Positions 1-64,000 of a stretch of DNA of 64,000 bases are shown here, piece by piece (within the stretch, counting starts at the first letter, position 1; each line of letters begins with the position of its first letter). The notes under the pieces are model-generated. The model had not been told where the DNA came from and did no database searches. It saw only the letters and a list, made by a program, of their open reading frames with translations. The position numbers and the translations under genes were made by a program. Origin of the DNA: Natronocalculus amylovorans (lineage in GTDB: Archaea; Halobacteriota; Halobacteria; Halobacteriales; Haloferacaceae); assembly GCF_023638035.1 (NCBI RefSeq), contig NZ_JAKRVX010000001.1, positions 1 to 64,000 of the forward strand. The letters run 5' to 3'.

Positions 1-54
1 GAGTGGGAGACCCTCTGGGAGTCGTTCACCGCCGCCTCCATTCATACCACTTTC

Positions 55-90
55 AACCCTCGAAGAGAGGTTTCTCTCTTTGGGGTTTTT
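55..90 (+). terminator. stem-loop followed by T-run; no gene recognised in 1-156
   Basis: Bases 55-59 pair with 83-87 and bases 63-69 pair with 74-80 around a GTTT loop, with a small internal loop between the two stems; the 3' arm runs into five T. This would suit the end of a plus-strand transcript entering from the left. The 10-mer CGAAGAGAGG occurs at 61 and again at 101. A minus-strand reading frame with an ATG at 45 (M-N-G-G-G-E-R-L) runs off the left edge and could be the start of a gene whose leader holds this hairpin. I do not recognise it. Confidence 0.35.
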
Positions 91-156
91 GCATTTCATT
101 CGAAGAGAGGAGTTACTACTGTAATCAAACTGTACTAAAATATATTCAGATACTAC

Positions 157-1263
157 TTAGCCGAAGTACGCAGCGAGTCTGTCAGCTGCCTCTTCAACCC
201 GCGGTGTAACAAGTGCAAATCGGAGCCAATCAGATCGTGCAGTACCAAACGTCGCCCCTGGCATGCCAGCAACGCCGGCCTCATCAATGAGCTGTTTCGT
301 ATTTTCCATTGTTCCGGGGAAGCCGTCAAATCGAGCAAGAACGTAGAATGACCCATCAGGGCGACTATATTCTGCCCCTGCTGCGTCAAGTGCGGTCGTA
401 AAGGCAGCAATGCGGTCTCGGATTGTCTCTCTTGCCGACTCGTAGTATTCCGGTGGGGTCTCACGGAGTGCCTCGTAGACCGCTTGCTGTGCCGGTCGAC
501 TGCCGGCAACATTCACGAGCATATGCCTAGTTTTTGCAGCATCAACAAGCGGCTCGGGAAAGATCGCGTAGCCGACTCGAAATCCAGTAATTGCCATCGA
601 TTTGGAGAATCCAGAGGTGACAATACAGTTTGCTGAATCTATTGTGAGTGCACTCTCAAAAGAACCAGTGAGATCGAAGTGGTCATACACTTCATCCATA
701 ATAACAAGCGCATCGTGTTCTTCCGCAGCTGAAATAATCGTCCGGACCGACGAGAGGTCATAAATTGCACCGGTTGGATTGTTCGGCGTATTGAGAACGA
801 TACACGCAGTATCATCATCAATCGCAGCAACCATTGCATCTATATCTAGTGATCCATCCACGTTTGTTGCAACGAGGGTGGGGTTCCCGCCAAGCATAGT
901 CGCCTTTCCGGGGTAGTATGGGTAGACGGGATCAGTAAGCACCACAGTCGAGCCCGAGCAGTATTCAAGTGCACGGGCCATTGCAAGATAGTTCGCCTCA
1001 CCAGTACCGTTCGTGACAATAACTTGGTCAGGGTCCACATTTCTCCGTGCAGCAATCTCTTCTTTTAGTGTAGTAAGACCGTCACTCGGGGGGTACTGAA
1101 ATTGGTCTGGGTCTGCATCGGCATATGTTTTGAGTGCAGTTCGGATTGTTTTTGGTGGTTCCCAATCAGGATTCCCGCTGACCATATCGATGACATCCCG
1201 ATCGGCAGTGTTCGCATACTGCATAAGATGGAAAAACTGCGGTGTGTCGTACTGTATATTCAT
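157..1263 (-). CDS. class I/II PLP-dependent aminotransferase
   Basis: A 368-residue fold-type I aminotransferase of the aspartate aminotransferase family, cytosolic, moving an amino group between an amino acid and a 2-oxo acid through pyridoxal phosphate. Visible hallmarks are NNPTG at 161-165, DEVY at 190-193, the Schiff-base lysine K221 in SGFSKSMAITGFRVGY, and a C-terminal arginine in DWLRFAL that would bind the substrate carboxylate. The protein is slightly shorter than the usual 370-400 residues. The start is an ATG. It stands alone, transcribed leftwards, so the substrate cannot be told from context; aspartate, aromatic or alanine-type specificity are all open. Confidence 0.93.
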   Translation of the reverse strand: MNIQYDTPQFFHLMQYANTADRDVIDMVSGNPDWEPPKTIRTALKTYADADPDQFQYPPSDGLTTLKEEIAARRNVDPDQVIVTNGTGEANYLAMARALEYCSGSTVVLTDPVYPYYPGKATMLGGNPTLVATNVDGSLDIDAMVAAIDDDTACIVLNTPNNPTGAIYDLSSVRTIISAAEEHDALVIMDEVYDHFDLTGSFESALTIDSANCIVTSGFSKSMAITGFRVGYAIFPEPLVDAAKTRHMLVNVAGSRPAQQAVYEALRETPPEYYESARETIRDRIAAFTTALDAAGAEYSRPDGSFYVLARFDGFPGTMENTKQLIDEAGVAGMPGATFGTARSDWLRFALVTPRVEEAADRLAAYFG

Positions 1264-1347
1264 GTTCCTGTCGGTATCGAAGGAGCCATTTGTGTTCGGT
1301 CTTTCGGAGTTACGACTTTAGAAAACAGGTCTACGGATAAGCAAGGC

Positions 1348-1379
1348 GAACGCCTCGGTGTCAAGCCCCGAGGCGGTTC
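1348..1379. repeat. solo IS-end-like hairpin in the 1264-1442 gap
   Basis: GAAC plus GCCTCGG (1348-1358) pairs with CCGAGGC (1368-1374) and GTTC (1376-1379) around a 9-base loop TGTCAAGCC, leaving one bulged G at 1375. That gives an 11-12 bp stem, unusually strong for this AT-leaning DNA. Such subterminal hairpins mark the ends of IS200/IS605-type elements. The gap around it holds no open gene, and a TnpB remnant lies 560 bases to the right beyond one gene, so a relict element end is plausible. A terminator is the alternative. Confidence 0.4.
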
Positions 1380-1442
1380 ACAACTGACATATATTCAAAA
1401 ATCAAACGACAACCTTTGTTTGGGCTGACCGAGTGTCACTAG

Positions 1443-1934
1443 ATGATGAATAAACGCGGGCATGTTCTCAACGCGATCCTATTGGCAATTGGACTGGGGT
1501 ACGTCCTTGAGCCGTCTGGAGACATTGAGACATTTATTGTTATTGCACAGCTTTCGATCCCAATCACGCTTGGTGCGCTCTTTCCAGATGTAGACACCGA
1601 TTTCGGTAAGCACAGAAAAACACTACACAACCTCCCAATTCTTGCGATATTTGTTATCTGGCCAATTGTGTTCAACAATCTCCACTATGTCTGGATCGGA
1701 ATTTTGACCCACTATATCCTCGATCTAGCAGGGAGTAAACGGGGGATTGCACTGTTCTATCCGTATAAAAAAGAATACAATCTTCCGATTGGGGTTCCAG
1801 TTTCAAGCAGTAAAGCCGATATCGTAACCGTGATTATTACTGTTGCAGAAGTGGCATTGTTCGCAGTCGTTCACTGGTATATTATTCCACTCGATACTGC
1901 AGGTGCCGAGATTACGACCGTGGTTGGACTGTAA
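1443..1934 (+). CDS. YdjM-type membrane-bound metal-dependent hydrolase
   Basis: This is a 163-residue membrane protein with about four hydrophobic segments (roughly residues 8-22, 32-46, 65-85 and 126-148). It carries the family pattern of an early histidine (GHVLNA), then PDVDTDFGKHRKTLHN near residues 48-63 and a later HYILDLAG. These His/Asp residues match the putative metal site of the YdjM (DUF457/DUF4184-like) family, named hydrolases by sequence only. Two ATG codons lie in tandem at the start. It is convergent with a TnpB remnant and lies between that remnant and an IS-like hairpin. Its substrate is unknown. Confidence 0.75.
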   Translation: MMNKRGHVLNAILLAIGLGYVLEPSGDIETFIVIAQLSIPITLGALFPDVDTDFGKHRKTLHNLPILAIFVIWPIVFNNLHYVWIGILTHYILDLAGSKRGIALFYPYKKEYNLPIGVPVSSSKADIVTVIITVAEVALFAVVHWYIIPLDTAGAEITTVVGL

Positions 1935-1940
1935 CCGTTC

Positions 1941-2612
1941 CTATTTTCCGTAGCAATTGGGAGTGACTCGTGCAAAGCGAGTCGTTCCAAGCATCGCTGG
2001 GCTTGATGCACAACGGTTGCTACTGTTGTTTTTCGTCTCTGTCGGGGTGACAGCGGGCGCTATGACGCACGACCCGCCACCAGCAGTCACATCTTTCTCC
2101 GACTGTCCGAGATACGCTACGGGAGCGTCACCGAACGCGAGACGCGGGCCACCATCAGAGGCGAGCTCTGATGAGGATCGTCGCTCAGAGAACGACTCAC
2201 CAGCGGAACGGCTTGCTGGCACGATTTCAAAGGCTCCCGTATAGGAAGACGTGAAATCGTGTTCCAACGTTGCCGAGTCACTGAAGAACACACGAGCCAC
2301 GTTGACAGCACCAACGTAGTCCCGGTCGGCTTGATAGCCACAGCGAGCGTTGTCACAGCGGAAGTGCCCGCCCCACCACACCTCAAACGAGTGGTCGGGA
2401 GACTTCGTGGTATGGCCCGTCGCGCCGCACCGAGGACACGACCGAGACGTATTCCCCGGATGCACTCGCTTCACGTACAGTCCAGCGATTTCAGCCCGAT
2501 ACTCGATTTTCGAGATGATTTCTCGTCGTGCCCACGAGGAAAGTTCCCACGACAGTTGACCTTCGCCGCGAGGCGAACTGTTTGGGTTAGATTTGGTACC
2601 GAATACTACCGA
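1941..2612 (-). pseudogene. 5'-truncated IS605-family TnpB remnant
   Basis: The open frame begins just after an in-frame TGA (2613-2615) and encodes only the C-terminal part of a TnpB. Similarity starts about 2580 with SWARREIISKIEYRAEIAG and continues through KRVHPGNTSRSCPRCG, a CDNARCGYQ pair completing the zinc ribbon, and DRDYVGAVNVARV with the last RuvC aspartate. The first two RuvC motifs are absent, so nuclease activity is not expected. The tail after about residue 60 of the ATG-started portion (ATG at 2474) is low-complexity. A small hairpin (GACTCG/CGAGTC) at about 1966-1984 sits where the element's right end would be. No tnpA is nearby. Confidence 0.8.
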
Positions 2613-2649
2613 TCACGCCCATTTTTGGTAACAGTTACCAAACCCTTAG

Positions 2650-3414
2650 TTAATATACTGAGACATCGTCAAATCGGCCATCGTATAAGAGATTTCGTGG
2701 GTGGGTTGGCTCCGTTCCTGAGAGGAGAAGTCGATCGAGCTTCTGCCATGTATTTTCATAACCAAGGTGTGCAAATTCGATCGCCCCTTGAAGATGGTGG
2801 CGTGGACCAGTGCGATGGACTGCACGCCGCGTGACATCATTTTTGAGTGCCGCTACAAGCGCATCATCGCTTGGTATCCGCTCGTCAATTGACGTCCATG
2901 CTTCACCAACGCTGGTGGATAGGTGCGCATAAGAAGAGCCAAATCCGGCATCGCCGATCTCCGCAGCAATCCGCTGTCCGCGCTTATTTTGATGTGGAAA
3001 CAGCTTCGCATTGTATGTCTCAACAGCGTCAATCCGGGCTGAATGTGCGGTGATCTCCGGCTTTTCCAAGCTTACATTCATAAACTCAGGATGTGGGGCA
3101 AGTACGGCTGCGCCTTGTCGGTCGAGTTCAGCAAGTGCCGCCTCAAGCGTGATGAAGTCCGGAACCGGATCGGAGAGGCCGATCGAAAGAATGTGCCGTC
3201 GGTTACGCCAGTCACCGGTGAATATTTCACGCGCAGGGACAACAAGAAGTTCGTCATCGCTGAACCGCTGCGCTCGGGCAGTGATTTCCGGCAGTCGAAC
3301 AAAATGTGGTGCGTACACAAGTATGTCGATCCCCCGTTGCTTTGCACGCGCAACGACACGGCTGTTGAGGGTCTTAATATGCATATCAACCCGCGTTTGG
3401 TCTCGATCGCTCAC
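2650..3414 (-). CDS. PHP-domain metal-dependent phosphoesterase-like protein
   Basis: A 254-residue protein of the polymerase-and-histidinol-phosphatase (PHP) superfamily, cytosolic. Metal-ligand candidates appear in order: D10-M-H12, the histidine in YAPHFVRLPEI, the glutamate in PAREIFTGD, HPEF near the middle and YAHLST in the last third. The first motif reads DMHIKT, so the second histidine of the classical DxHxH is replaced by lysine. A GTG start is used. It is followed by the TnpB remnant. The substrate is unknown; simple phosphate esters or nucleotides are typical for the fold. Confidence 0.75.
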   Translation of the reverse strand: MSDRDQTRVDMHIKTLNSRVVARAKQRGIDILVYAPHFVRLPEITARAQRFSDDELLVVPAREIFTGDWRNRRHILSIGLSDPVPDFITLEAALAELDRQGAAVLAPHPEFMNVSLEKPEITAHSARIDAVETYNAKLFPHQNKRGQRIAAEIGDAGFGSSYAHLSTSVGEAWTSIDERIPSDDALVAALKNDVTRRAVHRTGPRHHLQGAIEFAHLGYENTWQKLDRLLLSGTEPTHPRNLLYDGRFDDVSVY

Positions 3415-3516
3415 AGCAGTACGTCAGATTGCCAGCCCATTAGCTACTACGGATTGATTAACAACAGTAAGATCAGGTAGCGATGATTGTATCGTATCTA
3501 CGGCCCACACAAAACC

Positions 3517-3523
3517 ATTATAC
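3517..3523 (+). promoter_or_regulatory. TATA-like box A for the zinc-finger gene
   Basis: ATTATAC is centred 27 bases before the ATG at 3547, the normal spacing for a leaderless haloarchaeal transcript. This favours 3547 over the ATG at 3541. Confidence 0.45.
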
Positions 3524-3546
3524 AGACAGCCTGCTTGCGAATGGAT

Positions 3547-3840
3547 ATGTCCCAGTGGCGATGTGCGATCGGTGACTGTAATCGAATGTTCGATGATGGT
3601 GAGTCGCTTGTCCTCCACCAAGCACGAGAACACGAACGACATCAGTGTCAAGTCTGTAATACGATCACGTATGATGGGTATATTGCGATTCGACATGCGT
3701 TCGATGAACACACCCGCGCAGAATATGTCAGAGCGTATGAAGCGGATTCAAAAGCTGTGCGAGAACGAGAAAGAGTCAAGGAAATTGTCGAGAAAGAGGT
3801 CAATCTTCGGGCAGTCTTCGATACGCTAGAGGAAGAGTAG
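3547..3840 (+). CDS. small two-zinc-finger haloarchaeal protein
   Basis: A protein of 97 residues starting MSQWRC. It has a first finger C-x4-C then H and H (CAIGDC...HQAREH) and a second finger CQVCNTITYDGYIAIRHAFDEH of the C2-H2 sort, followed by a charged helical tail rich in Glu and Arg. I know this arrangement as a conserved uncharacterised haloarchaeal family; DNA, RNA or protein binding would all fit. A box A at -27 supports the chosen start over the in-frame ATG two codons upstream. It diverges from the PHP gene and converges on spt5. Confidence 0.7.
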   Translation: MSQWRCAIGDCNRMFDDGESLVLHQAREHERHQCQVCNTITYDGYIAIRHAFDEHTRAEYVRAYEADSKAVRERERVKEIVEKEVNLRAVFDTLEEE

Positions 3841-3895
3841 GGATCAACTGGAAAAGAAGTACAGTATAGTACAGTACAACAGTGTCCGTAACCGA

Positions 3896-4333
3896 CTATC
3901 GCTCGTCGCTATCAAGCACGCGGATCTGATCACCACGGACAGTCACTGGAATTGGAACTGTTGCTTCGTACAGTTCAACGGTAACTTGGTCTTTCCCTTC
4001 GTCAATCCGCTGAACGCGCGCTTTTTCGCCTTTGAACGGGCCAGCAATGAGTTCGACAATATCTCCTTCTGCAATCCCTTCCACGTCTGGGGTTGGTGAC
4101 AGAAAGTGTTCAACCTCTGCAAGCGAGGATTCGCCGGGAACGATCGTTCGGGCGTGTGGAATCTCCTCAAGAACACGCTCAAGAACGGCGAAGTTGTCCG
4201 CTTCGACCATCACGTAGCTTGTGAGCTGATCGGGTGCAAGGACGGCATGAATTTCGTCCTCTTCGCGATTTGCAACCATGTCTGCGACTGTGCGTTCTTG
4301 ACTTGCGGTCGTTTTGAGTGCAAAAATACCCAT
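3896..4333 (-). CDS. spt5: transcription elongation factor Spt5 (archaeal NusG)
   Basis: This 145-residue Spt5/NusG protein binds the RNA polymerase clamp and promotes processive elongation, with Spt4 as partner. The NGN domain spans about residues 1-85 ([13 protein letters not shown], then SYVMVEA and VEHFLSP) and a KOW domain follows at about 90-130 ([19 protein letters not shown]). Length is normal for Archaea. It overlaps the end of secE in a TGATG junction, so the two are translationally coupled; the secE-spt5 pair is a conserved archaeal order. Confidence 0.97.
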
Positions 4334-4506
4334 CAGACACCACCAGGGATGAAGTTCATGATTGCGAAGATAATGAATCCGAGGAATCCGATGAGTAGCA
4401 CTCCGGCTCCTGCGATCTTCGAAACCTGCCAGAACTCGTCCCAGGTGGGCGTACTCGCCAGTTTGAGGACACGAATATAGCTGTTGAGATCGTACGGAAC
4501 GTCCAT
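4333..4506 (-). CDS. secE: protein translocase SecE/Sec61-gamma subunit
   Basis: A 57-residue protein too short for routine gene lists. It reads [20 protein letters not shown], then a short amphipathic helix ([13 protein letters not shown]) and a single membrane span at about 33-52 ([18 protein letters not shown]). This is the archaeal SecE layout, a clamp around the SecY channel. The stop TGA shares bases with the ATG of spt5. ftsZ1 lies 73 bases upstream, separated by a T-tract. Confidence 0.95.
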
Positions 4507-4558
4507 ATTACCGCGTCTTTTGCGGTCAGGGCTTTTCTATGTGTTGGTTCGGCCGAGC

Positions 4559-4565
4559 AAAAAAA
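4559..4565 (-). terminator. T-tract terminator after ftsZ1
   Basis: Seven consecutive T on the minus strand follow GGGCC, 15 to 21 bases past the ftsZ1 stop. Haloarchaeal termination is usually at such T-runs, and this one would separate ftsZ1 from the secE-spt5 pair. Confidence 0.5.
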
Positions 4566-4579
4566 GGCCCGTAGAGAGA

Positions 4580-5737
4580 TTATTCCACGTAGTCGATGTC
4601 TTCGCCTTGTTGTGGCTGTGCTTGGCGTGCCTGTCGTGCTTCACTTCGACCATAGATCTGTGGCGACTCCACGCCTGTCACGACAATCATCGTTCGCATC
4701 TGGCCTTCCAACTCTTCGTCGATCGATGTTCCCCAGATGATCCGAGCGTCCGGATCAATCCGATCGTAGATCTCTTCGACGACACCCTCTGCTTCTTCAA
4801 TCGACATGTCGTTACCGCCAGTTACATTGACAAGCGCGGAGTTCGCACCGGAGATATCAACATCGAGCAACGGTGATCGAAGTGCGCTCTTAACAGATTC
4901 CTGTGCTTTCGAATCGGTATCAGATTCACCAAGCCCGATCATTGCGACACCACCTTTCTCCATCACCGTGCGAACATCAGCAAAGTCGAGGTTAACAAGC
5001 CCTGGTTTTGTGATTAACTCTGTAATTCCTTTGACCGATCGCATGAGAACCTCGTCGCTCACTTTAAATGCCTGTCGAACAGGAAGTTTTCCAACGGCAT
5101 CAAGAAGCCGATCGTTCGGGACAACAATGACCGTGTCACTCACGTCGCGCAGTCGCTCAAGCCCTGCTTCTGCGTTGGTCCGTCGAACCTCCCCCTCAGC
5201 AGTAAACGGTGTCGTAACAATGGCGATCGTTAGCGCGCCAGACTCACGAGCGGCTTTTGCGACGACGGGTGCAGAGCCGGTTCCAGTCCCACCACCAAGA
5301 CCTGCGGTGACAAAAACCATGTCAGATCCCTCAATCGCGTCATAGATTTCTTCTTGTGACTCGAGTGCTGCCTCTTCACCAACTTGTGGAAGTGATCCTG
5401 CACCACGACCCTGCGTTTTCTGCTGGCCCATCAGAATCTTTGTATCAGCCTCGATTTCAACGAGATGCTGAACATCAGTGTTTGCTGCGACCAGTTTTGC
5501 ACCTGTAATTCCTTCCTCCGCCATCCGGTTGACGGTGTTCCCGCCCGCACCACCACAGCCGACGACAGTAATGTCCGTCTGCAAGTCTTGAAGAACTTCA
5601 CGGAGCTCGTCATCGGTCATCGTGCCTGTACGCGGCGGCGCAGTGTTTCCACCTTGGCCGTTGTTGTCGAACGAATCGGCCGGCTGCTCCCTTGTTTCTT
5701 CGGCCTCGTCAATTGCATCCTCGACGATAGAGTCCAT
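4580..5737 (-). CDS. ftsZ1: cell division protein FtsZ1
   Basis: This tubulin-superfamily GTPase is 385 residues from the start used here and forms the division ring scaffold. After an acidic 40-residue N-terminal tail come the glycine-rich [22 protein letters not shown], the tubulin signature [10 protein letters not shown] (148-155), and the T7-type loop [13 protein letters not shown] that completes GTP hydrolysis in the neighbouring subunit. The C-terminal tail is short and acidic (GEDIDYVE). I chose the ATG beginning MDSIV because haloarchaeal FtsZ1 proteins begin this way; an in-frame start eight codons upstream is possible. A GTAATTAG-like box A (about 5764-5772) and a palindrome at 5783-5802 lie upstream. 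Confidence 0.97.
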
Positions 5738-5782
5738 ATATGCAGTTGCCTTACCGACCAAGCCTAATTACCTTTCCCCTTC

Positions 5783-5802
5783 GTCAGACAACTGTCTGAC
5801 GC
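5783..5802. promoter_or_regulatory. palindrome upstream of ftsZ1
   Basis: CGTCAGAC (5783-5790) and its exact complement GTCTGACG (5795-5802) flank a 4-base centre AACT. The element lies 46-65 bases before the ftsZ1 ATG and just upstream of the likely TATA box, an activator or repressor position. It also lies 48 bases beyond the dtdA stop, so a terminator hairpin is an alternative, although no T-run follows on the minus strand. Confidence 0.5.
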
Positions 5803-5849
5803 GCTCAAACCCCATTTTTTGCTGGGCTTACCGTGATGGTATGGTCTAA

Positions 5850-7205
5850 CTACCGTCGAGAAATAATAAACCGATCGACCTGTTCAGTGGAGACCGTCTC
5901 GGGAGTGATTGTCTGTCCATCGTGCTCAATCGCCCTACCAGAGGCTAACTGGCCGAATTTCGGTCCTTCTGGAATACCGAGTGTCGAAGCTCGTTCGGGG
6001 TCAAATCCAACAGTCGTTGCAACAATTTCGCCATCAGTCCGAGTGACTGAGTCGTATTTTTCAGTGAGAATAGCAGAAACTTCGTCGACGAGTGCATCAT
6101 ACGCGTCATTACTGTGGATGGCTGCGCGGCCGACTGGTTTCGTTGCACCCTCTGTAGTTTCGAAGGCGACGGTATGGGATTTGACTGCCTTGTATGTTCG
6201 ATCGAGATCAATTCCGGATGCGGCTGCCAACAGTTCATCGGGAAGCGAGACGTAAGTGAGTTCGTCGGAGTCTGTCTCACCAGCCCCGAATCGAAGCCCA
6301 TCGTCTATCGAGGAGAGTTCTGACTCGACTTGCTTGACAAGCGAGAGCGATCGATCACCAACAACTGAGAGCCACGTCTCACTGACAACTCGATATCCAA
6401 GCTCGGAAATAACAGACGTAAGTGTCGGCTTTGTCCCCTCAACGACTGCAAGTGCTGCATTGCTTGCAGCGAATGCTCGATCAATAACATCACAGTTTGC
6501 TGTTGCATCACCAAGCTCTTCGAGTTGCCAATCAGCACCGATGTGGCCAACAGCCCAGTCCGTTTCCATCACAACCCGAGTAAACCGCGGTGCGTAGTGT
6601 CCACCGCCAAACCCAACAACGTGGCGTGTATTTCCATCAGAATCGATTCGGTCGGCGTCTGTTTGACAATCTAATACAGCCTTCGCGACAGCCCGTGCAG
6701 CCTCAGGATCACGCCACTGTGGGTCGTCACTCCCGACCTCTGCAAACAGCGACGGGACAGTCATCTCTGATGGTCCGTGATGGGTACATTCAATCCCAAC
6801 ATCGTATTCGTCAGGTGCATACTGTTGCATGGACGCGACGATCGCTTTCTGTGCGTTCGGTGCTGCACGGGCTAATCCACCATCTGTTCCGCCATACTCT
6901 GCAGGGCCAAAGTTCCCAGTAACATGTGCTGTTAGAAGCTTCCCGGTGTTCCCTGAGTGTCTGGAAACAAAGACAACGAACTCCAACTGTTCGGGTGCTG
7001 AAAATGCAACTGATGGATCATCGAGATAGATATGTAGCTCATCAAACTCTCGAAGCTCGAATCCCGGGGTCGTATAGTAGGTTCCGCCGCCATCCGCGTT
7101 GGGACGGGATTCGTCTGTCTGCGTCTCCCAAGATGTACACTCAAGCAACTGGTCTCGAATATGTGTCGAGGCGTAATCTGCCCGGCTGACAACGATTCCG
7201 ATCAC
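5850..7205 (-). CDS. dtdA: D-aminoacyl-tRNA deacylase (archaeal DTD2/GEK1 type)
   Basis: A 451-residue zinc-dependent enzyme that hydrolyses D-amino acids from mischarged tRNAs, a translation proofreading step. The N-terminus MIGIVVSRADYASTHIRDQL, the central THHGPSEMTVPSLFAEVGS and VVGFGGGHYAPRFT segments (conserved His/Glu) and the C-terminal half all match the archaeal/plant family. It is longer than the roughly 280-residue minimal enzymes because of a haloarchaeal C-terminal extension with another conserved module. It is divergent from aroE. Confidence 0.92.
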   Translation of the reverse strand: MIGIVVSRADYASTHIRDQLLECTSWETQTDESRPNADGGGTYYTTPGFELREFDELHIYLDDPSVAFSAPEQLEFVVFVSRHSGNTGKLLTAHVTGNFGPAEYGGTDGGLARAAPNAQKAIVASMQQYAPDEYDVGIECTHHGPSEMTVPSLFAEVGSDDPQWRDPEAARAVAKAVLDCQTDADRIDSDGNTRHVVGFGGGHYAPRFTRVVMETDWAVGHIGADWQLEELGDATANCDVIDRAFAASNAALAVVEGTKPTLTSVISELGYRVVSETWLSVVGDRSLSLVKQVESELSSIDDGLRFGAGETDSDELTYVSLPDELLAAASGIDLDRTYKAVKSHTVAFETTEGATKPVGRAAIHSNDAYDALVDEVSAILTEKYDSVTRTDGEIVATTVGFDPERASTLGIPEGPKFGQLASGRAIEHDGQTITPETVSTEQVDRFIISRR

Positions 7206-7209
7206 AACT

Positions 7210-7222
7210 ACCTACAGTAGGT
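7210..7222. promoter_or_regulatory. short palindrome at the dtdA start
   Basis: ACCTAC-A-GTAGGT begins five bases before the dtdA ATG, in the 66-base gap shared with aroE. It could be an operator overlapping the dtdA transcription start. It is short, so chance is a real alternative. Confidence 0.25.
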
Positions 7223-7271
7223 GGCTATTGGAATACTCACCGTTTTTCCGATCGGCAATCATCGATGAGGT

Positions 7272-8072
7272 ATGGACGTATATGGACTGATTGGGAACCC
7301 AGTCGGGCACTCTCGATCGCCCCCAATGCATGAGGCTGCGTATGATGAACTCGAAGTGGATGCACGGTACGTGACGTTCGAACCGGCAGTGGACAACGTT
7401 GAAGCAGCCATTGCTGGTGCTGATGCGCTTGGTGTTGCCGGGCTAAATGTGACGATACCATTCAAACAAGATGTGTGTTCAATCGTACAGACGGATCCGC
7501 TCGCAGAACGTATTGGTGCAGTAAACACCGTTGATTTCACCGCTTCGAGACCAAGAGGTTACAATACCGACGCAGTTGGCGTCACCCGATCATTCACACA
7601 CCATGGGGTTTCGATCGAAAATAAACATGCGGTTGTTATTGGTGCAGGTGGTGCTGGGCGAGCAGCCGCGTTTGCATTGGCAGACGCGGGTGCAACAGTC
7701 ACGATCGCAAACCGAACCGCAGCACGTGCGATCGACCTTGCTGAAGCGGTACCAAATGCGACCGGGGGCGGATTAGACATTCTTCCAGATGTTCTCTCGG
7801 AGGCGGAGCTACTCGTGAATGCAACAAGCGTTGGAATGAACGCAGACAAAACACCAGTCGAGAAATCGCTTCTTCACCCAGGCCTTGCGGTATTGGATGC
7901 AGTGTACACACCGCTTGAGACGCGGCTGCTCGAAGATGCAGCCTCGATCGGTGCAACGACAATTGATGGGGCATGGATGTTGCTATTTCAGGGTGTTGAG
8001 GCATTTGAGATTTGGACCGAGTATACCGCACCAATTGACACGATGAACCAAGCACTCCGAGAAACACTTTGA
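7272..8072 (+). CDS. aroE: shikimate dehydrogenase
   Basis: This 266-residue enzyme reduces 3-dehydroshikimate to shikimate with NADPH in the chorismate pathway. The N-terminal substrate domain has [17 protein letters not shown] and [10 protein letters not shown] (catalytic Lys), and the Rossmann domain has [20 protein letters not shown] followed by NRTAARA, the NADP phosphate-binding motif. The C-terminus [14 protein letters not shown] binds shikimate. Length is normal. The chorismate-using pab operon lies about 900 bases downstream on the same strand. Confidence 0.96.
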
Positions 8073-8127
8073 GTGCGAGCATACATTCACCCTCTATGAG
8101 CGGTGAGATAACTGACACGAGACTGGT

Positions 8128-8137
8128 TTTTAAATAT
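8128..8137 (+). promoter_or_regulatory. box A of the HhH-protein gene
   Basis: TTTTAAATAT lies about 27 bases before the ATG at 8160, indicating a leaderless transcript. Confidence 0.55.
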
Positions 8138-8159
8138 TCGCCCCTCGTAGCCATCGGCA

Positions 8160-8912
8160 ATGGCCTTGCTACAGAAGCTCAAATCTATTCTTGGGATTGG
8201 TGGTAACGATGATGACGCCGCACAAAGGGAAACAGCGGTGACTGTCGAACGGGAAGGAGACGATGACGAACAAACAGCTGCTGAGAGTCCGGCCGAGGAG
8301 GCAACTGATGAGGCCGACGAACCTGTTGCAGCGCAGACCGACGCCAGCGCATCAACTGGATCACTTGTTGAGGAGCCGGATGAACCTGAAGAGGCAGCGG
8401 AGCCAGCAGAAGCTGCGGGGATCGATTCGAATGATCGGTTGGTCTCAGAAGACGAAGAAGACGAAGAAGACGAAGAAGACGAAGAAGACGAAGAAGACGA
8501 AGAAGACGAAGAAGACGAAGAAGACGAAGAAGACGAAGGGAAAACTGCTGACGACGGAGAAGAAGCCAGTGAGGAAATCGAAGCTGATGAATCAGCCGCA
8601 GTTGCCGAAGAAACCGATGCGGCTGCGTCTACAGGCTCGCTTGTTGATGAGTCAGATGAGTCAGATACTGTAGCCGAGCCAGCGGAGGCCGTGGGTACAG
8701 ATACCCCTGAAGAGTCGGATGAAGCGGAAGCTTCGGGTGACCCAGTCCAGTCAATCAAAGGAATCGGACCCGCATATGCAGAGCGTCTCAATAATGAAGG
8801 AATTGTAACGGTTACAGAGCTTGCAGCAGCAGATGCCGTTGCGCTTTCAGATGCGATCGACGTCCCAGAGAGCGTCGTTGCAAAATGGATTGACCGGGCT
8901 GCAGAGAACTGA
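8160..8912 (+). CDS. acidic linker protein with C-terminal helix-hairpin-helix domain
   Basis: This 250-residue protein has three parts. It starts with a short basic/hydrophobic segment (MALLQKLKSILGIGG). A very acidic, low-complexity middle follows (about 20-190) with ten EDE triplets at 97-126. The end is a helix-hairpin-helix domain of the DUF4332/PolX kind (SIKGIGPAYAERLNNEGI, about 196-250), which usually binds DNA or protein. Two diverged copies of a segment containing ASTGSLV plus AEPAEA flank the EDE tract (about 64-89 and 156-181), so the linker grew by duplication at two scales. Function is unknown; similar haloarchaeal proteins vary greatly in linker length. Confidence 0.75.
   Translation: MALLQKLKSILGIGGNDDDAAQRETAVTVEREGDDDEQTAAESPAEEATDEADEPVAAQTDASASTGSLVEEPDEPEEAAEPAEAAGIDSNDRLVSEDEEDEEDEEDEEDEEDEEDEEDEEDEEDEGKTADDGEEASEEIEADESAAVAEETDAAASTGSLVDESDESDTVAEPAEAVGTDTPEESDEAEASGDPVQSIKGIGPAYAERLNNEGIVTVTELAAADAVALSDAIDVPESVVAKWIDRAAEN
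8448..8537 (+). repeat. 9-bp coding minisatellite, ten perfect copies
   Basis: GAAGACGAA is repeated ten times in perfect tandem (90 bases), each unit encoding Glu-Asp-Glu. The lack of any silent change between copies suggests recent expansion or gene-conversion homogenisation. Copy changes keep the reading frame, so the length is likely to vary between strains. Confidence 0.95.
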
Positions 8913-8973
8913 CACCAGTGGATGGGCTATCGTACCGCGAAACTGTTAGGCCACATGGTGTGAAAGAGACGGT

Positions 8974-10554
8974 ATGAGCGAACCACACGTCGTCACCGAT
9001 CGATCGGAGTTCCGGTCGATCGCTGCCGATGCACCATCCGGGGCTCGAGTACCGATCGAGTTCCGGCAGACGGTTTCAGACCCATTTACCGCATACCGTC
9101 GGGCACGAACTGGCCCTGGTGGCGTATTTTTGGAAACGACAGGGGGACAGGCCGGATGGGGCTATTTTGCGACAGAGCCGTATGACACACTAACAGTCAG
9201 CGCAGACGCAGCGGTTAGAGAGCGCCACGCTGACACAGACGCAACTGGGGATTATCGCCGTGAGACGCCGTCACTGAGCGCACTCGAGGGATTTCTTTCG
9301 AACGAAACGATCGTCACCGACTCGTGCCCGGTGCCGTACCCCTGCGGAGCAATTGGCTGGCTCTCCTACGATATTGCTCGCGAGTTAGAAACACTTCCCG
9401 AAACTGCAGTTGACGATCGATCGATTCCGCGCCTCAAGCTATCGAAATATGACTGTCTTGCAGCATGGCACACGGATGATATCGGGGAGGAGACGCTGGT
9501 TCGGATCACGGTCTGTCCACAGATACCAGACACTGCGGACAAGACTAGCGCTCTCGACGACATCTACGATCAGGCATGTGAGCGGGCATTGGCATTTGCT
9601 GATCGGATGCACACCGGTGACCCGGCAGTTGGTTCACCACCTGTCGAAACGGATACCGCAACGTTTGAGAGCGACTGCGGCCGGGCGGCGTTTGCCGATC
9701 GAGTCCGACAAGTCAAACAGTATATTCGCGATGGAGATACCTTCCAAGCAAACATCTCTCAACGATTAGTTGCTCCTGCTGCGGTCCACCCCGTTGAAGC
9801 GTATGATGCCCTCCGCCGAGTCAACCCGTCCCCGTACTCTGCACTCATCGAGTTCTCCGGTCGCGCCCATGGTACCGGTGGAAAGCGCTGGAGTGGCGTC
9901 GACCTAGTCAGTGCAAGCCCCGAACTGCTTATTGAGCGGATCGACGACCGGATTGTTACGGAACCGATCGCCGGAACACGCCCACGCGGGAAGACACCGG
10001 AAGAAGATGCTGCGCTCGCAGACGATCTGACGACTGACGAAAAAGAACGAGCAGAACATGCGATGTTGGTCGATCTCGAACGAAACGATCTCGGGAAAAT
10101 CTGTGCGTATGGAACCGTAGACGTGAGCGAATATCGGCGTGTCGATCGCTACTCTGAGGTGATGCACCTCGTATCTGTTGTTGATGGAACGCTTCGGGAC
10201 GATGTGTCGCTTGCAGACGCGATCGCAGCAACATTCCCTGGGGGCACGATCACTGGCGCACCGAAGCCACGAACAATGGAGATTATCGACGAGATGGAGG
10301 ATACCCAACGAGGACCATACACCGGTGGGATCGGTGTGTTCGGATTCGACGGCAATGCAACCCTCAATATTGTGATCAGGACGCTTACTCGTCACGAGTC
10401 GAAGTACCATCTCAGAGTCGGCGCTGGGATCGTCCATGATTCGATCCCTGATGCAGAGTACGACGAAACGCTTGCAAAAGCCAAAGCGCTCATAACCGCG
10501 ATCGACACCGCACTCACTGATCATCAGTTTGCGATCAAAGAGGCCTCACAATGA
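8974..10554 (+). CDS. pabB: chorismate-binding synthase component I (PabB/TrpE family)
   Basis: A 526-residue large subunit that aminates chorismate using ammonia from the glutaminase subunit. The C-terminal chorismate-binding domain is complete: QANISQRL, PSPYSALIEF, SASPELLI, PIAGTRPRG, HAMLVDLERND, FPGGTITGAPKPR and YTGGIGVFG. Genome context (pabA and a class IV aminotransferase next in the operon) points to 4-amino-4-deoxychorismate synthase for folate. However, residue 333 is alanine in PIAGT, as in anthranilate synthase, where characterised PabB enzymes carry the lysine of PIKGT. The gene overlaps pabA by ATGA. TrpE function therefore remains open. Confidence 0.88.
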   Translation: MSEPHVVTDRSEFRSIAADAPSGARVPIEFRQTVSDPFTAYRRARTGPGGVFLETTGGQAGWGYFATEPYDTLTVSADAAVRERHADTDATGDYRRETPSLSALEGFLSNETIVTDSCPVPYPCGAIGWLSYDIARELETLPETAVDDRSIPRLKLSKYDCLAAWHTDDIGEETLVRITVCPQIPDTADKTSALDDIYDQACERALAFADRMHTGDPAVGSPPVETDTATFESDCGRAAFADRVRQVKQYIRDGDTFQANISQRLVAPAAVHPVEAYDALRRVNPSPYSALIEFSGRAHGTGGKRWSGVDLVSASPELLIERIDDRIVTEPIAGTRPRGKTPEEDAALADDLTTDEKERAEHAMLVDLERNDLGKICAYGTVDVSEYRRVDRYSEVMHLVSVVDGTLRDDVSLADAIAATFPGGTITGAPKPRTMEIIDEMEDTQRGPYTGGIGVFGFDGNATLNIVIRTLTRHESKYHLRVGAGIVHDSIPDAEYDETLAKAKALITAIDTALTDHQFAIKEASQ

Positions 10555-11198
10555 CTGAAGTTTCCCCGACATCCGAAACAACGATTCTTGTCGTTGATAA
10601 CTATGATTCGTTTGTGTACAACCTCGTCCAATATGTCGGTGAGTTTGCCGATGAGGTACTCGTCAAACGGAATGACGCGATCGATGTTGCGGATGTCCGT
10701 AAAATAAACCCTGATGGAATCGTTATCTCTCCAGGTCCAGGAACACCAGCGCAAGCAGGGTCATCAATTGCGCTGTATGCGCTTTCACGGCCAATTCTTG
10801 GTGTCTGCTTGGGCCATCAGGCACTGTGTGCTGCAGGTGGCTCTCGCGTGGGTCACGCACCGGAAGTCGTTCACGGAAAACCATCGGTGATCGTACATGA
10901 TGGGCGTGGTGTCTTTTCAGGACTCCCACAGGGGATCGAAGTTGGGCGATATCACTCGCTCTGTGTCGACCGGCCTGACCTACCTGCCGAGCTAATCGAA
11001 ACCGCGAGCACCGAAGATGAACGGAATGTTGTGATGGGCGTTCGACATCGCAAAAAACCACATATCGGCGTCCAGTTCCATCCCGAGAGCATCCTCACAG
11101 ACGAAGGAAAACCAATGATTGAAAACTTTGTTTCACTCTGTGCTCGGTGGCGAAGCGAACACGACGCAGGAAATGAATGGCGGTGGGACGATGAGTGA
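10551..11198 (+). CDS. pabA: glutamine amidotransferase component II (PabA/TrpG family)
   Basis: A 215-residue class I glutaminase that delivers ammonia to the preceding synthase. The N-terminal VDNYDSFVYNLVQY, the nucleophile in GVCLGHQALC and the HPESILTD histidine/glutamate complete the Cys-His-Glu triad. Its first codon overlaps the pabB stop and its last bases overlap the next gene by 8 bases, so the three genes are tightly coupled. PabA and TrpG cannot be told apart by sequence alone. Confidence 0.94.
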   Translation: MTEVSPTSETTILVVDNYDSFVYNLVQYVGEFADEVLVKRNDAIDVADVRKINPDGIVISPGPGTPAQAGSSIALYALSRPILGVCLGHQALCAAGGSRVGHAPEVVHGKPSVIVHDGRGVFSGLPQGIEVGRYHSLCVDRPDLPAELIETASTEDERNVVMGVRHRKKPHIGVQFHPESILTDEGKPMIENFVSLCARWRSEHDAGNEWRWDDE

Positions 11199-12105
11199 GG
11201 AGAGGGATAAAAAAGAGCTGTACTACCACGTAGACGGATCGCTTGTCCCTGCATCGAAGGCGACAGTTTCCGTTCGCGATCGTGGATTTATGTACGGTGA
11301 TGGCGCATTTGAGACGCTCCGTGCGTATGGCGGAGACGTATTTAAATGGGACAGCCACGCCGATCGCCTTGATGAGACATGCACAATTTTGCAATTGGAT
11401 CATGGGCTCTCCCGTGAGACACTAAAACAGCGAATCGACGACACATTAGATGCAAACAATTTCACTGATGCATATGTGAAACTTGCAATCACCCGCGGTG
11501 TCCAACCCGGGAAACTCACGCCACAGCCAACGAGTGATCCAACAGTGGTGGTGTATGTGAGTTCACTCCCGCGTGGAGGGAAAGAGAGCACACCTGTTTG
11601 GGATGGACCAGCGACGCTACAAACAGTCAAAACAAAACGAATCCCGAACAATGCACTCCCTGCACGGGCAAAAACGCACAACTATCTGAATGGGATTTTG
11701 GCTCGGCTTGAACTCCGTGTAAGCGATGCTGACGAAGCAGTGATGATTGATCAAGACGGCTTCATCGCGGAGGGGGCAACGAGCAATCTCTTTTTTGTGG
11801 ATGACAATGCGCTCAAAACTCCCTCGCTCGAGGGGCCTGTACTCCCCGGAATCACACGCCAGACCGTGATCGAACTCGCCGAGTCCGAATCGATTCCGGT
11901 TGAAACTGGTCGGTATCGCCCTGATGACCTTCGGAGTGCTGATGAGGTGTTTGTGACGAACTCGACATGGGAGATTCGACCCGTCGATCGTGTTGATGGG
12001 ATCTCGATCGGAGAGGCAGCGGGAGCCGGACCAGTGACAACGCTCCTTTCAATCCTGTACGATCGGCAGGTTGAATCACAGCACTACGACACACAGACCG
12101 CGTGA
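11191..12105 (+). CDS. pabC: class IV aminotransferase, probable aminodeoxychorismate lyase
   Basis: A 304-residue fold-type IV PLP enzyme. The phosphate and lysine region reads RIPNNALPARAKTHNYLNG with the Schiff-base lysine, followed by EGATSNLFFV and the VFVTNSTWEI cofactor segment. RDRGFMYGDGAFETLRAY marks the N-terminal domain. The family includes branched-chain and D-amino acid aminotransferases and 4-amino-4-deoxychorismate lyase. Coupling to pabB and pabA favours the lyase that makes 4-aminobenzoate. I chose the ATG at 11191 (MSEERDKKE); a start 72 bases upstream would bury more of the gene in pabA. Confidence 0.85.
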   Translation: MSEERDKKELYYHVDGSLVPASKATVSVRDRGFMYGDGAFETLRAYGGDVFKWDSHADRLDETCTILQLDHGLSRETLKQRIDDTLDANNFTDAYVKLAITRGVQPGKLTPQPTSDPTVVVYVSSLPRGGKESTPVWDGPATLQTVKTKRIPNNALPARAKTHNYLNGILARLELRVSDADEAVMIDQDGFIAEGATSNLFFVDDNALKTPSLEGPVLPGITRQTVIELAESESIPVETGRYRPDDLRSADEVFVTNSTWEIRPVDRVDGISIGEAAGAGPVTTLLSILYDRQVESQHYDTQTA

Positions 12106-12131
12106 CCCTCCTCTCCGCCGTAAACTACGGG

Positions 12132-12150
12132 ATTTTCTCCTCGTGAAAAT
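12132..12150. terminator. bidirectional terminator hairpin between convergent genes
   Basis: ATTTTC (12132-12137) pairs with GAAAAT (12145-12150) around a 7-base loop, in the 77-base gap between pabC (plus) and the kinase gene (minus). T-rich arms on both strands fit a shared terminator. Confidence 0.4.
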
Positions 12151-12182
12151 AGCCAAGAACAGACGAAATGAGGGGTGTGCTG

Positions 12183-13109
12183 CTACGATTCAAGAATGCG
12201 ATCGAAGTGTGTTCGATGAAAGTCGGCTGCAGCCATACCGCGCTGTTCAGGGTATCCCGGTCGTGTTATGATACCGTTTGAATCCACTGCAGAGTGCGTG
12301 AGTGCGGCGATCTGTTCGACAGTTGAAACTGATGGAAGCGAGCGAATCGATCGGTACCCCGATCGCAACGCAGCGTGTAACTGCGCTGGTGATTCTCCAT
12401 ACCACGCAGCAACAAGGTGTGAAACTTTTGCCACAGACAGCCCCGGCGGTGCGGCTTTCGGCTGACTCCAGTCAACGATCGCCGTGAGTTCTCCATCTCG
12501 GACGAGCGCATTCCCTGGTCTGAGATCCCATGGATACAGCCGCGCGTCGAGATTTTCCGAACTGTTGGCTTCGTTGATTGTACTGGTGAGCGGTTCTCGA
12601 TACCGACCGAACGCGTCAGGGAGTGCGTCAATCCCGGCAAGTGCATACGATCGCAGCCATGAATCGCCCGTGGATGGTTGCACAGCAAGTGAGCCGTTAG
12701 TTGCAAAGACATCTCCACACCGAGAGAATTGAAATGCATCATGAAGCGTTCCAAGAACGCGTCCAAACGCATACGCAATCTCGCGCTGATCAGTTTGATC
12801 GTACTGCGTGAATTGGGTGTGCAAATCCGTTCCTGCAACGTGTTCAGAAATGAGATACGGTGTTCCGTCAAGGGCGCCTGCAGCGATCGGTGCTGCGACA
12901 GGGACATCCGTTCGAGCAATAATCTCACGAGTGAGTACAAACTGGGTCTCAAGTGAACGCTCTGATCGTGATTGCTGAATGACGACTTGACGGCCGCTGC
13001 TGAGTGTGACAATAGACGTCCGTTTTTCGTTCCCCTGGGATGGCTCTGTTGTTGATCGCACTGATTCGGTTGGAAAACAGGCAGCAACAATCGCTTCGAT
13101 CGGTGTCAT
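12183..13109 (-). CDS. APH-fold phosphotransferase with variant catalytic loop
   Basis: This 308-residue protein has the aminoglycoside/choline/homoserine kinase fold. The N-lobe has VVIQQSRSE and a helix of the ETQF type; YLISEHVAGTDL forms the hinge. The catalytic loop reads YPWDLRPGNALV and is followed by AIVDW. The usual HxDxxxxN is thus W-D-x4-N: Asp and Asn are kept but His is replaced by Trp. A small-molecule hydroxyl is the probable acceptor; resistance function is not implied. The gene starts inside the last codons of the upstream HAD phosphatase gene (4-base overlap), which suggests a shared pathway. Confidence 0.8.
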   Translation of the reverse strand: MTPIEAIVAACFPTESVRSTTEPSQGNEKRTSIVTLSSGRQVVIQQSRSERSLETQFVLTREIIARTDVPVAAPIAAGALDGTPYLISEHVAGTDLHTQFTQYDQTDQREIAYAFGRVLGTLHDAFQFSRCGDVFATNGSLAVQPSTGDSWLRSYALAGIDALPDAFGRYREPLTSTINEANSSENLDARLYPWDLRPGNALVRDGELTAIVDWSQPKAAPPGLSVAKVSHLVAAWYGESPAQLHAALRSGYRSIRSLPSVSTVEQIAALTHSAVDSNGIITRPGYPEQRGMAAADFHRTHFDRILES

Positions 13110-13777
13110 CGGCTCACCACAGAAAGCAATTCAGCCAATGATTCGATGATGTATTCCGGCTCGTACGGTGCGGGATCCGCACCTGTTGGTGTGTACCAGA
13201 CTGCAGTCATTCCGACACCCTGTGCGCCAGCGACATCATGCCGGAGCGAATTGCCGACATACATCGTTCGTGACGGTGTCGATCCAAGCGTATCCAGAAC
13301 CCGATCAAATGGCTCTCGGTTGGGTTTTTGACGAGGGAGATCACCTGCGTACACGATCGCTTCAAACGCTGATTCAATATTGAGCGCCGCGATTTTTTGT
13401 GCCTGTCTTCGGTATGGGCCATTCGTCAACAGCCCTATTGAGAAAGATTCACTAACGGTTTTAAGAACGTGCTTTGCATCGGGGAGAAATGTAACCGCAC
13501 TGTGATCGACAACCGAAAGAAATCCATCTGCCAGCGCTTCAGCGTCGATCGGCGTCTGTCCATACTGTGCGGCAACAGTGGTAAAACCGGCTGCGAGATA
13601 GCCGACATCGTCCACGGGGTCTGGTGAGCCAACAAGGGCACCCCATAGATCGGCTGGTGTGCCAAATGAGTCGATCCCTGCTTCACGAAACGCTCCATAA
13701 TAGATTTCCGAACCGGATTGTGTCTGTGTACAAAGCGTATCGTCGAGGTCGAACACTACTGCATCGAAGCGAGCCAC
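13106..13777 (-). CDS. HAD-family hydrolase
   Basis: A 223-residue haloacid-dehalogenase-type phosphatase. Motif I is DLDDT with nucleophile D10 and acid D12, motif II TNG, motif III the lysine in PRQKPNREPFD, and motif IV VGNSLRHDVAGAQGVGM. The helical cap lies between motifs I and II. The substrate is likely a small phosphometabolite. It is the first gene of a coupled pair with the APH-fold kinase; possibly the two act on the same compound. Confidence 0.92.
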   Translation of the reverse strand: MARFDAVVFDLDDTLCTQTQSGSEIYYGAFREAGIDSFGTPADLWGALVGSPDPVDDVGYLAAGFTTVAAQYGQTPIDAEALADGFLSVVDHSAVTFLPDAKHVLKTVSESFSIGLLTNGPYRRQAQKIAALNIESAFEAIVYAGDLPRQKPNREPFDRVLDTLGSTPSRTMYVGNSLRHDVAGAQGVGMTAVWYTPTGADPAPYEPEYIIESLAELLSVVSR

Positions 13778-13868
13778 AGTATTGATTCGGTGTCGGCTGG
13801 CTAAACGTTCTCGCTGCTCATATCTGTGTTCCGTGGATTCTAAGCCAGTTCATTATCAAGAGTGAACA

Positions 13869-14282
13869 ATGACGGGCGATCGAATTACATCGGTAGATGA
13901 GATACCAAACGACTCAACGTTCATTTTCCGAGTGTACGACCCTGCTGAAGAGACCGAAAAAGAGGCAATTTTGACACAGCTCGAAGATGGGCCGATCGGA
14001 TGGCTGAATTACTGCCAACATTACACGCATATTAAATTGGATAAAGGGTCAGGTGCAGAGATGCGAAACGGGGAGATTATCTGCACAAATCATGGAGCCT
14101 ATTTTGAATCGGATACTGGCTACTGTAACTTCGGACCGTGTGAAGGAGCCTATCTCAACGATGTGAAAATAACTGTTGAAGACGGGACGGTTTATTTGAG
14201 CGACGATCGATACGAGTTTCGTGGGTTGGGAGCGCTAGAATCGGATGGTGACCTGGGCTCAAAATCGAACTATAAGTTTTGA
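13869..14282 (+). CDS. Rieske [2Fe-2S] domain protein
   Basis: This 137-residue soluble protein consists almost only of a Rieske domain. C49-x-H51 and C72-x2-H75 are the cluster ligands. Extra cysteines C86 and C91 (GYCNFGPCEG) may form the disulfide seen in many Rieske proteins. No membrane anchor or oxygenase domain is present, so it is likely a ferredoxin-like electron carrier or a small stand-alone component. It has no obvious partner: a HAD gene diverges upstream and a tRNA gene lies opposite downstream. Confidence 0.9.
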   Translation: MTGDRITSVDEIPNDSTFIFRVYDPAEETEKEAILTQLEDGPIGWLNYCQHYTHIKLDKGSGAEMRNGEIICTNHGAYFESDTGYCNFGPCEGAYLNDVKITVEDGTVYLSDDRYEFRGLGALESDGDLGSKSNYKF

Positions 14283-14330
14283 ACGATCGGGCTCTCGCTC
14301 TTCAATATTGACGCGCTGAAAAGTGATCAG

Positions 14331-14405
14331 TAGCGGGAAGTAGATTTGAACTACTGATCTCCGGGTTATGAGCCCGGCGGAATCTCCTGGCTATCCCATC
14401 CCGCT
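14331..14405 (-). tRNA. initiator tRNA-Met (CAU)
   Basis: This is a complete 75-base cloverleaf: acceptor AGCGGGA/TCCCGCT, anticodon arm CCGGG-CTCATAA-CCCGG with anticodon CAT, T arm AGTAG/CTACT with loop TTCAAAT, and discriminator A. The A1:U72 pair and the three consecutive G:C pairs of the anticodon stem mark it as the initiator rather than the elongator or Ile2 species. No intron is present and CCA is not encoded. A CTTAACC-like promoter element lies about 30 bases upstream on the minus strand. Confidence 0.96.
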
Positions 14406-14490
14406 GTATCAACCAAAACGGGTGTGACGGTTAAGGGTTATGATTCAATCGCCGTATGCGACTTTTCGGCGACACAGAGAGTCACATGAT

Positions 14491-14955
14491 TCATGCCGTG
14501 ACCCGCCATGTAAACAGACTCTCTGCAATATAATTGACGAGGAATGAACAGCCAATTGCGATCGGCATCGTCAACACCGGCCAGATGTCTGTACCTGAGA
14601 TAACGACCGTAATATCAGTACGTGTGAGAAACCGAACAACCAGAAACTGTACGGCAAGTCCACCACTTCGAACGAGATTCGATTTTAGGAATCGCCGAAC
14701 GGTATGCCAGCGACCAGTACGGCCGTTCTCAGCAAACGTCCACCGGTCGTTGATCACAAACATCACAATAATCGCAAGCTCTGCGCCGATTAGCTTCGCA
14801 ATTTCAGGAAGGACCCACTCGGAGAGTGTAAGCGTTGTACTCACTGAGAGATCGATCGTTGCCCCGACCGCCCCAACTGAAGCAAACTGTCCGAACCGTT
14901 TGCCAGAAACGAGCTCAGAGAGGGCATCTTCAGTGGGCATTCTATTGTGCCCCAT
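14491..14955 (-). CDS. GtrA-family membrane protein
   Basis: A 154-residue protein with four membrane helices (near 22-42, 52-70, 96-110 and 120-143), matching GtrA, a family thought to flip or escort polyprenyl-linked sugars. It includes the typical FVINDRWTFAE and NYIAESLFTWR segments. It overlaps the end of the glycosyltransferase gene by 14 bases; an ATG five codons inside would remove the overlap. The pair, with the divergent DUF2298 gene, suggests a role in cell-surface glycan or lipid-linked sugar transfer. Confidence 0.88.
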   Translation of the reverse strand: MGHNRMPTEDALSELVSGKRFGQFASVGAVGATIDLSVSTTLTLSEWVLPEIAKLIGAELAIIVMFVINDRWTFAENGRTGRWHTVRRFLKSNLVRSGGLAVQFLVVRFLTRTDITVVISGTDIWPVLTMPIAIGCSFLVNYIAESLFTWRVTA

Positions 14956-15757
14956 GTGTGGGGTCGACTACACTTGTACCGGCCCCTGTTTCTGCAATAC
15001 GCTCGATCAGTGATGGTGTTTCGGTGGTTTTTCGATTAAGATATGTATGAACTCGATCGCCACTGACCACTCGAGAACGGTGTCTGGAGACAACAAGCCC
15101 CCGCGCCATATGTAGCCCATCCGAAAGCGGGGAGACGGTTGAGCCAGGCATATCTTCCCATTCGATCGGTACTTCGACAATACGCGCATCCGTCGCAGCA
15201 GCCAGTGCAATAAGCTCGATGTCCCATGCAAACCCCGGTTCATGGAGGTGCGATCGAACCCGACTCCATGTGTCAGCGGTGATCGCTTTGGCACCACACT
15301 GGTAATCATAGAGCGGCGCGTCAAGCAGGAGTCGCGCGGTAGCTGCAAATGCATCACCTAGCCGCCGTCGAGCAAACGTCTGATGTGAACTCACGATCGA
15401 CTGTGGATGTCTGCGTGACCCAACTGCAAGGTCTGCGCTCTCAGTACAAATCGATGAGATAATGCGTTTAAATTCAGTTGGTGCGGTACTCCCATCGGCA
15501 TCCGCAAATGCAAGGATATCGGTCTCAAGCGCTTCAAACCCGGCCGTAATTGCGGTTCCTTTCCCACGGCGTGTGTCCGAGATTGCAACGGTTGCAGGCA
15601 ACGTAGACACCGCAGAGATATGCTCTGGATCCGGATCGTCTATTTCGACGCGAATAACGCTGGGGTCCACGGTCTCAGTAAGCCCCCGAATATAGTCTCG
15701 CAATCGTTCAATATCCGGATTGAACGCAGGAATAACGATTCCGAGACTCTGTGACAT
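14942..15757 (-). CDS. family 2 glycosyltransferase, polyprenyl-phosphate type
   Basis: This 271-residue GT-A enzyme resembles dolichyl-phosphate mannosyl/glucosyltransferases. IVIPAFNPD binds the nucleotide, GKGTAITAGFE follows, and the metal-binding segment is FADADGS; DYQCGAKAI and ELIALAAATDARIVEVPI fit the same family. It lacks C-terminal membrane helices; the adjacent GtrA protein probably supplies the membrane part. It diverges from the DUF2298 gene across 100 bases. Confidence 0.9.
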   Translation of the reverse strand: MSQSLGIVIPAFNPDIERLRDYIRGLTETVDPSVIRVEIDDPDPEHISAVSTLPATVAISDTRRGKGTAITAGFEALETDILAFADADGSTAPTEFKRIISSICTESADLAVGSRRHPQSIVSSHQTFARRRLGDAFAATARLLLDAPLYDYQCGAKAITADTWSRVRSHLHEPGFAWDIELIALAAATDARIVEVPIEWEDMPGSTVSPLSDGLHMARGLVVSRHRSRVVSGDRVHTYLNRKTTETPSLIERIAETGAGTSVVDPTHGAQ

Positions 15758-15857
15758 GCGAGTGGGTATTGGCGGAGTCAGTAAAAGACGTTTGAATTTG
15801 TCGCCAAGTCGGTGAAAGTCAAAAGATGTATTTGATCACGGTGTGCTCCCCTGATTA

Positions 15858-18182
15858 ATGGAATACCTCCTCGTAGCGTGGTGGCTCCTCGCATATGCCG
15901 TACTCGGATTCTTGGGCTATCCGATCGCTGCACGGCTTTTTTCACGGTTTCATACAACTGGTGTTGGATTCGCACTTCCGATCGCGCTCGTTATTCTGAC
16001 AACAATCGCCTACTGGATTGGTCATCTTACGTTTGGACCGGTTGCACTCGCCGCAGGACTGATCGGCCTCACCCTTATATCGGCACTCTGTGCTTTTGAC
16101 CTCGATGCACTGCGCGATCGACAGCTGACACTAGCTGAAGAAATCACATGGGACCAAAATACCGTTGTTGCGTCGGCAACAGTGTTTACACTTGCATTCT
16201 TCCTGGTTGTCGCAATTAGGACCGCAGATCCAGCAGTGAGCGCCGCAGGTGGAGAGAAGTTCCTTGATTATGGGCTTCTTCGATCGCTCCTCCGCGCTGA
16301 AACGCTCCCCCCGGAGTCAATGTGGTTCGCTGGCGAGTCAGTGCAGTACTACTACGGTGGACACCTGATGACGGTGCTACTTGCGCTTCTCACCGGCACA
16401 AGTGCGGATTTTGCGTACAACCTCGCACTGGCTGGCTTTTTTGCGATGGTTGTTGTTGGGGTGTATGATCTCGCTGCCTCGATCGCCGCGCATCGAGGGT
16501 ACCCTGCCCGATTTGCTGGACTCTGTGGTGCGGTGTTTGTTGGACTCGCAGGGAATCTCATCACAGCTGGATGGCGCATAATCACGTCTCTTCCCGATCA
16601 AATTGCAGTTGCGATCGCCGATGGATGGGCCCAGGGCGTCGGCACAGAGCCGGACACCGTGTTGGCTGGTGAAGCTGGATTTAGCTACTGGGCACCGAGT
16701 CGGATTATCCCTGGAACAATCAACGAGTTTCCACTGTTTGCGTGGCTCAACGGTGATCTTCACGCACACATGATGGGTATTCCGTTCTTGTTGCTCGGTA
16801 TTGCGCTTGCATTTAGCTACTGGCTCACGCCGGAGCCCGATCGGCGCTGGCGGCAGTTCCTGCTGTTTGTCGCAGTCCCAATACTTGGCGGCTTACAAGT
16901 TATTGTTGACACATGGAGCGTCCCAACAATTATCGGCGTCGTGTGGCTCGCACTCACGTTTGCACCGGCACATCCACTCACTGTGCTCCCACGAGGGGCG
17001 TCAGCACACGCAAGCATTGAGAAACGGCTACCGACCACTGCGATCGCAACAGAGGTTGGGCGAACCGGCGGCGCGCTGATTGTGGCCGCGATCGTTGGCG
17101 GGTTGAGTTTTGCACTTGGTGCGCCCTTCTTACTGACTGCGACGAGCGGACAAGAGATCTCGTTGCTTGCAGGGAGCGATCGAAGCGCACTGAGTGGGCT
17201 CCTGATCGTTCATGGGGCGTTTGTAGCGGCATTTGGGCTGTATCTGATTGGACGAATTGCCCCGAGCCGAACTGGCGTCCTTGCGATTGCTGCAGCAGTT
17301 GGTGTGACACTGATTGCGGCGGTCATCTCATCATTTGCGATCTTAGCAGTTGCAGGACCCCTGCTACTGCTTGGATGGATCGCGCTCCGGTTTGATCGAG
17401 ATGTTGGATTTGAAACTGCGCTACTCATCGGCGGTGCGGGGCTGATCGGAATCGTCGAACTCGTGTACGTTGTCGAACAAGCCGGCCCACTGCGGCTGAA
17501 TACCGTATTCAAAGTGTACTTTCAGGTGTGGATCGTCTGGTCGATCGCAATGGGTGTTGTGCTTAGCTCATTCATTGCCCCACGCGAAAAGATTGCACAG
17601 TGGTGGCCGAGCAAACAAACACGAAAAACGGCCGGAATTGTTGTGGTTGTGATTCTATTTGCGGTTACGCTTCCGTATGCGGGGTATGCGCTCGCAGATC
17701 ATTTTGCGAACAATAACGCAGGAACGCTCCATGCAACGCAGTTCACAGAGGAGCGTTATCCCGAAGAAGCAGACGCAATTCGGTGGCTTGACGCTGAATC
17801 CGAGCGTGGGGATGTTCTACTTGAAGCGCCGGGGGCATCCATCTCTCCTGAAGGGCTTGCCGAAGACGGGTCGCACCCGGGCATCTATACATGGCGAGCG
17901 AATCCTGCCTCAACACTGACTGGTGTGCCAACGGTTGCGGGTTGGTCACACGAGGTTGGCTATCGGGGCGATGAGGCGTACTACGCGAGAGTAACGGAGG
18001 TCGATCGGGCGTTTGTCGGTGATCCAGAAGCCCAACAGGCAGTGCTGGATGCGTATGGGGTAACGTACATTTGGATTGGTCCAACCGAGGAACAACGCTA
18101 CGGTGAGATTTCGATTACAGAGCTTGAAACGGTTGAACTTGCATATGAAACCGGTGCGGTTCGGATCTATCGAGTACGCTAA
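15858..18182 (+). CDS. DUF2298 (archaeal YYY) multi-spanning membrane protein
   Basis: A 774-residue protein with a dozen or more membrane helices and the diagnostic QYYYGGH motif at about residue 164, with a large extracellular-type C-terminal region (about 605-774). DUF2298 proteins look like GT-C-fold glycosyltransferases, and the conserved acidic and His motifs (NGDLHAHMMGIP) fit that idea. Neighbouring GT2 and GtrA genes support a lipid-linked sugar pathway, but the donor and acceptor are unknown. Confidence 0.85.
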   Translation: MEYLLVAWWLLAYAVLGFLGYPIAARLFSRFHTTGVGFALPIALVILTTIAYWIGHLTFGPVALAAGLIGLTLISALCAFDLDALRDRQLTLAEEITWDQNTVVASATVFTLAFFLVVAIRTADPAVSAAGGEKFLDYGLLRSLLRAETLPPESMWFAGESVQYYYGGHLMTVLLALLTGTSADFAYNLALAGFFAMVVVGVYDLAASIAAHRGYPARFAGLCGAVFVGLAGNLITAGWRIITSLPDQIAVAIADGWAQGVGTEPDTVLAGEAGFSYWAPSRIIPGTINEFPLFAWLNGDLHAHMMGIPFLLLGIALAFSYWLTPEPDRRWRQFLLFVAVPILGGLQVIVDTWSVPTIIGVVWLALTFAPAHPLTVLPRGASAHASIEKRLPTTAIATEVGRTGGALIVAAIVGGLSFALGAPFLLTATSGQEISLLAGSDRSALSGLLIVHGAFVAAFGLYLIGRIAPSRTGVLAIAAAVGVTLIAAVISSFAILAVAGPLLLLGWIALRFDRDVGFETALLIGGAGLIGIVELVYVVEQAGPLRLNTVFKVYFQVWIVWSIAMGVVLSSFIAPREKIAQWWPSKQTRKTAGIVVVVILFAVTLPYAGYALADHFANNNAGTLHATQFTEERYPEEADAIRWLDAESERGDVLLEAPGASISPEGLAEDGSHPGIYTWRANPASTLTGVPTVAGWSHEVGYRGDEAYYARVTEVDRAFVGDPEAQQAVLDAYGVTYIWIGPTEEQRYGEISITELETVELAYETGAVRIYRVR

Positions 18183-18228
18183 CGCTCGCTTCTCGAACGA
18201 TAATAAATTCGGATAACAGAGACCGCGT

Positions 18229-18495
18229 TTAAACGGACAGTTCGCCGCGTGCTTTAATTACATCAAGCTCTGCGGCGTCAATCGTATCAACGTCCAACCA
18301 GTGCGGGACGTACTCTCGTTTTTCATAGGCTTCGCGCTCGTCTTCAGTGCCGATCGTACACCAGAGTTGGACCTCCTCAGGGCCGTGCCAGTCGCCCTGT
18401 CGTTGGATCGAAAAGCACACTTGTTCTTTCCCATCGTACTCGATGATAGCATCCTTCCGGATCCCCGGGTCCCCTCTAACGATGAGGTTCTGCAT
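18229..18495 (-). CDS. small conserved haloarchaeal protein (HAH_0734-like)
   Basis: An 88-residue acidic protein from the start MQNLIVRGDPGIRKDA. It contains CFSIQRQGDWHGPEEVQLWC, then a charged helix and VPHWLDVDTIDAAEL. I recognise it as a haloarchaea-specific family without known function. A longer reading frame exists upstream, but its extra 29 residues do not look like this family and contain unusual composition for a halophile. It diverges from the eL42 operon. Confidence 0.7.
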   Translation of the reverse strand: MQNLIVRGDPGIRKDAIIEYDGKEQVCFSIQRQGDWHGPEEVQLWCTIGTEDEREAYEKREYVPHWLDVDTIDAAELDVIKARGELSV

Positions 18496-18651
18496 ACCCC
18501 ACTGTTCGAAATGTCTGTGTTTAACCGCTTCGATGCAGTGTGGCGGCTGGCACAGAACTGTCACCGGTAGTGTACGAGTCACTCACACACTCGGGTCCGA
18601 ACCAAACGGGTTTTAACGCCCGATATCGAAGTCCCGCTAAGGTAGATAGCT

Positions 18652-18936
18652 ATGCAGATGCCACGCCGATTAAATACATACTGTCCGCATTGCCGCGCAC
18701 ACCACGAACACGAAGTCGAGAAGGTCCGAACCGGCCGATCGACTGGAATGAAAAAGGTCCAAGACCGACAGCGCAAACGTCAGAAAGCGTCGATCGGTAA
18801 CGCCGGGAAGTTCTCGAAAGTTCCTGGTGGTGACAAACCAACGAAAAAGACGAACCTGAAATACCGCTGTGCAGAGTGTGGGAAAGCCCACATGCGAAAA
18901 GGATGGCGCGCAGGCCGACTTGAGTTCCAGGAGTAA
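18652..18936 (+). CDS. rpl44e: large-subunit ribosomal protein eL42 (L44e)
   Basis: A 94-residue basic protein of the large subunit, near the E site. It has the zinc finger CPHC...CAEC and the conserved [10 protein letters not shown] and [15 protein letters not shown] segments. It starts MQMPRR like other haloarchaeal eL42. It is the first gene of the operon eL42-eS27-aIF2alpha-Nop10-PAC2. Confidence 0.97.
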
Positions 18937-18939
18937 ATT

Positions 18940-19113
18940 ATGGCAGGAGATTACCTACGCGTTAAATGTGGTGACTGTGAGAACGAACAGATCGTCTTCC
19001 AGAAAGCAGCAAGCGTTATCAGCTGTGCTGTTTGCGGAACAACGCTCGCAGTTCCAACCGGTGGAAAAGCAGAGATCGAACACGAGATTGTCGAGACCGT
19101 CGAGGCACGATAA
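18940..19113 (+). CDS. rps27e: small-subunit ribosomal protein eS27
   Basis: A 57-residue protein starting [13 protein letters not shown], three bases after eL42. Its zinc ribbon is C-x2-C (CGDC) with CAVC, then [12 protein letters not shown], the usual eS27 ending. It sits on the 30S subunit. Length is normal for Archaea, and it is short enough to be missed by length-based gene finding. Confidence 0.96.
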
Positions 19114-19116
19114 CCG

Positions 19117-19917
19117 ATGAAGTACAGTGGCTGGCCCGAACCTGGTGACCTCGTCGTTGGAAAGGTAGATGAAATCGCCGATTTCGGTGTGTTCGTCGAC
19201 CTCGAAGAGTATGAGGACAAGCGCGGGCTTGCCCACATTAGCGAGGTCGCCAGCGGCTGGATCAAAAACGTTCGCGACCACGTCCGTGAAGGACAAACAG
19301 TGGTTGCAAAAGTGCTTGAAGTAAACGAGTCGTCCCAACAGATCGACCTCTCAATCAAGGACGTCAACGAGCACCAGCACAAAGAAAAGATCCAAGAGTG
19401 GAAAAACGAGCAGAAAGCCGATAATTGGATGCTGCTTGCATTCGGCGAAGATATTGAAAACGAAACGTACAGTGAGATTGCGAATGCAATGCTCACGGAG
19501 TACGAAACGCTCTATGATGCCTTCGAAGAAGCAGCAATTCACGGCACCGAAGCGCTCGAAGACACCGAACTCAGCGAAGATGAGATCGATGCGATCGTCG
19601 AGACTGCTCGTGAGAACGTGTCGGTGCCCTACGTTAATGTGACTGGCTACGTTGACCTCTCAATTGCGACGCCTGAGGGTGTTGACGCAATCAAAGATGC
19701 GCTCAAAGCAGCTGAAGGCAACGGCGAGGTCCCAGAAGAGGTTGAGCTATCTGTCTCCTATGTTGGCTCACCTGAGTATCGGATCAAGGTCCGAGCGCCG
19801 GATTATAAAACCGCTGAAGCAGAACTTGAGGCAAGCGCCTCTCGCGCAACTGCGGCGATCAAATCCGTTGGTGGCCTTGGGGAGTTCCACAGAGAGCGCC
19901 GTGAAGACGACGAATAA
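19117..19917 (+). CDS. eif2a: translation initiation factor aIF2 alpha subunit
   Basis: A 266-residue subunit of the heterotrimer that brings Met-tRNAi to the ribosome. Residues 1-85 form an S1 RNA-binding domain ([20 protein letters not shown]), followed by a helical domain and a C-terminal alpha/beta domain that contacts the gamma subunit. The gene starts three bases after eS27. Its tRNA partner, initiator tRNA-Met, is encoded about 4.7 kb upstream. Confidence 0.97.
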
Positions 19918-19937
19918 GTCGTTTCTTGCAGCTTTTT

Positions 19938-20117
19938 ATGAAATCCGACATCCATATCTGTTCAGTTTGGGAACAAGCGCACGATCGACCAGTGTACACG
20001 CTTGAGGACAGTTGTCCGGAGTGTGGTGCAACGGCAATCAACACTGCTCCCGCGCCGTTTAATCCGGACGATCCGTATGGCGAGTATCGCAGGGCACGGA
20101 AACGTGACGACACCTAA
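19938..20117 (+). CDS. nop10: H/ACA ribonucleoprotein subunit Nop10
   Basis: A 59-residue protein that links Cbf5 and L7Ae in pseudouridylating H/ACA RNPs. MKSDIHICSVWEQ, YTLEDSCPECG and the basic PYGEYRRARKR tail are typical. The two N-terminal zinc cysteines (CxxC) are replaced by C-S, leaving C9 plus the CPEC pair, common in haloarchaea. I use the ATG at 19938; an upstream start would add four atypical residues. Confidence 0.95.
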   Translation: MKSDIHICSVWEQAHDRPVYTLEDSCPECGATAINTAPAPFNPDDPYGEYRRARKRDDT

Positions 20118-20166
20118 CGCAGCCGTACCGACGCCCTCTTAACCTATCCGGACACGAGTACTGTGC

Positions 20167-20931
20167 ATGGACGCGATCGATATTGAGCGAGTTGCTGACC
20201 CGGAGTTGACAGATCCGGTTCTTATCGAGGGATTGCCGGGTGTCGGTCACGTTGGTAAACTCGCCGCAGAACATATTCTTGAAGAGTTGGACAGTGAGCT
20301 TGTCCGTCGGCTCTATGCGGAGGAGTTCCCCCCACAAGTGACGATCGACGATGAAGGCGTCGCGTCGTTGACCTGTGCGGAGTTCCATGCAGTGCATACA
20401 CCAGATGATGCACCAGACCTGCTCGTGCTTACAGGTGACCACCAGGCGGCCACAAACGCTGGTCACTATACACTCACCGACGCAATCTTGACGATCGCAG
20501 AGTCGTTCGATGTTGAACGAGCATTCGCACTCGGTGGGGTACCAACTGGTGAACTTGTCGAAGAGTACACCGTCCTCGGGGCAGTGACAGATGCTGCACT
20601 CAAAGAATCACTCGAAGCGGTGGACGTTGAGTTCCGGGCTGATGAACCCGCTGGCGGAATCGTTGGTGTCAGTGGCCTCTTGCTTGGTCTTGGAAAGCGT
20701 CGTGGACTGGATGTCGCCTGCTTGATGGGGGAAACGAGCGGCTATCTTGTCGATCCAAAGAGCGCACAGGCAGTGCTTGAGGTACTACAATCTGTACTCT
20801 CAATCGAGGTTGACTTCGGCTCGCTAGAAGAGCGTGCCGAGGAGATGGAAGAGGTAGCAGGAAAGATCCGTGAGATGCAGAGTCAACAGACGCAGATTCC
20901 GAGCGACGACGAGCTCCGGTACATCGGCTAA
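20167..20931 (+). CDS. PAC2-family proteasome assembly chaperone homologue
   Basis: A 254-residue protein with the PAC2 (Pfam ATP-grasp-like) fold: LIEGLPGVGHVGKLAAEHIL at the start, LGGVPTGE in the middle, and GVSGLLLGLGKRRGLDVACLMGETSGY with PKSAQAVLE toward the end. Archaeal members (PbaB type) associate with proteasome core assembly, though direct function in haloarchaea is unproven. It ends the translation/RNP operon, a conserved neighbourhood. Confidence 0.9.
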   Translation: MDAIDIERVADPELTDPVLIEGLPGVGHVGKLAAEHILEELDSELVRRLYAEEFPPQVTIDDEGVASLTCAEFHAVHTPDDAPDLLVLTGDHQAATNAGHYTLTDAILTIAESFDVERAFALGGVPTGELVEEYTVLGAVTDAALKESLEAVDVEFRADEPAGGIVGVSGLLLGLGKRRGLDVACLMGETSGYLVDPKSAQAVLEVLQSVLSIEVDFGSLEERAEEMEEVAGKIREMQSQQTQIPSDDELRYIG

Positions 20932-21009
20932 CACAGACAACCATACGAACAGCACAACGAGACCAGTGATCCGGCACACATATACCGTATCCCACATCAA
21001 CATTCATGT

Positions 21010-22176
21010 ATGAAAACGGTACGCGTCGCTGGCGTCGGTCTCACACATTTTGGGAGTGCACCCGATCGAACGGGCCGCGATCTCTTCGCGGAGGCGGCTC
21101 AGCGGGCATTTGACGATGCCGGTGTCGCTCGGTCGGATGTTGATGAACTCAACTATGGCAACTTCATGGGTGCAGATGCAGAACGACAAAGCCATCAAGC
21201 GCCGATTATGGCTGATGCAGCAGGTATTCATTGCCCGGCTACGCGATACGAACTTGCGTGTGCGTCTGCTGGTGTCGCCGTTCGAGCGGCTGTTCGGACG
21301 ATTCGATCGGGTGCGGCAGACGTAATCCTTGCCGGTGGGATGGAGCGAATGACAAACCTCTCGACACCAGCAGCGACTGACGCGCTGTCCATCGCTGCTG
21401 ATTCGTTGTTTGAGGTTCGTGCAGGGATAACGTTCCCCGGCGCGTATGCACTGATGGCGCAGGCATATTTTGATTCGTTTGGTGGCGATCGAGAAGACCT
21501 TGCACACATCGCAGTGAAGAATCACAAGAATGCGGTTCCGAACGAATATGCACAGTACCAACGTGAAATAACGGTTGGACAGGTATTAGATGCACCACAG
21601 GTTGCCTCTCCGCTTGGATTATTTGATGCATGCCCAATCACTGATGGAGCGAGCGCGATTGTCCTCGTCTCCGATAGCTATGCAACCGAGAATGATATTG
21701 ATGCACCAGTTACCATCTCCGGAACTGGACAAGGAAGCGACAGAGCAGCACTCAGTGAACGAGAGCACATGGCGCAGACGCCGGCCGCAACAGCAGCTGC
21801 AGAGATGGCCTATGCCGAAGCAGGAGTCACACCGGATGACGTCGACGTTGCAGAAGTACACGACTGCTTTACGATCGCAGAAGTGCTGGCGCTTGAATCG
21901 ATCGGATTTTACGAGCCCGGTGCGGGGATTGGGGCTGCAGCGCGTGGTGAGACTACTGCAGACAGCGATCGACCGATTAACCTCTCGGGGGGATTGAAAG
22001 CAAAAGGCCACCCAGTTGGCGCAACTGGTGGGAGCCAGATTGCAGAGATGACACGCCTGCTACGTGGGGATCACCCGAATAGCAACCATGTTTCTGATGC
22101 AGAGATTGGACTGACACACAATGCGGGGGGAACCGTTGCAAGTGCGGTTGTCCATATTTTGGAGGTGGACAAATGA
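21010..22176 (+). CDS. SCP-x-type thiolase domain protein
   Basis: This 388-residue thiolase-fold enzyme has its nucleophilic cysteine in ELACASAG, with NHKNAVPN, EVHDCFTIAE and GGLKAKGHPVGATG completing the active site. It performs acyl-CoA C-C bond formation or cleavage. Archaeal members act with a DUF35 partner, encoded by the next gene with a 4-base overlap. A box A (CATATACC, about 20980-20988) predicts a leaderless start. Acetoacetyl-CoA or beta-oxidation roles are both possible. Confidence 0.92.
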   Translation: MKTVRVAGVGLTHFGSAPDRTGRDLFAEAAQRAFDDAGVARSDVDELNYGNFMGADAERQSHQAPIMADAAGIHCPATRYELACASAGVAVRAAVRTIRSGAADVILAGGMERMTNLSTPAATDALSIAADSLFEVRAGITFPGAYALMAQAYFDSFGGDREDLAHIAVKNHKNAVPNEYAQYQREITVGQVLDAPQVASPLGLFDACPITDGASAIVLVSDSYATENDIDAPVTISGTGQGSDRAALSEREHMAQTPAATAAAEMAYAEAGVTPDDVDVAEVHDCFTIAEVLALESIGFYEPGAGIGAAARGETTADSDRPINLSGGLKAKGHPVGATGGSQIAEMTRLLRGDHPNSNHVSDAEIGLTHNAGGTVASAVVHILEVDK

Positions 22177-22559
22177 GCGATCGGATCAAAGATACCGGCT
22201 ATGATGAGTGGCTTGATGCGATCGAAGACGGCTCAGGCTACTATTTACAGTCTCCTGCTGGCCATGGGTCGCTTCCGCCACGTCGGGTCTGCCCATATAC
22301 TGGCTCCACTGAACTCACGGAAACACCGCTTCCAGAAACGGGAACGATCGAAACTTATAGTGTGATCTATGTCGCTGCACCAGGCTTTGCGGATGATACA
22401 CCATATGCAACCGCAGTTGTCACGTTCGGTCCAGTCCGACTCACCGGTATTGTTCGTGGTGCCGATCCCGAGCACGTAGAAACTGGACAAACAGTAACTG
22501 TAGGTGTCGAACATCGAAAGACATCTGATGATCGGGTTGTCGTCTTCCGACCTGCGTAA
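22173..22559 (+). CDS. DUF35 OB-fold partner of thiolase, degenerate zinc ribbon
   Basis: A 128-residue protein with an N-terminal rubredoxin-like ribbon and an OB-fold (GTIETYSVIYVAAPGFAD, VTFGPVRLTGIVRG). Homologues channel acyl-CoA between thiolase and partner enzymes. The ribbon normally has four cysteines; here only one remains (CPYTGS), so zinc binding is unlikely. It is coupled to the thiolase by an ATGA overlap. Confidence 0.88.
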   Translation: MSDRIKDTGYDEWLDAIEDGSGYYLQSPAGHGSLPPRRVCPYTGSTELTETPLPETGTIETYSVIYVAAPGFADDTPYATAVVTFGPVRLTGIVRGADPEHVETGQTVTVGVEHRKTSDDRVVVFRPA

Positions 22560-22565
22560 CCGGCG

Positions 22566-23501
22566 CTAGTTTTTTATGGCGACGATTCGGTCGCTAACTC
22601 CCTCAAGAAACTCTGATGGAAACTCAACGTGTGGTAACAGCATCGAATCATCAAGGACAATCAGTGTTGCATCTGCAGATTCAGCCAGCGCCCTCCCGTT
22701 CGAAAGTGGCGTAATATCCGCTTCTCGCCCCCATACGATCGTTACTGGTAGCTCAAGCGATCGAAGCACGACATCGAGATTGATGTCCGTATTCAGATAG
22801 CCACTAATGAACGATGCTGGTGCGAATCGAGCGTTTGGTTGGTGTGCGGTGGTCCACTCATATTCTTGCCACTCGTCACTAACCTTATCCATATCATAGT
22901 AGCCGTGATCGGCGTTGAAGTAGCGAATCGATGGTTTTGAAACAACAAGATTGAACAGCGCTTCCCCAACAAGCGGGAGTCTAAACAGCTCAAGCAGCGC
23001 TCCTTTTGGGGGTTCTGGACCTGCGACCGTCGTTGGGCAGATCAATACAAGCGAAGCGATCGGTGTCTCATTTGCAGCAGCAGCGGCGTATGCACCGGTA
23101 AGCGAAGATGCAATCACTGCTGGTTCATTGAATTCTGACAGAAAGTCGATTATGAAATCCTCGTACAGTGCTGCAGAGTACCGAAGCGGTGGGCGGTCCG
23201 ATCGACCGAATCCAGGTAGGTCAGGAGCAATTACGTGGTACTCTTCAGCGAGCTCGTCAAATATTTCTCGGAACTCACCGCTCGAACCTGCGGCATTGAT
23301 TCCGTGTAAACAGACGAGATCTGGGTTAGATGGGTCACCTGCTTCAGTATATGCAACGTTCATTCCACGCCATCGGTAGAGCTGTTGGTGACCCTCGAGT
23401 GCCGGTTCGAGCGACGGAGTACGGCGGCGGAGGGTGGTATTAACTGCAGCGATCGCACCGAGACCAAGAGTAGCGTATCCAAGTCCGCGTCGGAGATCCA
23501 T
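22566..23501 (-). CDS. alpha/beta-fold hydrolase
   Basis: A 311-residue serine hydrolase from the start [15 protein letters not shown]. The sequence has the oxyanion [25 protein letters not shown], the nucleophile elbow [10 protein letters not shown] (S-x-S-x-T form) and a C-terminal aspartate/histidine region ([17 protein letters not shown]). A single hydrophobic helix near the N-terminus may anchor it to the membrane. The longer upstream start at 23603 would overlap the meaB gene end and looks unlikely. Substrate unknown. Confidence 0.85.
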
Positions 23502-23575
23502 ACTATCGACTACGGTCTGTGGGATGTTAAAACCGGCCGGGACTGCCAGTAAATTTGATAGACGACACGGGGATA

Positions 23576-24634
23576 TCAGCTGTCGAGCCTGTTTTCTACG
23601 CACTCTGTGAGTGGCTGTAACAGCTCGTCTGCGATCGTATATGGATCGGTGCGTCGATCTGCAACCTGATCTGCCAACCGATCGATACCACCGGCAGCTT
23701 CAATCTCGGATTCTAACAGTCTAGCGGCATCCGATCGAAGGTGCTGTCTGATCTCTTCAGCATATCGGATCCGTGCGTTCGCTTGGAGACCACCAGTTGT
23801 TTTGAGGTGTGTATAGTGTTTTTCGAGTGCGCCACGGAATTCAGTAATCCCCTCATTGTGTGTTGCGACCGTTTTCAAGACTGGCGGTTCCCATCGATCT
23901 TCATCATCATCGCCGTCAGGCGAGTCAGGATGCTCTGGGATCTCAAATCCGTGATGGCCGGTGTCTAACCCAGCCATTGGATCGCCTCGCATATGGATCA
24001 TCTCTTCAAGATCTGCGACGGTCTTTGTCGCACCGGACATATCAGCTTTATTAACCACAAAAATATCACCGATCTCTAAGATACCTGCTTTGAGCATCTG
24101 CACGTCGTCGCCCGACCCTGGCTGGACCAATACGACGACGGTATCTGCTGTTTTGACAATATCAATTTCGTTTTGACCAGCACCGACCGTCTCAATGATA
24201 ATTCGATCCTTCCCAAATGCATCGAGTGCCTTTACGGCATCTGCCGTTGCTGTCGAGAGGCCACCAAGCTGTCCTCGTGCGCTCATCGATCGGAAAAAGA
24301 CATCCATATCACCGACATTTGAAGCCATTCGGATGCGGTCACCAAGCACAGCACCACCAGTATATGGTGAAGATGGGTCGACCGCGATGATCCCAACGGT
24401 GTCTCCCTGGTCGCGGTACTGTTTTGCAAGTTTATCGACAAGCGTTGACTTTCCTGCACCTGGGCTCCCCGTGATTCCCACAACCGTGGCATTACCGGTG
24501 TGCGAATGAAGCTCCGAGACGAGATCGCGGTAGCCCGGCGATCGGTTTTCGATTTTTGTAATCGCCCGAGCGAGTGCTCGATGTTTCCCTGCCAATAAAT
24601 CTTCGATGAGAGCTGAATGTGTTGCCTGACTCAT
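23576..24634 (-). CDS. meaB: MeaB/ArgK GTPase, methylmalonyl-CoA mutase chaperone
   Basis: This 352-residue G3E-type GTPase guards methylmalonyl-CoA mutase and gates cobalamin loading. P-loop GSPGAGKST (56-64), the switch/Walker B region [11 protein letters not shown] and NKAD for guanine are all present. It lies 6 bases downstream of the mutase B12-binding subunit gene, a functional pair. The mutase large subunit is encoded 35 kb away in this window. Confidence 0.95.
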
Positions 24635-24640
24635 ACAGCG

Positions 24641-25060
24641 TTAGCGTCGCTCAGGTGCATTTTCTCGGATAAATGAGACGGTCTCTTCCATCGGTGTCCC
24701 TGGCCCAAAGATCTCTGCGACACCAAGTTCATAGAGCTTCTCTCGGTCGCCATCGGGAATAATACCACCAACAATAATCAGCGTATCATCAAACGCGTCA
24801 TACTCTTTCAACCCATCAACGATTTTTGGCACAAGTGTATTGTGAGCACCGGAGAGAATTGAGATTCCAAGTACATCAACATCTTCTTGAACGGCTGCTT
24901 GGACGATTTCAGCAGGTGCTCTGTGGAGCCCCGAGTAGATCACCTCAAATCCGGCATCTCGGAATGCCCGTGCAATTACGTGTGCACCGCGATCGTGGCC
25001 ATCCAACCCGACTTTCGCCACGAGACAGCGAATTGATCGTTGCTCTGCGTCTGCGCTCAT
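24641..25060 (-). CDS. mcmA2: methylmalonyl-CoA mutase, B12-binding small subunit
   Basis: This 139-residue domain binds adenosylcobalamin: KVGLDGHDRGAHVIAR contains the D-x-H-x2-G lower-ligand histidine, SILSGAHNTL and VGGIIPDGDREKL complete the site. It corresponds to the C-terminal part of one-chain mutases. It pairs with the large subunit at 59894-61594 to interconvert methylmalonyl- and succinyl-CoA. I start at the ATG encoding MSADAEQRS; the upstream frame is hydrophobic and unlike the family. It is followed by meaB. Confidence 0.95.
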   Translation of the reverse strand: MSADAEQRSIRCLVAKVGLDGHDRGAHVIARAFRDAGFEVIYSGLHRAPAEIVQAAVQEDVDVLGISILSGAHNTLVPKIVDGLKEYDAFDDTLIIVGGIIPDGDREKLYELGVAEIFGPGTPMEETVSFIRENAPERR

Positions 25061-25196
25061 ACATTTGATTTCGAGGGCGGATCGTTTGACTCTAACGGAA
25101 AATCGGGAAGAATACAACGAGAAGGACCAACCAATCTCACAGACAACCACAGAATATGAAAAAATGATGAAATGATCTCCCCCCGAACTAGGTGAT

Positions 25197-25592
25197 ATGG
25201 TACATCTACAATCAATGCTGCTTCAAGCCGACGCTGGCATGACTGGTGCAATCACCGTCTTCGTCGTGAGCTTTGCGATCGGAACTGCAGCCATCTACGC
25301 CGGCGCACGGTTGGTCATCGACAGTGAGACTGGTGTCGTTCGTGCTGGAGTCACTGCGCTTTTGGGTGCGATTGTCTGGACTGTTGTCAGCCTGTTCGTT
25401 GGGTGGATCCCACTGATCGGACCGCTACTTATGCTTGCTGCATGGATTACCGTAATTAACGTGCTGTACCCTGGCAGTTGGAGAACTGCGATCGGTGTTG
25501 GGTTTGTTGCATGGCTTGTAGCACTCGGGTTGCTCATTGCACTGGCGAGTATTGGCATCGGATCCTACGATGCAATGGGGGTTCCGCTGTAG
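25197..25592 (+). CDS. four-helix membrane protein of unknown function
   Basis: A 131-residue protein that is almost wholly hydrophobic, with helices near 15-40, 48-66, 70-90 and 97-118, separated by short loops such as RLVIDSETG. I recognise it only as a type common in haloarchaea; no catalytic motif is visible. It is convergent with the S9 peptidase gene by four bases and divergent from the mutase small subunit. Confidence 0.7.
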   Translation: MVHLQSMLLQADAGMTGAITVFVVSFAIGTAAIYAGARLVIDSETGVVRAGVTALLGAIVWTVVSLFVGWIPLIGPLLMLAAWITVINVLYPGSWRTAIGVGFVAWLVALGLLIALASIGIGSYDAMGVPL

Positions 25593-25595
25593 GGC

Positions 25596-27419
25596 TCAGA
25601 CGTGTTCTTCGAGGAACGCAACAATCGCATCATACGCTTCGATCCGGTTCGCTAGCTTTGAGAACCCATGACCCTCGTCGTCAAAGATCAGTTTGCGAAC
25701 TGGAACATTCTGGTCTCGTGCTGCTTCAACAACCTGCTCGGCCTCTCCAACCGGCACCCGTGGATCGTTTGCCCCATGCAATACAAAGAGCGGTGCGTCG
25801 ATCGATTCCATATTGTTGATCGGTGAGATTGATTCGAGGAACGATCGGTCATCTTCAAGCGACCCATACTCGGCTTCTCGGAGCGACCGCCGCCACTCAC
25901 CCGTATTCTCAAGGAACGTTACAAAGTTTGCAATTCCGACGATGTCTATTCCGGCAGCCCAGAATTCTGGATATTCCGTCAGTGCTGAAAGTACCATGAA
26001 CCCACCATATGAGCCACCCATTGCCACAATCCGATCGGGATCGACAGCCGGGTGATCACAGAGCCATTCAACTGCGGACTTGATGTCCGCAACAGCGTCC
26101 ATCCGTTTCTCAACATCATCGAGCCCAGCGTACTCTTTTCCATACCCTGCGGAGCCACGGACATTCGGCTCAAACACACCATAGCCCTGTTGGAGTAAGA
26201 ACTGCTTGACCGGGCTAAATGATGGCCGACGTTGGCTTTCGGGGCCACCGTGGATATCGACAATAACTGGTATCTCACCGCTCCCTGTATCCGACTCTGG
26301 AAGCGAAAAGAAGCCTGGAATCCGTCGATCGTCAAACGTCGGATACCGAACAAGCTCTGGATCAACAAACGTCTCGGATGGAATGCCTGCAGTTGCAGCA
26401 TCTGTCCATTGGGTTGACTCACCGGTCTCTACGTCAATCACATAGACGTTGGTGTTCTGCGTACTGGCCGTCACAGTGACAGCAAACTCCTCAGCATCCG
26501 GCCCGAACGAGACACCGCCAACAACACCGTTTGGGAGCTGCGGTTCTGTGGTTGTATCGATTGAATCCGGACCGGTAAATTTGCCAACAGTCAATTCGCC
26601 GTAGCCGTCAACATTTGTGGAGTAGACAACACGACTTGTGTCTGTGTCGATCGCCACACCGTTGACATTCCAGTCTGTCTCAGGAACTGCACCATCCGTC
26701 TCAACGGCTGCAAACGATTCATCTTTGAGATCGATCCGCTCGAGCCGGAGGGTATCGGTCTCTCGATCGGCACAAAGGTAGATCGACTCACCATCAGGTC
26801 CCCACTCAGGGCTCCGATACCGCACGTTCCCTTCGTGTGGTGTTACGTGCGTTAGCTCGCTGGTTTCAAGATTGAACACCGAAAGGTCCTGATCGAAGTT
26901 TGAGTAGGATTGAATGACAAGGAGCTTTTTGTCGTCCGGACTCCAGCCCCCAAGTGTCAGCCAACCATCGCCCTCAAAAACTACCTCTGCATCGCCTCCA
27001 GTCGCATCCCGGTCTTGGACGTATATATCGAATACTTGCGTGTCGCGTCTATTTGATGTGAACGCAAATCGCTCGCCATCGTGGGACCAGCCACCCCAGC
27101 GGTGTTTCGCTCCCGGACGCTGTGTGAGGTTGGTTATGCTACCGCTCTCGGTTTCGACACGATATAGCTGTGCTCGCTCATTGCCTCCGTCATCCATACC
27201 AAAGATGATTTCTGGACGCGTCGGAGAGTATCGAGCAAACGTCACTCGCTCGTCATAGAAGGTGTGTTGTTGCGGCCACTGTCCTGCACCGTCAACCGAC
27301 CAGAGTTGGCCAGTACCTGTTGTATTCATTAAAAATGCAAGTCGATCGCCATCGGGAGAGAAGTTTGCCCCGTACGCGCTTCGGATATTGAGATAGCGTT
27401 CAATGTCGTAGTCGGACAT
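25596..27419 (-). CDS. S9-family prolyl-oligopeptidase-like peptidase
   Basis: A 607-residue serine peptidase of the acylaminoacyl/dipeptidyl type. A seven-bladed beta-propeller (about 1-340, with repeated SPDG/GPD-type turns) precedes an alpha/beta hydrolase domain. The triad is Ser in GGSYGGFM, Asp in GANDPRVP and His in DEGHGFS. No signal peptide is present, so it is likely cytosolic and acts on short peptides. It is divergent from a glycosyltransferase gene. Confidence 0.94.
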   Translation of the reverse strand: MSDYDIERYLNIRSAYGANFSPDGDRLAFLMNTTGTGQLWSVDGAGQWPQQHTFYDERVTFARYSPTRPEIIFGMDDGGNERAQLYRVETESGSITNLTQRPGAKHRWGGWSHDGERFAFTSNRRDTQVFDIYVQDRDATGGDAEVVFEGDGWLTLGGWSPDDKKLLVIQSYSNFDQDLSVFNLETSELTHVTPHEGNVRYRSPEWGPDGESIYLCADRETDTLRLERIDLKDESFAAVETDGAVPETDWNVNGVAIDTDTSRVVYSTNVDGYGELTVGKFTGPDSIDTTTEPQLPNGVVGGVSFGPDAEEFAVTVTASTQNTNVYVIDVETGESTQWTDAATAGIPSETFVDPELVRYPTFDDRRIPGFFSLPESDTGSGEIPVIVDIHGGPESQRRPSFSPVKQFLLQQGYGVFEPNVRGSAGYGKEYAGLDDVEKRMDAVADIKSAVEWLCDHPAVDPDRIVAMGGSYGGFMVLSALTEYPEFWAAGIDIVGIANFVTFLENTGEWRRSLREAEYGSLEDDRSFLESISPINNMESIDAPLFVLHGANDPRVPVGEAEQVVEAARDQNVPVRKLIFDDEGHGFSKLANRIEAYDAIVAFLEEHV

Positions 27420-27515
27420 ATCTATCTCTCAGCGCGGGCCGGCAAACAGTTTGGGGTCGTCGATGAGCAGCGCAGAATGTGTGGGTTTTTCATGGATTAG
27501 TTCGTCCCACAGTGT

Positions 27516-28589
27516 ATGCGTGTTACGTTCGTGTCGATGGAGACGCCACACCGACGTGACATGCCTGCAATTGTCCGGCTGAGTAGACTTGCACGGACAC
27601 TGGCAGCTGACGGTCACGAAATTACGATCTGCTGCACTAAATGGTGGGAAGGAGAGCATAAAACGTTCGAACAGCACGATATCGAGTATCGTGCAGTGAC
27701 GGACACCCCTTCCACGCGATCGTTCGCCGCCAAACTACCGTTCGTGCTGCGAAAGTGTAATTCGGACGTTATTCATCTACTCAACAGCCCCCCAGCACTC
27801 GTTCGTGCTGCACGTGCAGCAACAACGTTTCGCCGAACACCGATCGTCGTTGATTGGTGGTCAGACGTTGACGGCGACTCAGCACGTAGCTATGAGAAGG
27901 CTGTTCGATCGAGCGATCGAGTCGTTGTTCCCTCTCGGTTTATTGAAACGATGGTCCGCGAGCATGGCGCAGCCGAATCGACGGTACAGGTCATCCCGGA
28001 AGGAGTGAAGATGGATCTAATCCGCGAGGTTGAGCCCAAAGACGGGATTGATATGGTGTACAGCCGCCGGCTAGATGAGCATGCGAACGTTGAGACGTTC
28101 CTACTTGCGCTTGCAGAGCTCCGTAATCGAGGCTGGAATGCGGTGGTTATTGGGGATGGACCCACCCGGCAGGACGCAGAGCGGACCGCACGTGACCTCC
28201 GAATTGATGACAAAGTCCGATTTGTTGGGGACCTTCCGATCCGCGATCGGGTCTCACTGTTCAAAGGCGCACATGTGTTTGCACAGACTGCGGAGTTTGA
28301 GCCATTTGCATCGGAGCTCTTGTGGGCGCTTGCCTGTGGCTGTGTTGGCATCGTTGAGTACCAAGTTGGGTCGAGTGCGCACGAGCTCGTCGAAGGAAAA
28401 TCAAAGTTGGAGGGGACACGTGGCCGCCTCGTTACCTCGCCACAGGAGTTAGCCGAAGAGGTCGTCGCCACGCGATCGCTCAGCAGAATGAAGGTAGATA
28501 ACGCGTACGATGCTTACAGCTACGATACGGTTGTAGATGACTACCTTGCAGTTTATGAGTCTGCGACTCAAGCAACCGGTCTATTCTAA
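27516..28589 (+). CDS. family 4 glycosyltransferase
   Basis: A 357-residue GT-B enzyme. The N-terminal Rossmann half has ARTLAADGHEITICCT, and the C-terminal half has VIPEGVKMD, VIGDGPTRQDAERTA, FVGDLPIRDRVSLFKGAHVF and the donor-binding EFEPFASELLWALACG (E-x7-E). The product might be a surface polysaccharide, glycolipid or glycoprotein sugar. No other glycan genes are adjacent, so the acceptor cannot be inferred. Confidence 0.9.
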   Translation: MRVTFVSMETPHRRDMPAIVRLSRLARTLAADGHEITICCTKWWEGEHKTFEQHDIEYRAVTDTPSTRSFAAKLPFVLRKCNSDVIHLLNSPPALVRAARAATTFRRTPIVVDWWSDVDGDSARSYEKAVRSSDRVVVPSRFIETMVREHGAAESTVQVIPEGVKMDLIREVEPKDGIDMVYSRRLDEHANVETFLLALAELRNRGWNAVVIGDGPTRQDAERTARDLRIDDKVRFVGDLPIRDRVSLFKGAHVFAQTAEFEPFASELLWALACGCVGIVEYQVGSSAHELVEGKSKLEGTRGRLVTSPQELAEEVVATRSLSRMKVDNAYDAYSYDTVVDDYLAVYESATQATGLF

Positions 28590-28604
28590 AAAATTGTTCT
28601 GGGG

Positions 28605-29249
28605 TTATGCGCTATCTTCGTAGTCGCCACCGTACTTCATGAAGAAGAACGTAAACCCAAGCGTCGAAAGCAGCGCAACTACGGTTGCGACACTAAGTGT
28701 GAGTGCTGAATCCGGAACTGGAGGTGGGCCGCCAGCACCGCCACCGCCACCGCCGGATTCGACGGTGTCCACGTCGTCACCGACTGCAATCCCACCAAAC
28801 ATGTTCACAGAAATGTGTGGAACACAGTCGTAGTTAGTGATCCCTTCGTGCTCTTCTGTTACTTCGAACTCGTAGGTGTATCCCTCCTCATCTACCGGAT
28901 CGCCACTATCGAGGTCATCTGCTGCAGGCCCATCATCACCAACGACGTTGTGTGCACCACCTGCACCAGTCCACTCGAATGTGATTGTTGTGCCTGGGTC
29001 TACCCAAAGCCCTGTTGGGTCGAATGCAAGCCCATCATCACCTGCACCAACCTGTACGGTGACCTCTTCTTCACCGCGGGCATCTTCGAACGAACTCACG
29101 TTTGCGTCATTGAACCATCCTCCCCAATCTGGCTCTTCGGACTGTGCGGCGGCGCTTCCTGATGCGCCAGCAGCTACAGCACCGGCGGCTGCTGCTCCGG
29201 TTGCCGTGCGGAGAAATCCGCGACGGGAAACGTCTGCACTATCACTCAT
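28605..29249 (-). CDS. hcp: halocyanin-domain blue copper protein, Tat-exported and membrane-anchored
   Basis: A 214-residue exported electron carrier. A twin-arginine signal (SRRGFLRTATG) opens the protein. The cupredoxin domain carries type-1 copper ligands H100 (GGAHNVV), C142, H145 and M150 (CVPHISVNM). A Gly/Pro-rich linker and a C-terminal helix (SVATVVALLSTLGFTFFFM) then anchor it outside the membrane. No terminal oxidase gene sits next to it here; membrane-anchored halocyanins usually serve respiratory chains. It faces the glycosyltransferase gene convergently. Confidence 0.94.
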   Translation of the reverse strand: MSDSADVSRRGFLRTATGAAAAGAVAAGASGSAAAQSEEPDWGGWFNDANVSSFEDARGEEEVTVQVGAGDDGLAFDPTGLWVDPGTTITFEWTGAGGAHNVVGDDGPAADDLDSGDPVDEEGYTYEFEVTEEHEGITNYDCVPHISVNMFGGIAVGDDVDTVESGGGGGGAGGPPPVPDSALTLSVATVVALLSTLGFTFFFMKYGGDYEDSA

Positions 29250-29319
29250 ACATCCCGCTTAGAGGTGGGTGGTAGTGAATACTTTGGTTCCGATCGACAG
29301 CGACTGACCGCTCCTGTCG

Positions 29320-30375
29320 TCACAACATATAGTCGTGCGTGCCGGTTTCCGTCGCTAAGAACGCCGAAAGCAGGTCGATCGTCGCGGCAATATCGTCACA
29401 GTTGGCAGTTTCGGTCACTGTGTGAAGGTATCGGGTTGGAATCGAGATTGCGCCAACCGGCTTTGCACCATGTGTGTTTTGGAAACCGGCAGTATCGGTT
29501 CCACCAGCAGGGAGTACCTCTAACTGATAGTTGATCTGCTCGTCTTCAGCGACTGTTTTCAGGCGTTTGTGTACTTTTGGACTCGTAATCACCGAGGAGT
29601 CTTTGAGTTTAATCGCAGTGCCCTCACCAAGCTTTGTGACTGCGTCTGCCTCACTCCCGATTATTGGAACATCGTTTGCGACCGTCACGTCAAGGGCGAT
29701 CGCAAGATCCGGGTCAATGTCAACCCCAAGCGCGGTTGCACCACGGAGACCAACCTCCTCTTGGACGGTTGCAGCAAAGTGGATTGTCACCGCAGGATCT
29801 TCGATCCGTTTTGCGGCTTCCAGCATCGAAAAGAGACAGACACGATCGTCAAGCGCCTTTCCAGTCACACAGTCTCCCATCTCAACAGTCGTCTGCTCGA
29901 GCGTCGCAAGATCGCCAACGGAGACCAGCTCGGAGACTGCATCGCCATCACGACCAATGTCGACATATACATTTTTCACCTCATCTTTCTTTGATTGCTG
30001 TTCTTCAGTGAGTGTGTGCGGGGGGACCGACCCAATGACACCTGTGAGGTCGCCATCATCAGTGTGGATTGTCACACGCTGTGCACGAAGGACGCGAGCG
30101 TCAAATCCACCTAATGGGTCAAGTTGAACAAACCCATCATCTGTCACGTGTCGAACCATGAACCCAATCTCGTCCATGTGTGCAGCGATCGCAACACTAT
30201 ACTCGGAGTCACCGTGAATGGTTCCGATAACGTTACCCATTGCGTCAGTCCGAACCTCATCAACGGCATCAGCAAATTCTCGCTGGACGATTGCTCGTAC
30301 ATCGTCCTCGTATCCAGGCACACCACAGGCTTCTGTTAGCTCAACAAGGAGGTCAAAATCAAAATCCATCGTCAT
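29320..30375 (-). CDS. M42-family aminopeptidase
   Basis: A 351-residue dinuclear metallopeptidase of the TET/endoglucanase-like family that forms tetrahedral shells and trims peptides from the proteasome. Ligands appear in AAHMDEIGF, DDRVCLF, QEEVGLRGA, LDVTVAND and a C-terminal YLHTVTE. The start is placed at an ATG (MTMDFDFD); a further GTG four codons upstream is less likely. Length is normal. Confidence 0.93.
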   Translation of the reverse strand: MTMDFDFDLLVELTEACGVPGYEDDVRAIVQREFADAVDEVRTDAMGNVIGTIHGDSEYSVAIAAHMDEIGFMVRHVTDDGFVQLDPLGGFDARVLRAQRVTIHTDDGDLTGVIGSVPPHTLTEEQQSKKDEVKNVYVDIGRDGDAVSELVSVGDLATLEQTTVEMGDCVTGKALDDRVCLFSMLEAAKRIEDPAVTIHFAATVQEEVGLRGATALGVDIDPDLAIALDVTVANDVPIIGSEADAVTKLGEGTAIKLKDSSVITSPKVHKRLKTVAEDEQINYQLEVLPAGGTDTAGFQNTHGAKPVGAISIPTRYLHTVTETANCDDIAATIDLLSAFLATETGTHDYML

Positions 30376-30495
30376 ACTATCGACCACCAGTGGAACCGGT
30401 AAAAAGACTCAGTTTGCGGAGACGTAGATGAAAACTAACACACAGTTTAGTGTGGTTCCGGAACGTTTTTGGCCCTGATCTGTTCATGTGAAAGT

Positions 30496-30753
30496 ATGGC
30501 AGATGTAGAAGCGGAACTCCGCGAGCAGTTTACAGACGCATTTAAAGGTGCAAGCTACCCAGTCAACAACCAGATGGATCTGGTCCCTGCGCTCCCAAAC
30601 GGACCTGGTACAAAATTCCAAGCAGGTGATGTCACGCTGACCGCGATGGAGATGGCAGCAAAGCTCGGTGGTCATCAAGAGTTCCCATATGAAGATGTTG
30701 AGTCGCTTGTCGACGATGTGATTGCAGGCTTGAAAGCAGAAGACGTTCTGTAA
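30496..30753 (+). CDS. MTH865-family small protein
   Basis: An 85-residue protein starting MADVEAELREQ. It contains QMDLVPALPNGPGTKF and a C-terminal FPYEDVESLVDDVIAGL, the pattern of the MTH865 family of EF-hand-like archaeal proteins. No function is established. The start agrees with homologues; the ten codons before it are Cys-rich and atypical. It precedes the J-domain gene on the same strand. Confidence 0.85.
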   Translation: MADVEAELREQFTDAFKGASYPVNNQMDLVPALPNGPGTKFQAGDVTLTAMEMAAKLGGHQEFPYEDVESLVDDVIAGLKAEDVL

Positions 30754-30829
30754 GATCGAACACAAGATTTTATTTTCGATTTCGACCAGTGTCGAGAAGT
30801 TCTTAATGTCTCATCCCCAATGGTGACTT

Positions 30830-31435
30830 GTGCCGTTAGAGTCTCTGTCGGCGCTTCCAGCGTGGTTGATATTCGGAGTTGTTGGTGGTCTTGGAGCCTC
30901 TGCCTTGGTTGGCGGGGTGTTTTATTTTGGAGACCGACTCTTTCCACCAGCCGAGCAAACACATTCATACAGCTATGACGGAACTGCACGTCGTCGAGAT
31001 GAAATCCGTGAGTATCTCCGGCTGATCGACGAACCATTTAAAGAGAACCAGCTGATCAACGGAAATCAGGTTGCGTTCTATCTTCCACCGCGTGATGTTG
31101 CAATTACGTTTAATGTCGCTTCGTACTTCGGATTACAGTCGACAGATACCTACGTAATTCTCTGTGAGCATGAGATGCCCGGGCATCAGATCGGTCGACG
31201 ACTCCCATTCGAGGTTCCAACAGTTACTGTCAGGCCACCGAGTGGGAATGAAGTCGAGGCCGCCTTTGATCAGTTGGGTATCGACCAATCTGCAACTGAA
31301 GCAGAAATCAAGAAAGCCTACAGAGGCTTGGTCAAGGAAGTTCACCCTGACCAAGGTGGGACTCAGGCAGAATTCACACAGGTACAAGAAGCGTATACAA
31401 CCGCGCTCAACCACGCCGAGCCAGCGACTGCATAA
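30830..31435 (+). CDS. membrane-anchored protein with C-terminal J domain
   Basis: A 201-residue protein with a GTG start. Residues 12-35 form a membrane helix, a central region (about 50-135) has a fold I do not recognise, and the J domain is last, with the HPD motif at 172-174. Canonical DnaJ has the J domain first. Here it should recruit DnaK to the cytosolic face of the membrane. A CTTAATG box A about 27 bases upstream supports a leaderless start. Confidence 0.85.
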   Translation: MPLESLSALPAWLIFGVVGGLGASALVGGVFYFGDRLFPPAEQTHSYSYDGTARRRDEIREYLRLIDEPFKENQLINGNQVAFYLPPRDVAITFNVASYFGLQSTDTYVILCEHEMPGHQIGRRLPFEVPTVTVRPPSGNEVEAAFDQLGIDQSATEAEIKKAYRGLVKEVHPDQGGTQAEFTQVQEAYTTALNHAEPATA

Positions 31436-31456
31436 CAGTACAACAGCACCGATTAA

Positions 31457-32257
31457 TCAAGCAACCTGTGCTCTATCGCCCATTCCAAGCAGGTCATATG
31501 TGATATCGTTGTCTCGCAATGCATCCGTAACTCGACCAATTGCGTCGCTCGTTGCCACAACCACAACAGTCATGCCTCGAGCAGCGGCCTCTGCGGCGAC
31601 AGAGCCGGCAGCGGTGGTGACTGCTGGCTCATTGTCGATCGATCGGAGCGAGACAACTGCCTCAACACCAGCGGCAACAAGTAGATCCGCATCCTCACAG
31701 AGGACACGTAGCTTCGCTTGATCAATCTCACGGCTCCCGCCCGCCCGTGCAGCTGGCACCTGAACAACGGTCACAACACCGGGTTCCATCTCAATGACGC
31801 CTTCAAACCCAGTTACGCTCACATCTGTTCCAGCAGCGGCAGCTGTTGTCGCGGTGCCTGTCGCAGGCCCATAATCGCCGGGTGTGGCCCGTAACAGCCC
31901 GCCATCGATCGAGAGGGTTACCACATCCCCTGGCTCAATATTATCGGTTGCGATCGCAGCGTCCTCTTGAACGTCACCTAAAATATCCGCAGTTACGTGA
32001 TCCGCGTACCGGCGGAGAGATTTAGCCTCCTGGAACAGCCAATCAACACCCTCTTTTGTGACTCGATATCTTGATCGCCCATCCTTGGTCACTAGCCCAT
32101 CTTCAACGAGTGCACGGATGTATTCGCTAACTGCTTGGCTTGTGACGCCAACAGCCGACGCAATCTCTCCTTGACTCACCGCTGGCTGGCGATCGGCAAT
32201 CTCGACAAGTACCCGAAATCGAGTTGCTGTACGTTTGTCTGAGAGGGCGTCACTCAT
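31457..32257 (-). CDS. winged-helix (MarR-like) transcription regulator with C-terminal sensor-like domain
   Basis: This 266-residue protein has an N-terminal winged helix (QGEIASAVGVTSQAVSEYIRAL, recognition helix about 34-52) with a wing of the DGRSRYRVT form. A small-molecule-binding-like C-terminal domain (about 115-266), rich in Ala, Val and Gly, follows and contains VAAGVEAVVSLRSID. The ligand is unknown. Its own gene is preceded by an AT-rich stretch (ATATATAAAG, about 32278-32288). It is convergent with the J-domain gene. Confidence 0.8.
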   Translation of the reverse strand: MSDALSDKRTATRFRVLVEIADRQPAVSQGEIASAVGVTSQAVSEYIRALVEDGLVTKDGRSRYRVTKEGVDWLFQEAKSLRRYADHVTADILGDVQEDAAIATDNIEPGDVVTLSIDGGLLRATPGDYGPATGTATTAAAAGTDVSVTGFEGVIEMEPGVVTVVQVPAARAGGSREIDQAKLRVLCEDADLLVAAGVEAVVSLRSIDNEPAVTTAAGSVAAEAAARGMTVVVVATSDAIGRVTDALRDNDITYDLLGMGDRAQVA

Positions 32258-32355
32258 ACCATCTATTCCACCTGCGAAATATATAAAGCCCGGGAGGATG
32301 GTCGACGACGAAGTTGGCAGTACTGTTTTTCACTATTGACAGAGAATGGTACACT

Positions 32356-33054
32356 GTGCAAGACGTGTCGTTTCGCGAGCGAGCGATCTATCTCGATTCA
32401 TTGGAGACGTTAGTCCTTTCAGACATCCATATCGGAAGAGACGAATCGTCCAGTATCGAGTTTCCGCTTGGAGAACGGACTGATCTCAAAGAGCGGCTTC
32501 AATCGCTCTGTTTGCACTTTGATCCACAGACGGTTGTGTTTGCAGGGGATATTCTCCACAGTTTTTCGGAAGCAAGCATTACCACGTCACGGATACTCTC
32601 AGACCTTGTTTCGATCGCAAGCGAAGGCGATCGGACCACAATATTGCTCGAAGGAAACCATGATGGCCTACTTGAGACTGTGTGGGATGGATCAATCCAG
32701 CGCGCGGTTCACTTTGATGATGGAACAGTCGTTACTCATGGGGATATTATCCCGGAGTTGGATCGCCCCGGATCTCGATATATCGTTGGACACGATCATC
32801 CTGCAATTAGCATCGAAGGTGTGAGGCGGCCCTGCTATTTATATGGTGAATCACAGTACCAAAAGCAGCCACTGCTGATGTTACCCGCATTTAATCGACT
32901 CTCTGCAGGTGTTGAAGTGAATCAACTACGAACAAGCGAATTTCAATCTCCATTTATCACTAATGCAGCAGCTCTTCAACCAATCGTGTATGATAAAGAG
33001 AGTCAAGAGACGCTACGATTTCCACCGTTAGCAGCGTTTCGGCGACTCCTGTGA
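32356..33054 (+). CDS. ICC-type metallophosphoesterase
   Basis: A calcineurin-like phosphoesterase of 232 residues. All five motifs are visible: LVLSDIHIG, GDILHS, EGNHDG, VTHGD and GHDHPA, which hold two metals. Archaeal ICC-like members often lie near helicases and may act on nucleotides or nucleic-acid ends. The start is uncertain: GTG at 32356 gives a normal short leader to motif I, and TTG at 32314 would add 14 hydrophobic residues. It diverges from the winged-helix regulator. Confidence 0.88.
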   Translation: MQDVSFRERAIYLDSLETLVLSDIHIGRDESSSIEFPLGERTDLKERLQSLCLHFDPQTVVFAGDILHSFSEASITTSRILSDLVSIASEGDRTTILLEGNHDGLLETVWDGSIQRAVHFDDGTVVTHGDIIPELDRPGSRYIVGHDHPAISIEGVRRPCYLYGESQYQKQPLLMLPAFNRLSAGVEVNQLRTSEFQSPFITNAAALQPIVYDKESQETLRFPPLAAFRRLL

Positions 33055-33074
33055 GTCACGGTCTGTTATGTTGT

Positions 33075-33872
33075 TCAGTCGTCGCTTCGGCCAAGCGCCT
33101 TGCGTCGCGACTCGTTGAGTGCTTCACAGACGGTTCCTTGGCCATTCACGTTGACTTTCGCCGATCGGTTTCGACGGTGGAGCTGTTCGAATATCTCAAT
33201 ACTGACCGGTTCTCCTTTTGGTGTCCGAAAGAGTGGTTCATCGTCACCTGTCAGACAGCCTTCTTCGTTCGCCATCTCAAGATATTCAGTCAACGGCTCC
33301 GTGGGTGCAGAGACTGCAAAGGAGCCATCTTGAAGATAGATATGCGTTCGATCGCCACTTGAGTCTGTGATATCGCTCGGGGTGAGCGATACAATCTGTC
33401 CGGGTGTCATTCCCGCTTTGAGTAACGCATCGACAGCATCAAATTGACGGGCAAGCCGTGCTTTGTGGTCGAGCGAGGCACGGACTGCCTCTAGCCCACC
33501 ATCTGCATCAGGAAAGACTGCTTCGAACGGCTGCCCAGTGTTGATACCGGTTGTAATCTCATCCTCGTGCATATGGTCTTGAAGGATGATCTCCGTTGTT
33601 TCAACGCCCGAAAGTGTGGACACTGCCTCGTGCGCGTCGCTTGCCATCATCCATGCGAACGCGGGTGAACACCATGCGGTTGGAAGCGTAAACCGAACTG
33701 TTACTGCCGATCGATCCGCGCTTGGTGTTGGTTCGATGACAACCTCGTCAATATAGCCGAGATCGACGATCGATTCGTCGAGTTCCGGATCAAGCACTGG
33801 GCGGAGCGCCTCTCGGATAACCGGCTGACTAACGCTTCGATCATCACGTTGATGTGAGTCTGCACCGGACAT
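33075..33872 (-). CDS. DUF59/MIP18-domain protein of the amidohydrolase module
   Basis: A 265-residue protein. The first ~100 residues form a MIP18/DUF59 domain (REALRPVLDPELDESIVDLG) with the reactive cysteine in LPTAWCSPAFAWMM; this domain assists iron-sulfur or metal insertion. The rest is a long C-terminal part with YLEMANEEGCL and a final helical stretch. It starts two bases after the amidohydrolase gene. This two-domain form is the version seen beside soluble di-iron monooxygenases in actinobacteria. Confidence 0.82.
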   Translation of the reverse strand: MSGADSHQRDDRSVSQPVIREALRPVLDPELDESIVDLGYIDEVVIEPTPSADRSAVTVRFTLPTAWCSPAFAWMMASDAHEAVSTLSGVETTEIILQDHMHEDEITTGINTGQPFEAVFPDADGGLEAVRASLDHKARLARQFDAVDALLKAGMTPGQIVSLTPSDITDSSGDRTHIYLQDGSFAVSAPTEPLTEYLEMANEEGCLTGDDEPLFRTPKGEPVSIEIFEQLHRRNRSAKVNVNGQGTVCEALNESRRKALGRSDD

Positions 33873-33874
33873 GA

Positions 33875-34942
33875 TTAGTCGTCTGCAACGGCGCCGCCGA
33901 CTGTGTTGCTGTACATCGATTCGAGTCCGTACTCAACAGAAACATCGTCATTTTGCAACTTCCGTTTCTGTTCTTCGATATCAATATCGTACAGCTCTGC
34001 AGCGTTCTCTCCGAGAATCTTTTTCTTTGTTTCGAGACCGAAATCAACACCGTACTCGGCTTCCTGTGCTGGGGTCAGCTCTGATTCAAGGAATGTTTCG
34101 ACGAGCCAATCTGGGTTCCAGAGTGCGTAGTCGCTACCGAACAGCAACCGGTCCTCACCGAGCCAAAAGAGCAGCTCGCCCATGATTTCGCCGAACTTCT
34201 CCTGTCTGTGCACAGCAAGCGGTGCTGCGACAGCGAGTCCACCGTAAACGTTTGGCTCTTGGGCGGCGATCCAACAGAAGTCATCAAGCCGTGGAAGCCC
34301 AACGTGCTCAACAACAAAGTTCAGTTCTGGGAACGTTGACGCAGCGTCATCAATGTCTGCAACATCGAATGCATCACGGTTGAGCGGGCGGATAGTTGGC
34401 CCTTTGTGTGCGTGGATGTTCTTGACACCAAGTTCGACACATTTCTCCAAGAACTCGTAGGATTCATCAGAATCGAGCCGCCATCCTTTCGATTCTCCTT
34501 TCCACTCGGCGGTGTACACTTTGACACCTTTCATATCCCGGACGTTCGCCTGCCGCTCAAGTTCCTGCATCCCTTCTTCACCATCGCGCGGATCAAACCG
34601 TCCATTGACAATAAACCGATCTGGATAGGTGTCAGCCATCTCGCCGAGCCGATCGAACGTGTTGAATCCCTCGTGGTAGAAGTCTTTCAGATGTGTCGGC
34701 TGGAAGATTCCCATGTCGACGACACCGTTTGTAAAGAAGTCGTCTTTGAGTCGATCGGCGTCGTACGCTCTGTATTCGTCGTATGTCCACTGCCGATCTT
34801 CTGGTGTAAAACCAGTGTGATAATCATAGAAGCACTCGATAAACTGCTCGCCGCCTTTTGATTTAACGTTCTCTTCACTGGCATCCCACATATGGATGTG
34901 GCCATCGATTACGAAGATGTCTTCGCCTTCATGTGAATACAT
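33875..34942 (-). CDS. amidohydrolase-2 family protein
   Basis: A 355-residue TIM-barrel metallohydrolase or decarboxylase of the amidohydrolase-2 family. IDGHIHMWD gives the HxH pair, NIHAHKGPT and VVEHVGLPR supply further histidines, and FGSDYALWNPD supplies the catalytic aspartate. Similar proteins are fixed companions of propane and acetone monooxygenases, where their role is thought to be assembly or activation rather than a known reaction. The start MYSHEGEDIF at 34942 has a TTATATGTG box A about 29 bases upstream. Confidence 0.88.
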   Translation of the reverse strand: MYSHEGEDIFVIDGHIHMWDASEENVKSKGGEQFIECFYDYHTGFTPEDRQWTYDEYRAYDADRLKDDFFTNGVVDMGIFQPTHLKDFYHEGFNTFDRLGEMADTYPDRFIVNGRFDPRDGEEGMQELERQANVRDMKGVKVYTAEWKGESKGWRLDSDESYEFLEKCVELGVKNIHAHKGPTIRPLNRDAFDVADIDDAASTFPELNFVVEHVGLPRLDDFCWIAAQEPNVYGGLAVAAPLAVHRQEKFGEIMGELLFWLGEDRLLFGSDYALWNPDWLVETFLESELTPAQEAEYGVDFGLETKKKILGENAAELYDIDIEEQKRKLQNDDVSVEYGLESMYSNTVGGAVADD

Positions 34943-34997
34943 AACATTGTTTAATGAGAACCACCCACATATAACTATCACGGTAAATTATGTTATA

Positions 34998-35027
34998 TGT
35001 CGATAATGATATTATTCCACATCGACA
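34998..35027. promoter_or_regulatory. inverted repeat in the divergent amidohydrolase/ADH promoter region
   Basis: TGTCGAT (34998-35004) and its complement ATCGACA (35021-35027) lie 16 bases apart, and ATAAT-GAT-ATTAT is nested between them. The arms are two DNA turns apart, as expected for a dimeric repressor. The element sits in the AT-rich 155-base gap that must hold both promoters. Confidence 0.5.
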
Positions 35028-35097
35028 GTTGTTAATTGGTTATGTATTATTCGCAACAAGTGTTTAGTGCAAATACAACGCATTTTATCACTGTATC

Positions 35098-36138
35098 ATG
35101 GAAGCAGCAAGATTACACGAATATACACACGATATGAGCGAAGCACTGCAGATTGACGAGGTTGACCAACCAACTGCCGATCGCGGCGACCATGTTGTCG
35201 TTGAGGTTGAAGGTGCTGGTTGGTGTCAAACTGATAACCACATTGTTGAAGGAATGTGGACAGATTATGTTGAGCAACAGCTCCCGATGACACTTGGGCA
35301 TGAGAATGCTGGCGAGGTCGTCGAAGTTGGTGACGATGTTGAGACGGTCTCGGTCGGCGATAAAGTGATTTGTCACCCAGTGATGACCTGTGGGGTGTGT
35401 CGATCGTGCCGACTCGGAAATGACATGCACTGTGAGAATCTCGCATTCCCTGGGTTAACTACTGATGGCGGTTTCGCGGAGTATCTACTAACTTCCGAGC
35501 GAGCAGTCATTCCGCTCCCGAGCAGTGTTGACCCAACGGACATCGCGCCACATGCAGATGCAGGGATTACAGCCTACCACGCAACAAAAAAAGCCGTACA
35601 AAAACTCAATCCGGGTGACTTTGCGGTGGTTATCGGTGTAGGTGGATTAGGCCATATAGGTTTACAATGTTTAGATTCGATGAGTGCAGCTAACATCATT
35701 GCACTCGACATCAAAGAAGAAGCACGCAACCTTGCTGATTCGCTCGGTGCACAGTACACACTCGATCCATCGGATGAGTCGATCGTCGATCAACTCATGG
35801 ACATTACTGATGACGGGGGCGTCCACCAGATCATCGACTTTGTGGGTCGAGATGAGACGACATCACTTGGACCACAGATTGGCGCAGGTGGTGCCGATCA
35901 TCATATTGTTGGATACGGTGGACACATCCACGAACCATCACAAACGCTTGTTAACGGAGAGTTCGGCTTCCGCGGCACACTCGTCGGTAAATACACTGAA
36001 CTGCAAGAACTGATGGCACTTGTCGATCGTGGCGACGTCGATCTCCACACGACCCGCTTCTCATTAGGAGAAATAAACGCCGTAGCCGAAAAGTTAGAGC
36101 ATGGAGAGATCGAAGGGCGAGCGGTGATCACTCCCTGA
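35098..36138 (+). CDS. adh: zinc-dependent NAD(P) alcohol dehydrogenase
   Basis: A 346-residue medium-chain dehydrogenase. Catalytic zinc ligands sit in GWCQTDNH and LGHENAGE; structural zinc is held by CGVCRSCRLGNDMHC; the cofactor motif is GVGGLGHIGLQ, with D-I-K after the second strand favouring NAD. Substrates are probably secondary or short-chain alcohols. It is divergent from the amidohydrolase/DUF59 pair, a combination known from alkane and ketone oxidation clusters. The E1-alpha gene follows 71 bases later. Confidence 0.92.
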   Translation: MEAARLHEYTHDMSEALQIDEVDQPTADRGDHVVVEVEGAGWCQTDNHIVEGMWTDYVEQQLPMTLGHENAGEVVEVGDDVETVSVGDKVICHPVMTCGVCRSCRLGNDMHCENLAFPGLTTDGGFAEYLLTSERAVIPLPSSVDPTDIAPHADAGITAYHATKKAVQKLNPGDFAVVIGVGGLGHIGLQCLDSMSAANIIALDIKEEARNLADSLGAQYTLDPSDESIVDQLMDITDDGGVHQIIDFVGRDETTSLGPQIGAGGADHHIVGYGGHIHEPSQTLVNGEFGFRGTLVGKYTELQELMALVDRGDVDLHTTRFSLGEINAVAEKLEHGEIEGRAVITP

Positions 36139-36209
36139 CCCGAACTGAGGAAGCGGCTGCATCGATCGGTGACCATTCATTTGCGCGTGGTGACGATGGA
36201 CTGGTCCGC

Positions 36210-37277
36210 GTGTTGGATTTTGACGGCGTTCCACTAGCGGATGCAACGGTTCCCGATATTGACGACGAGACGTTTGTCGGCCTGTACGCGGACATGCGCG
36301 CTGCACGCCGGTTCGACGAGCGTGCGATCAGTCTGCAACGACAGGGCCGAATGGGGACATATGCCTCATTAGCTGGACAAGAGGGGAGTCAAGTTGGCTC
36401 GACGTACGCGCTGTCAGATGATGATTGGCTATTCTACCAGTACCGAGAACACGGAACGTTGTTTGCACGCGAGTTCCCACCGGAGCATCTTGCATACTGG
36501 ATGGGACACGAGGCCGGAAACGGCGCAGTTGCGGATGCAAACGTGTTTCCATTAAATATCGGAATCGCCTCGCATCTCCCACATGCAGTCGGGTGGGGGA
36601 TGGCAGCCCAGTACAAAGGCGACGAATCGCTGTCAGTGGCACACTTTGGTGAGGGCTCGACGAGCGAGGGTGACTTCCACGAAGCGCTCAACTTTGCCGG
36701 CGTGTTCGACACTGCAACGCTCTTTATTTGTCATAACAATGGCTGGGCGATTTCGATACCTGCTGAAGACCAAACCGCATCCGAATCGTTTGCTATGAAA
36801 GCGGAGGCATATGGCTTCCCAGGCATTCGTGTCGATGGGATGGACCCACTCGCGGCATACCAGGTGACGAAGGCTGCCGCAGATGTTGCGCATAGTCCAC
36901 CGGAAGGGCGGCTTCGATCGACACTCATTGAGATGGTCGAATATCGATACGGTGCACATACGACTGCAGACGATCCAACAGTCTACAGGGACAATGCCAC
37001 CGTGGAACAGTGGAAACAACGCGATCCGATCGAGAGGCTGGAGGCATTCCTTCGTGAGACCGGTCGTCTCGATGATGAAATGATCGCGTCGATCGAAAAC
37101 GAGATTGATGACGAAATTGCAGACCTCATTTCGGTCGCCGAGTCATTCGAGGCCGACCCTGCTGATCTCTTTGCGGATATGTACGCAACGCAGCCAGCAG
37201 AAATTCAATCCCAAGAGGCGGCGTTTCTCGATTCGATCGAGCGTCACGGCAAAAGTGCGTTCCTTCGAGAAGAGTAA
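36210..37277 (+). CDS. 2-oxoacid dehydrogenase E1 alpha subunit, stand-alone
   Basis: A 355-residue thiamine-diphosphate subunit. Phosphoserine-loop RYGAHTTADDPT, FDERAISLQRQGRMG and the TPP motif GEGSTSEGDFHEALNFAG...NNGWAIS are present; the usual GDG is GEG, as in many haloarchaeal paralogues. E1 works as an alpha2beta2 tetramer, yet no E1 beta, E2 or E3 gene is visible nearby. A GTG start is used; the in-frame codons upstream (DGLVRVL) look family-like, so the true start may be earlier. It faces the flavin oxidoreductase gene. Confidence 0.88.
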   Translation: MLDFDGVPLADATVPDIDDETFVGLYADMRAARRFDERAISLQRQGRMGTYASLAGQEGSQVGSTYALSDDDWLFYQYREHGTLFAREFPPEHLAYWMGHEAGNGAVADANVFPLNIGIASHLPHAVGWGMAAQYKGDESLSVAHFGEGSTSEGDFHEALNFAGVFDTATLFICHNNGWAISIPAEDQTASESFAMKAEAYGFPGIRVDGMDPLAAYQVTKAAADVAHSPPEGRLRSTLIEMVEYRYGAHTTADDPTVYRDNATVEQWKQRDPIERLEAFLRETGRLDDEMIASIENEIDDEIADLISVAESFEADPADLFADMYATQPAEIQSQEAAFLDSIERHGKSAFLREE

Positions 37278-37286
37278 CCGAAGCCG

Positions 37287-38561
37287 TCAGATATCTTCGA
37301 GAACCGCGTTTGCAGCGACCTGACCGCTTTTCATTGCGCCCTGTATCGAAGACCACTGCGTGAGATCACCGGCTAAGTAACAGCGTTTGCCGGGCGATCG
37401 AACATCAGGGAGTGTTTCGTACACGCCTGGTGGTTGTGTGAACTGTGAGAACGGGATGCGGTCGGTTGCGATCGTCTCCACGTTGTTGAAGTTCCGTTCC
37501 GGATACCACGACTCAAGCGCCCGGCGCGTTTTGGTTGCAAGTTCGCTGTCAGACAGCGACTGTGCATTCGGCCCAAGGAATGTTGCACAGAGCAATTCAG
37601 CCTCTTCGGTCCCGTACTCAGGGGCGACTTCTGAGAGCGGCACAACCGTATTTGGTGACCCATTCTCGGCATTCAAGAGCAGCCGTTTTCCGGTTCCAAG
37701 CGGTGTGTCTGATTCGAACCGATAGTACTGCGTCACACACCCACGTGCCTCTGTCGGTATGGCGTCAACACCAGTGAGACGGAAGGCGGCTTTCGGTGTC
37801 GTTGCAACAACAACCCGATCGGCTTTGCGCCGATCGTCTTCAGTTTCGACAACAACATGCCGTCGTTTTTGCTCAAGACCAGTCACCGAATTTTCGGTCT
37901 TGATTTTGACGCCTGCATCCGCCGCCGCTGTTTTGAGCTGTGTTGCAATTTCTCCCATACCGTTCTTTGGAATCGCCGTTTGGCCCATACTCAGCGCGTG
38001 GAAGGTATACTCGAACACGTGTTTTGAGGTCGAAAGCGATCGATCAAGCGTAATTCCACCATAGAACGGTGCAACAAAGTTCTCAATATACTTTTCGGAG
38101 AAGCCCCACTCACGCAGATAGTCTCGAATCGATTGATCAGGCCCAGTGAAAAACTCCGCCTCCGATCGGTCTCGAAGGTCTTGCCGAAGTGCAAGCGTCC
38201 GAAGTTTATCCGACATCGTCACCTCACGATTCAGTGCTGATTCAAGCAGTGCTTTCGGGTCCCGAAGTGGATCGGATAGAATCGACCGCTCACCCGATCG
38301 CGCAATCACTGCACCCGGCTTAAACGGCCGGAGGTCTAATGCGTCAAGATCAAGCTCCTGCTGAACTGCCGGATATGATGTAAAAAGCACCTGAAAGCCA
38401 CGATCGAGCGTGAATCCATCTTGCTCTCTGCTCCGAACGCGACCACCAACCGTCTCTCGACGCTCATACAGCGTTACATCCAGACCCTCCTCGGCAAGGT
38501 GTCGAGCAGCGACCAACCCTGCTAGCCCACCACCAGCGACAACAACGGATGTTCCTCTCAT
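37287..38561 (-). CDS. flavin-dependent amine-oxidase/protoporphyrinogen-oxidase-like oxidoreductase
   Basis: A protein of 424 residues from MRGTSVVV. GGGLAGLVAARHLAEEG binds FAD, YERRETVGGRVRS is the second dinucleotide motif, and the C-terminus CYLAGDLTQWSSIQGAMKSG closes the FAD site. PFYGGITLDRSL marks the carotenoid/porphyrin-oxidase-like family. Substrate unknown; haloarchaeal homologues often lie near carotenoid or haem functions, but nothing of that kind is adjacent. An in-frame ATG eight codons upstream is possible. Confidence 0.88.
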   Translation of the reverse strand: MRGTSVVVAGGGLAGLVAARHLAEEGLDVTLYERRETVGGRVRSREQDGFTLDRGFQVLFTSYPAVQQELDLDALDLRPFKPGAVIARSGERSILSDPLRDPKALLESALNREVTMSDKLRTLALRQDLRDRSEAEFFTGPDQSIRDYLREWGFSEKYIENFVAPFYGGITLDRSLSTSKHVFEYTFHALSMGQTAIPKNGMGEIATQLKTAAADAGVKIKTENSVTGLEQKRRHVVVETEDDRRKADRVVVATTPKAAFRLTGVDAIPTEARGCVTQYYRFESDTPLGTGKRLLLNAENGSPNTVVPLSEVAPEYGTEEAELLCATFLGPNAQSLSDSELATKTRRALESWYPERNFNNVETIATDRIPFSQFTQPPGVYETLPDVRSPGKRCYLAGDLTQWSSIQGAMKSGQVAANAVLEDI

Positions 38562-38632
38562 GAGTGACATATTTGATCGGTTCATACAAAGAGCCTGCTA
38601 CACCGATCGTGTTGGATCGCTCAGGTAAACGA

Positions 38633-38654
38633 CTACGGGCACGGTGGCCCGTGG
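38633..38654. repeat. IS right-end hairpin / likely 3' part of the TnpB guide RNA
   Basis: CTACGGGC (38633-38640) pairs with GCCCGTGG (38647-38654) around ACGGTG, with one wobble pair. It lies about 20 bases beyond the tnpB stop. In characterised IS605-type systems the guide RNA ends at this hairpin region, with the guide read from the adjacent flanking DNA. Confidence 0.65.
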
Positions 38655-38673
38655 CTTTTGTTGTTCCCTCAGC

Positions 38674-40044
38674 CTACGTCGTAAGCACTCCACGCAAAGC
38701 GATCTCGCGGGAAGAGGATGGGCGGTTTACAGAACGCCCCGACCCAGACAGGCTCACCTTCCGAACAAACGGTTGGGTTTTGCGAGTCCGGTAATTAACC
38801 GATTCAACATCGACACCAGCGTGTTTTGCCCACGCTCGCCACGCCACGTTCACGCTCGCGTTCCGGTCAGCATGGTCTTGCTGAACCGCACACGAATCAT
38901 TCGTACACCGGAACCGTCGCCCCTGACGGTATCCACGGTGCCCACAACACGAACATGACTTCGAGTTGTACGGCGAACCGACAGTCTCACACGGAATCTG
39001 ATTCCACGTCGCCTTGTATCGAACCTGCTTCTCGAACTTATGGAACGGGAGTTTGTGCAGACGCCGATTCATGTACGTGCCGTACTTGATGGCGTCTCGA
39101 ATCCCGGTCAAGTCCTCGAAGACGATAACAGGGTTCGAGAACTGTTGGGCGAACTCGACCACAACGCGGGACAGTCGGTGAAGAATCCACTCTGTGTAGC
39201 GTTCTTCTTTCTCCCCGAGTTGATGGTGGATGGAGTGTTGGCCGTGTTCTTGACAGCGTTTGGTGATGGTGTGGTAGCGTTGGCGTTCGGCTTTCACAGA
39301 GCCGTAGTCAAGCACGAGTGTTCCGAGTGTGTCCATCGTCTCACGGTTAAGAGCGGTGAGAGTGATGTTGCGCTCGTTAATATCGACGCCGACAAGAGTA
39401 TCAGCGTCTTCGGGTTCAGACACTTCAACCTCTGTTTTAACCGTGACGTGTAGGTAGTACACGCCATCTCGGTATCTCGAAGTGCCGTGGCACTTCGATG
39501 ACTCGTCGAAAATCTTCGATTTTCGAGACAGAAGTTCGGCCTGTCCCAACGACCACTCATCATCCGCTAAGGCTGACTCGATGAGGTTGAGGTCTTCCGG
39601 TCGCCCTCGAAGGTGTCCTTTCACTTTCTTGTACGGCTTCGGACTCACACGGAACCGAATGCGGTCAGTCTCGTCGTTGTAGGTGAGTCGGTAGCCTTCG
39701 GTGTGCGCCATGACGAGCGGGTAGGCTCCTTTCTTGTCCGTGGCTGGTGGAGATGGTTTTCCGACGTTGGTGTCGTCTTGGTCGTGCCACCAATTGAGAA
39801 GTTCTTTGTAGGAACCCCACGCTTGTAGGGCTTTTCCGACGACCGCGCACTTGTTGTTCCGCAGGAAGTCGTTGCGGTCAACCTCGCGTTGAATATCGGT
39901 CTTGTTGTAGCCGTCTTGTTTGAGTCGGAGTGTGTCGTTGGCGATATCTCGTGCGGTGAAGCGGGCATCTTTGAGCCACGACCGCTCACCAGACTCTATG
40001 CAAAGCCGGGTGCGTGTGGTCTTCGTGACTTCTTCGATACCCAT
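38674..40044 (-). CDS. tnpB: TnpB RNA-guided nuclease, apparently intact
   Basis: A 456-residue TnpB of the haloarchaeal type. The RuvC triad is complete: D221 in GVDINERN, E310 in VIVFEDLTG and D393 in DRNASVNV. The zinc ribbon has C364/C367 and C380/C385. Characterised TnpBs cut DNA beside the element's target motif with an RNA made from the right end and help retain the IS. The gene has no internal stop, in contrast to its tnpA partner, suggesting selection for TnpB or very recent decay of tnpA. Confidence 0.93.
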   Translation of the reverse strand: MGIEEVTKTTRTRLCIESGERSWLKDARFTARDIANDTLRLKQDGYNKTDIQREVDRNDFLRNNKCAVVGKALQAWGSYKELLNWWHDQDDTNVGKPSPPATDKKGAYPLVMAHTEGYRLTYNDETDRIRFRVSPKPYKKVKGHLRGRPEDLNLIESALADDEWSLGQAELLSRKSKIFDESSKCHGTSRYRDGVYYLHVTVKTEVEVSEPEDADTLVGVDINERNITLTALNRETMDTLGTLVLDYGSVKAERQRYHTITKRCQEHGQHSIHHQLGEKEERYTEWILHRLSRVVVEFAQQFSNPVIVFEDLTGIRDAIKYGTYMNRRLHKLPFHKFEKQVRYKATWNQIPCETVGSPYNSKSCSCCGHRGYRQGRRFRCTNDSCAVQQDHADRNASVNVAWRAWAKHAGVDVESVNYRTRKTQPFVRKVSLSGSGRSVNRPSSSREIALRGVLTT

Positions 40045-40087
40045 ACCTTGACCATCGAACCAAATGATAATAAAAGTAGAGATTAGG

Positions 40088-40486
40088 ATGAAGGAGTACA
40101 GAAGTCATGCACATTCGATTAGTTCGTGCAAGTATCATTTCGTGTGGTGTCCGAAGTGCCGACACCCCGTACTGTGACTTGTCCAAGACGAAGTGACAGA
40201 GTTGTTCACGGAGACAGCCAATCACTTCGGACACGAGATACTTGCGGTGGAGATTGCAGATGACCACGTACACTTGTTTGTCCAGACGGACCCAAAACAC
40301 AGCCCGGCTGATGTCGCTCGTCAGTTCAAGTCGTACTCTGGAAAGCACATCCTCGAACGGCGTCCTGAAATACGCGAGTCGTATTTCTGGGCTGGTGGAT
40401 TCTGGAAAGTCGGCTACTATATTGGGACAACTGGTGCCGTATCGGAAGAGGTGGTTCAGCGGTACATCGAACAGAGTAAACATTAA
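40088..40486 (+). pseudogene. tnpA: tnpA (IS200 Y1 HUH transposase) interrupted by one in-frame TGA
   Basis: Reading from the ATG at 40088 gives MKEYRSHAHSISSCKYHFVW and CPKCRHPVL, then TGA at 40175-40177, after which the same frame continues LVQDEVTELFTETANHFGHE. The rest holds the HUH histidines (DDHVHLFVQ) and the catalytic tyrosine region (WKVGYYIGTTG). The frame is otherwise intact to the stop. A GTG at 40193 could start a 97-residue piece lacking the first strands of the fold. A single substitution explains the break. Confidence 0.88.
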
Positions 40487-40491
40487 GCGGT

Positions 40492-40527
<36 letters not shown>

Positions 40528-40547
40528 AACTCGCCCTTGAAACCAGT

Positions 40548-41537
40548 TTAGAACGATTCAACCCATTCAGCAATTGGCTCAAAACACCGATCATCGAGGA
40601 TCGTTCCAAGATGCGGTACGTCGTCCATCACCGTTACCTCCGCACCGGAAACGGCGTCAAATGTGTCTGGATACAGATCCGCATAGAACGCTTCATCTTC
40701 GGCACCAATGATCACCATCGTGTCTTCTTCGACACCAAGTAGCTCATCATCGTTCCAATCCGGCTGGAATGAAGCTGCGAGCCGATAGCTGTATTCTGCT
40801 GCGGCACCATCCATCATAGCGTCATCAGGGAGTTCAAATCTGATAAATGTACGATCGTTCAAATTGGTGATTCCAAACCCATTAGCGAGTGTAAGCGGGA
40901 TGATGAGGTCTTGATCAAATCGCGCCCACCCACCGCAGTGAGGTCGAGTTGTTGGGGCGTTCCGACCAAGATACGGTGACAAGAGCAGGTATCCATCGGG
41001 GAACATAATCGAGTCCTCTCTTGCCATTCGAATGGCTAGCCCGCCACCAAACGAATGCCCTGCAACAAGCAGTGGTGAATCGGAATCATAGATGTTGAGT
41101 AGGTGGTCGTGTAGATCGTCGATGTCCTGCCGGAGATGATCAATGTGATCAACGTCGCCACGACGTTCCGGTGTTTCACCGTGGCCTCGAAGATCCGGTG
41201 TGACCACATTCGCAATATTGTTTTCGCTGAGATAGCTGGCAAGTGGCTGCAGACACCGACTATCAAATGCACCACCATGGAGTAAAATGAGGACGCGATC
41301 GGCGCCGGAAGCAGCATCATACCGGCGGTACGATTGGAGCGTTCGATCCCGAGTTCGATACTGAGTGAGCCGTGGAAGTGCACGTTCGTCGATCGTCTCT
41401 AAGAGCTCAAATGAGAGGGTCGCATCTGGTGGATCCTCAGTCAAACACCCGGAGAGAGAAGCAGTCCCTGCAGCTGTTGCTCCAAGGAGCAGCTGACGTC
41501 TCGAGAGGGAGGGCTGATGCGCAGAGCCCGAATTCAT
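40548..41537 (-). CDS. Tat-exported lipoprotein with alpha/beta hydrolase domain
   Basis: A 329-residue protein. SRRQLLLGATAAG and the lipobox SLSGC give a Tat lipoprotein signal, so the mature enzyme is tethered outside the membrane. The hydrolase domain has HGGAFDSRC, PDLRGHGETPERR, the nucleophile GHSFGGG and a late acid/His (GAEDEAFY, PHLGT). Monoglyceride-lipase- or lysophospholipase-like activity is plausible. The ATG at 41537 lies 28 bases from a TATTTTATAT box A, supporting this start over one 15 codons upstream. Confidence 0.9.
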   Translation of the reverse strand: MNSGSAHQPSLSRRQLLLGATAAGTASLSGCLTEDPPDATLSFELLETIDERALPRLTQYRTRDRTLQSYRRYDAASGADRVLILLHGGAFDSRCLQPLASYLSENNIANVVTPDLRGHGETPERRGDVDHIDHLRQDIDDLHDHLLNIYDSDSPLLVAGHSFGGGLAIRMAREDSIMFPDGYLLLSPYLGRNAPTTRPHCGGWARFDQDLIIPLTLANGFGITNLNDRTFIRFELPDDAMMDGAAAEYSYRLAASFQPDWNDDELLGVEEDTMVIIGAEDEAFYADLYPDTFDAVSGAEVTVMDDVPHLGTILDDRCFEPIAEWVESF

Positions 41538-41560
41538 ACTACAGAGAGTGTACCGAATAG

Positions 41561-41570
41561 ATATAAAATA
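41561..41570 (-). promoter_or_regulatory. box A of the lipoprotein hydrolase gene
   Basis: TATTTTATAT on the minus strand is centred 28 bases before the ATG at 41537, giving a leaderless transcript. Confidence 0.55.
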
Positions 41571-41643
41571 CATACTTGTCACAGCGTATCGACGGCCGGT
41601 GTCGACGGGAAGCGATTAGTTACAGCCACCACTACGAGTATGC

Positions 41644-42837
41644 ATGGAGACGACACCAGCGTTTACTGGGTTGCAGTGTACCGGGTGTACGGAAACATAC
41701 GGGGTTGAGACGTACGATCGCTGTCCGTCGTGTGGGGCGCCGCTCGATCCAACCTACGACTATGACGCTGTTGACACAGCTGCGATTTCCGAGGCAGATC
41801 CTCGAAACGGGGTCTGGGCATTTGATGCGGTGTTGCCGTTCACTGCGGCGGCTGCAATCTCTGGGGCGGAGGGCGCAACACCAGTGGTCGAAACGACACG
41901 GCTCGCCAACGAACTCACAGTTGATTCCGTTTATATCAAAGATGAGGGGCGAAACCCAACTGGAAGCGCTACCGATCGAGGAATGAGTGTTGCGGCCACA
42001 GCGGTGAAAAGACATGCATCAGATGCAGATATTGAACCAATCGCACTTCCATCAACAGGGAACAGCGGGCAATCAGCCGCAGCGTACCTCGGCGGTCTCG
42101 ACCTTCGATCGTATGCGTTTGTTCCCTCTCGATCTGCATTCTCGAACAAAGCGATGATCAACGTTCACGGCGGTGAAATGCGCGTTGTCGGTGGTCGATA
42201 TGCCGATGCAGAAGACGCAGTCGATCAACAGCTAAAAACGGAGTACTATCCGCTTCAAGAGTTCCGAACACCGTATCGACATGAAGGAGCAAAGACAATT
42301 GCGTACGAGCTGTTTGCCGATTTTGCTGGTGAACTTCCATCTCACGTTTTCATTCCAGCAAGCACAGGCGAGTTCGTTGTTGGTATTCAAAAAGGATTCA
42401 GCGAGCTACAGACGCTTGGGCTCATCACGGAAACGCCGAAGCTCATCGCCGTGCAGCCAACTGGTTGCTCACCACTGGTTGCGGCGGTCGAGCGTGGATT
42501 AGAGACGCCTGAACCGTGGGCGGTCCCAGACACCATCTGTGGAGAGCTAGAGGTCCCCAAGCCCGCAGGCGGTGCGCTTGCGCTGGAAGCGCTTGCAGCG
42601 TCGGGTGGGACTGCACTTCATGTAGATGATTCGGATATTCTCTCATCTGCGGTGACGATCGCAAAACACGAAGTGATCGAAGCCGGTGCAGGTGGTGGCG
42701 CTGCCGCTGCTGGGGCGTGGACGTATGCTGAAGAACACGGTTTTGATGGTGGTGAGACGATTCTCCTACTGAACACCGAAAGTGGTCTCAAGACACCCGA
42801 TATCCTCCGAAGCCATCTGATGGGGCAAGGTATCTAA
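41644..42837 (+). CDS. thrC: threonine synthase
   Basis: This 397-residue fold-type II PLP enzyme makes threonine from O-phosphohomoserine. An N-terminal zinc ribbon (CTGCTETYG, CPSCGAPL) is followed by the PLP lysine in IKDEGRNPTGSATDRG, LPSTGNSGQSAAAYLGG for phosphate binding, and a C-terminal GAGGGAAAAGAW. Archaeal cysteate synthases look similar, but length and motifs favour threonine synthase. A GC-rich hairpin follows the stop. Confidence 0.92.
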   Translation: METTPAFTGLQCTGCTETYGVETYDRCPSCGAPLDPTYDYDAVDTAAISEADPRNGVWAFDAVLPFTAAAAISGAEGATPVVETTRLANELTVDSVYIKDEGRNPTGSATDRGMSVAATAVKRHASDADIEPIALPSTGNSGQSAAAYLGGLDLRSYAFVPSRSAFSNKAMINVHGGEMRVVGGRYADAEDAVDQQLKTEYYPLQEFRTPYRHEGAKTIAYELFADFAGELPSHVFIPASTGEFVVGIQKGFSELQTLGLITETPKLIAVQPTGCSPLVAAVERGLETPEPWAVPDTICGELEVPKPAGGALALEALAASGGTALHVDDSDILSSAVTIAKHEVIEAGAGGGAAAAGAWTYAEEHGFDGGETILLLNTESGLKTPDILRSHLMGQGI

Positions 42838-42874
42838 CGACTCGCGTTCGCTGTTCCCTGCGGGCGAAACCCAC

Positions 42875-42892
42875 ACCGGGTGGTGACCCGGT
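42875..42892. terminator. perfect hairpin after thrC
   Basis: ACCGGGT and ACCCGGT pair around GGTG, 38 bases past the thrC stop and 33 before the DtxR-type gene. No T-run follows, so this may be an attenuating or processing element, or an operator of the regulator gene. Confidence 0.4.
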
Positions 42893-42924
42893 AGCTATTT
42901 GCCGCCAACACGATTAGCGTAGGT

Positions 42925-43599
42925 ATGTTCAGTGACGTGATGGAGGACTACCTCAAAGCCATCTACGTCTTGCAAGCCGAAACAGGCCCACCAGTGTCTA
43001 CGTCCGCAATTGCGGAGTATCTCGACAAGACACCTCCGACAGTGACAAGCATGATTGGAAAACTCGAAGATCATAGCCTTGTTGATCGGGAAAAGTACAA
43101 AGGTGTCGAGCTTACAACCGAGGGCGAAACCGTCGCGCTCGAAGTGATTCGACACCACAGATTGCTTGAAACGTACCTAACCGAGCATCTTGACTACTCG
43201 TGGAGCGAAGTTCACGAGGAAGCCGATCGGCTTGAACACCACATCTCCGAAGAGTTTGAAAAACGGGTGGCGGCAGCGCTTGATTACCCTGAAGTAGACC
43301 CACATGGAGACCCAATCCCAGGTGCGGACCTTGCGCCGCTAGAAGATGACGACTCCGCTCGATTGACTGAATTCGAACCATCCGACCACGTTGTCGTCTC
43401 GCGGGTGAGCGATCGGGATGATGAAGAGCTTGCATATCTTGAGGATGCAGGAATCGTTCCGGGAACCGAGCTAGAGATAACAGCCGTCGCACCGTTTGGC
43501 ATGATAACAATTAAAACACCATCGGGAACCGAACAGAGCCTCCCAGAAAGCGTTGCTCGATCGGTTCGTGTTACGCCAGTGGTAGACGCCGAGCAGTAG
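42925..43599 (+). CDS. DtxR-family metal-dependent transcription regulator
   Basis: A 224-residue regulator. Winged helix at about 5-65 (VSTSAIAEYLDKTPPTVTSM), dimerisation and metal domain at 65-145 with HHRLLETYL, EVHEEADRLEHHIS and DPHGDPIP, then a C-terminal SH3-like FeoA-type domain (LEDAGIVPGTELEITAV). It senses Fe(II) or Mn(II) and controls metal uptake. A LysE-type exporter gene follows 39 bases later, which could be a target or simply a neighbour. Confidence 0.93.
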   Translation: MFSDVMEDYLKAIYVLQAETGPPVSTSAIAEYLDKTPPTVTSMIGKLEDHSLVDREKYKGVELTTEGETVALEVIRHHRLLETYLTEHLDYSWSEVHEEADRLEHHISEEFEKRVAAALDYPEVDPHGDPIPGADLAPLEDDDSARLTEFEPSDHVVVSRVSDRDDEELAYLEDAGIVPGTELEITAVAPFGMITIKTPSGTEQSLPESVARSVRVTPVVDAEQ

Positions 43600-43638
43600 C
43601 CGCTCGATCGCGCGCTTTTTACACCCCTGCGATAACAT

Positions 43639-44334
43639 GTGTTCGTAACCGTGACCGTCGCTGTGACACTGATTGCTGGCGTAGTGTTTGGACTAGCGCT
43701 TGCTGCGCCGCCAGGGCCGATGAACGCGATCATCGCCGAAGAGAGCGTCTTTCGCGGATGGGGTGCCGGATTCAAAGCTGGTCTTGGTGCAATGTCCGCA
43801 GATGTCCTCTTTTTTGTCCTTGCACTGCTCGGCGTGGTTTCGATCGTCGAGCAGTTCCCAACACTTCGTGGCGTGATGGTTGCGATCGGTGGGCTCCTTA
43901 TGCTCTATTTTGCATATGGCGCAGCCACAAGCGTCAAAGAGACGTTCAAGACAACAGCCGCGGTGGATGATGAGACCAAAGGATTTCGCAAAGCGTTCGT
44001 CCTTGCCATCACGAACCCATATCAGATTATTTTCTGGCTAACGATCGGTGTGGGGCTGTTACAGCCGGGACAGTTGGATGTCCTCTCCGAGCTACCGTCA
44101 ATTGGTGGGCTCGGTGAACTAACCGGGCAGTTTGTTGTCGAAACAGGAAGCCCAACGCTCATTATCGGCTTTTTTGTTGGAATTGCGCTCTGGATCGTCG
44201 GATTTCCGGCAACGCTTGTGACTGTCGATGATCGTGTTGAGGCATTTACGCCAATCGTTGCGATCGGGAGTGCGCTCGCGCTTGCATTCTTTGGGGTCGT
44301 CTTCTTGATAGATGCGTGGACAACATTGGTTTGA
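43639..44334 (+). CDS. LysE-family transporter
   Basis: A 231-residue membrane protein with five to six helices and the family signature AAPPGPMNAIIAEES near residue 24, plus AITNPYQIIFWLTIGVG. LysE/RhtB proteins export amino acids or related compounds. The start is GTG; a nearby ATG in another frame stops at once. It may share a transcript with the DtxR regulator upstream, in which case metal or cadmium-type export is an alternative. Confidence 0.87.
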   Translation: MFVTVTVAVTLIAGVVFGLALAAPPGPMNAIIAEESVFRGWGAGFKAGLGAMSADVLFFVLALLGVVSIVEQFPTLRGVMVAIGGLLMLYFAYGAATSVKETFKTTAAVDDETKGFRKAFVLAITNPYQIIFWLTIGVGLLQPGQLDVLSELPSIGGLGELTGQFVVETGSPTLIIGFFVGIALWIVGFPATLVTVDDRVEAFTPIVAIGSALALAFFGVVFLIDAWTTLV

Positions 44335-44404
44335 GCAGTGATTGAATCCACAACGTCGTCCAACACCCAAATGGGTTTAATGGCGGGCACACGAGTGGTG
44401 AAAT

Positions 44405-45454
44405 ATGTTCGAAAAATCGACATGGATTCAACTTCCACGGAATGTCCTCGTTGGCCATGACGTGCTCTCTGAGCTCGGTGATGCCGTTAATGAACTGCAC
44501 CTTGCAGGAGATCCACTGATTGTCACAAGTCCAACGCCAAACCGTCTTGCTGGTGATCGTGTCCGCAAGCAGTTCACCGATGCGGAGACAGTCATCGTAG
44601 AGCGTGCGAGCTTTCAGTCGGTTGAGTCCGTGATTGCTGCTGCTGAACGCGATGGTGCGGGCTTCCTGATTGCATTAGGTGGCGGGAAACCGATCGACAT
44701 TGCAAAAATGGCGGCCGATCGGCTCGGCATCGGGTTTGTTTCCGTCCCAACAGTTGCGAGCCACGACGGTATCGTCTCGGGCCGATCGTCAATCCCGGAG
44801 GGAGACACTCGGCACTCCGTTGCAGCAGATCCACCACTTGCAGTAGTTGCAGACACCGAAATTATGGCAAAGGCACCGTGGGAGCTCACAACCGCCGGCT
44901 GTGCGGACATCATCTCAAACTACACCGCCGTCAAAGATTGGCGGCTTGCACATCGGCTGAAAAACATCGAATATTCGGAGTACGCAGGCGCACTCTCGGA
45001 GATGACCGCAGAGATGCTGGTGGATAATGCGGACTCTATCAAGAAAGGTCTCGAAGAGTCCTCATGGATTGTCGTGAAAGCGCTCGTCTCCTCCGGAGTT
45101 GCAATGTCAATCGCAGGCTCCTCCCGACCGGCATCCGGTGCAGAGCACCTCTTTTCACACCAACTCGATCGGATTGCACCCGAGCCCGCACTTCATGGGC
45201 ATCAAGTTGGTGTTGGCTCGATTATCACTGAATACCTACACAGCGGTACTGACGGGCAGTGGAGTGCAATCCAAAACGCACTTCGAAGTATTGAGGCCCC
45301 GACGACGGCAGCACAGCTCGGAATTCCACCGGAAACCATTATTGAAGCATTGACAACGGCGCACGAAATCCGCGATCGGTACACGATCCTTGGAAACGGC
45401 GTCAACGAGGAGGCGGCGATCGAAGCCGCGACCGTAACAGGCGTCATCGACTAA
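44405..45454 (+). CDS. egsA: sn-glycerol-1-phosphate dehydrogenase
   Basis: This 349-residue enzyme makes the archaeal lipid backbone, sn-glycerol 1-phosphate, from dihydroxyacetone phosphate. ALGGGKPIDIAKMAA and PTVASHDGIVSGRSSI bind NAD(P)H. Zinc ligands are the Asp of GCADIISN and the His of GAEHLFSH and LHGHQVGVG. Length is normal. A GTTTAATGG box A at about -27 suggests leaderless transcription. Confidence 0.97.
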   Translation: MFEKSTWIQLPRNVLVGHDVLSELGDAVNELHLAGDPLIVTSPTPNRLAGDRVRKQFTDAETVIVERASFQSVESVIAAAERDGAGFLIALGGGKPIDIAKMAADRLGIGFVSVPTVASHDGIVSGRSSIPEGDTRHSVAADPPLAVVADTEIMAKAPWELTTAGCADIISNYTAVKDWRLAHRLKNIEYSEYAGALSEMTAEMLVDNADSIKKGLEESSWIVVKALVSSGVAMSIAGSSRPASGAEHLFSHQLDRIAPEPALHGHQVGVGSIITEYLHSGTDGQWSAIQNALRSIEAPTTAAQLGIPPETIIEALTTAHEIRDRYTILGNGVNEEAAIEAATVTGVID

Positions 45455-45569
45455 CTGCTGGGACGTATTCTTCGGAGATCGCTGTAGCAGTGCCCGCAGT
45501 ATGTTTGTGAGTATCAGTAGACAAAAGATAAATCCCAAAACGAATATCTCGGTAGCTCTTACAGTAGTT

Positions 45570-46190
45570 ATGGAAACCCCGGTACTCGGCGGACCAGTGC
45601 GGGAACGACCAGGAACGGTTACAGCAATCTTATCAGTGATTGGCTATGTAGCCGTGCTTGGTGTGTTTCTCGTCCCAGAGTTCGCTGCACTGTTCCCTGA
45701 ATTAACCCGCGGACAAGTTGACTTTCTCACACACGCAATTGCGGCCGTAAATACACTTACGATCATTTCGCTGAGTCTCGGTTGGTACTGGATCCGATCG
45801 GGCAACGTTCAAAAACACGCAACGGCAATGGTCACCTCGTTTGTCCTTATCCTCGTTTTTCTTGGGATGTATCTCCCACGTGTTGCAGGTGGTGGGACAA
45901 AATACTTTGTTGGTCCGGACCCCGCATACTACGCATATCTGATCATGCTTGCGATCCATATCGCACTGTCAATTCTGGCCGTTCCTGTTGTTCTCTACGC
46001 GATCGTGTTGGGGCTTACACATACCCCAGAAGAGCTTCGCACACAGACGCCACATAAGAAAGTTGGTCGTGTTGCAGCTGGCTCGTGGCTCCTGTCACTC
46101 ATACTAGGTGTTGTCACATACCTGCTTCTCAACCACATCTACGACTCAACATTCGAGGCTGCACAAGCGATTGTTTTCATCCCATTGTAG
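45570..46190 (+). CDS. DUF420 membrane protein
   Basis: A 206-residue protein with five membrane helices. DUF420 proteins are often found near haem-copper oxidase genes and are proposed to assist cytochrome oxidase assembly. HAIAAVNT, HATAMVTSF and AIHIALSI contain candidate haem or copper histidines. The start at METPVLGG follows the family; an upstream frame adds unlike residues. No oxidase gene is adjacent. Confidence 0.88.
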   Translation: METPVLGGPVRERPGTVTAILSVIGYVAVLGVFLVPEFAALFPELTRGQVDFLTHAIAAVNTLTIISLSLGWYWIRSGNVQKHATAMVTSFVLILVFLGMYLPRVAGGGTKYFVGPDPAYYAYLIMLAIHIALSILAVPVVLYAIVLGLTHTPEELRTQTPHKKVGRVAAGSWLLSLILGVVTYLLLNHIYDSTFEAAQAIVFIPL

Positions 46191-46253
46191 CAGTTTTCCG
46201 GTGAACACCACCCCCACCGAAACGGTTAGACATCCTCCGTGGGACGCATAGGT

Positions 46254-47570
46254 ATGACCGACACACACTGGATCGGAGAAACGTTTACAAGCACTGTTGG
46301 CTGGGATCACCTCGAAGCGCTCGTGAATATCGGCAATCGGATGGCCGGGAGTGATGGTGAGCACGAGGGGCTTGAAGCAACCAAAGAAGCACTGTCAGCA
46401 GTTGGTGCACGAGATGTACACCTTGATGAGTTTGCAATCCAAGGCTGGGAGCGCGGAGAGAGTTCGATCGAAGCCGGAGAGACGAAACAATCCTGTATCG
46501 CACTCCCTCGAAGTCCAAGCGAACAGTGCAGTGGTGAGCTTGTTGATTTGGGCTATGGGCTCCCCGAAGATTTCGAACAAGATGTTGCGGGAAAGATCGT
46601 CATGGTCTCAACAACGGTCCCGGATGACTACGATCGGTTCATTCACCGACGTGAAAAGTACTACTACGCAGTCGAAAACGATGCGGCAGGATTTATTTTT
46701 GCAAATCATGTGACTGGCTGTCTCCCACCAACTGGGAGCGTCGGCACTGCAGATGCACCGATCGGTGATATCCCCGCAGTGGGTGTGAGTCAGGAGGTTG
46801 GTGGACGCCTTGCTCGGCGGTTCGATGGCGAGGAAATAACCGTTAATGTAACCTGTAGTACCCCTTCAGCAACAAGTGCCAATGTCATTGCAGAGTTTGG
46901 ACCAGAGACTGATGAGGAAATTCTTGTTTCAAGCCACGTCGATGCCCACGATATTGCAGAGGGTGCAATGGATAACGGTGCGGGAACCGCAACTGTCGTT
47001 GAGGTTGCACACGCGCTCAGTATGCGAGCAGACGAACTCGACACCCGTATTCGATTTATCTGTTATGGGTCCGAAGAGGTTGGTCTCGTAGGGTCATCAT
47101 ACGAGGCAGAGAAGGCTGACCACGACAAAATCAAAGCGATCGTCAACATCGACAGCAACGTGTATGGTAGAACACTCAAGCTATGGCACCATGGATTCTC
47201 GTCGCTTGAAACCGCGGCTGAGTCGGTTGGTGAACAGTTTGACCATCCCATCTCGTTGTCGAGCGAACTTGCGCCACACAGCGATCACTGGCCGTTCGTG
47301 AAGTGGGGTGTTCCTGGATATATGATCGCAGGAGAAACTGAGGACCGAGGCCGTGGATGGGGCCATACCTTTGCAGACACGATCGAGAAGCTCGAACCGC
47401 GAAATCTCAGGGAGCAAGCGATTCTACTAACAGAGCTTGTTGTCTCACTTGCCGATGCCGATCTCTCGACGACGCATAAGCCGCCAGCAGAGATTGCTGC
47501 CACACTGGAAAAAGAAGACGCTGCACAGGGAATGAAAATCACTGGAGACTGGCCATACGATCGAGTGTAG
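46254..47570 (+). CDS. M28-family metallopeptidase
   Basis: A 438-residue zinc aminopeptidase. The cap or PA-like domain (about 95-215) precedes the catalytic domain with SSHVDAHDIAEGAMDNGAG, CYGSEEVGLVGS, VNIDSNVYG and SDHWPFVKWGVPG, giving His, Asp, Glu-Glu, Asp and His ligands. No signal peptide is visible, which is unusual since many M28 enzymes are exported. Peptides or acyl-amino acids are likely substrates. Confidence 0.9.
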   Translation: MTDTHWIGETFTSTVGWDHLEALVNIGNRMAGSDGEHEGLEATKEALSAVGARDVHLDEFAIQGWERGESSIEAGETKQSCIALPRSPSEQCSGELVDLGYGLPEDFEQDVAGKIVMVSTTVPDDYDRFIHRREKYYYAVENDAAGFIFANHVTGCLPPTGSVGTADAPIGDIPAVGVSQEVGGRLARRFDGEEITVNVTCSTPSATSANVIAEFGPETDEEILVSSHVDAHDIAEGAMDNGAGTATVVEVAHALSMRADELDTRIRFICYGSEEVGLVGSSYEAEKADHDKIKAIVNIDSNVYGRTLKLWHHGFSSLETAAESVGEQFDHPISLSSELAPHSDHWPFVKWGVPGYMIAGETEDRGRGWGHTFADTIEKLEPRNLREQAILLTELVVSLADADLSTTHKPPAEIAATLEKEDAAQGMKITGDWPYDRV

Positions 47571-47662
47571 CTGTCGAATCGCGCGCACTCGATCGAGACG
47601 GCTGGATTTTTGATGATGCAACAGCACAGCATGAGTATGCAAGACGGGCGAATGGAGGGAAA

Positions 47663-48325
47663 ATGGACGTTTCGGTGAGCACACGGAGTGACCAATCAGA
47701 GATCTGTGCGGCGATTACAGAGGCCGAACACCGCATCTGTCAAGAGGATGTTGATGCAACCGTTGTTGTGACGGACAACCCTGCGGAACTCGACGATTTC
47801 AACGATACACCGCTTGTTGTTCCTGTCTCATCAGCGCCGGCTGTGAACACAACACAGCTCTGTGAACTATTGGATCGAATCGATCGCGACGAGCATACAG
47901 AAACGGTCCATACGCTGCTTACGGTTCAACAAAACGATACCTCGCTAGCGCGTATCTCCCATGATTTGACGCTTGTAACGACGGAGCCGGCACATATCTC
48001 CGAGTACCGTGTCTCACCAAAACAGTCCATTCGGGATTCATTCAGAGCTGATGGTGTTGTTCTTGCAACCCCACTTGGAAGTGACGGATACGCCCATGCA
48101 GCAGGGGGCGCGGTACTACACCCAACCGCGGGAGTTGCGGTTGTCCCGATCTCACCATTCACCACAGACACCACAAGCTGGGTTCTTTCCCCACCACTAA
48201 CGCTGACAGTGGAGCGAGATGATGAGATATACGTCGTTGCAGATGGAAAAACGGTCGCAACAGTCGGAGAATCCGACGTTCTCACCATCGACAGCGGCCC
48301 TGCGTTTGTTGTTGCATCAAACTAA
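47663..48325 (+). CDS. NAD-kinase-like protein lacking the GGDGT motif
   Basis: A 220-residue protein. The second half clearly follows ATP-NAD kinase: DGVVLATPLGSDGYAHAAGG, HPTAGVAVVPISPF and a closing DDEIYVVADGKTVATV. The first half has no GGDG(T) nucleotide-phosphate motif. Kinase activity is therefore doubtful; it could bind NAD without phosphorylating it or work with another subunit. It stands alone between the M28 and a small membrane protein gene. Confidence 0.75.
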   Translation: MDVSVSTRSDQSEICAAITEAEHRICQEDVDATVVVTDNPAELDDFNDTPLVVPVSSAPAVNTTQLCELLDRIDRDEHTETVHTLLTVQQNDTSLARISHDLTLVTTEPAHISEYRVSPKQSIRDSFRADGVVLATPLGSDGYAHAAGGAVLHPTAGVAVVPISPFTTDTTSWVLSPPLTLTVERDDEIYVVADGKTVATVGESDVLTIDSGPAFVVASN

Positions 48326-48388
48326 CAGTGGTGTTCTTGCTCGCCGCGATTGGAAAAACTCTAATGAGTCCTACTCTCAAAGGTACAT

Positions 48389-48835
48389 ATGGACCCATTG
48401 CAGTTTCTCGTCCCGCTCGAGTGGATTGATGCTATTGGGGATATCATCCCGATCGCAATCCTCGTTGTTGTACTTGCGAATATGCTGACACGGTTTTTGA
48501 GTCACCGTACCCATCAAAAACAAGCACAAGATGGCGACGATGAACAAATAGAACGGTTTCTGCCACACGTGATCACGAACTTTGCACTCGTCTTTTTGGT
48601 ATTTGCATTTATGCTTTACCGGCCTGTCAGCGGTGCAATCATGGCGATTCCAATCGTTGGTCTCTTCATTGCCGACATCTTCGAATTTGAAGCACGAAAA
48701 GTCGAGGTTCGGAACAAGATGACCGTTGAGTGGCCAAAAAGCTCGATCGCTGCGTCGTCAATCGTTCTCATCTACGCGCTGTACTACGGGCTTCAGTTCC
48801 TCTTTACGCCGTACCTTGGATCGATCTTCGCATAA
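48389..48835 (+). CDS. small haloarchaeal membrane protein (DUF7313-like)
   Basis: A 148-residue protein with four membrane helices (about 15-33, 60-80, 84-100 and 117-140) and an acidic, Gln-rich loop (TRFLSHRTHQKQAQDGDDE). It resembles a conserved haloarchaeal family without known function. It is convergent with endonuclease III. A CTCTAATGAG promoter-like element lies about 27 bases before the start. Confidence 0.65.
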   Translation: MDPLQFLVPLEWIDAIGDIIPIAILVVVLANMLTRFLSHRTHQKQAQDGDDEQIERFLPHVITNFALVFLVFAFMLYRPVSGAIMAIPIVGLFIADIFEFEARKVEVRNKMTVEWPKSSIAASSIVLIYALYYGLQFLFTPYLGSIFA

Positions 48836-48855
48836 CAGAGATCGCAAACACGGTT

Positions 48856-49674
48856 TTATTTCTGCACACTACCACTGGGATCGGCCACTGTTTCTGTGAC
48901 TTCGTCAATGCCAACTCGATCGCAGAGTGCATAGAGCGGACATGCTTCTGGGCCATCAAGACAGGCTGGCTTTCGGGCCGAACAGTACTCTCTACCGAAT
49001 TGAATCATTGCTGTATGCCCAAACCCACATTTTTCCGGTGGGACAGCTGCCTCGATTGCCTCCCGAACCTGTTCGTGGTCAGCAGCAGGCTCTGCAATCC
49101 CCATTCGTCGAGCAATCCGATGCACATGTGTATCTACTGGAAAGACACCTCCCCTCCCACCAGCAAACAGGAGTACACAGTCCGCAGTTTTTGGCCCAAC
49201 ACCGTGAATTTCAAGCAAGCGATCGCGAACTACAGATGAATCGTCTTCACGCACGTACGTGTCAAATGCTGCTTCCGATCCGAACGAATCGATGATTTCC
49301 TTGGCGGCATCGATAATCATCCGAGACTTCTGATTGTACAGGCCCGCAGAGGCGATTGTTTCTGCCAGTTCATCTTGTGGCACAGCCATCAGTGTCGTTG
49401 GCAAATCCTCCTCTTGATTACCATATTTTTCCATAAGCGCGTCATGCGCAGGTTGGCTCACGGTGTCGCTTGTGTTTTGTGAGAGGATCGTTCGGACGAG
49501 ACACTCGAATGCATCTTGACCGCCGTATGCTTTCTGCCAGTATCGTTCACCAAGCGAATCGATGATGGCTTCTGCACGGGTCCCAGCGGCCGCAGGGTCA
49601 AACGTTGCTGCAACACCACCGCCACTACCGCCACCGCTAATATTCTCTGTAGGCTCCGTAGGGTCTTCAGGCAT
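48856..49674 (-). CDS. nth: endonuclease III-type DNA glycosylase
   Basis: A 272-residue HhH-GPD enzyme for oxidised pyrimidines. The HhH motif HGVGPKTADCVLLFA carries the catalytic lysine, FPVDTHVHRIARRMG carries the aspartate, and CSARKPACLDGPEACPLYALC holds four cysteines that fit a 4Fe-4S cluster. A Gly/Ser-rich N-terminal extension of about 30 residues is a halophile feature. It is divergent from nothing close; DUF371 lies downstream of its promoter. Confidence 0.95.
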   Translation of the reverse strand: MPEDPTEPTENISGGGSGGGVAATFDPAAAGTRAEAIIDSLGERYWQKAYGGQDAFECLVRTILSQNTSDTVSQPAHDALMEKYGNQEEDLPTTLMAVPQDELAETIASAGLYNQKSRMIIDAAKEIIDSFGSEAAFDTYVREDDSSVVRDRLLEIHGVGPKTADCVLLFAGGRGGVFPVDTHVHRIARRMGIAEPAADHEQVREAIEAAVPPEKCGFGHTAMIQFGREYCSARKPACLDGPEACPLYALCDRVGIDEVTETVADPSGSVQK

Positions 49675-49716
49675 ACATGTTGTAGGAACTGGACCACCTA
49701 AAAAACAAGAGCGTCG

Positions 49717-50166
49717 CTATGGTTCGACGGTTAATGTCACGGTTACGGCAGCACCTGTTTTGAGTGCATCGACCAGTTCGCGGTCGATATCTACGGCGGC
49801 CTTATCTGCATTGATCATCAGTGTCCGATCGTCAATGTAGGTGCTTGTCCGGCTCACAAGACTCCGTGTGTCGGTGTGTGTTAGATTGGGGTGACCCGCT
49901 CCGGTGACTGTGTCCGAGTGGCCTGCGGCTTCGATCGTCATTGAGATTGTTGCATTAGCATCCGCGCAGGCGGCGGTAAACTCATTACCAAACGCCGTTG
50001 GCGTTGTATCTGCGTCAACAGCAAGAATACAGTCACCAGCAGGTGTTAGCCAATCGTCGCTCGTTACTTCGAGTGTACTTGAATGCTTAGCGGAGACATT
50101 CTCGTGGCCGCACGCACGGATTGTGACCGTCCGCGACGATGTGTCTGCGGCTGATCGGTTGCTCAT
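49717..50166 (-). CDS. DUF371 archaeal protein
   Basis: A 149-residue protein of the archaeal DUF371 family, starting MSNRSAADTS. RACGHENVSAKHSSTLEVT with AGHPNLTHTD are the typical His-containing repeats, suggesting a metal- or nucleic-acid-binding beta fold of unknown role. It is 42 residues from a small Cys-rich gene on the same strand and may share its transcript. Confidence 0.85.
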   Translation of the reverse strand: MSNRSAADTSSRTVTIRACGHENVSAKHSSTLEVTSDDWLTPAGDCILAVDADTTPTAFGNEFTAACADANATISMTIEAAGHSDTVTGAGHPNLTHTDTRSLVSRTSTYIDDRTLMINADKAAVDIDRELVDALKTGAAVTVTLTVEP

Positions 50167-50213
50167 ATACTGCGGTGAGCAATCCGACCGGAAAGGGGTA
50201 ACGATCTCACGAT

Positions 50214-50369
50214 TTATTGTTTTGTGATCGTGATCGTGAGTGCGCCGCACGAACACTCATGTACCTGTTGTGTCCCACCGACAGTAGTCATAGAGAGCCG
50301 ATATGTGTCCTCTCCGAGGCGGTTCTGACAGCAATCTGCATCACACACAATCTCCAGTTGCTCAAGCAT
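50214..50369 (-). CDS. 51-residue Cys-rich putative zinc-binding protein
   Basis: An uncalled small gene starting MLEQLEIVCDADCCQ and ending CSCGALTITITKQ. It has C-x3-C-C and, 25 residues later, C-x-C-G, a plausible four-cysteine zinc knuckle like the micro zinc-finger proteins frequent in haloarchaea. The start codon is ATG, and a TATTGATATG stretch lies about 27 bases upstream. It ends 48 bases before DUF371. Lack of a homology check leaves this as a good candidate only. Confidence 0.5.
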   Translation of the reverse strand: MLEQLEIVCDADCCQNRLGEDTYRLSMTTVGGTQQVHECSCGALTITITKQ

Positions 50370-50685
50370 TAGGCAGTGGTACAAGCGAGAAACATATCAA
50401 TACAAGCCAACCGCTCGGTGAAAGTGAAAGTAGTTGTGGTTTATATATTCAGCACTGGCCGTGTGTTATGGTCACACACCCCGAAATCAAGCAGTATGAT
50501 AGCTCTACCCAGCCAATTCGCCACCGGTACTTTTATATGCTGTTGGCAAATATGTGTAGGTACCAGAGCGCCTCCGGCGCTGGTGGCATCGCACGCAGAA
50601 TGATCGGAAACTATTATCATCGGTCGATCGCGTCTTCTAAAGCCACCGCCACGTTCGGAGCGGTGATGGTATCGAGGTTCAAACT
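50370..50685 (+). other. 316-base gap with two TATA boxes and a structured leader before the coiled-coil gene
   Basis: Box A candidates are TTTATATATTC (50440-50450) and TTTTATATGC (50531-50540). Downstream of the second, AGCGCC-TCC-GGCGCT (50567-50581) forms a hairpin and GGTGGC (50582-50587) can pair with GCCACC (50642-50647). An ATG at 50469 opens a 73-residue basic frame ending in an ATGA overlap with the coiled-coil gene; its Lys/Arg-rich composition is unlike this proteome. A long untranslated leader is my preferred reading. Confidence 0.45.
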
Positions 50686-51597
50686 ATGAGTATTGCTGAG
50701 GAATTCAACATCGAAGAGCTTGAGGAATCAAACAACGTAGACCTGACAGACGAACAACTAGAAAGCGGCTCAAAAGGCCAGCTTATCAAACTTGCCGGCC
50801 AACTTCGAGATCGGCGGAACGATCTCAACCAGATGGCATCCGAGCGAGCGTCCAAACGTGACGATCTGAACGCAAAAACACGCGAGCAGGTTGATAAAGC
50901 ACAAGAGCACCGCCAAGAGCGGGACTCACTGAACGAGCAGGTTCAGTCGCACAAAGAGAGCCGAAACGAGCTCAACGCGAAAGCCAACAAGTTGTTCGAC
51001 AAGGTTGAGTCCATGAAACAGGATCTTGAGCTTGACGATGGAAAATCAATCGAGGAACTCAAAGAGGAGATTCAAAAGCTTGAGTTCCGACAACAGACTG
51101 AAGTGTTGTCTGCAGAAGATGAGCGCGAACTCATCGAGAAAATCGAGGGTAAACGCGAGGAGCTTTCGGACAAAACGGGAAAAGTCCAAGACAGCGGTGA
51201 ACTCGAAGAACTCATCGCAGAGGCAGAAGAGGTCCGATCGGAAGCATCCCAACACCACCAAGAGGTAACTGAACTCGCAGACCAGGCACAAGAGCATCAC
51301 AACCAGATGATCGAAGCCTACCGCAAAGCGGATGACATCCGTGACAGTGCGGACGAGATGCACGAACTCTTTGTGGAAGCACAGGAAGCAGCTGATCGTC
51401 ACCACGAAGACTTCGTCCGCGTCCAAAAACGCCTCCGTGAACTCGATAAACAGGAAGAGAAAGAGCGCAAGGACGAACGCGCAGAGAAACGCGAAGAGGA
51501 GAAGGCAGAAGCCGAGGAGATCTACCAGAAGTTCAAGGAAGGCGAAACCCTCGACACCGAAGACCTGATGAAACTCCAAAAAACAGGTCTGCTCTAA
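50686..51597 (+). CDS. long coiled-coil protein (COG1340-like)
   Basis: This 303-residue acidic protein is almost entirely heptad-patterned helix from about 30 to 285 (LNQMASERASKRDDLNAKTR, then repeated ELIAEAEE and EEKERK runs), with no membrane span. It matches the archaeal COG1340 coiled-coil family, sometimes mislabelled phosphoserine phosphatase. Function is unknown; structural or scaffold roles are suggested by homologues. The DUF373 gene follows after a T-rich terminator-like stretch. Its start overlaps the stop of a doubtful basic frame. Confidence 0.82.
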   Translation: MSIAEEFNIEELEESNNVDLTDEQLESGSKGQLIKLAGQLRDRRNDLNQMASERASKRDDLNAKTREQVDKAQEHRQERDSLNEQVQSHKESRNELNAKANKLFDKVESMKQDLELDDGKSIEELKEEIQKLEFRQQTEVLSAEDERELIEKIEGKREELSDKTGKVQDSGELEELIAEAEEVRSEASQHHQEVTELADQAQEHHNQMIEAYRKADDIRDSADEMHELFVEAQEAADRHHEDFVRVQKRLRELDKQEEKERKDERAEKREEEKAEAEEIYQKFKEGETLDTEDLMKLQKTGLL

Positions 51598-51614
51598 ACG
51601 ACACCGCTCCTATT

Positions 51615-51631
51615 TGTCGTCTTTTGTTTTT
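51615..51631 (+). terminator. T-rich terminator after the coiled-coil gene
   Basis: TTTGTCGTCTTTTGTTTT begins about 18 bases past the stop, consistent with haloarchaeal T-tract termination; DUF373 then has its own TTTTTATG box A near 51707. Confidence 0.4.
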
Positions 51632-51733
51632 ACAACGGCCACGACCGCTAGTCAACACTCCCTGAGTGCACACACCGTAACACATGGAGAGAGACCTGAT
51701 GGATTTTTATGATCACGCGTACTTCGAGCGCAT

Positions 51734-52843
51734 GTGACTACGCTCGTTTTGTGTGTTGATCGAGCAAATGATATCGGACGCAAGACCGGGATCAAGCCGC
51801 CGATTGCTGGATGGGAGGCGGTTCGATCGCTTGTGACTGATGTTGGATTAGCTGATCCGGAGGATTCCGCAGTTAATTGTCTCCTTGAGGCATTACGAGT
51901 CACCCGTGAACTGAGAGATGCGAATGAGGCGGCGGTGGTTGCGGTTGTCTCTGGACAGTCAGACTCGCTTGTTGGTAAGGACGTCTCGCTCGCATCACAG
52001 ATCGATCAGCTAATCGCACAATATGAGCCGACGAGTGCAATCATTGTAACCGATAGCGCTCAAGACGAGCGTGTGATTCCGGTCATCGAGAGCCGGCTTC
52101 CGGTCGATGGTGTTGACCGCGTTGTTGTCCGCCAAGCACGAGATATTGAGTCTACATACTACCTGCTTAAACAGTTCCTCGCGGATGAAGAGCTCCGATC
52201 AACTGTCCTCGTCCCGCTCGGGATTAGCTTGCTGTTGCTTCCTGCGTTGCTCATCCAGTTCTCTATCACAGTTGCGCTTGCAGGATTTGCAGCGTTGTTG
52301 GGCGCTGCACTATTATATAAAGGACTTGGGATAGACACGTTCATCGAGTCGATCCCTGAGCGAACACAAGACGCCCTATACTCAGGGCAGGTATCGGTTG
52401 TGACGTACGTAGTTGCAACGGGACTTGGGCTGGTTGGGCTCTTTTTTGGTGCTCTTGCGGTTACGGAGCCGATCGGTCAAGATGCGGTGTTTCTCCCTGC
52501 GATTCAGTTTGTTCACAGCAGCGTCCCATGGATTGCCGTCGCAGGTGTCACTGCAAGTGCGGGCCGTGTATTAGATGAGATCCTCGGTTCTGGTGGAAAC
52601 AAAACACCGTATCTAAACCTCCCGATTGCGATCATCGCGGTTGGAATCGTCATCCGTGGATTTTCTGGATACTTTCTTGGCCACAGCATCGAGATGGGAA
52701 CGATCGCCGCAACGGCAAGCCAACGTCTTGCGCTATTTATTGTTTTAGGGATTGTTATCAGTCTTGTTGGTGTCCGAGCGGTAATGTATCTCGATGATTC
52801 GGTTGAGCTGCCGGCAGAGAATGAGATGGACACTAAAAAATAG
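51734..52843 (+). CDS. DUF373 membrane protein
   Basis: A 369-residue protein. The first ~150 residues are soluble with LVLCVDRANDIGRKTGI and the final part has about six membrane helices (from 156 on). DUF373 is an archaeal family of unknown function. It begins with GTG, supported by a box A about 27 bases upstream. In other haloarchaea it also follows the coiled-coil gene, so the two may act together at the membrane. Confidence 0.88.
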   Translation: MTTLVLCVDRANDIGRKTGIKPPIAGWEAVRSLVTDVGLADPEDSAVNCLLEALRVTRELRDANEAAVVAVVSGQSDSLVGKDVSLASQIDQLIAQYEPTSAIIVTDSAQDERVIPVIESRLPVDGVDRVVVRQARDIESTYYLLKQFLADEELRSTVLVPLGISLLLLPALLIQFSITVALAGFAALLGAALLYKGLGIDTFIESIPERTQDALYSGQVSVVTYVVATGLGLVGLFFGALAVTEPIGQDAVFLPAIQFVHSSVPWIAVAGVTASAGRVLDEILGSGGNKTPYLNLPIAIIAVGIVIRGFSGYFLGHSIEMGTIAATASQRLALFIVLGIVISLVGVRAVMYLDDSVELPAENEMDTKK

Positions 52844-52865
52844 CAGTACGTGTCCTGTTAGTTCG

Positions 52866-53057
52866 TCAGTTTACTGCGCGGTACTCACCGTGTTTGACAC
52901 CAAGTGCGAGCATAATCACACCAAAGACTGCCATTGATGGAACAACCATCGTTAGTATGGTCGAGGTAACCATCATGTTCGAACCAATCATCCCTGCGGC
53001 ACCAACTCCAATGAGCCCGAGGAAGGCAATTGCTGTTGTTACAGTATTGAACTCCAT
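52866..53057 (-). CDS. 63-residue two-helix membrane protein
   Basis: This small protein has hydrophobic helices at 6-27 and 33-53 and ends VKHGEYRAVN. It resembles conserved small haloarchaeal membrane proteins (DUF7333-like). It is convergent with DUF373. Function unknown. Confidence 0.6.
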   Translation of the reverse strand: MEFNTVTTAIAFLGLIGVGAAGMIGSNMMVTSTILTMVVPSMAVFGVIMLALGVKHGEYRAVN

Positions 53058-53123
53058 ACGCGATTGTAAGGGCTGTAAAATAGTAAGGGTATGGAAATTG
53101 GACGTGATTGGCTTGAGCCTAAT

Positions 53124-53885
53124 TTAGCTGTTTTTTGGCCGGATTAGATTTGCAAGCGCGACAAGCAGTCCGAGCCCCCATCCAAGTGGCACGGCAATTG
53201 AAAGCCACATGAGAACGTAGCCAAGTCCCGGTAGCCCATACTCCTCACCAAATGTGTCGAGGTCGCCAGCCCCACGCAGGATTTCATTCAGACCACCAAT
53301 CGAAAGTGGATTCGAAAGCATCCATGCAGCAAAGTCATAGCTTGCGGGAAGGATAATATCTCCAAGCGGTGGATACGATATTGCAGCAACAACAGGTGGT
53401 AAGAATAACGCAGTCATTGCTGCTGGATACGCCAATACAACCGTGGTAATCCGTCCACCAACTCGGCTGAAAAAGACTGCCAAGCCGGATGCAAACGTTG
53501 CAACAACGCTGGCTGCAAACACAGCAATGAATCCGGCTGATGAGAGTTGGAGGTGTGCAACGGCTGACAACGCCCCCCATACAATCACCGAGACAAGGAT
53601 GACGCCTAAGATACCAAGCCGCGTCGCGGCAGTATTGAATTTTGCGGCGTAAAATCGTGTTGCAAACCCGACCAGCAAGAGTGGATAGCCAACTAGAACG
53701 AGCGGGAGGCCCAATGCACCCCAACCATAGTAACCTGCTTTTTGTGGTGCAGTTTCCGGCTTCCACTTGCCGAGCACTTGGCTCGGATTCAACTGGCGCG
53801 GGAACAACACCTCCATCCACGTCTCATACAGACGGATGATATCGATACGGATTGCCCCTATCAATCCTGGTGACCCACGTGACAT
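53124..53885 (-). CDS. six-helix membrane protein of unknown function
   Basis: A 253-residue protein with an N-terminal amphipathic region (IRLYETWMEVLFPRQLNPSQ) and about six membrane helices from 57 on. I recognise it only as a haloarchaeal conserved membrane protein. The N-terminal WKPETAPQKAGYYGW segment is the most distinctive part. It follows the 63-residue membrane gene after 66 bases but is transcribed from its own upstream region. Confidence 0.65.
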   Translation of the reverse strand: MSRGSPGLIGAIRIDIIRLYETWMEVLFPRQLNPSQVLGKWKPETAPQKAGYYGWGALGLPLVLVGYPLLLVGFATRFYAAKFNTAATRLGILGVILVSVIVWGALSAVAHLQLSSAGFIAVFAASVVATFASGLAVFFSRVGGRITTVVLAYPAAMTALFLPPVVAAISYPPLGDIILPASYDFAAWMLSNPLSIGGLNEILRGAGDLDTFGEEYGLPGLGYVLMWLSIAVPLGWGLGLLVALANLIRPKNS

Positions 53886-53976
53886 TGATGAATACTGTCG
53901 TGCGGGGGGACGTGAACTTTGTGACTCGTACCGTGTCAGTATATGGTCATATTACTGGATGTATATTAGTTGTTAA

Positions 53977-54819
53977 TTACTGGTTCCACGGGCCAAAGCT
54001 AGGATCAACGCGCCGATCGGTCCGATCGATCGCGTCAATTGTACTGATATCTGCATCGTTTAATTCTAACGCAAGCGACTCCCAGTTGTCACGAATGTGT
54101 GTTTCACCGGTTGCTTTTGGAATTGCCGTAATGCCCTTGTCTCTGAGCCATGCAAGACTGACTTGCGCTTCTGAGACGTCGTGTTTGTCCGCGATCTTGG
54201 TAAGTTCAGGAACATTGAACACCTCACCTCGGGCAAGTGGCGAGTATGCGACAATCTCGATATTGTGTGCGGCGCATGTTTCTCGAACTGCATCTTGCTG
54301 CAGGAGCGGATGACACTCAATCTGATTTGCAAAGATCGGCGCGTCACTCGCCTCAACCGCCGTCTCAATGTCTGTTGGTTCGAAGTTACTGATCCCAATT
54401 CGATCGATGACGCCATCATCATACAGTTCATTGAATGCACGGAACGTTTCTTCTGGATCGTACGCACGAGCAGGCCAGTGGATATAGAGTAGATCAACAG
54501 TATCAACGCCAAGTCGATCAAGGCTCTCTTGGGTTGTTTTCAGCGTGTCCTCGTAGCTTAGATTGTCGATCCAGACTTTCGTTGCAAGGAATACGTCTTC
54601 GCGATCGACTGCTGCCTGTTCAATTCCTGCGCCAACCTCCGTCTCGTTCCCGTATATTTGTGCAGTATCGATATGGCGATACCCCATATTGAGTGCCGTT
54701 TTGACACTGTTTGTACAAGCGTCTGGATCTGTATTCTCCCACGTCCCTAATCCGAGCAGTGGTATTCCATCCGCAGTTGGGCAGTCGTTCGCTGTTAGCT
54801 GTGGCTTGTTTGTCATCAT
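53977..54819 (-). CDS. aldo/keto reductase
   Basis: A 280-residue NADPH-dependent (beta/alpha)8 reductase. The tetrad is the Asp of HIDTAQIYGNE, Tyr of that motif, the Lys of FLATKVW and the His of YIHWP; GISNF and IPKATGETHIRDNW bind the cofactor. The start is set at MMTNKPQL (54819). It may reduce aldehydes or ketoses. A position just before the geranylgeranyl reductase gene has no obvious metabolic link. Confidence 0.92.
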   Translation of the reverse strand: MMTNKPQLTANDCPTADGIPLLGLGTWENTDPDACTNSVKTALNMGYRHIDTAQIYGNETEVGAGIEQAAVDREDVFLATKVWIDNLSYEDTLKTTQESLDRLGVDTVDLLYIHWPARAYDPEETFRAFNELYDDGVIDRIGISNFEPTDIETAVEASDAPIFANQIECHPLLQQDAVRETCAAHNIEIVAYSPLARGEVFNVPELTKIADKHDVSEAQVSLAWLRDKGITAIPKATGETHIRDNWESLALELNDADISTIDAIDRTDRRVDPSFGPWNQ

Positions 54820-54892
54820 CTCTCCGTTGGGTGCCCAGATGAAAAGACGTTCTGTCACCCCGCCTATCGTGCCGGAATCAAAACCCCCTCTG

Positions 54893-56140
54893 TTAGTTCC
54901 ACCGTGGTGATTTCGTCAACCGCTCACGTGCATACCCGAGTAGTAACGGGATATCTCTTGCATGAATGAGCTTTCGAAGTGCGAGTTTATTCCCGGAGTT
55001 GATATTCGAGAGAGACCCATTACCGATTCGGTTGAGATCGTCCATCAGTTGGTCGTAGCGCTCGTTCGGTGCAAGATACAACAGTTCGGTCATTGTAAGT
55101 CTCGCACGCATTCGTGGGGCAACCTGCTCATGCCAGAGCTGATCGTACGTTGCCATTGCATCTGCAGACGTGTCCGGTTTCGTCGAAGTCAGACATTTGT
55201 CAACAGTTATTGCAGCCGCACGACCGGAGAGCATCCCTTTGTGGATTCCCTCTCCCCACAGTGGATCGATCGTTGGAACGGTATCTCCGATCGCCATGAA
55301 CCGATCGGTACTCAGGCTCGTCGGCATCTGGATGTGTGCGGAGCCACGATGTTGTTTCCCTTCCAGTTTGGTTGCATTCTTGAAACGCGGATCGTTCTCT
55401 AACCAGTACTCAAGATAATCGTCCACGGTCATCCCTGCTTTAGCATACTCTTGATGACGGTTATTCTGAATATAACAGATGCCGACTTTTGCGGTATCTC
55501 CACCCGTATGGAAGATCCACGAGTAGCCACCGGGGGCAAGCTCATGGTCAAGCCGAAGCATCATCGCATCGTGTAAGTCGGCATATTGTGGATGGTCTAT
55601 CTCAACTCCTTCCATCTCGTATTCGATCCCAATTGCTTGATTTTCTCGCTTGAGGTTGCAGACGCCAAGCGCTTTAGCAAGTGGCGCGGCAGGGCCAGTC
55701 GCATCAATGATGATATCAGCATACACCTCCTCGTCACCGTTGTATCTGACACCTGCGATCTCATCGCCGTCCATAATTGGACGGGAGACACGAGAATCAA
55801 ACCAGTACTCAGCACCGTTCTCTCGACTATCTTTTACGAGGAACCGCTTGAAATCTGCAAACTCAAGCACAGCGCCAGGCTGGGTCTGCACATAGTGTTT
55901 ATTTGGCGATTCAAGAACAACATCATCTGTAAACTGCATCACGACATCATCTGGGATGCCGAAGGAGGCCATCATCGACGGGAACGTACCAGCAGTCGAT
56001 TTGTTGCTCTGTCGAGGGAATTCCTCTTCAGATTCGGTTTCGAGAACAACGACATCATAGCCGCGAGCTGCGATATCCCGTGCACATTGTGCGCCCGCGG
56101 GACCCGCACCGGCAACTATCACGTCGAAACGATCGGACAT
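54893..56140 (-). CDS. digeranylgeranylglycerophospholipid reductase
   Basis: A 415-residue flavoenzyme that saturates the isoprenoid chains of archaeal lipids. GAGPAGAQCARDIA binds FAD, VVVLETESEEEFPRQ follows, PGGYSWIFH matches the family substrate motif, and AIGDTVPTIDPLWGEGIHKGM completes the FAD site. The start at MSDRFDVIV follows homologues; the frame upstream begins only with TTG. A cluster of overlapping inverted repeats sits just before the ATG. Confidence 0.93.
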   Translation of the reverse strand: MSDRFDVIVAGAGPAGAQCARDIAARGYDVVVLETESEEEFPRQSNKSTAGTFPSMMASFGIPDDVVMQFTDDVVLESPNKHYVQTQPGAVLEFADFKRFLVKDSRENGAEYWFDSRVSRPIMDGDEIAGVRYNGDEEVYADIIIDATGPAAPLAKALGVCNLKRENQAIGIEYEMEGVEIDHPQYADLHDAMMLRLDHELAPGGYSWIFHTGGDTAKVGICYIQNNRHQEYAKAGMTVDDYLEYWLENDPRFKNATKLEGKQHRGSAHIQMPTSLSTDRFMAIGDTVPTIDPLWGEGIHKGMLSGRAAAITVDKCLTSTKPDTSADAMATYDQLWHEQVAPRMRARLTMTELLYLAPNERYDQLMDDLNRIGNGSLSNINSGNKLALRKLIHARDIPLLLGYARERLTKSPRWN

Positions 56141-56147
56141 ACTGGAA

Positions 56148-56173
56148 AGTGTTTCCAAACACTAATCAGTGTT
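56148..56173. promoter_or_regulatory. overlapping inverted repeats at the geranylgeranyl reductase promoter
   Basis: AGTGTTT (56148-56154) and AAACACT (56157-56163) meet across CC, and the same AACACT pairs again with AGTGTT (56168-56173) across AATC; TGGAAA-GTG-TTTCCA overlaps the left arm. Three AGTGTT/AACACT half-sites thus occupy -8 to -33 from the ATG, covering the expected TATA and start region of a leaderless gene. This fits repressor binding or RNA switching. Confidence 0.6.
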
Positions 56174-56255
56174 GCTGAAATGCGTCGCTGTAGGCCGAAT
56201 ACGACCTTTTAGCCAGGACAGATACCAGCGAAAAGAAAACTATTGTAAACGTGTG

Positions 56256-57119
56256 TTAGTAGAACTCGCGAACGAGGTCCATTGCGTCTTCAGGTGCACC
56301 ATCACCGATTTCGGTCATATTCTCGGTCACACCGTGTGCTTCGCCGTATGGTACCGCGTTCTCGTCGCGGTACATGACACCCTGGTACTCCTTTTCGGAG
56401 TCAAGGATTACCTTCTTTGCTGCTTCGTAATCCGTCTCGTCGTGTCCCTCCTCTTTCAGGTCGACTAACGAATCACGGAAGTAGTCATACGTATCGACGT
56501 CATTGAACGTCACACACGGACTAAAGACATTAACAAATCCAAAACCGTCGTGCTCGATCGCTTCCTGGACGATCTCCGCATGTCGAAGCGCGTCCGAAGA
56601 GAACGACTGTGCAATGAAGCTTGCACCGGATGCAAGCGCCAGTGCGAGTGGATTAACTGGTGGCTGTTTTGGCCCTTGTGGGGAGGTTGACGTCTCGAAG
56701 TCATCTCGAGAGGTTGGTGATGCCTGTCCCTTGGTCAGCCCGTAGATCCGGTTGTCCATGACAACGTAGGTCATGTTAACGTTTCGTCGAACAGCGTGAA
56801 TGAAGTGGCCTGCACCGATGGAGTAACCGTCACCGTCTCCACCTGCAACCATCACTTCAAGCTCTGGATTTGCGAGTTTGACACCCGCTCCGACTGGAAG
56901 TGCGCGACCGTGGACGCCATGCAGCGCGTAGCTATGCATGTATGTCCCGATCTTCCCAGAACAGCCAATCCCAGCAACAACAAACGTGTTGTCAGGATCG
57001 TTACCCGTGTTAGCAAGTGCTTTCATCATACCGTTCATCGTCCCGAAGTCACCGCAGCCGGGACACCAGGTTGGTTGTTTGTCGGATTTGAAATCCGTGA
57101 ATCGAACTTGTGAGCTCAT
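56256..57119 (-). CDS. korB: 2-oxoacid:ferredoxin oxidoreductase beta subunit, probably KorB
   Basis: A 287-residue thiamine-diphosphate subunit. CPGCGDFGTM binds the metal-cofactor, GIGCSGKIGTYMHSYALHG follows, and GGDGDGYSIGAGHF-x-NMTYVVMDNRIYGLTKGQ is the TPP motif. It pairs with the alpha subunit gene upstream with a 4-base overlap. Reactions couple 2-oxoglutarate or pyruvate decarboxylation to ferredoxin. The extra cluster-binding domain of other archaeal forms is absent, as usual in haloarchaea. Confidence 0.92.
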   Translation of the reverse strand: MSSQVRFTDFKSDKQPTWCPGCGDFGTMNGMMKALANTGNDPDNTFVVAGIGCSGKIGTYMHSYALHGVHGRALPVGAGVKLANPELEVMVAGGDGDGYSIGAGHFIHAVRRNVNMTYVVMDNRIYGLTKGQASPTSRDDFETSTSPQGPKQPPVNPLALALASGASFIAQSFSSDALRHAEIVQEAIEHDGFGFVNVFSPCVTFNDVDTYDYFRDSLVDLKEEGHDETDYEAAKKVILDSEKEYQGVMYRDENAVPYGEAHGVTENMTEIGDGAPEDAMDLVREFY

Positions 57120-58879
57120 TGATGAACCTCCGCCGTTTCGGCGAGTGTCTCCTTGATATCTTCTGCGAGTTCGTCGGCCTTGAATCGCACGCCGTTGTAT
57201 TTATTAATCCGCTGCACACGGCGGAGCGAATCGTGTTCGAGAATGTTCGCGAACTGTCCAGTGTTGTTACATTCGACGACAATGACATTCTCTGCGGCGT
57301 TGATCTCCTCGGAAAGATCTGGTCGTGGGAAAATGTACGGCACAGAAATAACGTGGACATCCAGATCATCCTCCGCGAGGAAGTCAAGCGCCTCTACGAG
57401 TGCTCCTTCGTTTGATCCCCACGAAATAACCAAGTTGTCAGAATCAGGATTCCCGAACTCTCTGTAGTCGAAGCTCTCGCGTTCAATCGCGGTTTCGACC
57501 TTACGGTTCCGCTTGTCAACCTGTTCAACACGCATGCCGGTGTCCTCTGTTCGGCGACCGAGTTCGTCGTGTTCCAGACCAGTCGACATATGTGCGCCGC
57601 CTGCGGTTCCTGGCTTTGCACGTGGACTGATTCCGTCTTCAGTTAGCGCATGCGTTCGGAAGTGCTCGGACTCATCGAGCCACTCATCAATCTCATCTTC
57701 ATCAACGAGTTTTCCACGATCGATCTCGACTTGATCCATGTCGAACGCTTCCGGCGGGTAGGTCTGTTCGGTCACAGCAAGTGCAAGGTCTGCAGCCAAG
57801 TAGACTGGAATGTTGTACTTTTCTGCGAGGTTGAACGCCTCAACAGTCTTCCAGAAACACTCATCGATCGATGTTGGTGTGATCACAAAGCGTGGGATCT
57901 CACCGTGGCCACCGTAGAGCATCTGGTTGAGATCGCCCTGCTCTTGTTTCGTCGGCATTCCGGTCGATGGACCGGAACGCATCACGTCAACAATGACGAG
58001 CGGTGTTTCAGATGTTGCGATGAGGCCGAACGTCTCAGTCATGAGGTCGATACCCGGACCGGACGTTGCAGTCATCGAACGTGCACCAGCACGTGCCGCA
58101 CCAAGTGCCATGTTGATCGCAGAGAGTTCGTCTTCCGCTTGGACAACATGTCCACCATAGCGCTCAATTCGACCAACGAGGTACTCCATCACGTTGGTCG
58201 CTGGTGTGATTGGGTATCCCGAGTAGAATCGGCAGCCAGCCGCAAGCGCACCCATTCCGATCGCCTCATCACCGTTCAACAAGACGTAGTCGTTCTCTGT
58301 CGTTTCAAGATTGAAATTAAACTCGTGGTCGTACTCATCGCCAACGTAGTCGCGTCCCAGCCGGGCAGCGTCTTTGTTGTTATCGACCAGTTTCTGTCCT
58401 TTATTTCCGAAGCGTTTCTGCAACGCTGAATCAAGGTTTTCGATCGGGAAGTTTGTGACCTCACACGCGGCCCCAAGTGCAACAACGTTGCGCATGATGG
58501 CCCCACCAGCATCCTCTGCCAGTGATTTCAGTGGAACGTCCAATCCGACCATCTCGTCTGGAATCTCAACACCCTGCATCGTGGTTCGGTCACCATCGTA
58601 GATGATGACAGAGCCGTCGTGCAGCTCGTCAAGATTCTCTTCGATCGTCCGCGGCGTGAGCGCGATCAGAACGTCAAGTCGGTCCACGACACTCTGGACC
58701 TGGTCAACAGACGTGCGGATCTTGTACGCGGTGTATCCACCGCGGATACGGGACGCAAAGTCCTTTGAAGTAAACACGTGTCTCCCAGCCCGTGAGAGCG
58801 CCTGAGCAAAAATCTTCCCTGTGGAGTCAATCCCATCGCCGGCCTCGCCACCGATGGCCCAGTTAAAGTCCGCAGGCAT
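57116..58879 (-). CDS. korA: 2-oxoacid:ferredoxin oxidoreductase gamma-alpha fusion subunit, probably KorA
   Basis: A 587-residue fusion. The gamma domain (1-190) starts with NWAIGGEAGDGIDSTGKI, and the alpha domain has YSGYPITPATNVMEYLVG near 215 plus GPGIDLMTETFGL. The C-terminal third (NLVISWGSNEGALVEAL) is the usual domain II. The N-terminal FTSKDFASRIRGG pattern fits the 2-oxoglutarate rather than pyruvate enzyme, though I can only judge this by memory of homologues. The gene is followed by korB in one transcript. Confidence 0.85.
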   Translation of the reverse strand: MPADFNWAIGGEAGDGIDSTGKIFAQALSRAGRHVFTSKDFASRIRGGYTAYKIRTSVDQVQSVVDRLDVLIALTPRTIEENLDELHDGSVIIYDGDRTTMQGVEIPDEMVGLDVPLKSLAEDAGGAIMRNVVALGAACEVTNFPIENLDSALQKRFGNKGQKLVDNNKDAARLGRDYVGDEYDHEFNFNLETTENDYVLLNGDEAIGMGALAAGCRFYSGYPITPATNVMEYLVGRIERYGGHVVQAEDELSAINMALGAARAGARSMTATSGPGIDLMTETFGLIATSETPLVIVDVMRSGPSTGMPTKQEQGDLNQMLYGGHGEIPRFVITPTSIDECFWKTVEAFNLAEKYNIPVYLAADLALAVTEQTYPPEAFDMDQVEIDRGKLVDEDEIDEWLDESEHFRTHALTEDGISPRAKPGTAGGAHMSTGLEHDELGRRTEDTGMRVEQVDKRNRKVETAIERESFDYREFGNPDSDNLVISWGSNEGALVEALDFLAEDDLDVHVISVPYIFPRPDLSEEINAAENVIVVECNNTGQFANILEHDSLRRVQRINKYNGVRFKADELAEDIKETLAETAEVHQ

Positions 58880-59205
58880 ATACTATCGTACGTCCGTTTC
58901 AGTGGATAAATCAAAAGCCTTCTGAAAGGAACTCCTCACGATTGTTGTTACGAATTGCAATATTTACCAACCCCAAAGTGACGAACGTACAGTTAATTGA
59001 CTCATATAGCTATTTAATTTCGGATCCTGTGCGATATCTTCCGAATATTCCTTGGTTTACAACCATCACTCGATCGCGGCAAACAACGTAAACAATATCC
59101 GTTTATTGATATTTCGGGGTCAACCCTCCGCTGTGAATCTCTCATTCAGTGGTATCTAATAGACAGAACGAACAGCCTTTGTCACTCCCAAAATAACCCT
59201 ACTCT
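58880..59205. other. 326-base divergent promoter region, no gene seen
   Basis: The gap holds the korA promoter (TTGATTTATCC on the minus strand near 58908-58918) and that of the flavin reductase. CATATAGCTATTTAATT (58997-59013) and TTTATTGATATTT (59101-59113) are AT-rich patches that could be boxes A or an extended leader. I find no short coding frame or structured RNA. Confidence 0.5.
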
Positions 59206-59844
59206 ATGGATGCAACAGTTTCAGTTCGATCGACAGCAGATGTCGGCCCGAACACGATCGTTATTGAGTTTGACTCTCCTGATGGATTTGAGGCGCAGCC
59301 GGGGCAGTTTGTGAAGCTAACCGGCGAAGTCAACGATGAATCGTATTCTCGATTTTACACGCTCTCTTCACCTGATGTCACGGACACGTTTGAGGTCACG
59401 ATCGGCATTGATGAGTCCGAAGGTGGCGAATTCAGCGTCCACCTTGGTACGCTTGAAGCTGGAGACGAACTTGAAATGAGCGGACCATTCGGCAGCGACT
59501 ACTACGAGGGTGAGTCTCGCGTTGTTGTGCTTGCTGGAGGCCCCGGTGTCGGTCCCGCAATTGGCATCGGCGATCGTGCACTTGCGGATGGTAACGAGGC
59601 TGCGATCGTCTACCAAGATGACGCACCAGCGCATGAAGAACGACTCGCTGAACTAGAAGCGCGTGGGGCAACCGTGTACGTTGTATCCGATGGAATTGAA
59701 GACGCGGTTGAAGCCACCGTTTCTGGCGAGTCCGGCGAGCAAGTATTCATTTACGGCTTTGCGTCATTCATTGAGACTGCAGAGGCAGCGCTGGAAGCCA
59801 TTGGAGCGGACCCATCCGATGCAAAAGTCGAAAACTTCGGGTAG
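59206..59844 (+). CDS. ferredoxin-NADP-reductase-family flavoprotein
   Basis: A 212-residue FNR-fold protein. RFYTLSSPD binds FAD, the C-terminal domain has VVLAGGPGVGPAIGIG and YQDDAPAHEERLAELEARG for the nicotinamide cofactor, and the terminal ENFG is the FNR-type ending. No ferredoxin domain is fused. It probably transfers electrons between NAD(P)H and ferredoxin, and lies next to the ferredoxin-linked KorAB genes. Confidence 0.9.
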   Translation: MDATVSVRSTADVGPNTIVIEFDSPDGFEAQPGQFVKLTGEVNDESYSRFYTLSSPDVTDTFEVTIGIDESEGGEFSVHLGTLEAGDELEMSGPFGSDYYEGESRVVVLAGGPGVGPAIGIGDRALADGNEAAIVYQDDAPAHEERLAELEARGATVYVVSDGIEDAVEATVSGESGEQVFIYGFASFIETAEAALEAIGADPSDAKVENFG

Positions 59845-59893
59845 TCACTGCACTAAGCAAATCCTTAATGAATAGTAAGGCAAAAATTGCGGT

Positions 59894-61594
59894 ATGTACG
59901 ATCCCGATGAACTCGATCGGATTCGAAGTGGAAAATCCGACTGGGAGAATGAGACGTTATCTCCGGTATTAGAGCGGTTTGGTGAGCGCAACGATCGGTT
60001 TGCGACCGTCTCAAATGTAGCGGTCGATCGGCTCTACACCCCAACGGACATCGCAGAGATTGATTATCTGGATGATATTGGTTTCCCTGGTGAGGAGCCG
60101 TACACCCGTGGTGTCTACCCGACGATGCACCGTGGCCGGACGTGGACAATGCGACAATTCGCAGGGTTCGGGACTGCTGAGGAAACAAATGAACGGTTCC
60201 ACTATCTGATCGAAAATGGACAGACAGGGCTTTCGACCGCGTTTGATATGCCATCATTGATGGGAAAAGACTCGGATGACCCGCTCTCTGACGGAGAAGT
60301 CGGAAAAGAGGGTGTCGCCGTTGACACACTCAAAGATATGGAGATTCTGTTTGACGGAATAGATATCAGCGATGTCTCTACCTCGTTTACGATCAACCCA
60401 TCTGCGCCGGTCATTTATGCGATGTATATCGCGCTGGCTGATCAGCAGGGTGTCGATCGATCCGAGATTCGTGGTACGCTACAGAACGATATGCTCAAAG
60501 AGTTCATTGCCCAGAAAGAGTGGGTAATTCCACCGGATCCATCGCTGTCACTCGTCACGGATGTCGTTGAATTTGCATCGTCGGAAACACCAAACTTCAA
60601 GCCTGTTTCAATTTCAGGCTACCACATTCGTGAGGCAGGCTCAACCGCGGTTCAAGAGCTTGCGTTTACGTTAGCAAACGGGTTTGCGTACGTTGAAGAC
60701 GCGATCGATCGCGGGTTGGACGTGGACGAGTTCGCCCCACAGCTCTCGTTCTTTTTCAACGCGCACAACTCAATCTTTGAGGAAGTTGCAAAGTATCGTG
60801 CCGCCCGTCGAATATACGGGAAGGTAATGGATGAGTGGTATGATGCGGATGATCCAAAATCAAAGCAGCTGAAGTTCCACACCCAGACAGCAGGCCAATC
60901 ATTGACTGCTCAGCAGCCATTGAACAACATTGTTCGAGTCACTATTCAGGCACTCGCAGGTGTGCTCGGCGGAACGCAGTCACTGCATACAAACTCCTTT
61001 GATGAGGCGCTTGCACTCCCATCCGAAGAGTCCGTTCGTGTCGCACTTCGGACCCAACAGATCATTGCTGATGAGTCAGGCGCAGCGGATTCGATCGATC
61101 CGCTTGGTGGGAGCTATCTCATCGAAACGCTCACAGAAGAGACCGAAGAAAAAGCGATGGCCTACATTTCTGAAATTAAAGAGATGGGTAACGGCTCAGT
61201 CCGGGATGGAGTCCTTGCAGGTATCGAAGAAGGATATTTCCACCGCGAAATACAGGATGCATCATACGAATATCAATCACGGGTCGAGACCGGTGACGAG
61301 ACCGTGGTCGGGGTCAACAAATACACGATCAACGAAGATACGAGTCCCGAAATACTGCACGTTGATGAAACAGTCCAAGATCGTCAGCTCTCAAGACTTG
61401 CAACGGTGAAAGATGAGCGGGATGACGCTGACGTTGCTGCTGCGCTCGAAACGTTACAAGCCGCGATCGACACCGAAGAAAACGTCATGCCTGCACTTAT
61501 TGCGGCGGTGAAAGCGTACGCAACAATGGGCGAGATTATGGATATGTTTGAGGCCAAACACGGCCGCTATCGTGAAACTGTAACTGTACTGTAA
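59894..61594 (+). CDS. mcmA1: methylmalonyl-CoA mutase large subunit
   Basis: This 566-residue subunit holds the (beta/alpha)8 substrate barrel. TRGVYPTMHRGRTWTMRQFAG, GLSTAFDMPSLMG, SISGYHIREAGSTAVQELAF and QSLTAQQPLNNIVRVTIQAL are hallmark segments. The cobalamin domain is absent and is supplied by the separate small subunit at 24641-25060, 35 kb away, with meaB. The next gene is an acyl-CoA ligase, consistent with propionyl- or acetyl-CoA use. Confidence 0.96.
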   Translation: MYDPDELDRIRSGKSDWENETLSPVLERFGERNDRFATVSNVAVDRLYTPTDIAEIDYLDDIGFPGEEPYTRGVYPTMHRGRTWTMRQFAGFGTAEETNERFHYLIENGQTGLSTAFDMPSLMGKDSDDPLSDGEVGKEGVAVDTLKDMEILFDGIDISDVSTSFTINPSAPVIYAMYIALADQQGVDRSEIRGTLQNDMLKEFIAQKEWVIPPDPSLSLVTDVVEFASSETPNFKPVSISGYHIREAGSTAVQELAFTLANGFAYVEDAIDRGLDVDEFAPQLSFFFNAHNSIFEEVAKYRAARRIYGKVMDEWYDADDPKSKQLKFHTQTAGQSLTAQQPLNNIVRVTIQALAGVLGGTQSLHTNSFDEALALPSEESVRVALRTQQIIADESGAADSIDPLGGSYLIETLTEETEEKAMAYISEIKEMGNGSVRDGVLAGIEEGYFHREIQDASYEYQSRVETGDETVVGVNKYTINEDTSPEILHVDETVQDRQLSRLATVKDERDDADVAAALETLQAAIDTEENVMPALIAAVKAYATMGEIMDMFEAKHGRYRETVTVL

Positions 61595-61657
61595 TGTGCT
61601 TTGGATCGGCTTCAGACACGGGCAACATATACTTGGCTGCAGCCTCCTTGTGAATGT

Positions 61658-63619
61658 ATGACGGATCATGCGGACGATCGCACCGGGCAGCCGAGTGGTC
61701 TCGATTCAGAAGAGACAAAGATTGATCCACCGCCCGGGTTCGTTGAGACCGCAAACCTCTCCGAAAGGGCTGTGTTTGATGAATTTGTGACCGAGTGGCC
61801 AACCTGTTGGAGTACCGCGGCTGATCGGTTAGATTGGGAGACACCATACGAGACGATCCTTGATCAGTCGGATGCGCCACGCTATCGTTGGTTTCCGGAG
61901 GGCACACTCAATGCAGCTTACAACTGTGTCGATCGACATCTGGAAACGCGAAAGAACCAACTTGCGTTGACATGGATTGGAAAACGAGACGAGCGGGAGG
62001 TATACACCTACTTAGACCTCTATAGAGAGGTCAATGCTGCTGCGGCGGCACTGCGTGCACAAGGCGTCTCTGAAGATGATGTGGTTACGCTGTATCTTCC
62101 GATGATACCCCAACTGCCGATTATGATGCTCGCATGTGCACGTATCGGTGCACCACATAACGTAGTCTTTGCAGGCCTTTCAGCTGAAGCGCTTGCAACA
62201 CGGATGTCCGCCGCTGATTCCAGTCTACTTGTCACTTGTGATGGATACTATCGACGTGAGACCGCGTTTAATCAAAAAAGCAAGGCAGACAACGCCCAGC
62301 TGAGGCTCCCGTATGAGCTTGAGAGTGTAATTGTCGTCGATCGGCTCGGTACAGAGCTGACAGTACACCTTGGTGAACGCGAACATGACTATGATAAACT
62401 CATTTCTGCACACCGCGGTGAAACGGTCACACCAGTTGCTCGACAGAGTACCGATCGACTTTTTGTGATGTATACATCCGGAACAACCGGCGAACCGAAA
62501 GGTGTCGAACACAGCACTGGCGGCTACCTCTCGCATGTTACATGGACAACTGAGTCTGTCCTCGATGTGAAGCCAGAAGATACCTATTGGTGTGCAGCCG
62601 ATATCGGTTGGATCACCGGTCACTCATACGGCGTCTATGGACCGTTGGCGCTTGGAACAACATCTGTACTCTACGAGGGAACACCTGATTATCCCGATCG
62701 GAGCCGAGTGTGGGAACTCATTGAACAGTATGCGGTAAATGTGTTTTATACTGCACCAACTGCAATCCGATCGTTCATGAAATGGGGAGAAGCGTACCCA
62801 GCACAGCATGATCTGTCATCGCTTCGGCTGCTTGGAACTGTTGGTGAGGCAATTACGCCGCGGGCGTGGGAGTGGTACTACGAACACGTTGGCGGTGGCG
62901 AATGCCCGGTTGTCGATACATGGTGGCAGACAGAAACGGGTGCAATCCTCCTTGCAACGCTTCCAGGTGTCTCAGCGATGAAACCCGGAGCGTCGGGGCC
63001 ACCCCTTCCAGGGATTGAACTATCTGTAATCGATGAGTTTGGCGAGCCAGTTGCTCCATATGAGCCAGGCTATCTAACGATTACAAAACCGTGGCCCGGA
63101 ATGTTACAAGGGCTTCGTGAAGGGAACGATCGATACCACCGTGAGTACTGGCAGGAGACAGATACTGGCTGGGCGTACAAAACCGGTGATGGTGCACTGG
63201 TCGACGAAGATGGCTATGTGACAATACTTGGGCGGGTTGATGACGTAATAAACGTCCAAGCACAACGGTTGACGACAACCGAACTGGAGTCAACGATTGT
63301 TGAAGTAGACGGTGTGACGGAAGCGGCGGTTGTTGGCGACGACAGCGGATTAATTATTGCGTTTGTGACAATGAAATCCACCGCCATCGACGAGTTAACC
63401 GCCCGCAATAGGATCCGTGAGCAGTTGGTGTCAACGATTGGCTCGGTTGCTGAACCAGAACGGATTATTTTCACGCCAGAGCTGCCAAAAACGCGATCTG
63501 GAAAGATTATGCGACGACTTCTTGAAGATATCGCCTGTGGAAACGAGTTTGGTGACATCAGTGCGCTTCGCAACCCCGAAGTTGTTGGTGAAATTGACTC
63601 AACGGTTAGAAACAAATAA
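61658..63619 (+). CDS. AMP-forming acetyl-CoA-synthetase-like acyl-CoA ligase
   Basis: A 653-residue ANL-superfamily enzyme. The P-loop YTSGTTGEPKGVEHS, VDTWWQTETGAI and GRVDDVINVQ are present, and the C-terminal KTRSGKIMRRLLED lysine is the acetylation site of acetyl-CoA synthetase. However, the usual SGHRLG after NV reads QAQRLT and a following hinge stretch is shortened. It may prefer another short acyl group such as propionate, fitting its position after the mutase gene. Confidence 0.88.
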   Translation: MTDHADDRTGQPSGLDSEETKIDPPPGFVETANLSERAVFDEFVTEWPTCWSTAADRLDWETPYETILDQSDAPRYRWFPEGTLNAAYNCVDRHLETRKNQLALTWIGKRDEREVYTYLDLYREVNAAAAALRAQGVSEDDVVTLYLPMIPQLPIMMLACARIGAPHNVVFAGLSAEALATRMSAADSSLLVTCDGYYRRETAFNQKSKADNAQLRLPYELESVIVVDRLGTELTVHLGEREHDYDKLISAHRGETVTPVARQSTDRLFVMYTSGTTGEPKGVEHSTGGYLSHVTWTTESVLDVKPEDTYWCAADIGWITGHSYGVYGPLALGTTSVLYEGTPDYPDRSRVWELIEQYAVNVFYTAPTAIRSFMKWGEAYPAQHDLSSLRLLGTVGEAITPRAWEWYYEHVGGGECPVVDTWWQTETGAILLATLPGVSAMKPGASGPPLPGIELSVIDEFGEPVAPYEPGYLTITKPWPGMLQGLREGNDRYHREYWQETDTGWAYKTGDGALVDEDGYVTILGRVDDVINVQAQRLTTTELESTIVEVDGVTEAAVVGDDSGLIIAFVTMKSTAIDELTARNRIREQLVSTIGSVAEPERIIFTPELPKTRSGKIMRRLLEDIACGNEFGDISALRNPEVVGEIDSTVRNK

Positions 63620-63624
63620 GATAT

Positions 63625-63648
63625 TTCGTTTTTCCAGAAAAATACGAA
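63625..63648. terminator. stem-loop after the acyl-CoA ligase gene
   Basis: TTCG-TTTTT (63625-63633) pairs with AAAAA-TA-CGAA (63638-63648) around CCAG, with a two-base bulge. It begins five bases after the ligase stop. Confidence 0.5.
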
Positions 63649-63711
63649 CCTTATAATCCGTTTTTGACTCTGGTAACGGAATATATTGAAGTTAAAGCGG
63701 TACGAAAACCT

Positions 63712-63746
63712 ACTTATAATTTCGCGATAATTTCAAAAGACGAAAT
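63712..63746 (+). promoter_or_regulatory. box A and inverted repeat before the integrase-like regulator gene
   Basis: CTTATAAT (63713-63720) is centred about 30 bases before the ATG at 63747. ATTTCG (63719-63724) and CGAAAT (63741-63746) are inverted repeats separated by 16 bases, covering the transcription start of a leaderless gene. A similar ACCTTATAATCCG sits at 63648-63660, so two promoter-like boxes are present. Confidence 0.45.
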
Positions 63747-64000
63747 ATGAGCGCCAAGTCAACTACATACGTGTTGAGCCAATCACAGTACGAGACACTG
63801 TGTGCTGCAGCAGAGACGTATCGATCGGCGCTCATCATCCGACTAGCTGGGGAGGCGGGGCTTCGGACCGGTGAAATTACGCAGGTTCAGATACGGGATC
63901 TGACAACAATCGATGGACAACCGCTACTGTCTGTTCGTGATACCGCCGGCGCAGTCGATCGGGAGGTTCCTCTTTCACAATCAATCGCCAGAGAGCTCGC
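63747..64000 (+). CDS. partial regulator with integrase-like N-terminal domain (Bat-related)
   Basis: Only 84 codons are inside the window. The sequence LAGEAGLRTGEITQVQIRDL (about residues 36-55) follows the arm of tyrosine recombinases that carries the catalytic arginine (GLRxGEI). In haloarchaea, similar N-terminal domains are fused to Bat (bacterio-opsin activator) type HTH proteins; a true recombinase is the other possibility. The missing C-terminus decides. The start is leaderless with a box A upstream. Confidence 0.55.
   Translation, partial: MSAKSTTYVLSQSQYETLCAAAETYRSALIIRLAGEAGLRTGEITQVQIRDLTTIDGQPLLSVRDTAGAVDREVPLSQSIAREL

Follow-up and report, generated by a model that had tools for sequence, protein, structure and literature searches.

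The locus

The window, a stretch of 64,000 nucleotides from the haloarchaeon Natronocalculus amylovorans, carries at positions 33075-36138 a trio of genes that an earlier note had read as encoding an amidohydrolase-2 protein (here termed 'AMH'), a two-domain DUF59 protein and a zinc-dependent alcohol dehydrogenase (ADH), and both ORF calls and Pfam searches bear out that reading. The genes for the two-domain DUF59/MIP18 protein (33075-33872, minus strand, 265 amino acids) and for the AMH (33875-34942, minus strand, 355 amino acids from its ATG) are separated by a spacer of 2 bases (33873-33874), while the gene for the zinc-dependent medium-chain ADH (35098-36138, plus strand, 346 amino acids) diverges from both of them across an AT-rich intergenic region of 155 bp (34943-35097), just as had been described. 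A GTG further upstream, at 34981, is also open for the AMH; its relatives begin at the ATG. Pfam places FeS_assembly_P (2e-12) on the first protein, Amidohydro_2 (PF04909; 7e-49) on the second, and ADH_N together with ADH_zinc_N on the third. These assignments are joined by conservation and a structural model for the DUF59 protein (with structural matches) and for the AMH (an AlphaFold model), and by solved relatives and sequence motifs for the ADH.

The divergent gap has a G+C content of 31%, as compared to 52% for the window as a whole, and contains a single perfect 9-bp inverted repeat, ACATATAAC-N16-GTTATATGT (34967-35000), which is likely the element that had been proposed as a candidate operator. 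The repeat does exist, but it is marginal and not conserved, and its interpretation as an operator is weak, because 4% of dinucleotide shuffles contain a repeat of at least equal length and no palindrome is common to the 56 homologous AMH-ADH gaps that were compared. For the latter reason, a conserved operator in this gap was rejected. The sequence GAACGTTT recurs in 16 of those 56 gaps and is perhaps lineage-specific.

The ADH and DUF59 proteins

The nearest solved relative of the ADH is the Aeropyrum pernix ADH (1h2b, 328 bits), followed by the secondary ADH of Rhodococcus ruber (ADH-A, about 190 bits). The protein displays catalytic and structural zinc motifs (C43 and H68, together with CX2CX2CX7C) and an NAD motif (GVGGLGH), and thus, with ADHs as its nearest solved relatives, has the features of a secondary or primary alcohol dehydrogenase of the MDR type. 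It reaches no NCBIfam equivalog cut-off, falling far below all of them, those of the sugar-alcohol families (IolM, idonate, galactitol-P and similar) included; membership of a sugar-alcohol clade, which had been named in advance as a result that would speak against the original interpretation, therefore does not hold. A link between the trio and short-chain alcohols or ketones is plausible.

The DUF59 protein comprises an N-terminal FeS_assembly_P domain (residues 19-94; PF01883 at 47.6 bits against a cut-off of 23.5), invariant residues C68 (51 of 51 sequences) and H100, and a C-terminal domain with an invariant C249. Its model (pLDDT 92.7) matches CIAO2B and DUF59 structures at Z scores of about 10-12 (11.7 for CIAO2B). 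For the C-terminal domain, the model predicts a fold like that of the Cre-type recombinase catalytic domain (Z 8-10), a likeness with essentially no counterpart in sequence (Phage_integrase matches 2 of 51 sequences, with E values of 0.11 or higher). A Paa-type oxygenase was also considered as the client of this protein and was set aside: the genome has a separate PaaD gene, and the DUF59 protein scores 29.4 bits against the PaaD equivalog (NF041868), far below the 180 required.

The AMH fold and its metal site

The AlphaFold model of the AMH (pLDDT 91) corresponds to the PF04909 TIM barrel, and TIM-barrel structures match it at Z 18-25. The best match is 3irs, a protein of unknown function (Z 24.8), followed by decarboxylases (Z about 18-21) and, lower down, by an amidohydrolase-related dinuclear oxygenase (ARO; 8sm8, Z 18.0), in a ranking that does not decide function. 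At the level of sequence, phmmer finds no match for the AMH among solved structures, and its profile gives one significant but weak match, again to 3irs. All 53 aligned members of the family have D13, H15, H179, H213 and D271, and 50 of them have H17, which is replaced by alanine in three Bacillota; H15, H17, H179, H213 and D271 match the usual mononuclear site of PF04909 (HxH, His, His, Asp), which is complete in all but those three.

The same Pfam family includes Mn/Fe and di-iron hydroxylases (PMC10401708, PMC10811679), and it may be asked whether the AMH is itself the missing oxygenase, a dinuclear enzyme like AibH2, PtmU3 and SfbO for which the DUF59 protein would act as the metal-loading factor. 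An oxygenase would be well served by an iron-assembly partner, the SDYxxW motif of the AMH resembles the SDYPHW of AibH2-like proteins, and the structural match to 8sm8 points in the same direction. The candidate was followed through the literature, profile alignment, fold search and a tree, and it is the ligand set that fails. The metals of AibH2 are bound by D25, H27, H211, E265, D337 and H340 (PMC10401708), and three of these six (D25, E265 and H340) are replaced in 53 of 53 AMHs, by H15, H213 and L/I274, as seen both in a profile alignment and with phmmer; for the N-terminal pair, which lies outside the profile alignment, the correspondence comes from the DxHxH / DxDxH motif. By its defining ligands, then, the AMH is not an ARO. 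In addition, the AROs fall elsewhere in the tree than the AMH clade, and the 40 haloarchaeal loci show no conserved Rieske or reductase neighbour within 9.5 kb. An oxygenase function is accordingly retained as a rival, and as a quite improbable one.

Distribution and gene order in haloarchaea

Among 292 genomes of Halobacteria, those that encode the AMH and those that encode the two-domain DUF59 protein are an identical set of 87, with no exception in either direction (Fisher p about 1e-76, uncorrected for shared ancestry). The two genes are adjacent in 40 of 40 sampled haloarchaeal loci, each read at about 20 kb, and the ADH gene stands beside them in 35. Of the 87 AMH-bearing genomes, 86 have an orthologue of the ADH, as do 71 haloarchaeal genomes that lack the AMH, so that the ADH is a frequent rather than an exclusive partner. 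The arrangement of the trio, with its complete co-occurrence and constant adjacency, is far beyond chance, and the suspicion that the three families might be routinely separate in related genomes is contradicted by these counts. No other neighbour recurs within 9.5 kb in more than 13 of the 40 loci, and the remaining recurrent clusters are accounted for by ORFs that overlap in other frames or from the opposite strand. Few loci have glyoxalase-type neighbours, and none of these is conserved among the haloarchaeal loci viewed. A partnership with acetone carboxylase was rejected, as that enzyme does not co-occur with the AMH (6 of 24, p = 0.82).

The lack of a hydroxylase gene, which had been noted for the window, extends to the whole genome: a profile search with PF02332 found no SDIMO hydroxylase in this assembly, which is 99% complete. 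The search works in Halobacteria, because the same profile recovered SDIMOs from 3 of the 292 haloarchaeal genomes. All 87 genomes that carry the AMH-DUF59 pair are free of SDIMOs, which answers the survey that had been suggested of the trio with and without a monooxygenase; conversely, the AMH is absent from all three SDIMO-bearing haloarchaea, neither AMH nor DUF59 genes lie near their SDIMO loci, and the alpha subunits that those loci encode are only about 24-26% like prm.

AMH-DUF59 pairs in bacteria

When GTDB genomes were scanned with the AMH, the best 80 loci comprised 45 from bacteria and 35 from archaea. The DUF59 gene adjoins that of the AMH in 79 of these 80, the remaining one being cut by a contig end. 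Among these best loci an SDIMO is found at 26 of the 45 bacterial and at none of the 35 archaeal ones, and a MimG-like GroEL is likewise absent from all 35 archaeal loci. The SDIMO operon is thus the commonest bacterial context of the AMH within this set, where an accessory role is possible. The bacterial SDIMO operons encode homologues that are about 51-56% identical to the AMH of the window, along with DUF59, ADH and GroEL genes, and the likeness to prm/mim operons that had been drawn from the sequence is in this sense real.

The other 19 bacterial loci are SDIMO-free, although a few of their contigs are short and may stop before an SDIMO is reached; they belong to Bacillota, Chloroflexota, Actinomycetota, Ignavibacteriota and Proteobacteria. 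Plasmid records display both conditions, with SDIMO and GroEL accompanying the AMH in Aminobacter, Ponticoccus and Caballeronia, and with SDIMO-free arrangements in Thermomicrobium (DUF59-AMH-ADH), Peribacillus (AMH-DUF59-DJ-1) and Rhizobium N324 (AMH-DUF59-GloA). Two SDIMO-free loci of Bacillota (L130 and L137) encode, in this order, the AMH, the DUF59 protein, a DJ-1/PfpI protein, a CdaR-type regulator and GlcD, after which GlcF was identified in L137 only. By analogy with the acetone pathway of Methylacidiphilum (PMC8630023), the DJ-1/PfpI and GlcD/GlcF neighbours in Bacillota, and GloA in Rhizobium N324, suggest a conversion of methylglyoxal to pyruvate, with steps leading from an oxo-aldehyde through a hydroxyacid to an oxoacid, with the former neighbours hinting at C3 chemistry of the acetol/methylglyoxal type. 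In a tree of AMH sequences, the haloarchaeal members form one clade (100/100), which is consistent with a single transfer for the haloarchaeal protein, and the SDIMO-linked AMHs do not form a single clade.

These distributions bear directly on the proposal that the AMH and DUF59 proteins mature a di-iron monooxygenase, with the haloarchaeal module being either a remnant or in the service of a monooxygenase encoded elsewhere. The bacterial homologues are indeed routinely encoded, along with GroEL, on the downstream side of SDIMO genes, and functional expression of a mycobacterial enzyme requires GroEL, at least as the work of Furuya et al. is cited in PMC6849523. The version in which the monooxygenase is encoded elsewhere in the genome and needs the trio as assembly factors, one of the two offered in the earlier note, finds no support in view of the absence of PF02332 from this genome and from every AMH-bearing haloarchaeon sampled, and of the three haloarchaeal SDIMO loci that do without the pair and diverge so far from prm. 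The remnant version fares no better, as the AMH and DUF59 genes are intact and conserved in dozens of SDIMO-free genomes, and the 19 SDIMO-free bacterial loci argue against both. The maturation proposal as a whole must therefore be considered a long shot.

Distant amidohydrolases with similar partners

More distant amidohydrolases, retrieved with the AMH as query at about 23-32% identity, yielded ten paired loci: eight in which a single-domain DUF59 gene lies directly beside that of the amidohydrolase (L166, L167, L168, L169, L188, L189, L190 and L195) and two with a NifU-like gene in that position (L192, by Pfam, and L194, read from sequence). As a control, DUF59 was found at none of 15 other PF04909 loci (13 from two replicons, plus L191 and L193); within the two replicons, it was encountered only at two PF04909 loci that already belong to the paired series. 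Tree support is 100/100 for the strict AMH family and 98/95 for the distant paired group. Since two unrelated kinds of Fe-S assembly protein adjoin one branch of amidohydrolases, we infer that these enzymes need iron. The metal site itself is not uniform, given the replacement of H17 by alanine in three Bacillota and the lack of equivalents of H15 and D271 in the distant paired group.

The same pairing weighs upon the most conservative explanation, in which the AMH would be nothing more unusual than a zinc or manganese hydrolase or decarboxylase (of the ACMSD or resorcylate decarboxylase type) that acts on the product of the ADH, while the DUF59 protein serves something else. The full canonical site in most members and the rank of decarboxylases as the best-matched characterised folds (see above) speak in its favour, but it must contend with an AMH-DUF59 linkage that is perfect in both presence and position and that is encountered again in distant relatives, where the partner is DUF59 or NifU. 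This explanation is considered unlikely.

Interpretation

The reading that is somewhat favoured overall is that of a self-contained module for the breakdown of a small alcohol, ketone or alpha-oxo-aldehyde, in which the AMH and DUF59 proteins would form one functional unit and would be joined by the divergent NAD-type zinc ADH. It draws on the strict pairing, the independence from SDIMOs, the frequent adjacency of the ADH, the PF04909 metal site and the pairing in distant relatives. The AMH would be an amidohydrolase-fold enzyme that depends on a metal, with the two-domain DUF59 protein as its dedicated assembly factor, maturing it by the supply of iron or an iron-sulfur unit, so that the metal of the AMH would probably be iron. 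The reaction proposed for the ADH is the reversible conversion of a secondary alcohol or a hydroxyketone into the corresponding carbonyl (for example, 2-propanol and acetone, or acetol and methylglyoxal), and the AMH would act on an intermediate linked to that reaction; a C3 substrate is speculative. In bacteria, the module would also stand beside group-V propane/acetone SDIMOs without having their construction as its purpose, and we conclude that the AMH did not originate in propane/acetone operons but was recruited into them.

The abundance of the protein is in keeping with a catalytic role. When Amycolatopsis grows on 2-HIBA, the AMH-like protein encoded in its mim cluster amounts to 3.2% of the proteome, alongside 6.1% for the ADH and 3.8% for MimC (PMC7176365); this level lies in the range of the monooxygenase subunits and fits an enzyme better than a trace chaperone. 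The amidohydrolase and DUF59 genes of propane/acetone operons have been noted without an assigned role (PMC9213486, PMC6849523). A broader generalisation, possible though short of an even chance, is that of a class of amidohydrolase-fold enzymes that would receive iron or an Fe-S unit from a co-encoded DUF59 or NifU-like partner and carry out redox or lyase chemistry on small carbonyls, the pair from propane/acetone operons being included.

Of the earlier interpretation, the resemblance to prm/mim operons and a separate, undescribed role have held up, the latter more widely than proposed, while a monooxygenase elsewhere in the genome has not; and to call that monooxygenase 'usual' is misleading, because the module without an SDIMO is widespread among haloarchaea and is found in several bacterial phyla as well. 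The presence of an SDIMO-free pair in those phyla and in about 30% of the sampled haloarchaea shifts the default view of it from 'monooxygenase helper' to 'independent enzyme with own metal-loading factor'. A long-standing gap in propane/acetone catabolism thereby becomes directly testable in simple hosts, and the AMH suggests that a superfamily whose members are usually read as zinc hydrolases has an iron-linked branch.

Comparison with known systems

A literature search of incomplete coverage found no paper on the amidohydrolase-DUF59 pair, and comparison must be made with systems that share parts of it. The ACMSD, gamma-resorcylate and 5-carboxyvanillate decarboxylases have the same five-residue mononuclear site as the AMH, at about 15-20% identity. 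To our knowledge, these zinc or manganese enzymes neither pair with nor need an iron-assembly factor. The AROs share with the AMH the PF04909 fold, a probable need for a redox metal and, in part, the SDYxxW motif; they are distinguished from it by their complete set of six dinuclear ligands, by a small Rieske protein encoded next to them and by their position in the tree. PaaD, SufT and CIAO2B resemble the DUF59 protein in its N-terminal domain, and structural matches tie it to CIAO2B and bacterial DUF59 proteins; it differs from all three in its extra C-terminal domain of ~150 residues with an invariant cysteine, and it falls far below the SufT cut-off as well as that of PaaD.

In the acetone cluster of Methylacidiphilum (pmoCAB3), the monooxygenase is a copper enzyme and AMH and DUF59 go unmentioned (PMC8630023); its lactoylglutathione lyase and lactate dehydrogenase genes, which lie beside those for ketone oxidation (PMC8630023), nevertheless recall the DJ-1 or GloA genes that lie near the AMH at some loci without an SDIMO. 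The closest comparison is with the group-V SDIMO operons (prmABCD/mimABCD) of Gordonia TY-5, Mycolicibacterium, Rhodococcus, Aminobacter and Mesorhizobium. Haloarchaeal loci differ from these in lacking the hydroxylase (PF02332), reductase, coupling protein and GroEL, in the divergent orientation of the ADH, and in the separate clade of the archaeal AMH; what the two share, within one locus, is a homologous AMH, a two-domain DUF59 protein and a zinc ADH.

Fold of the DUF59 protein's C-terminal domain

The C-terminal half of the two-domain DUF59 protein (window 33075-33480) resembles, in its predicted fold, the catalytic domain of a Cre-type tyrosine recombinase (Z 8-10), and support for this likeness at the sequence level is negligible. 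Such a match is possibly that of a recombinase-like domain that has been put to new use.

Surroundings of the amidohydrolase and alcohol dehydrogenase genes

The element GAACGTTT was present in 16 of the 56 haloarchaeal gaps compared between the amidohydrolase-2 (AMH) and zinc alcohol dehydrogenase (ADH) genes; at both gap ends in L049 and L089, similar GTG...TAGCAC-type elements were seen. Directly downstream of ADH in the window, and on the same strand, lies a dehydrogenase E1 alpha gene (36210-37277). In L032, L049, L052 and L069 such a gene is likewise close to ADH, and the neighbourhood includes an amine-oxidase-like gene. Further along, an ORF (38674-40044) displays, by eye, TnpB/IS605-like sequence features, with a CxxC zinc motif close to its C-terminus.

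Among Bacillota, AMH metal residue H17 is replaced by alanine in L130, L137 and L148. The gene order AMH-DUF59-DJ-1/PfpI-CdaR-type regulator-GlcD is found in L130 (Paenibacillus validus) and L137 (Jeotgalibacillus soli), GlcF being the next gene in the latter. Rhizobial amidohydrolases remotely related to AMH (L192:3489-4792; L194:2489-3804) are followed by a NifU-like gene in place of DUF59.

Comparison with known oxygenase systems

In the organism's own genome, a haloarchaeal PaaD (L185, C14:200305-200556), the DUF59-family protein of phenylacetyl-CoA epoxidase, scores above its NCBIfam cut-off; that epoxidase system is therefore probably present, separate from the AMH/DUF59/ADH module. Divergent genes for soluble di-iron monooxygenases (SDIMOs), not linked to AMH/DUF59, occur in three haloarchaeal genomes (L075, L076 and L077), where the alpha subunit shares about 24-26% identity with an Aminobacter prm-type protein.
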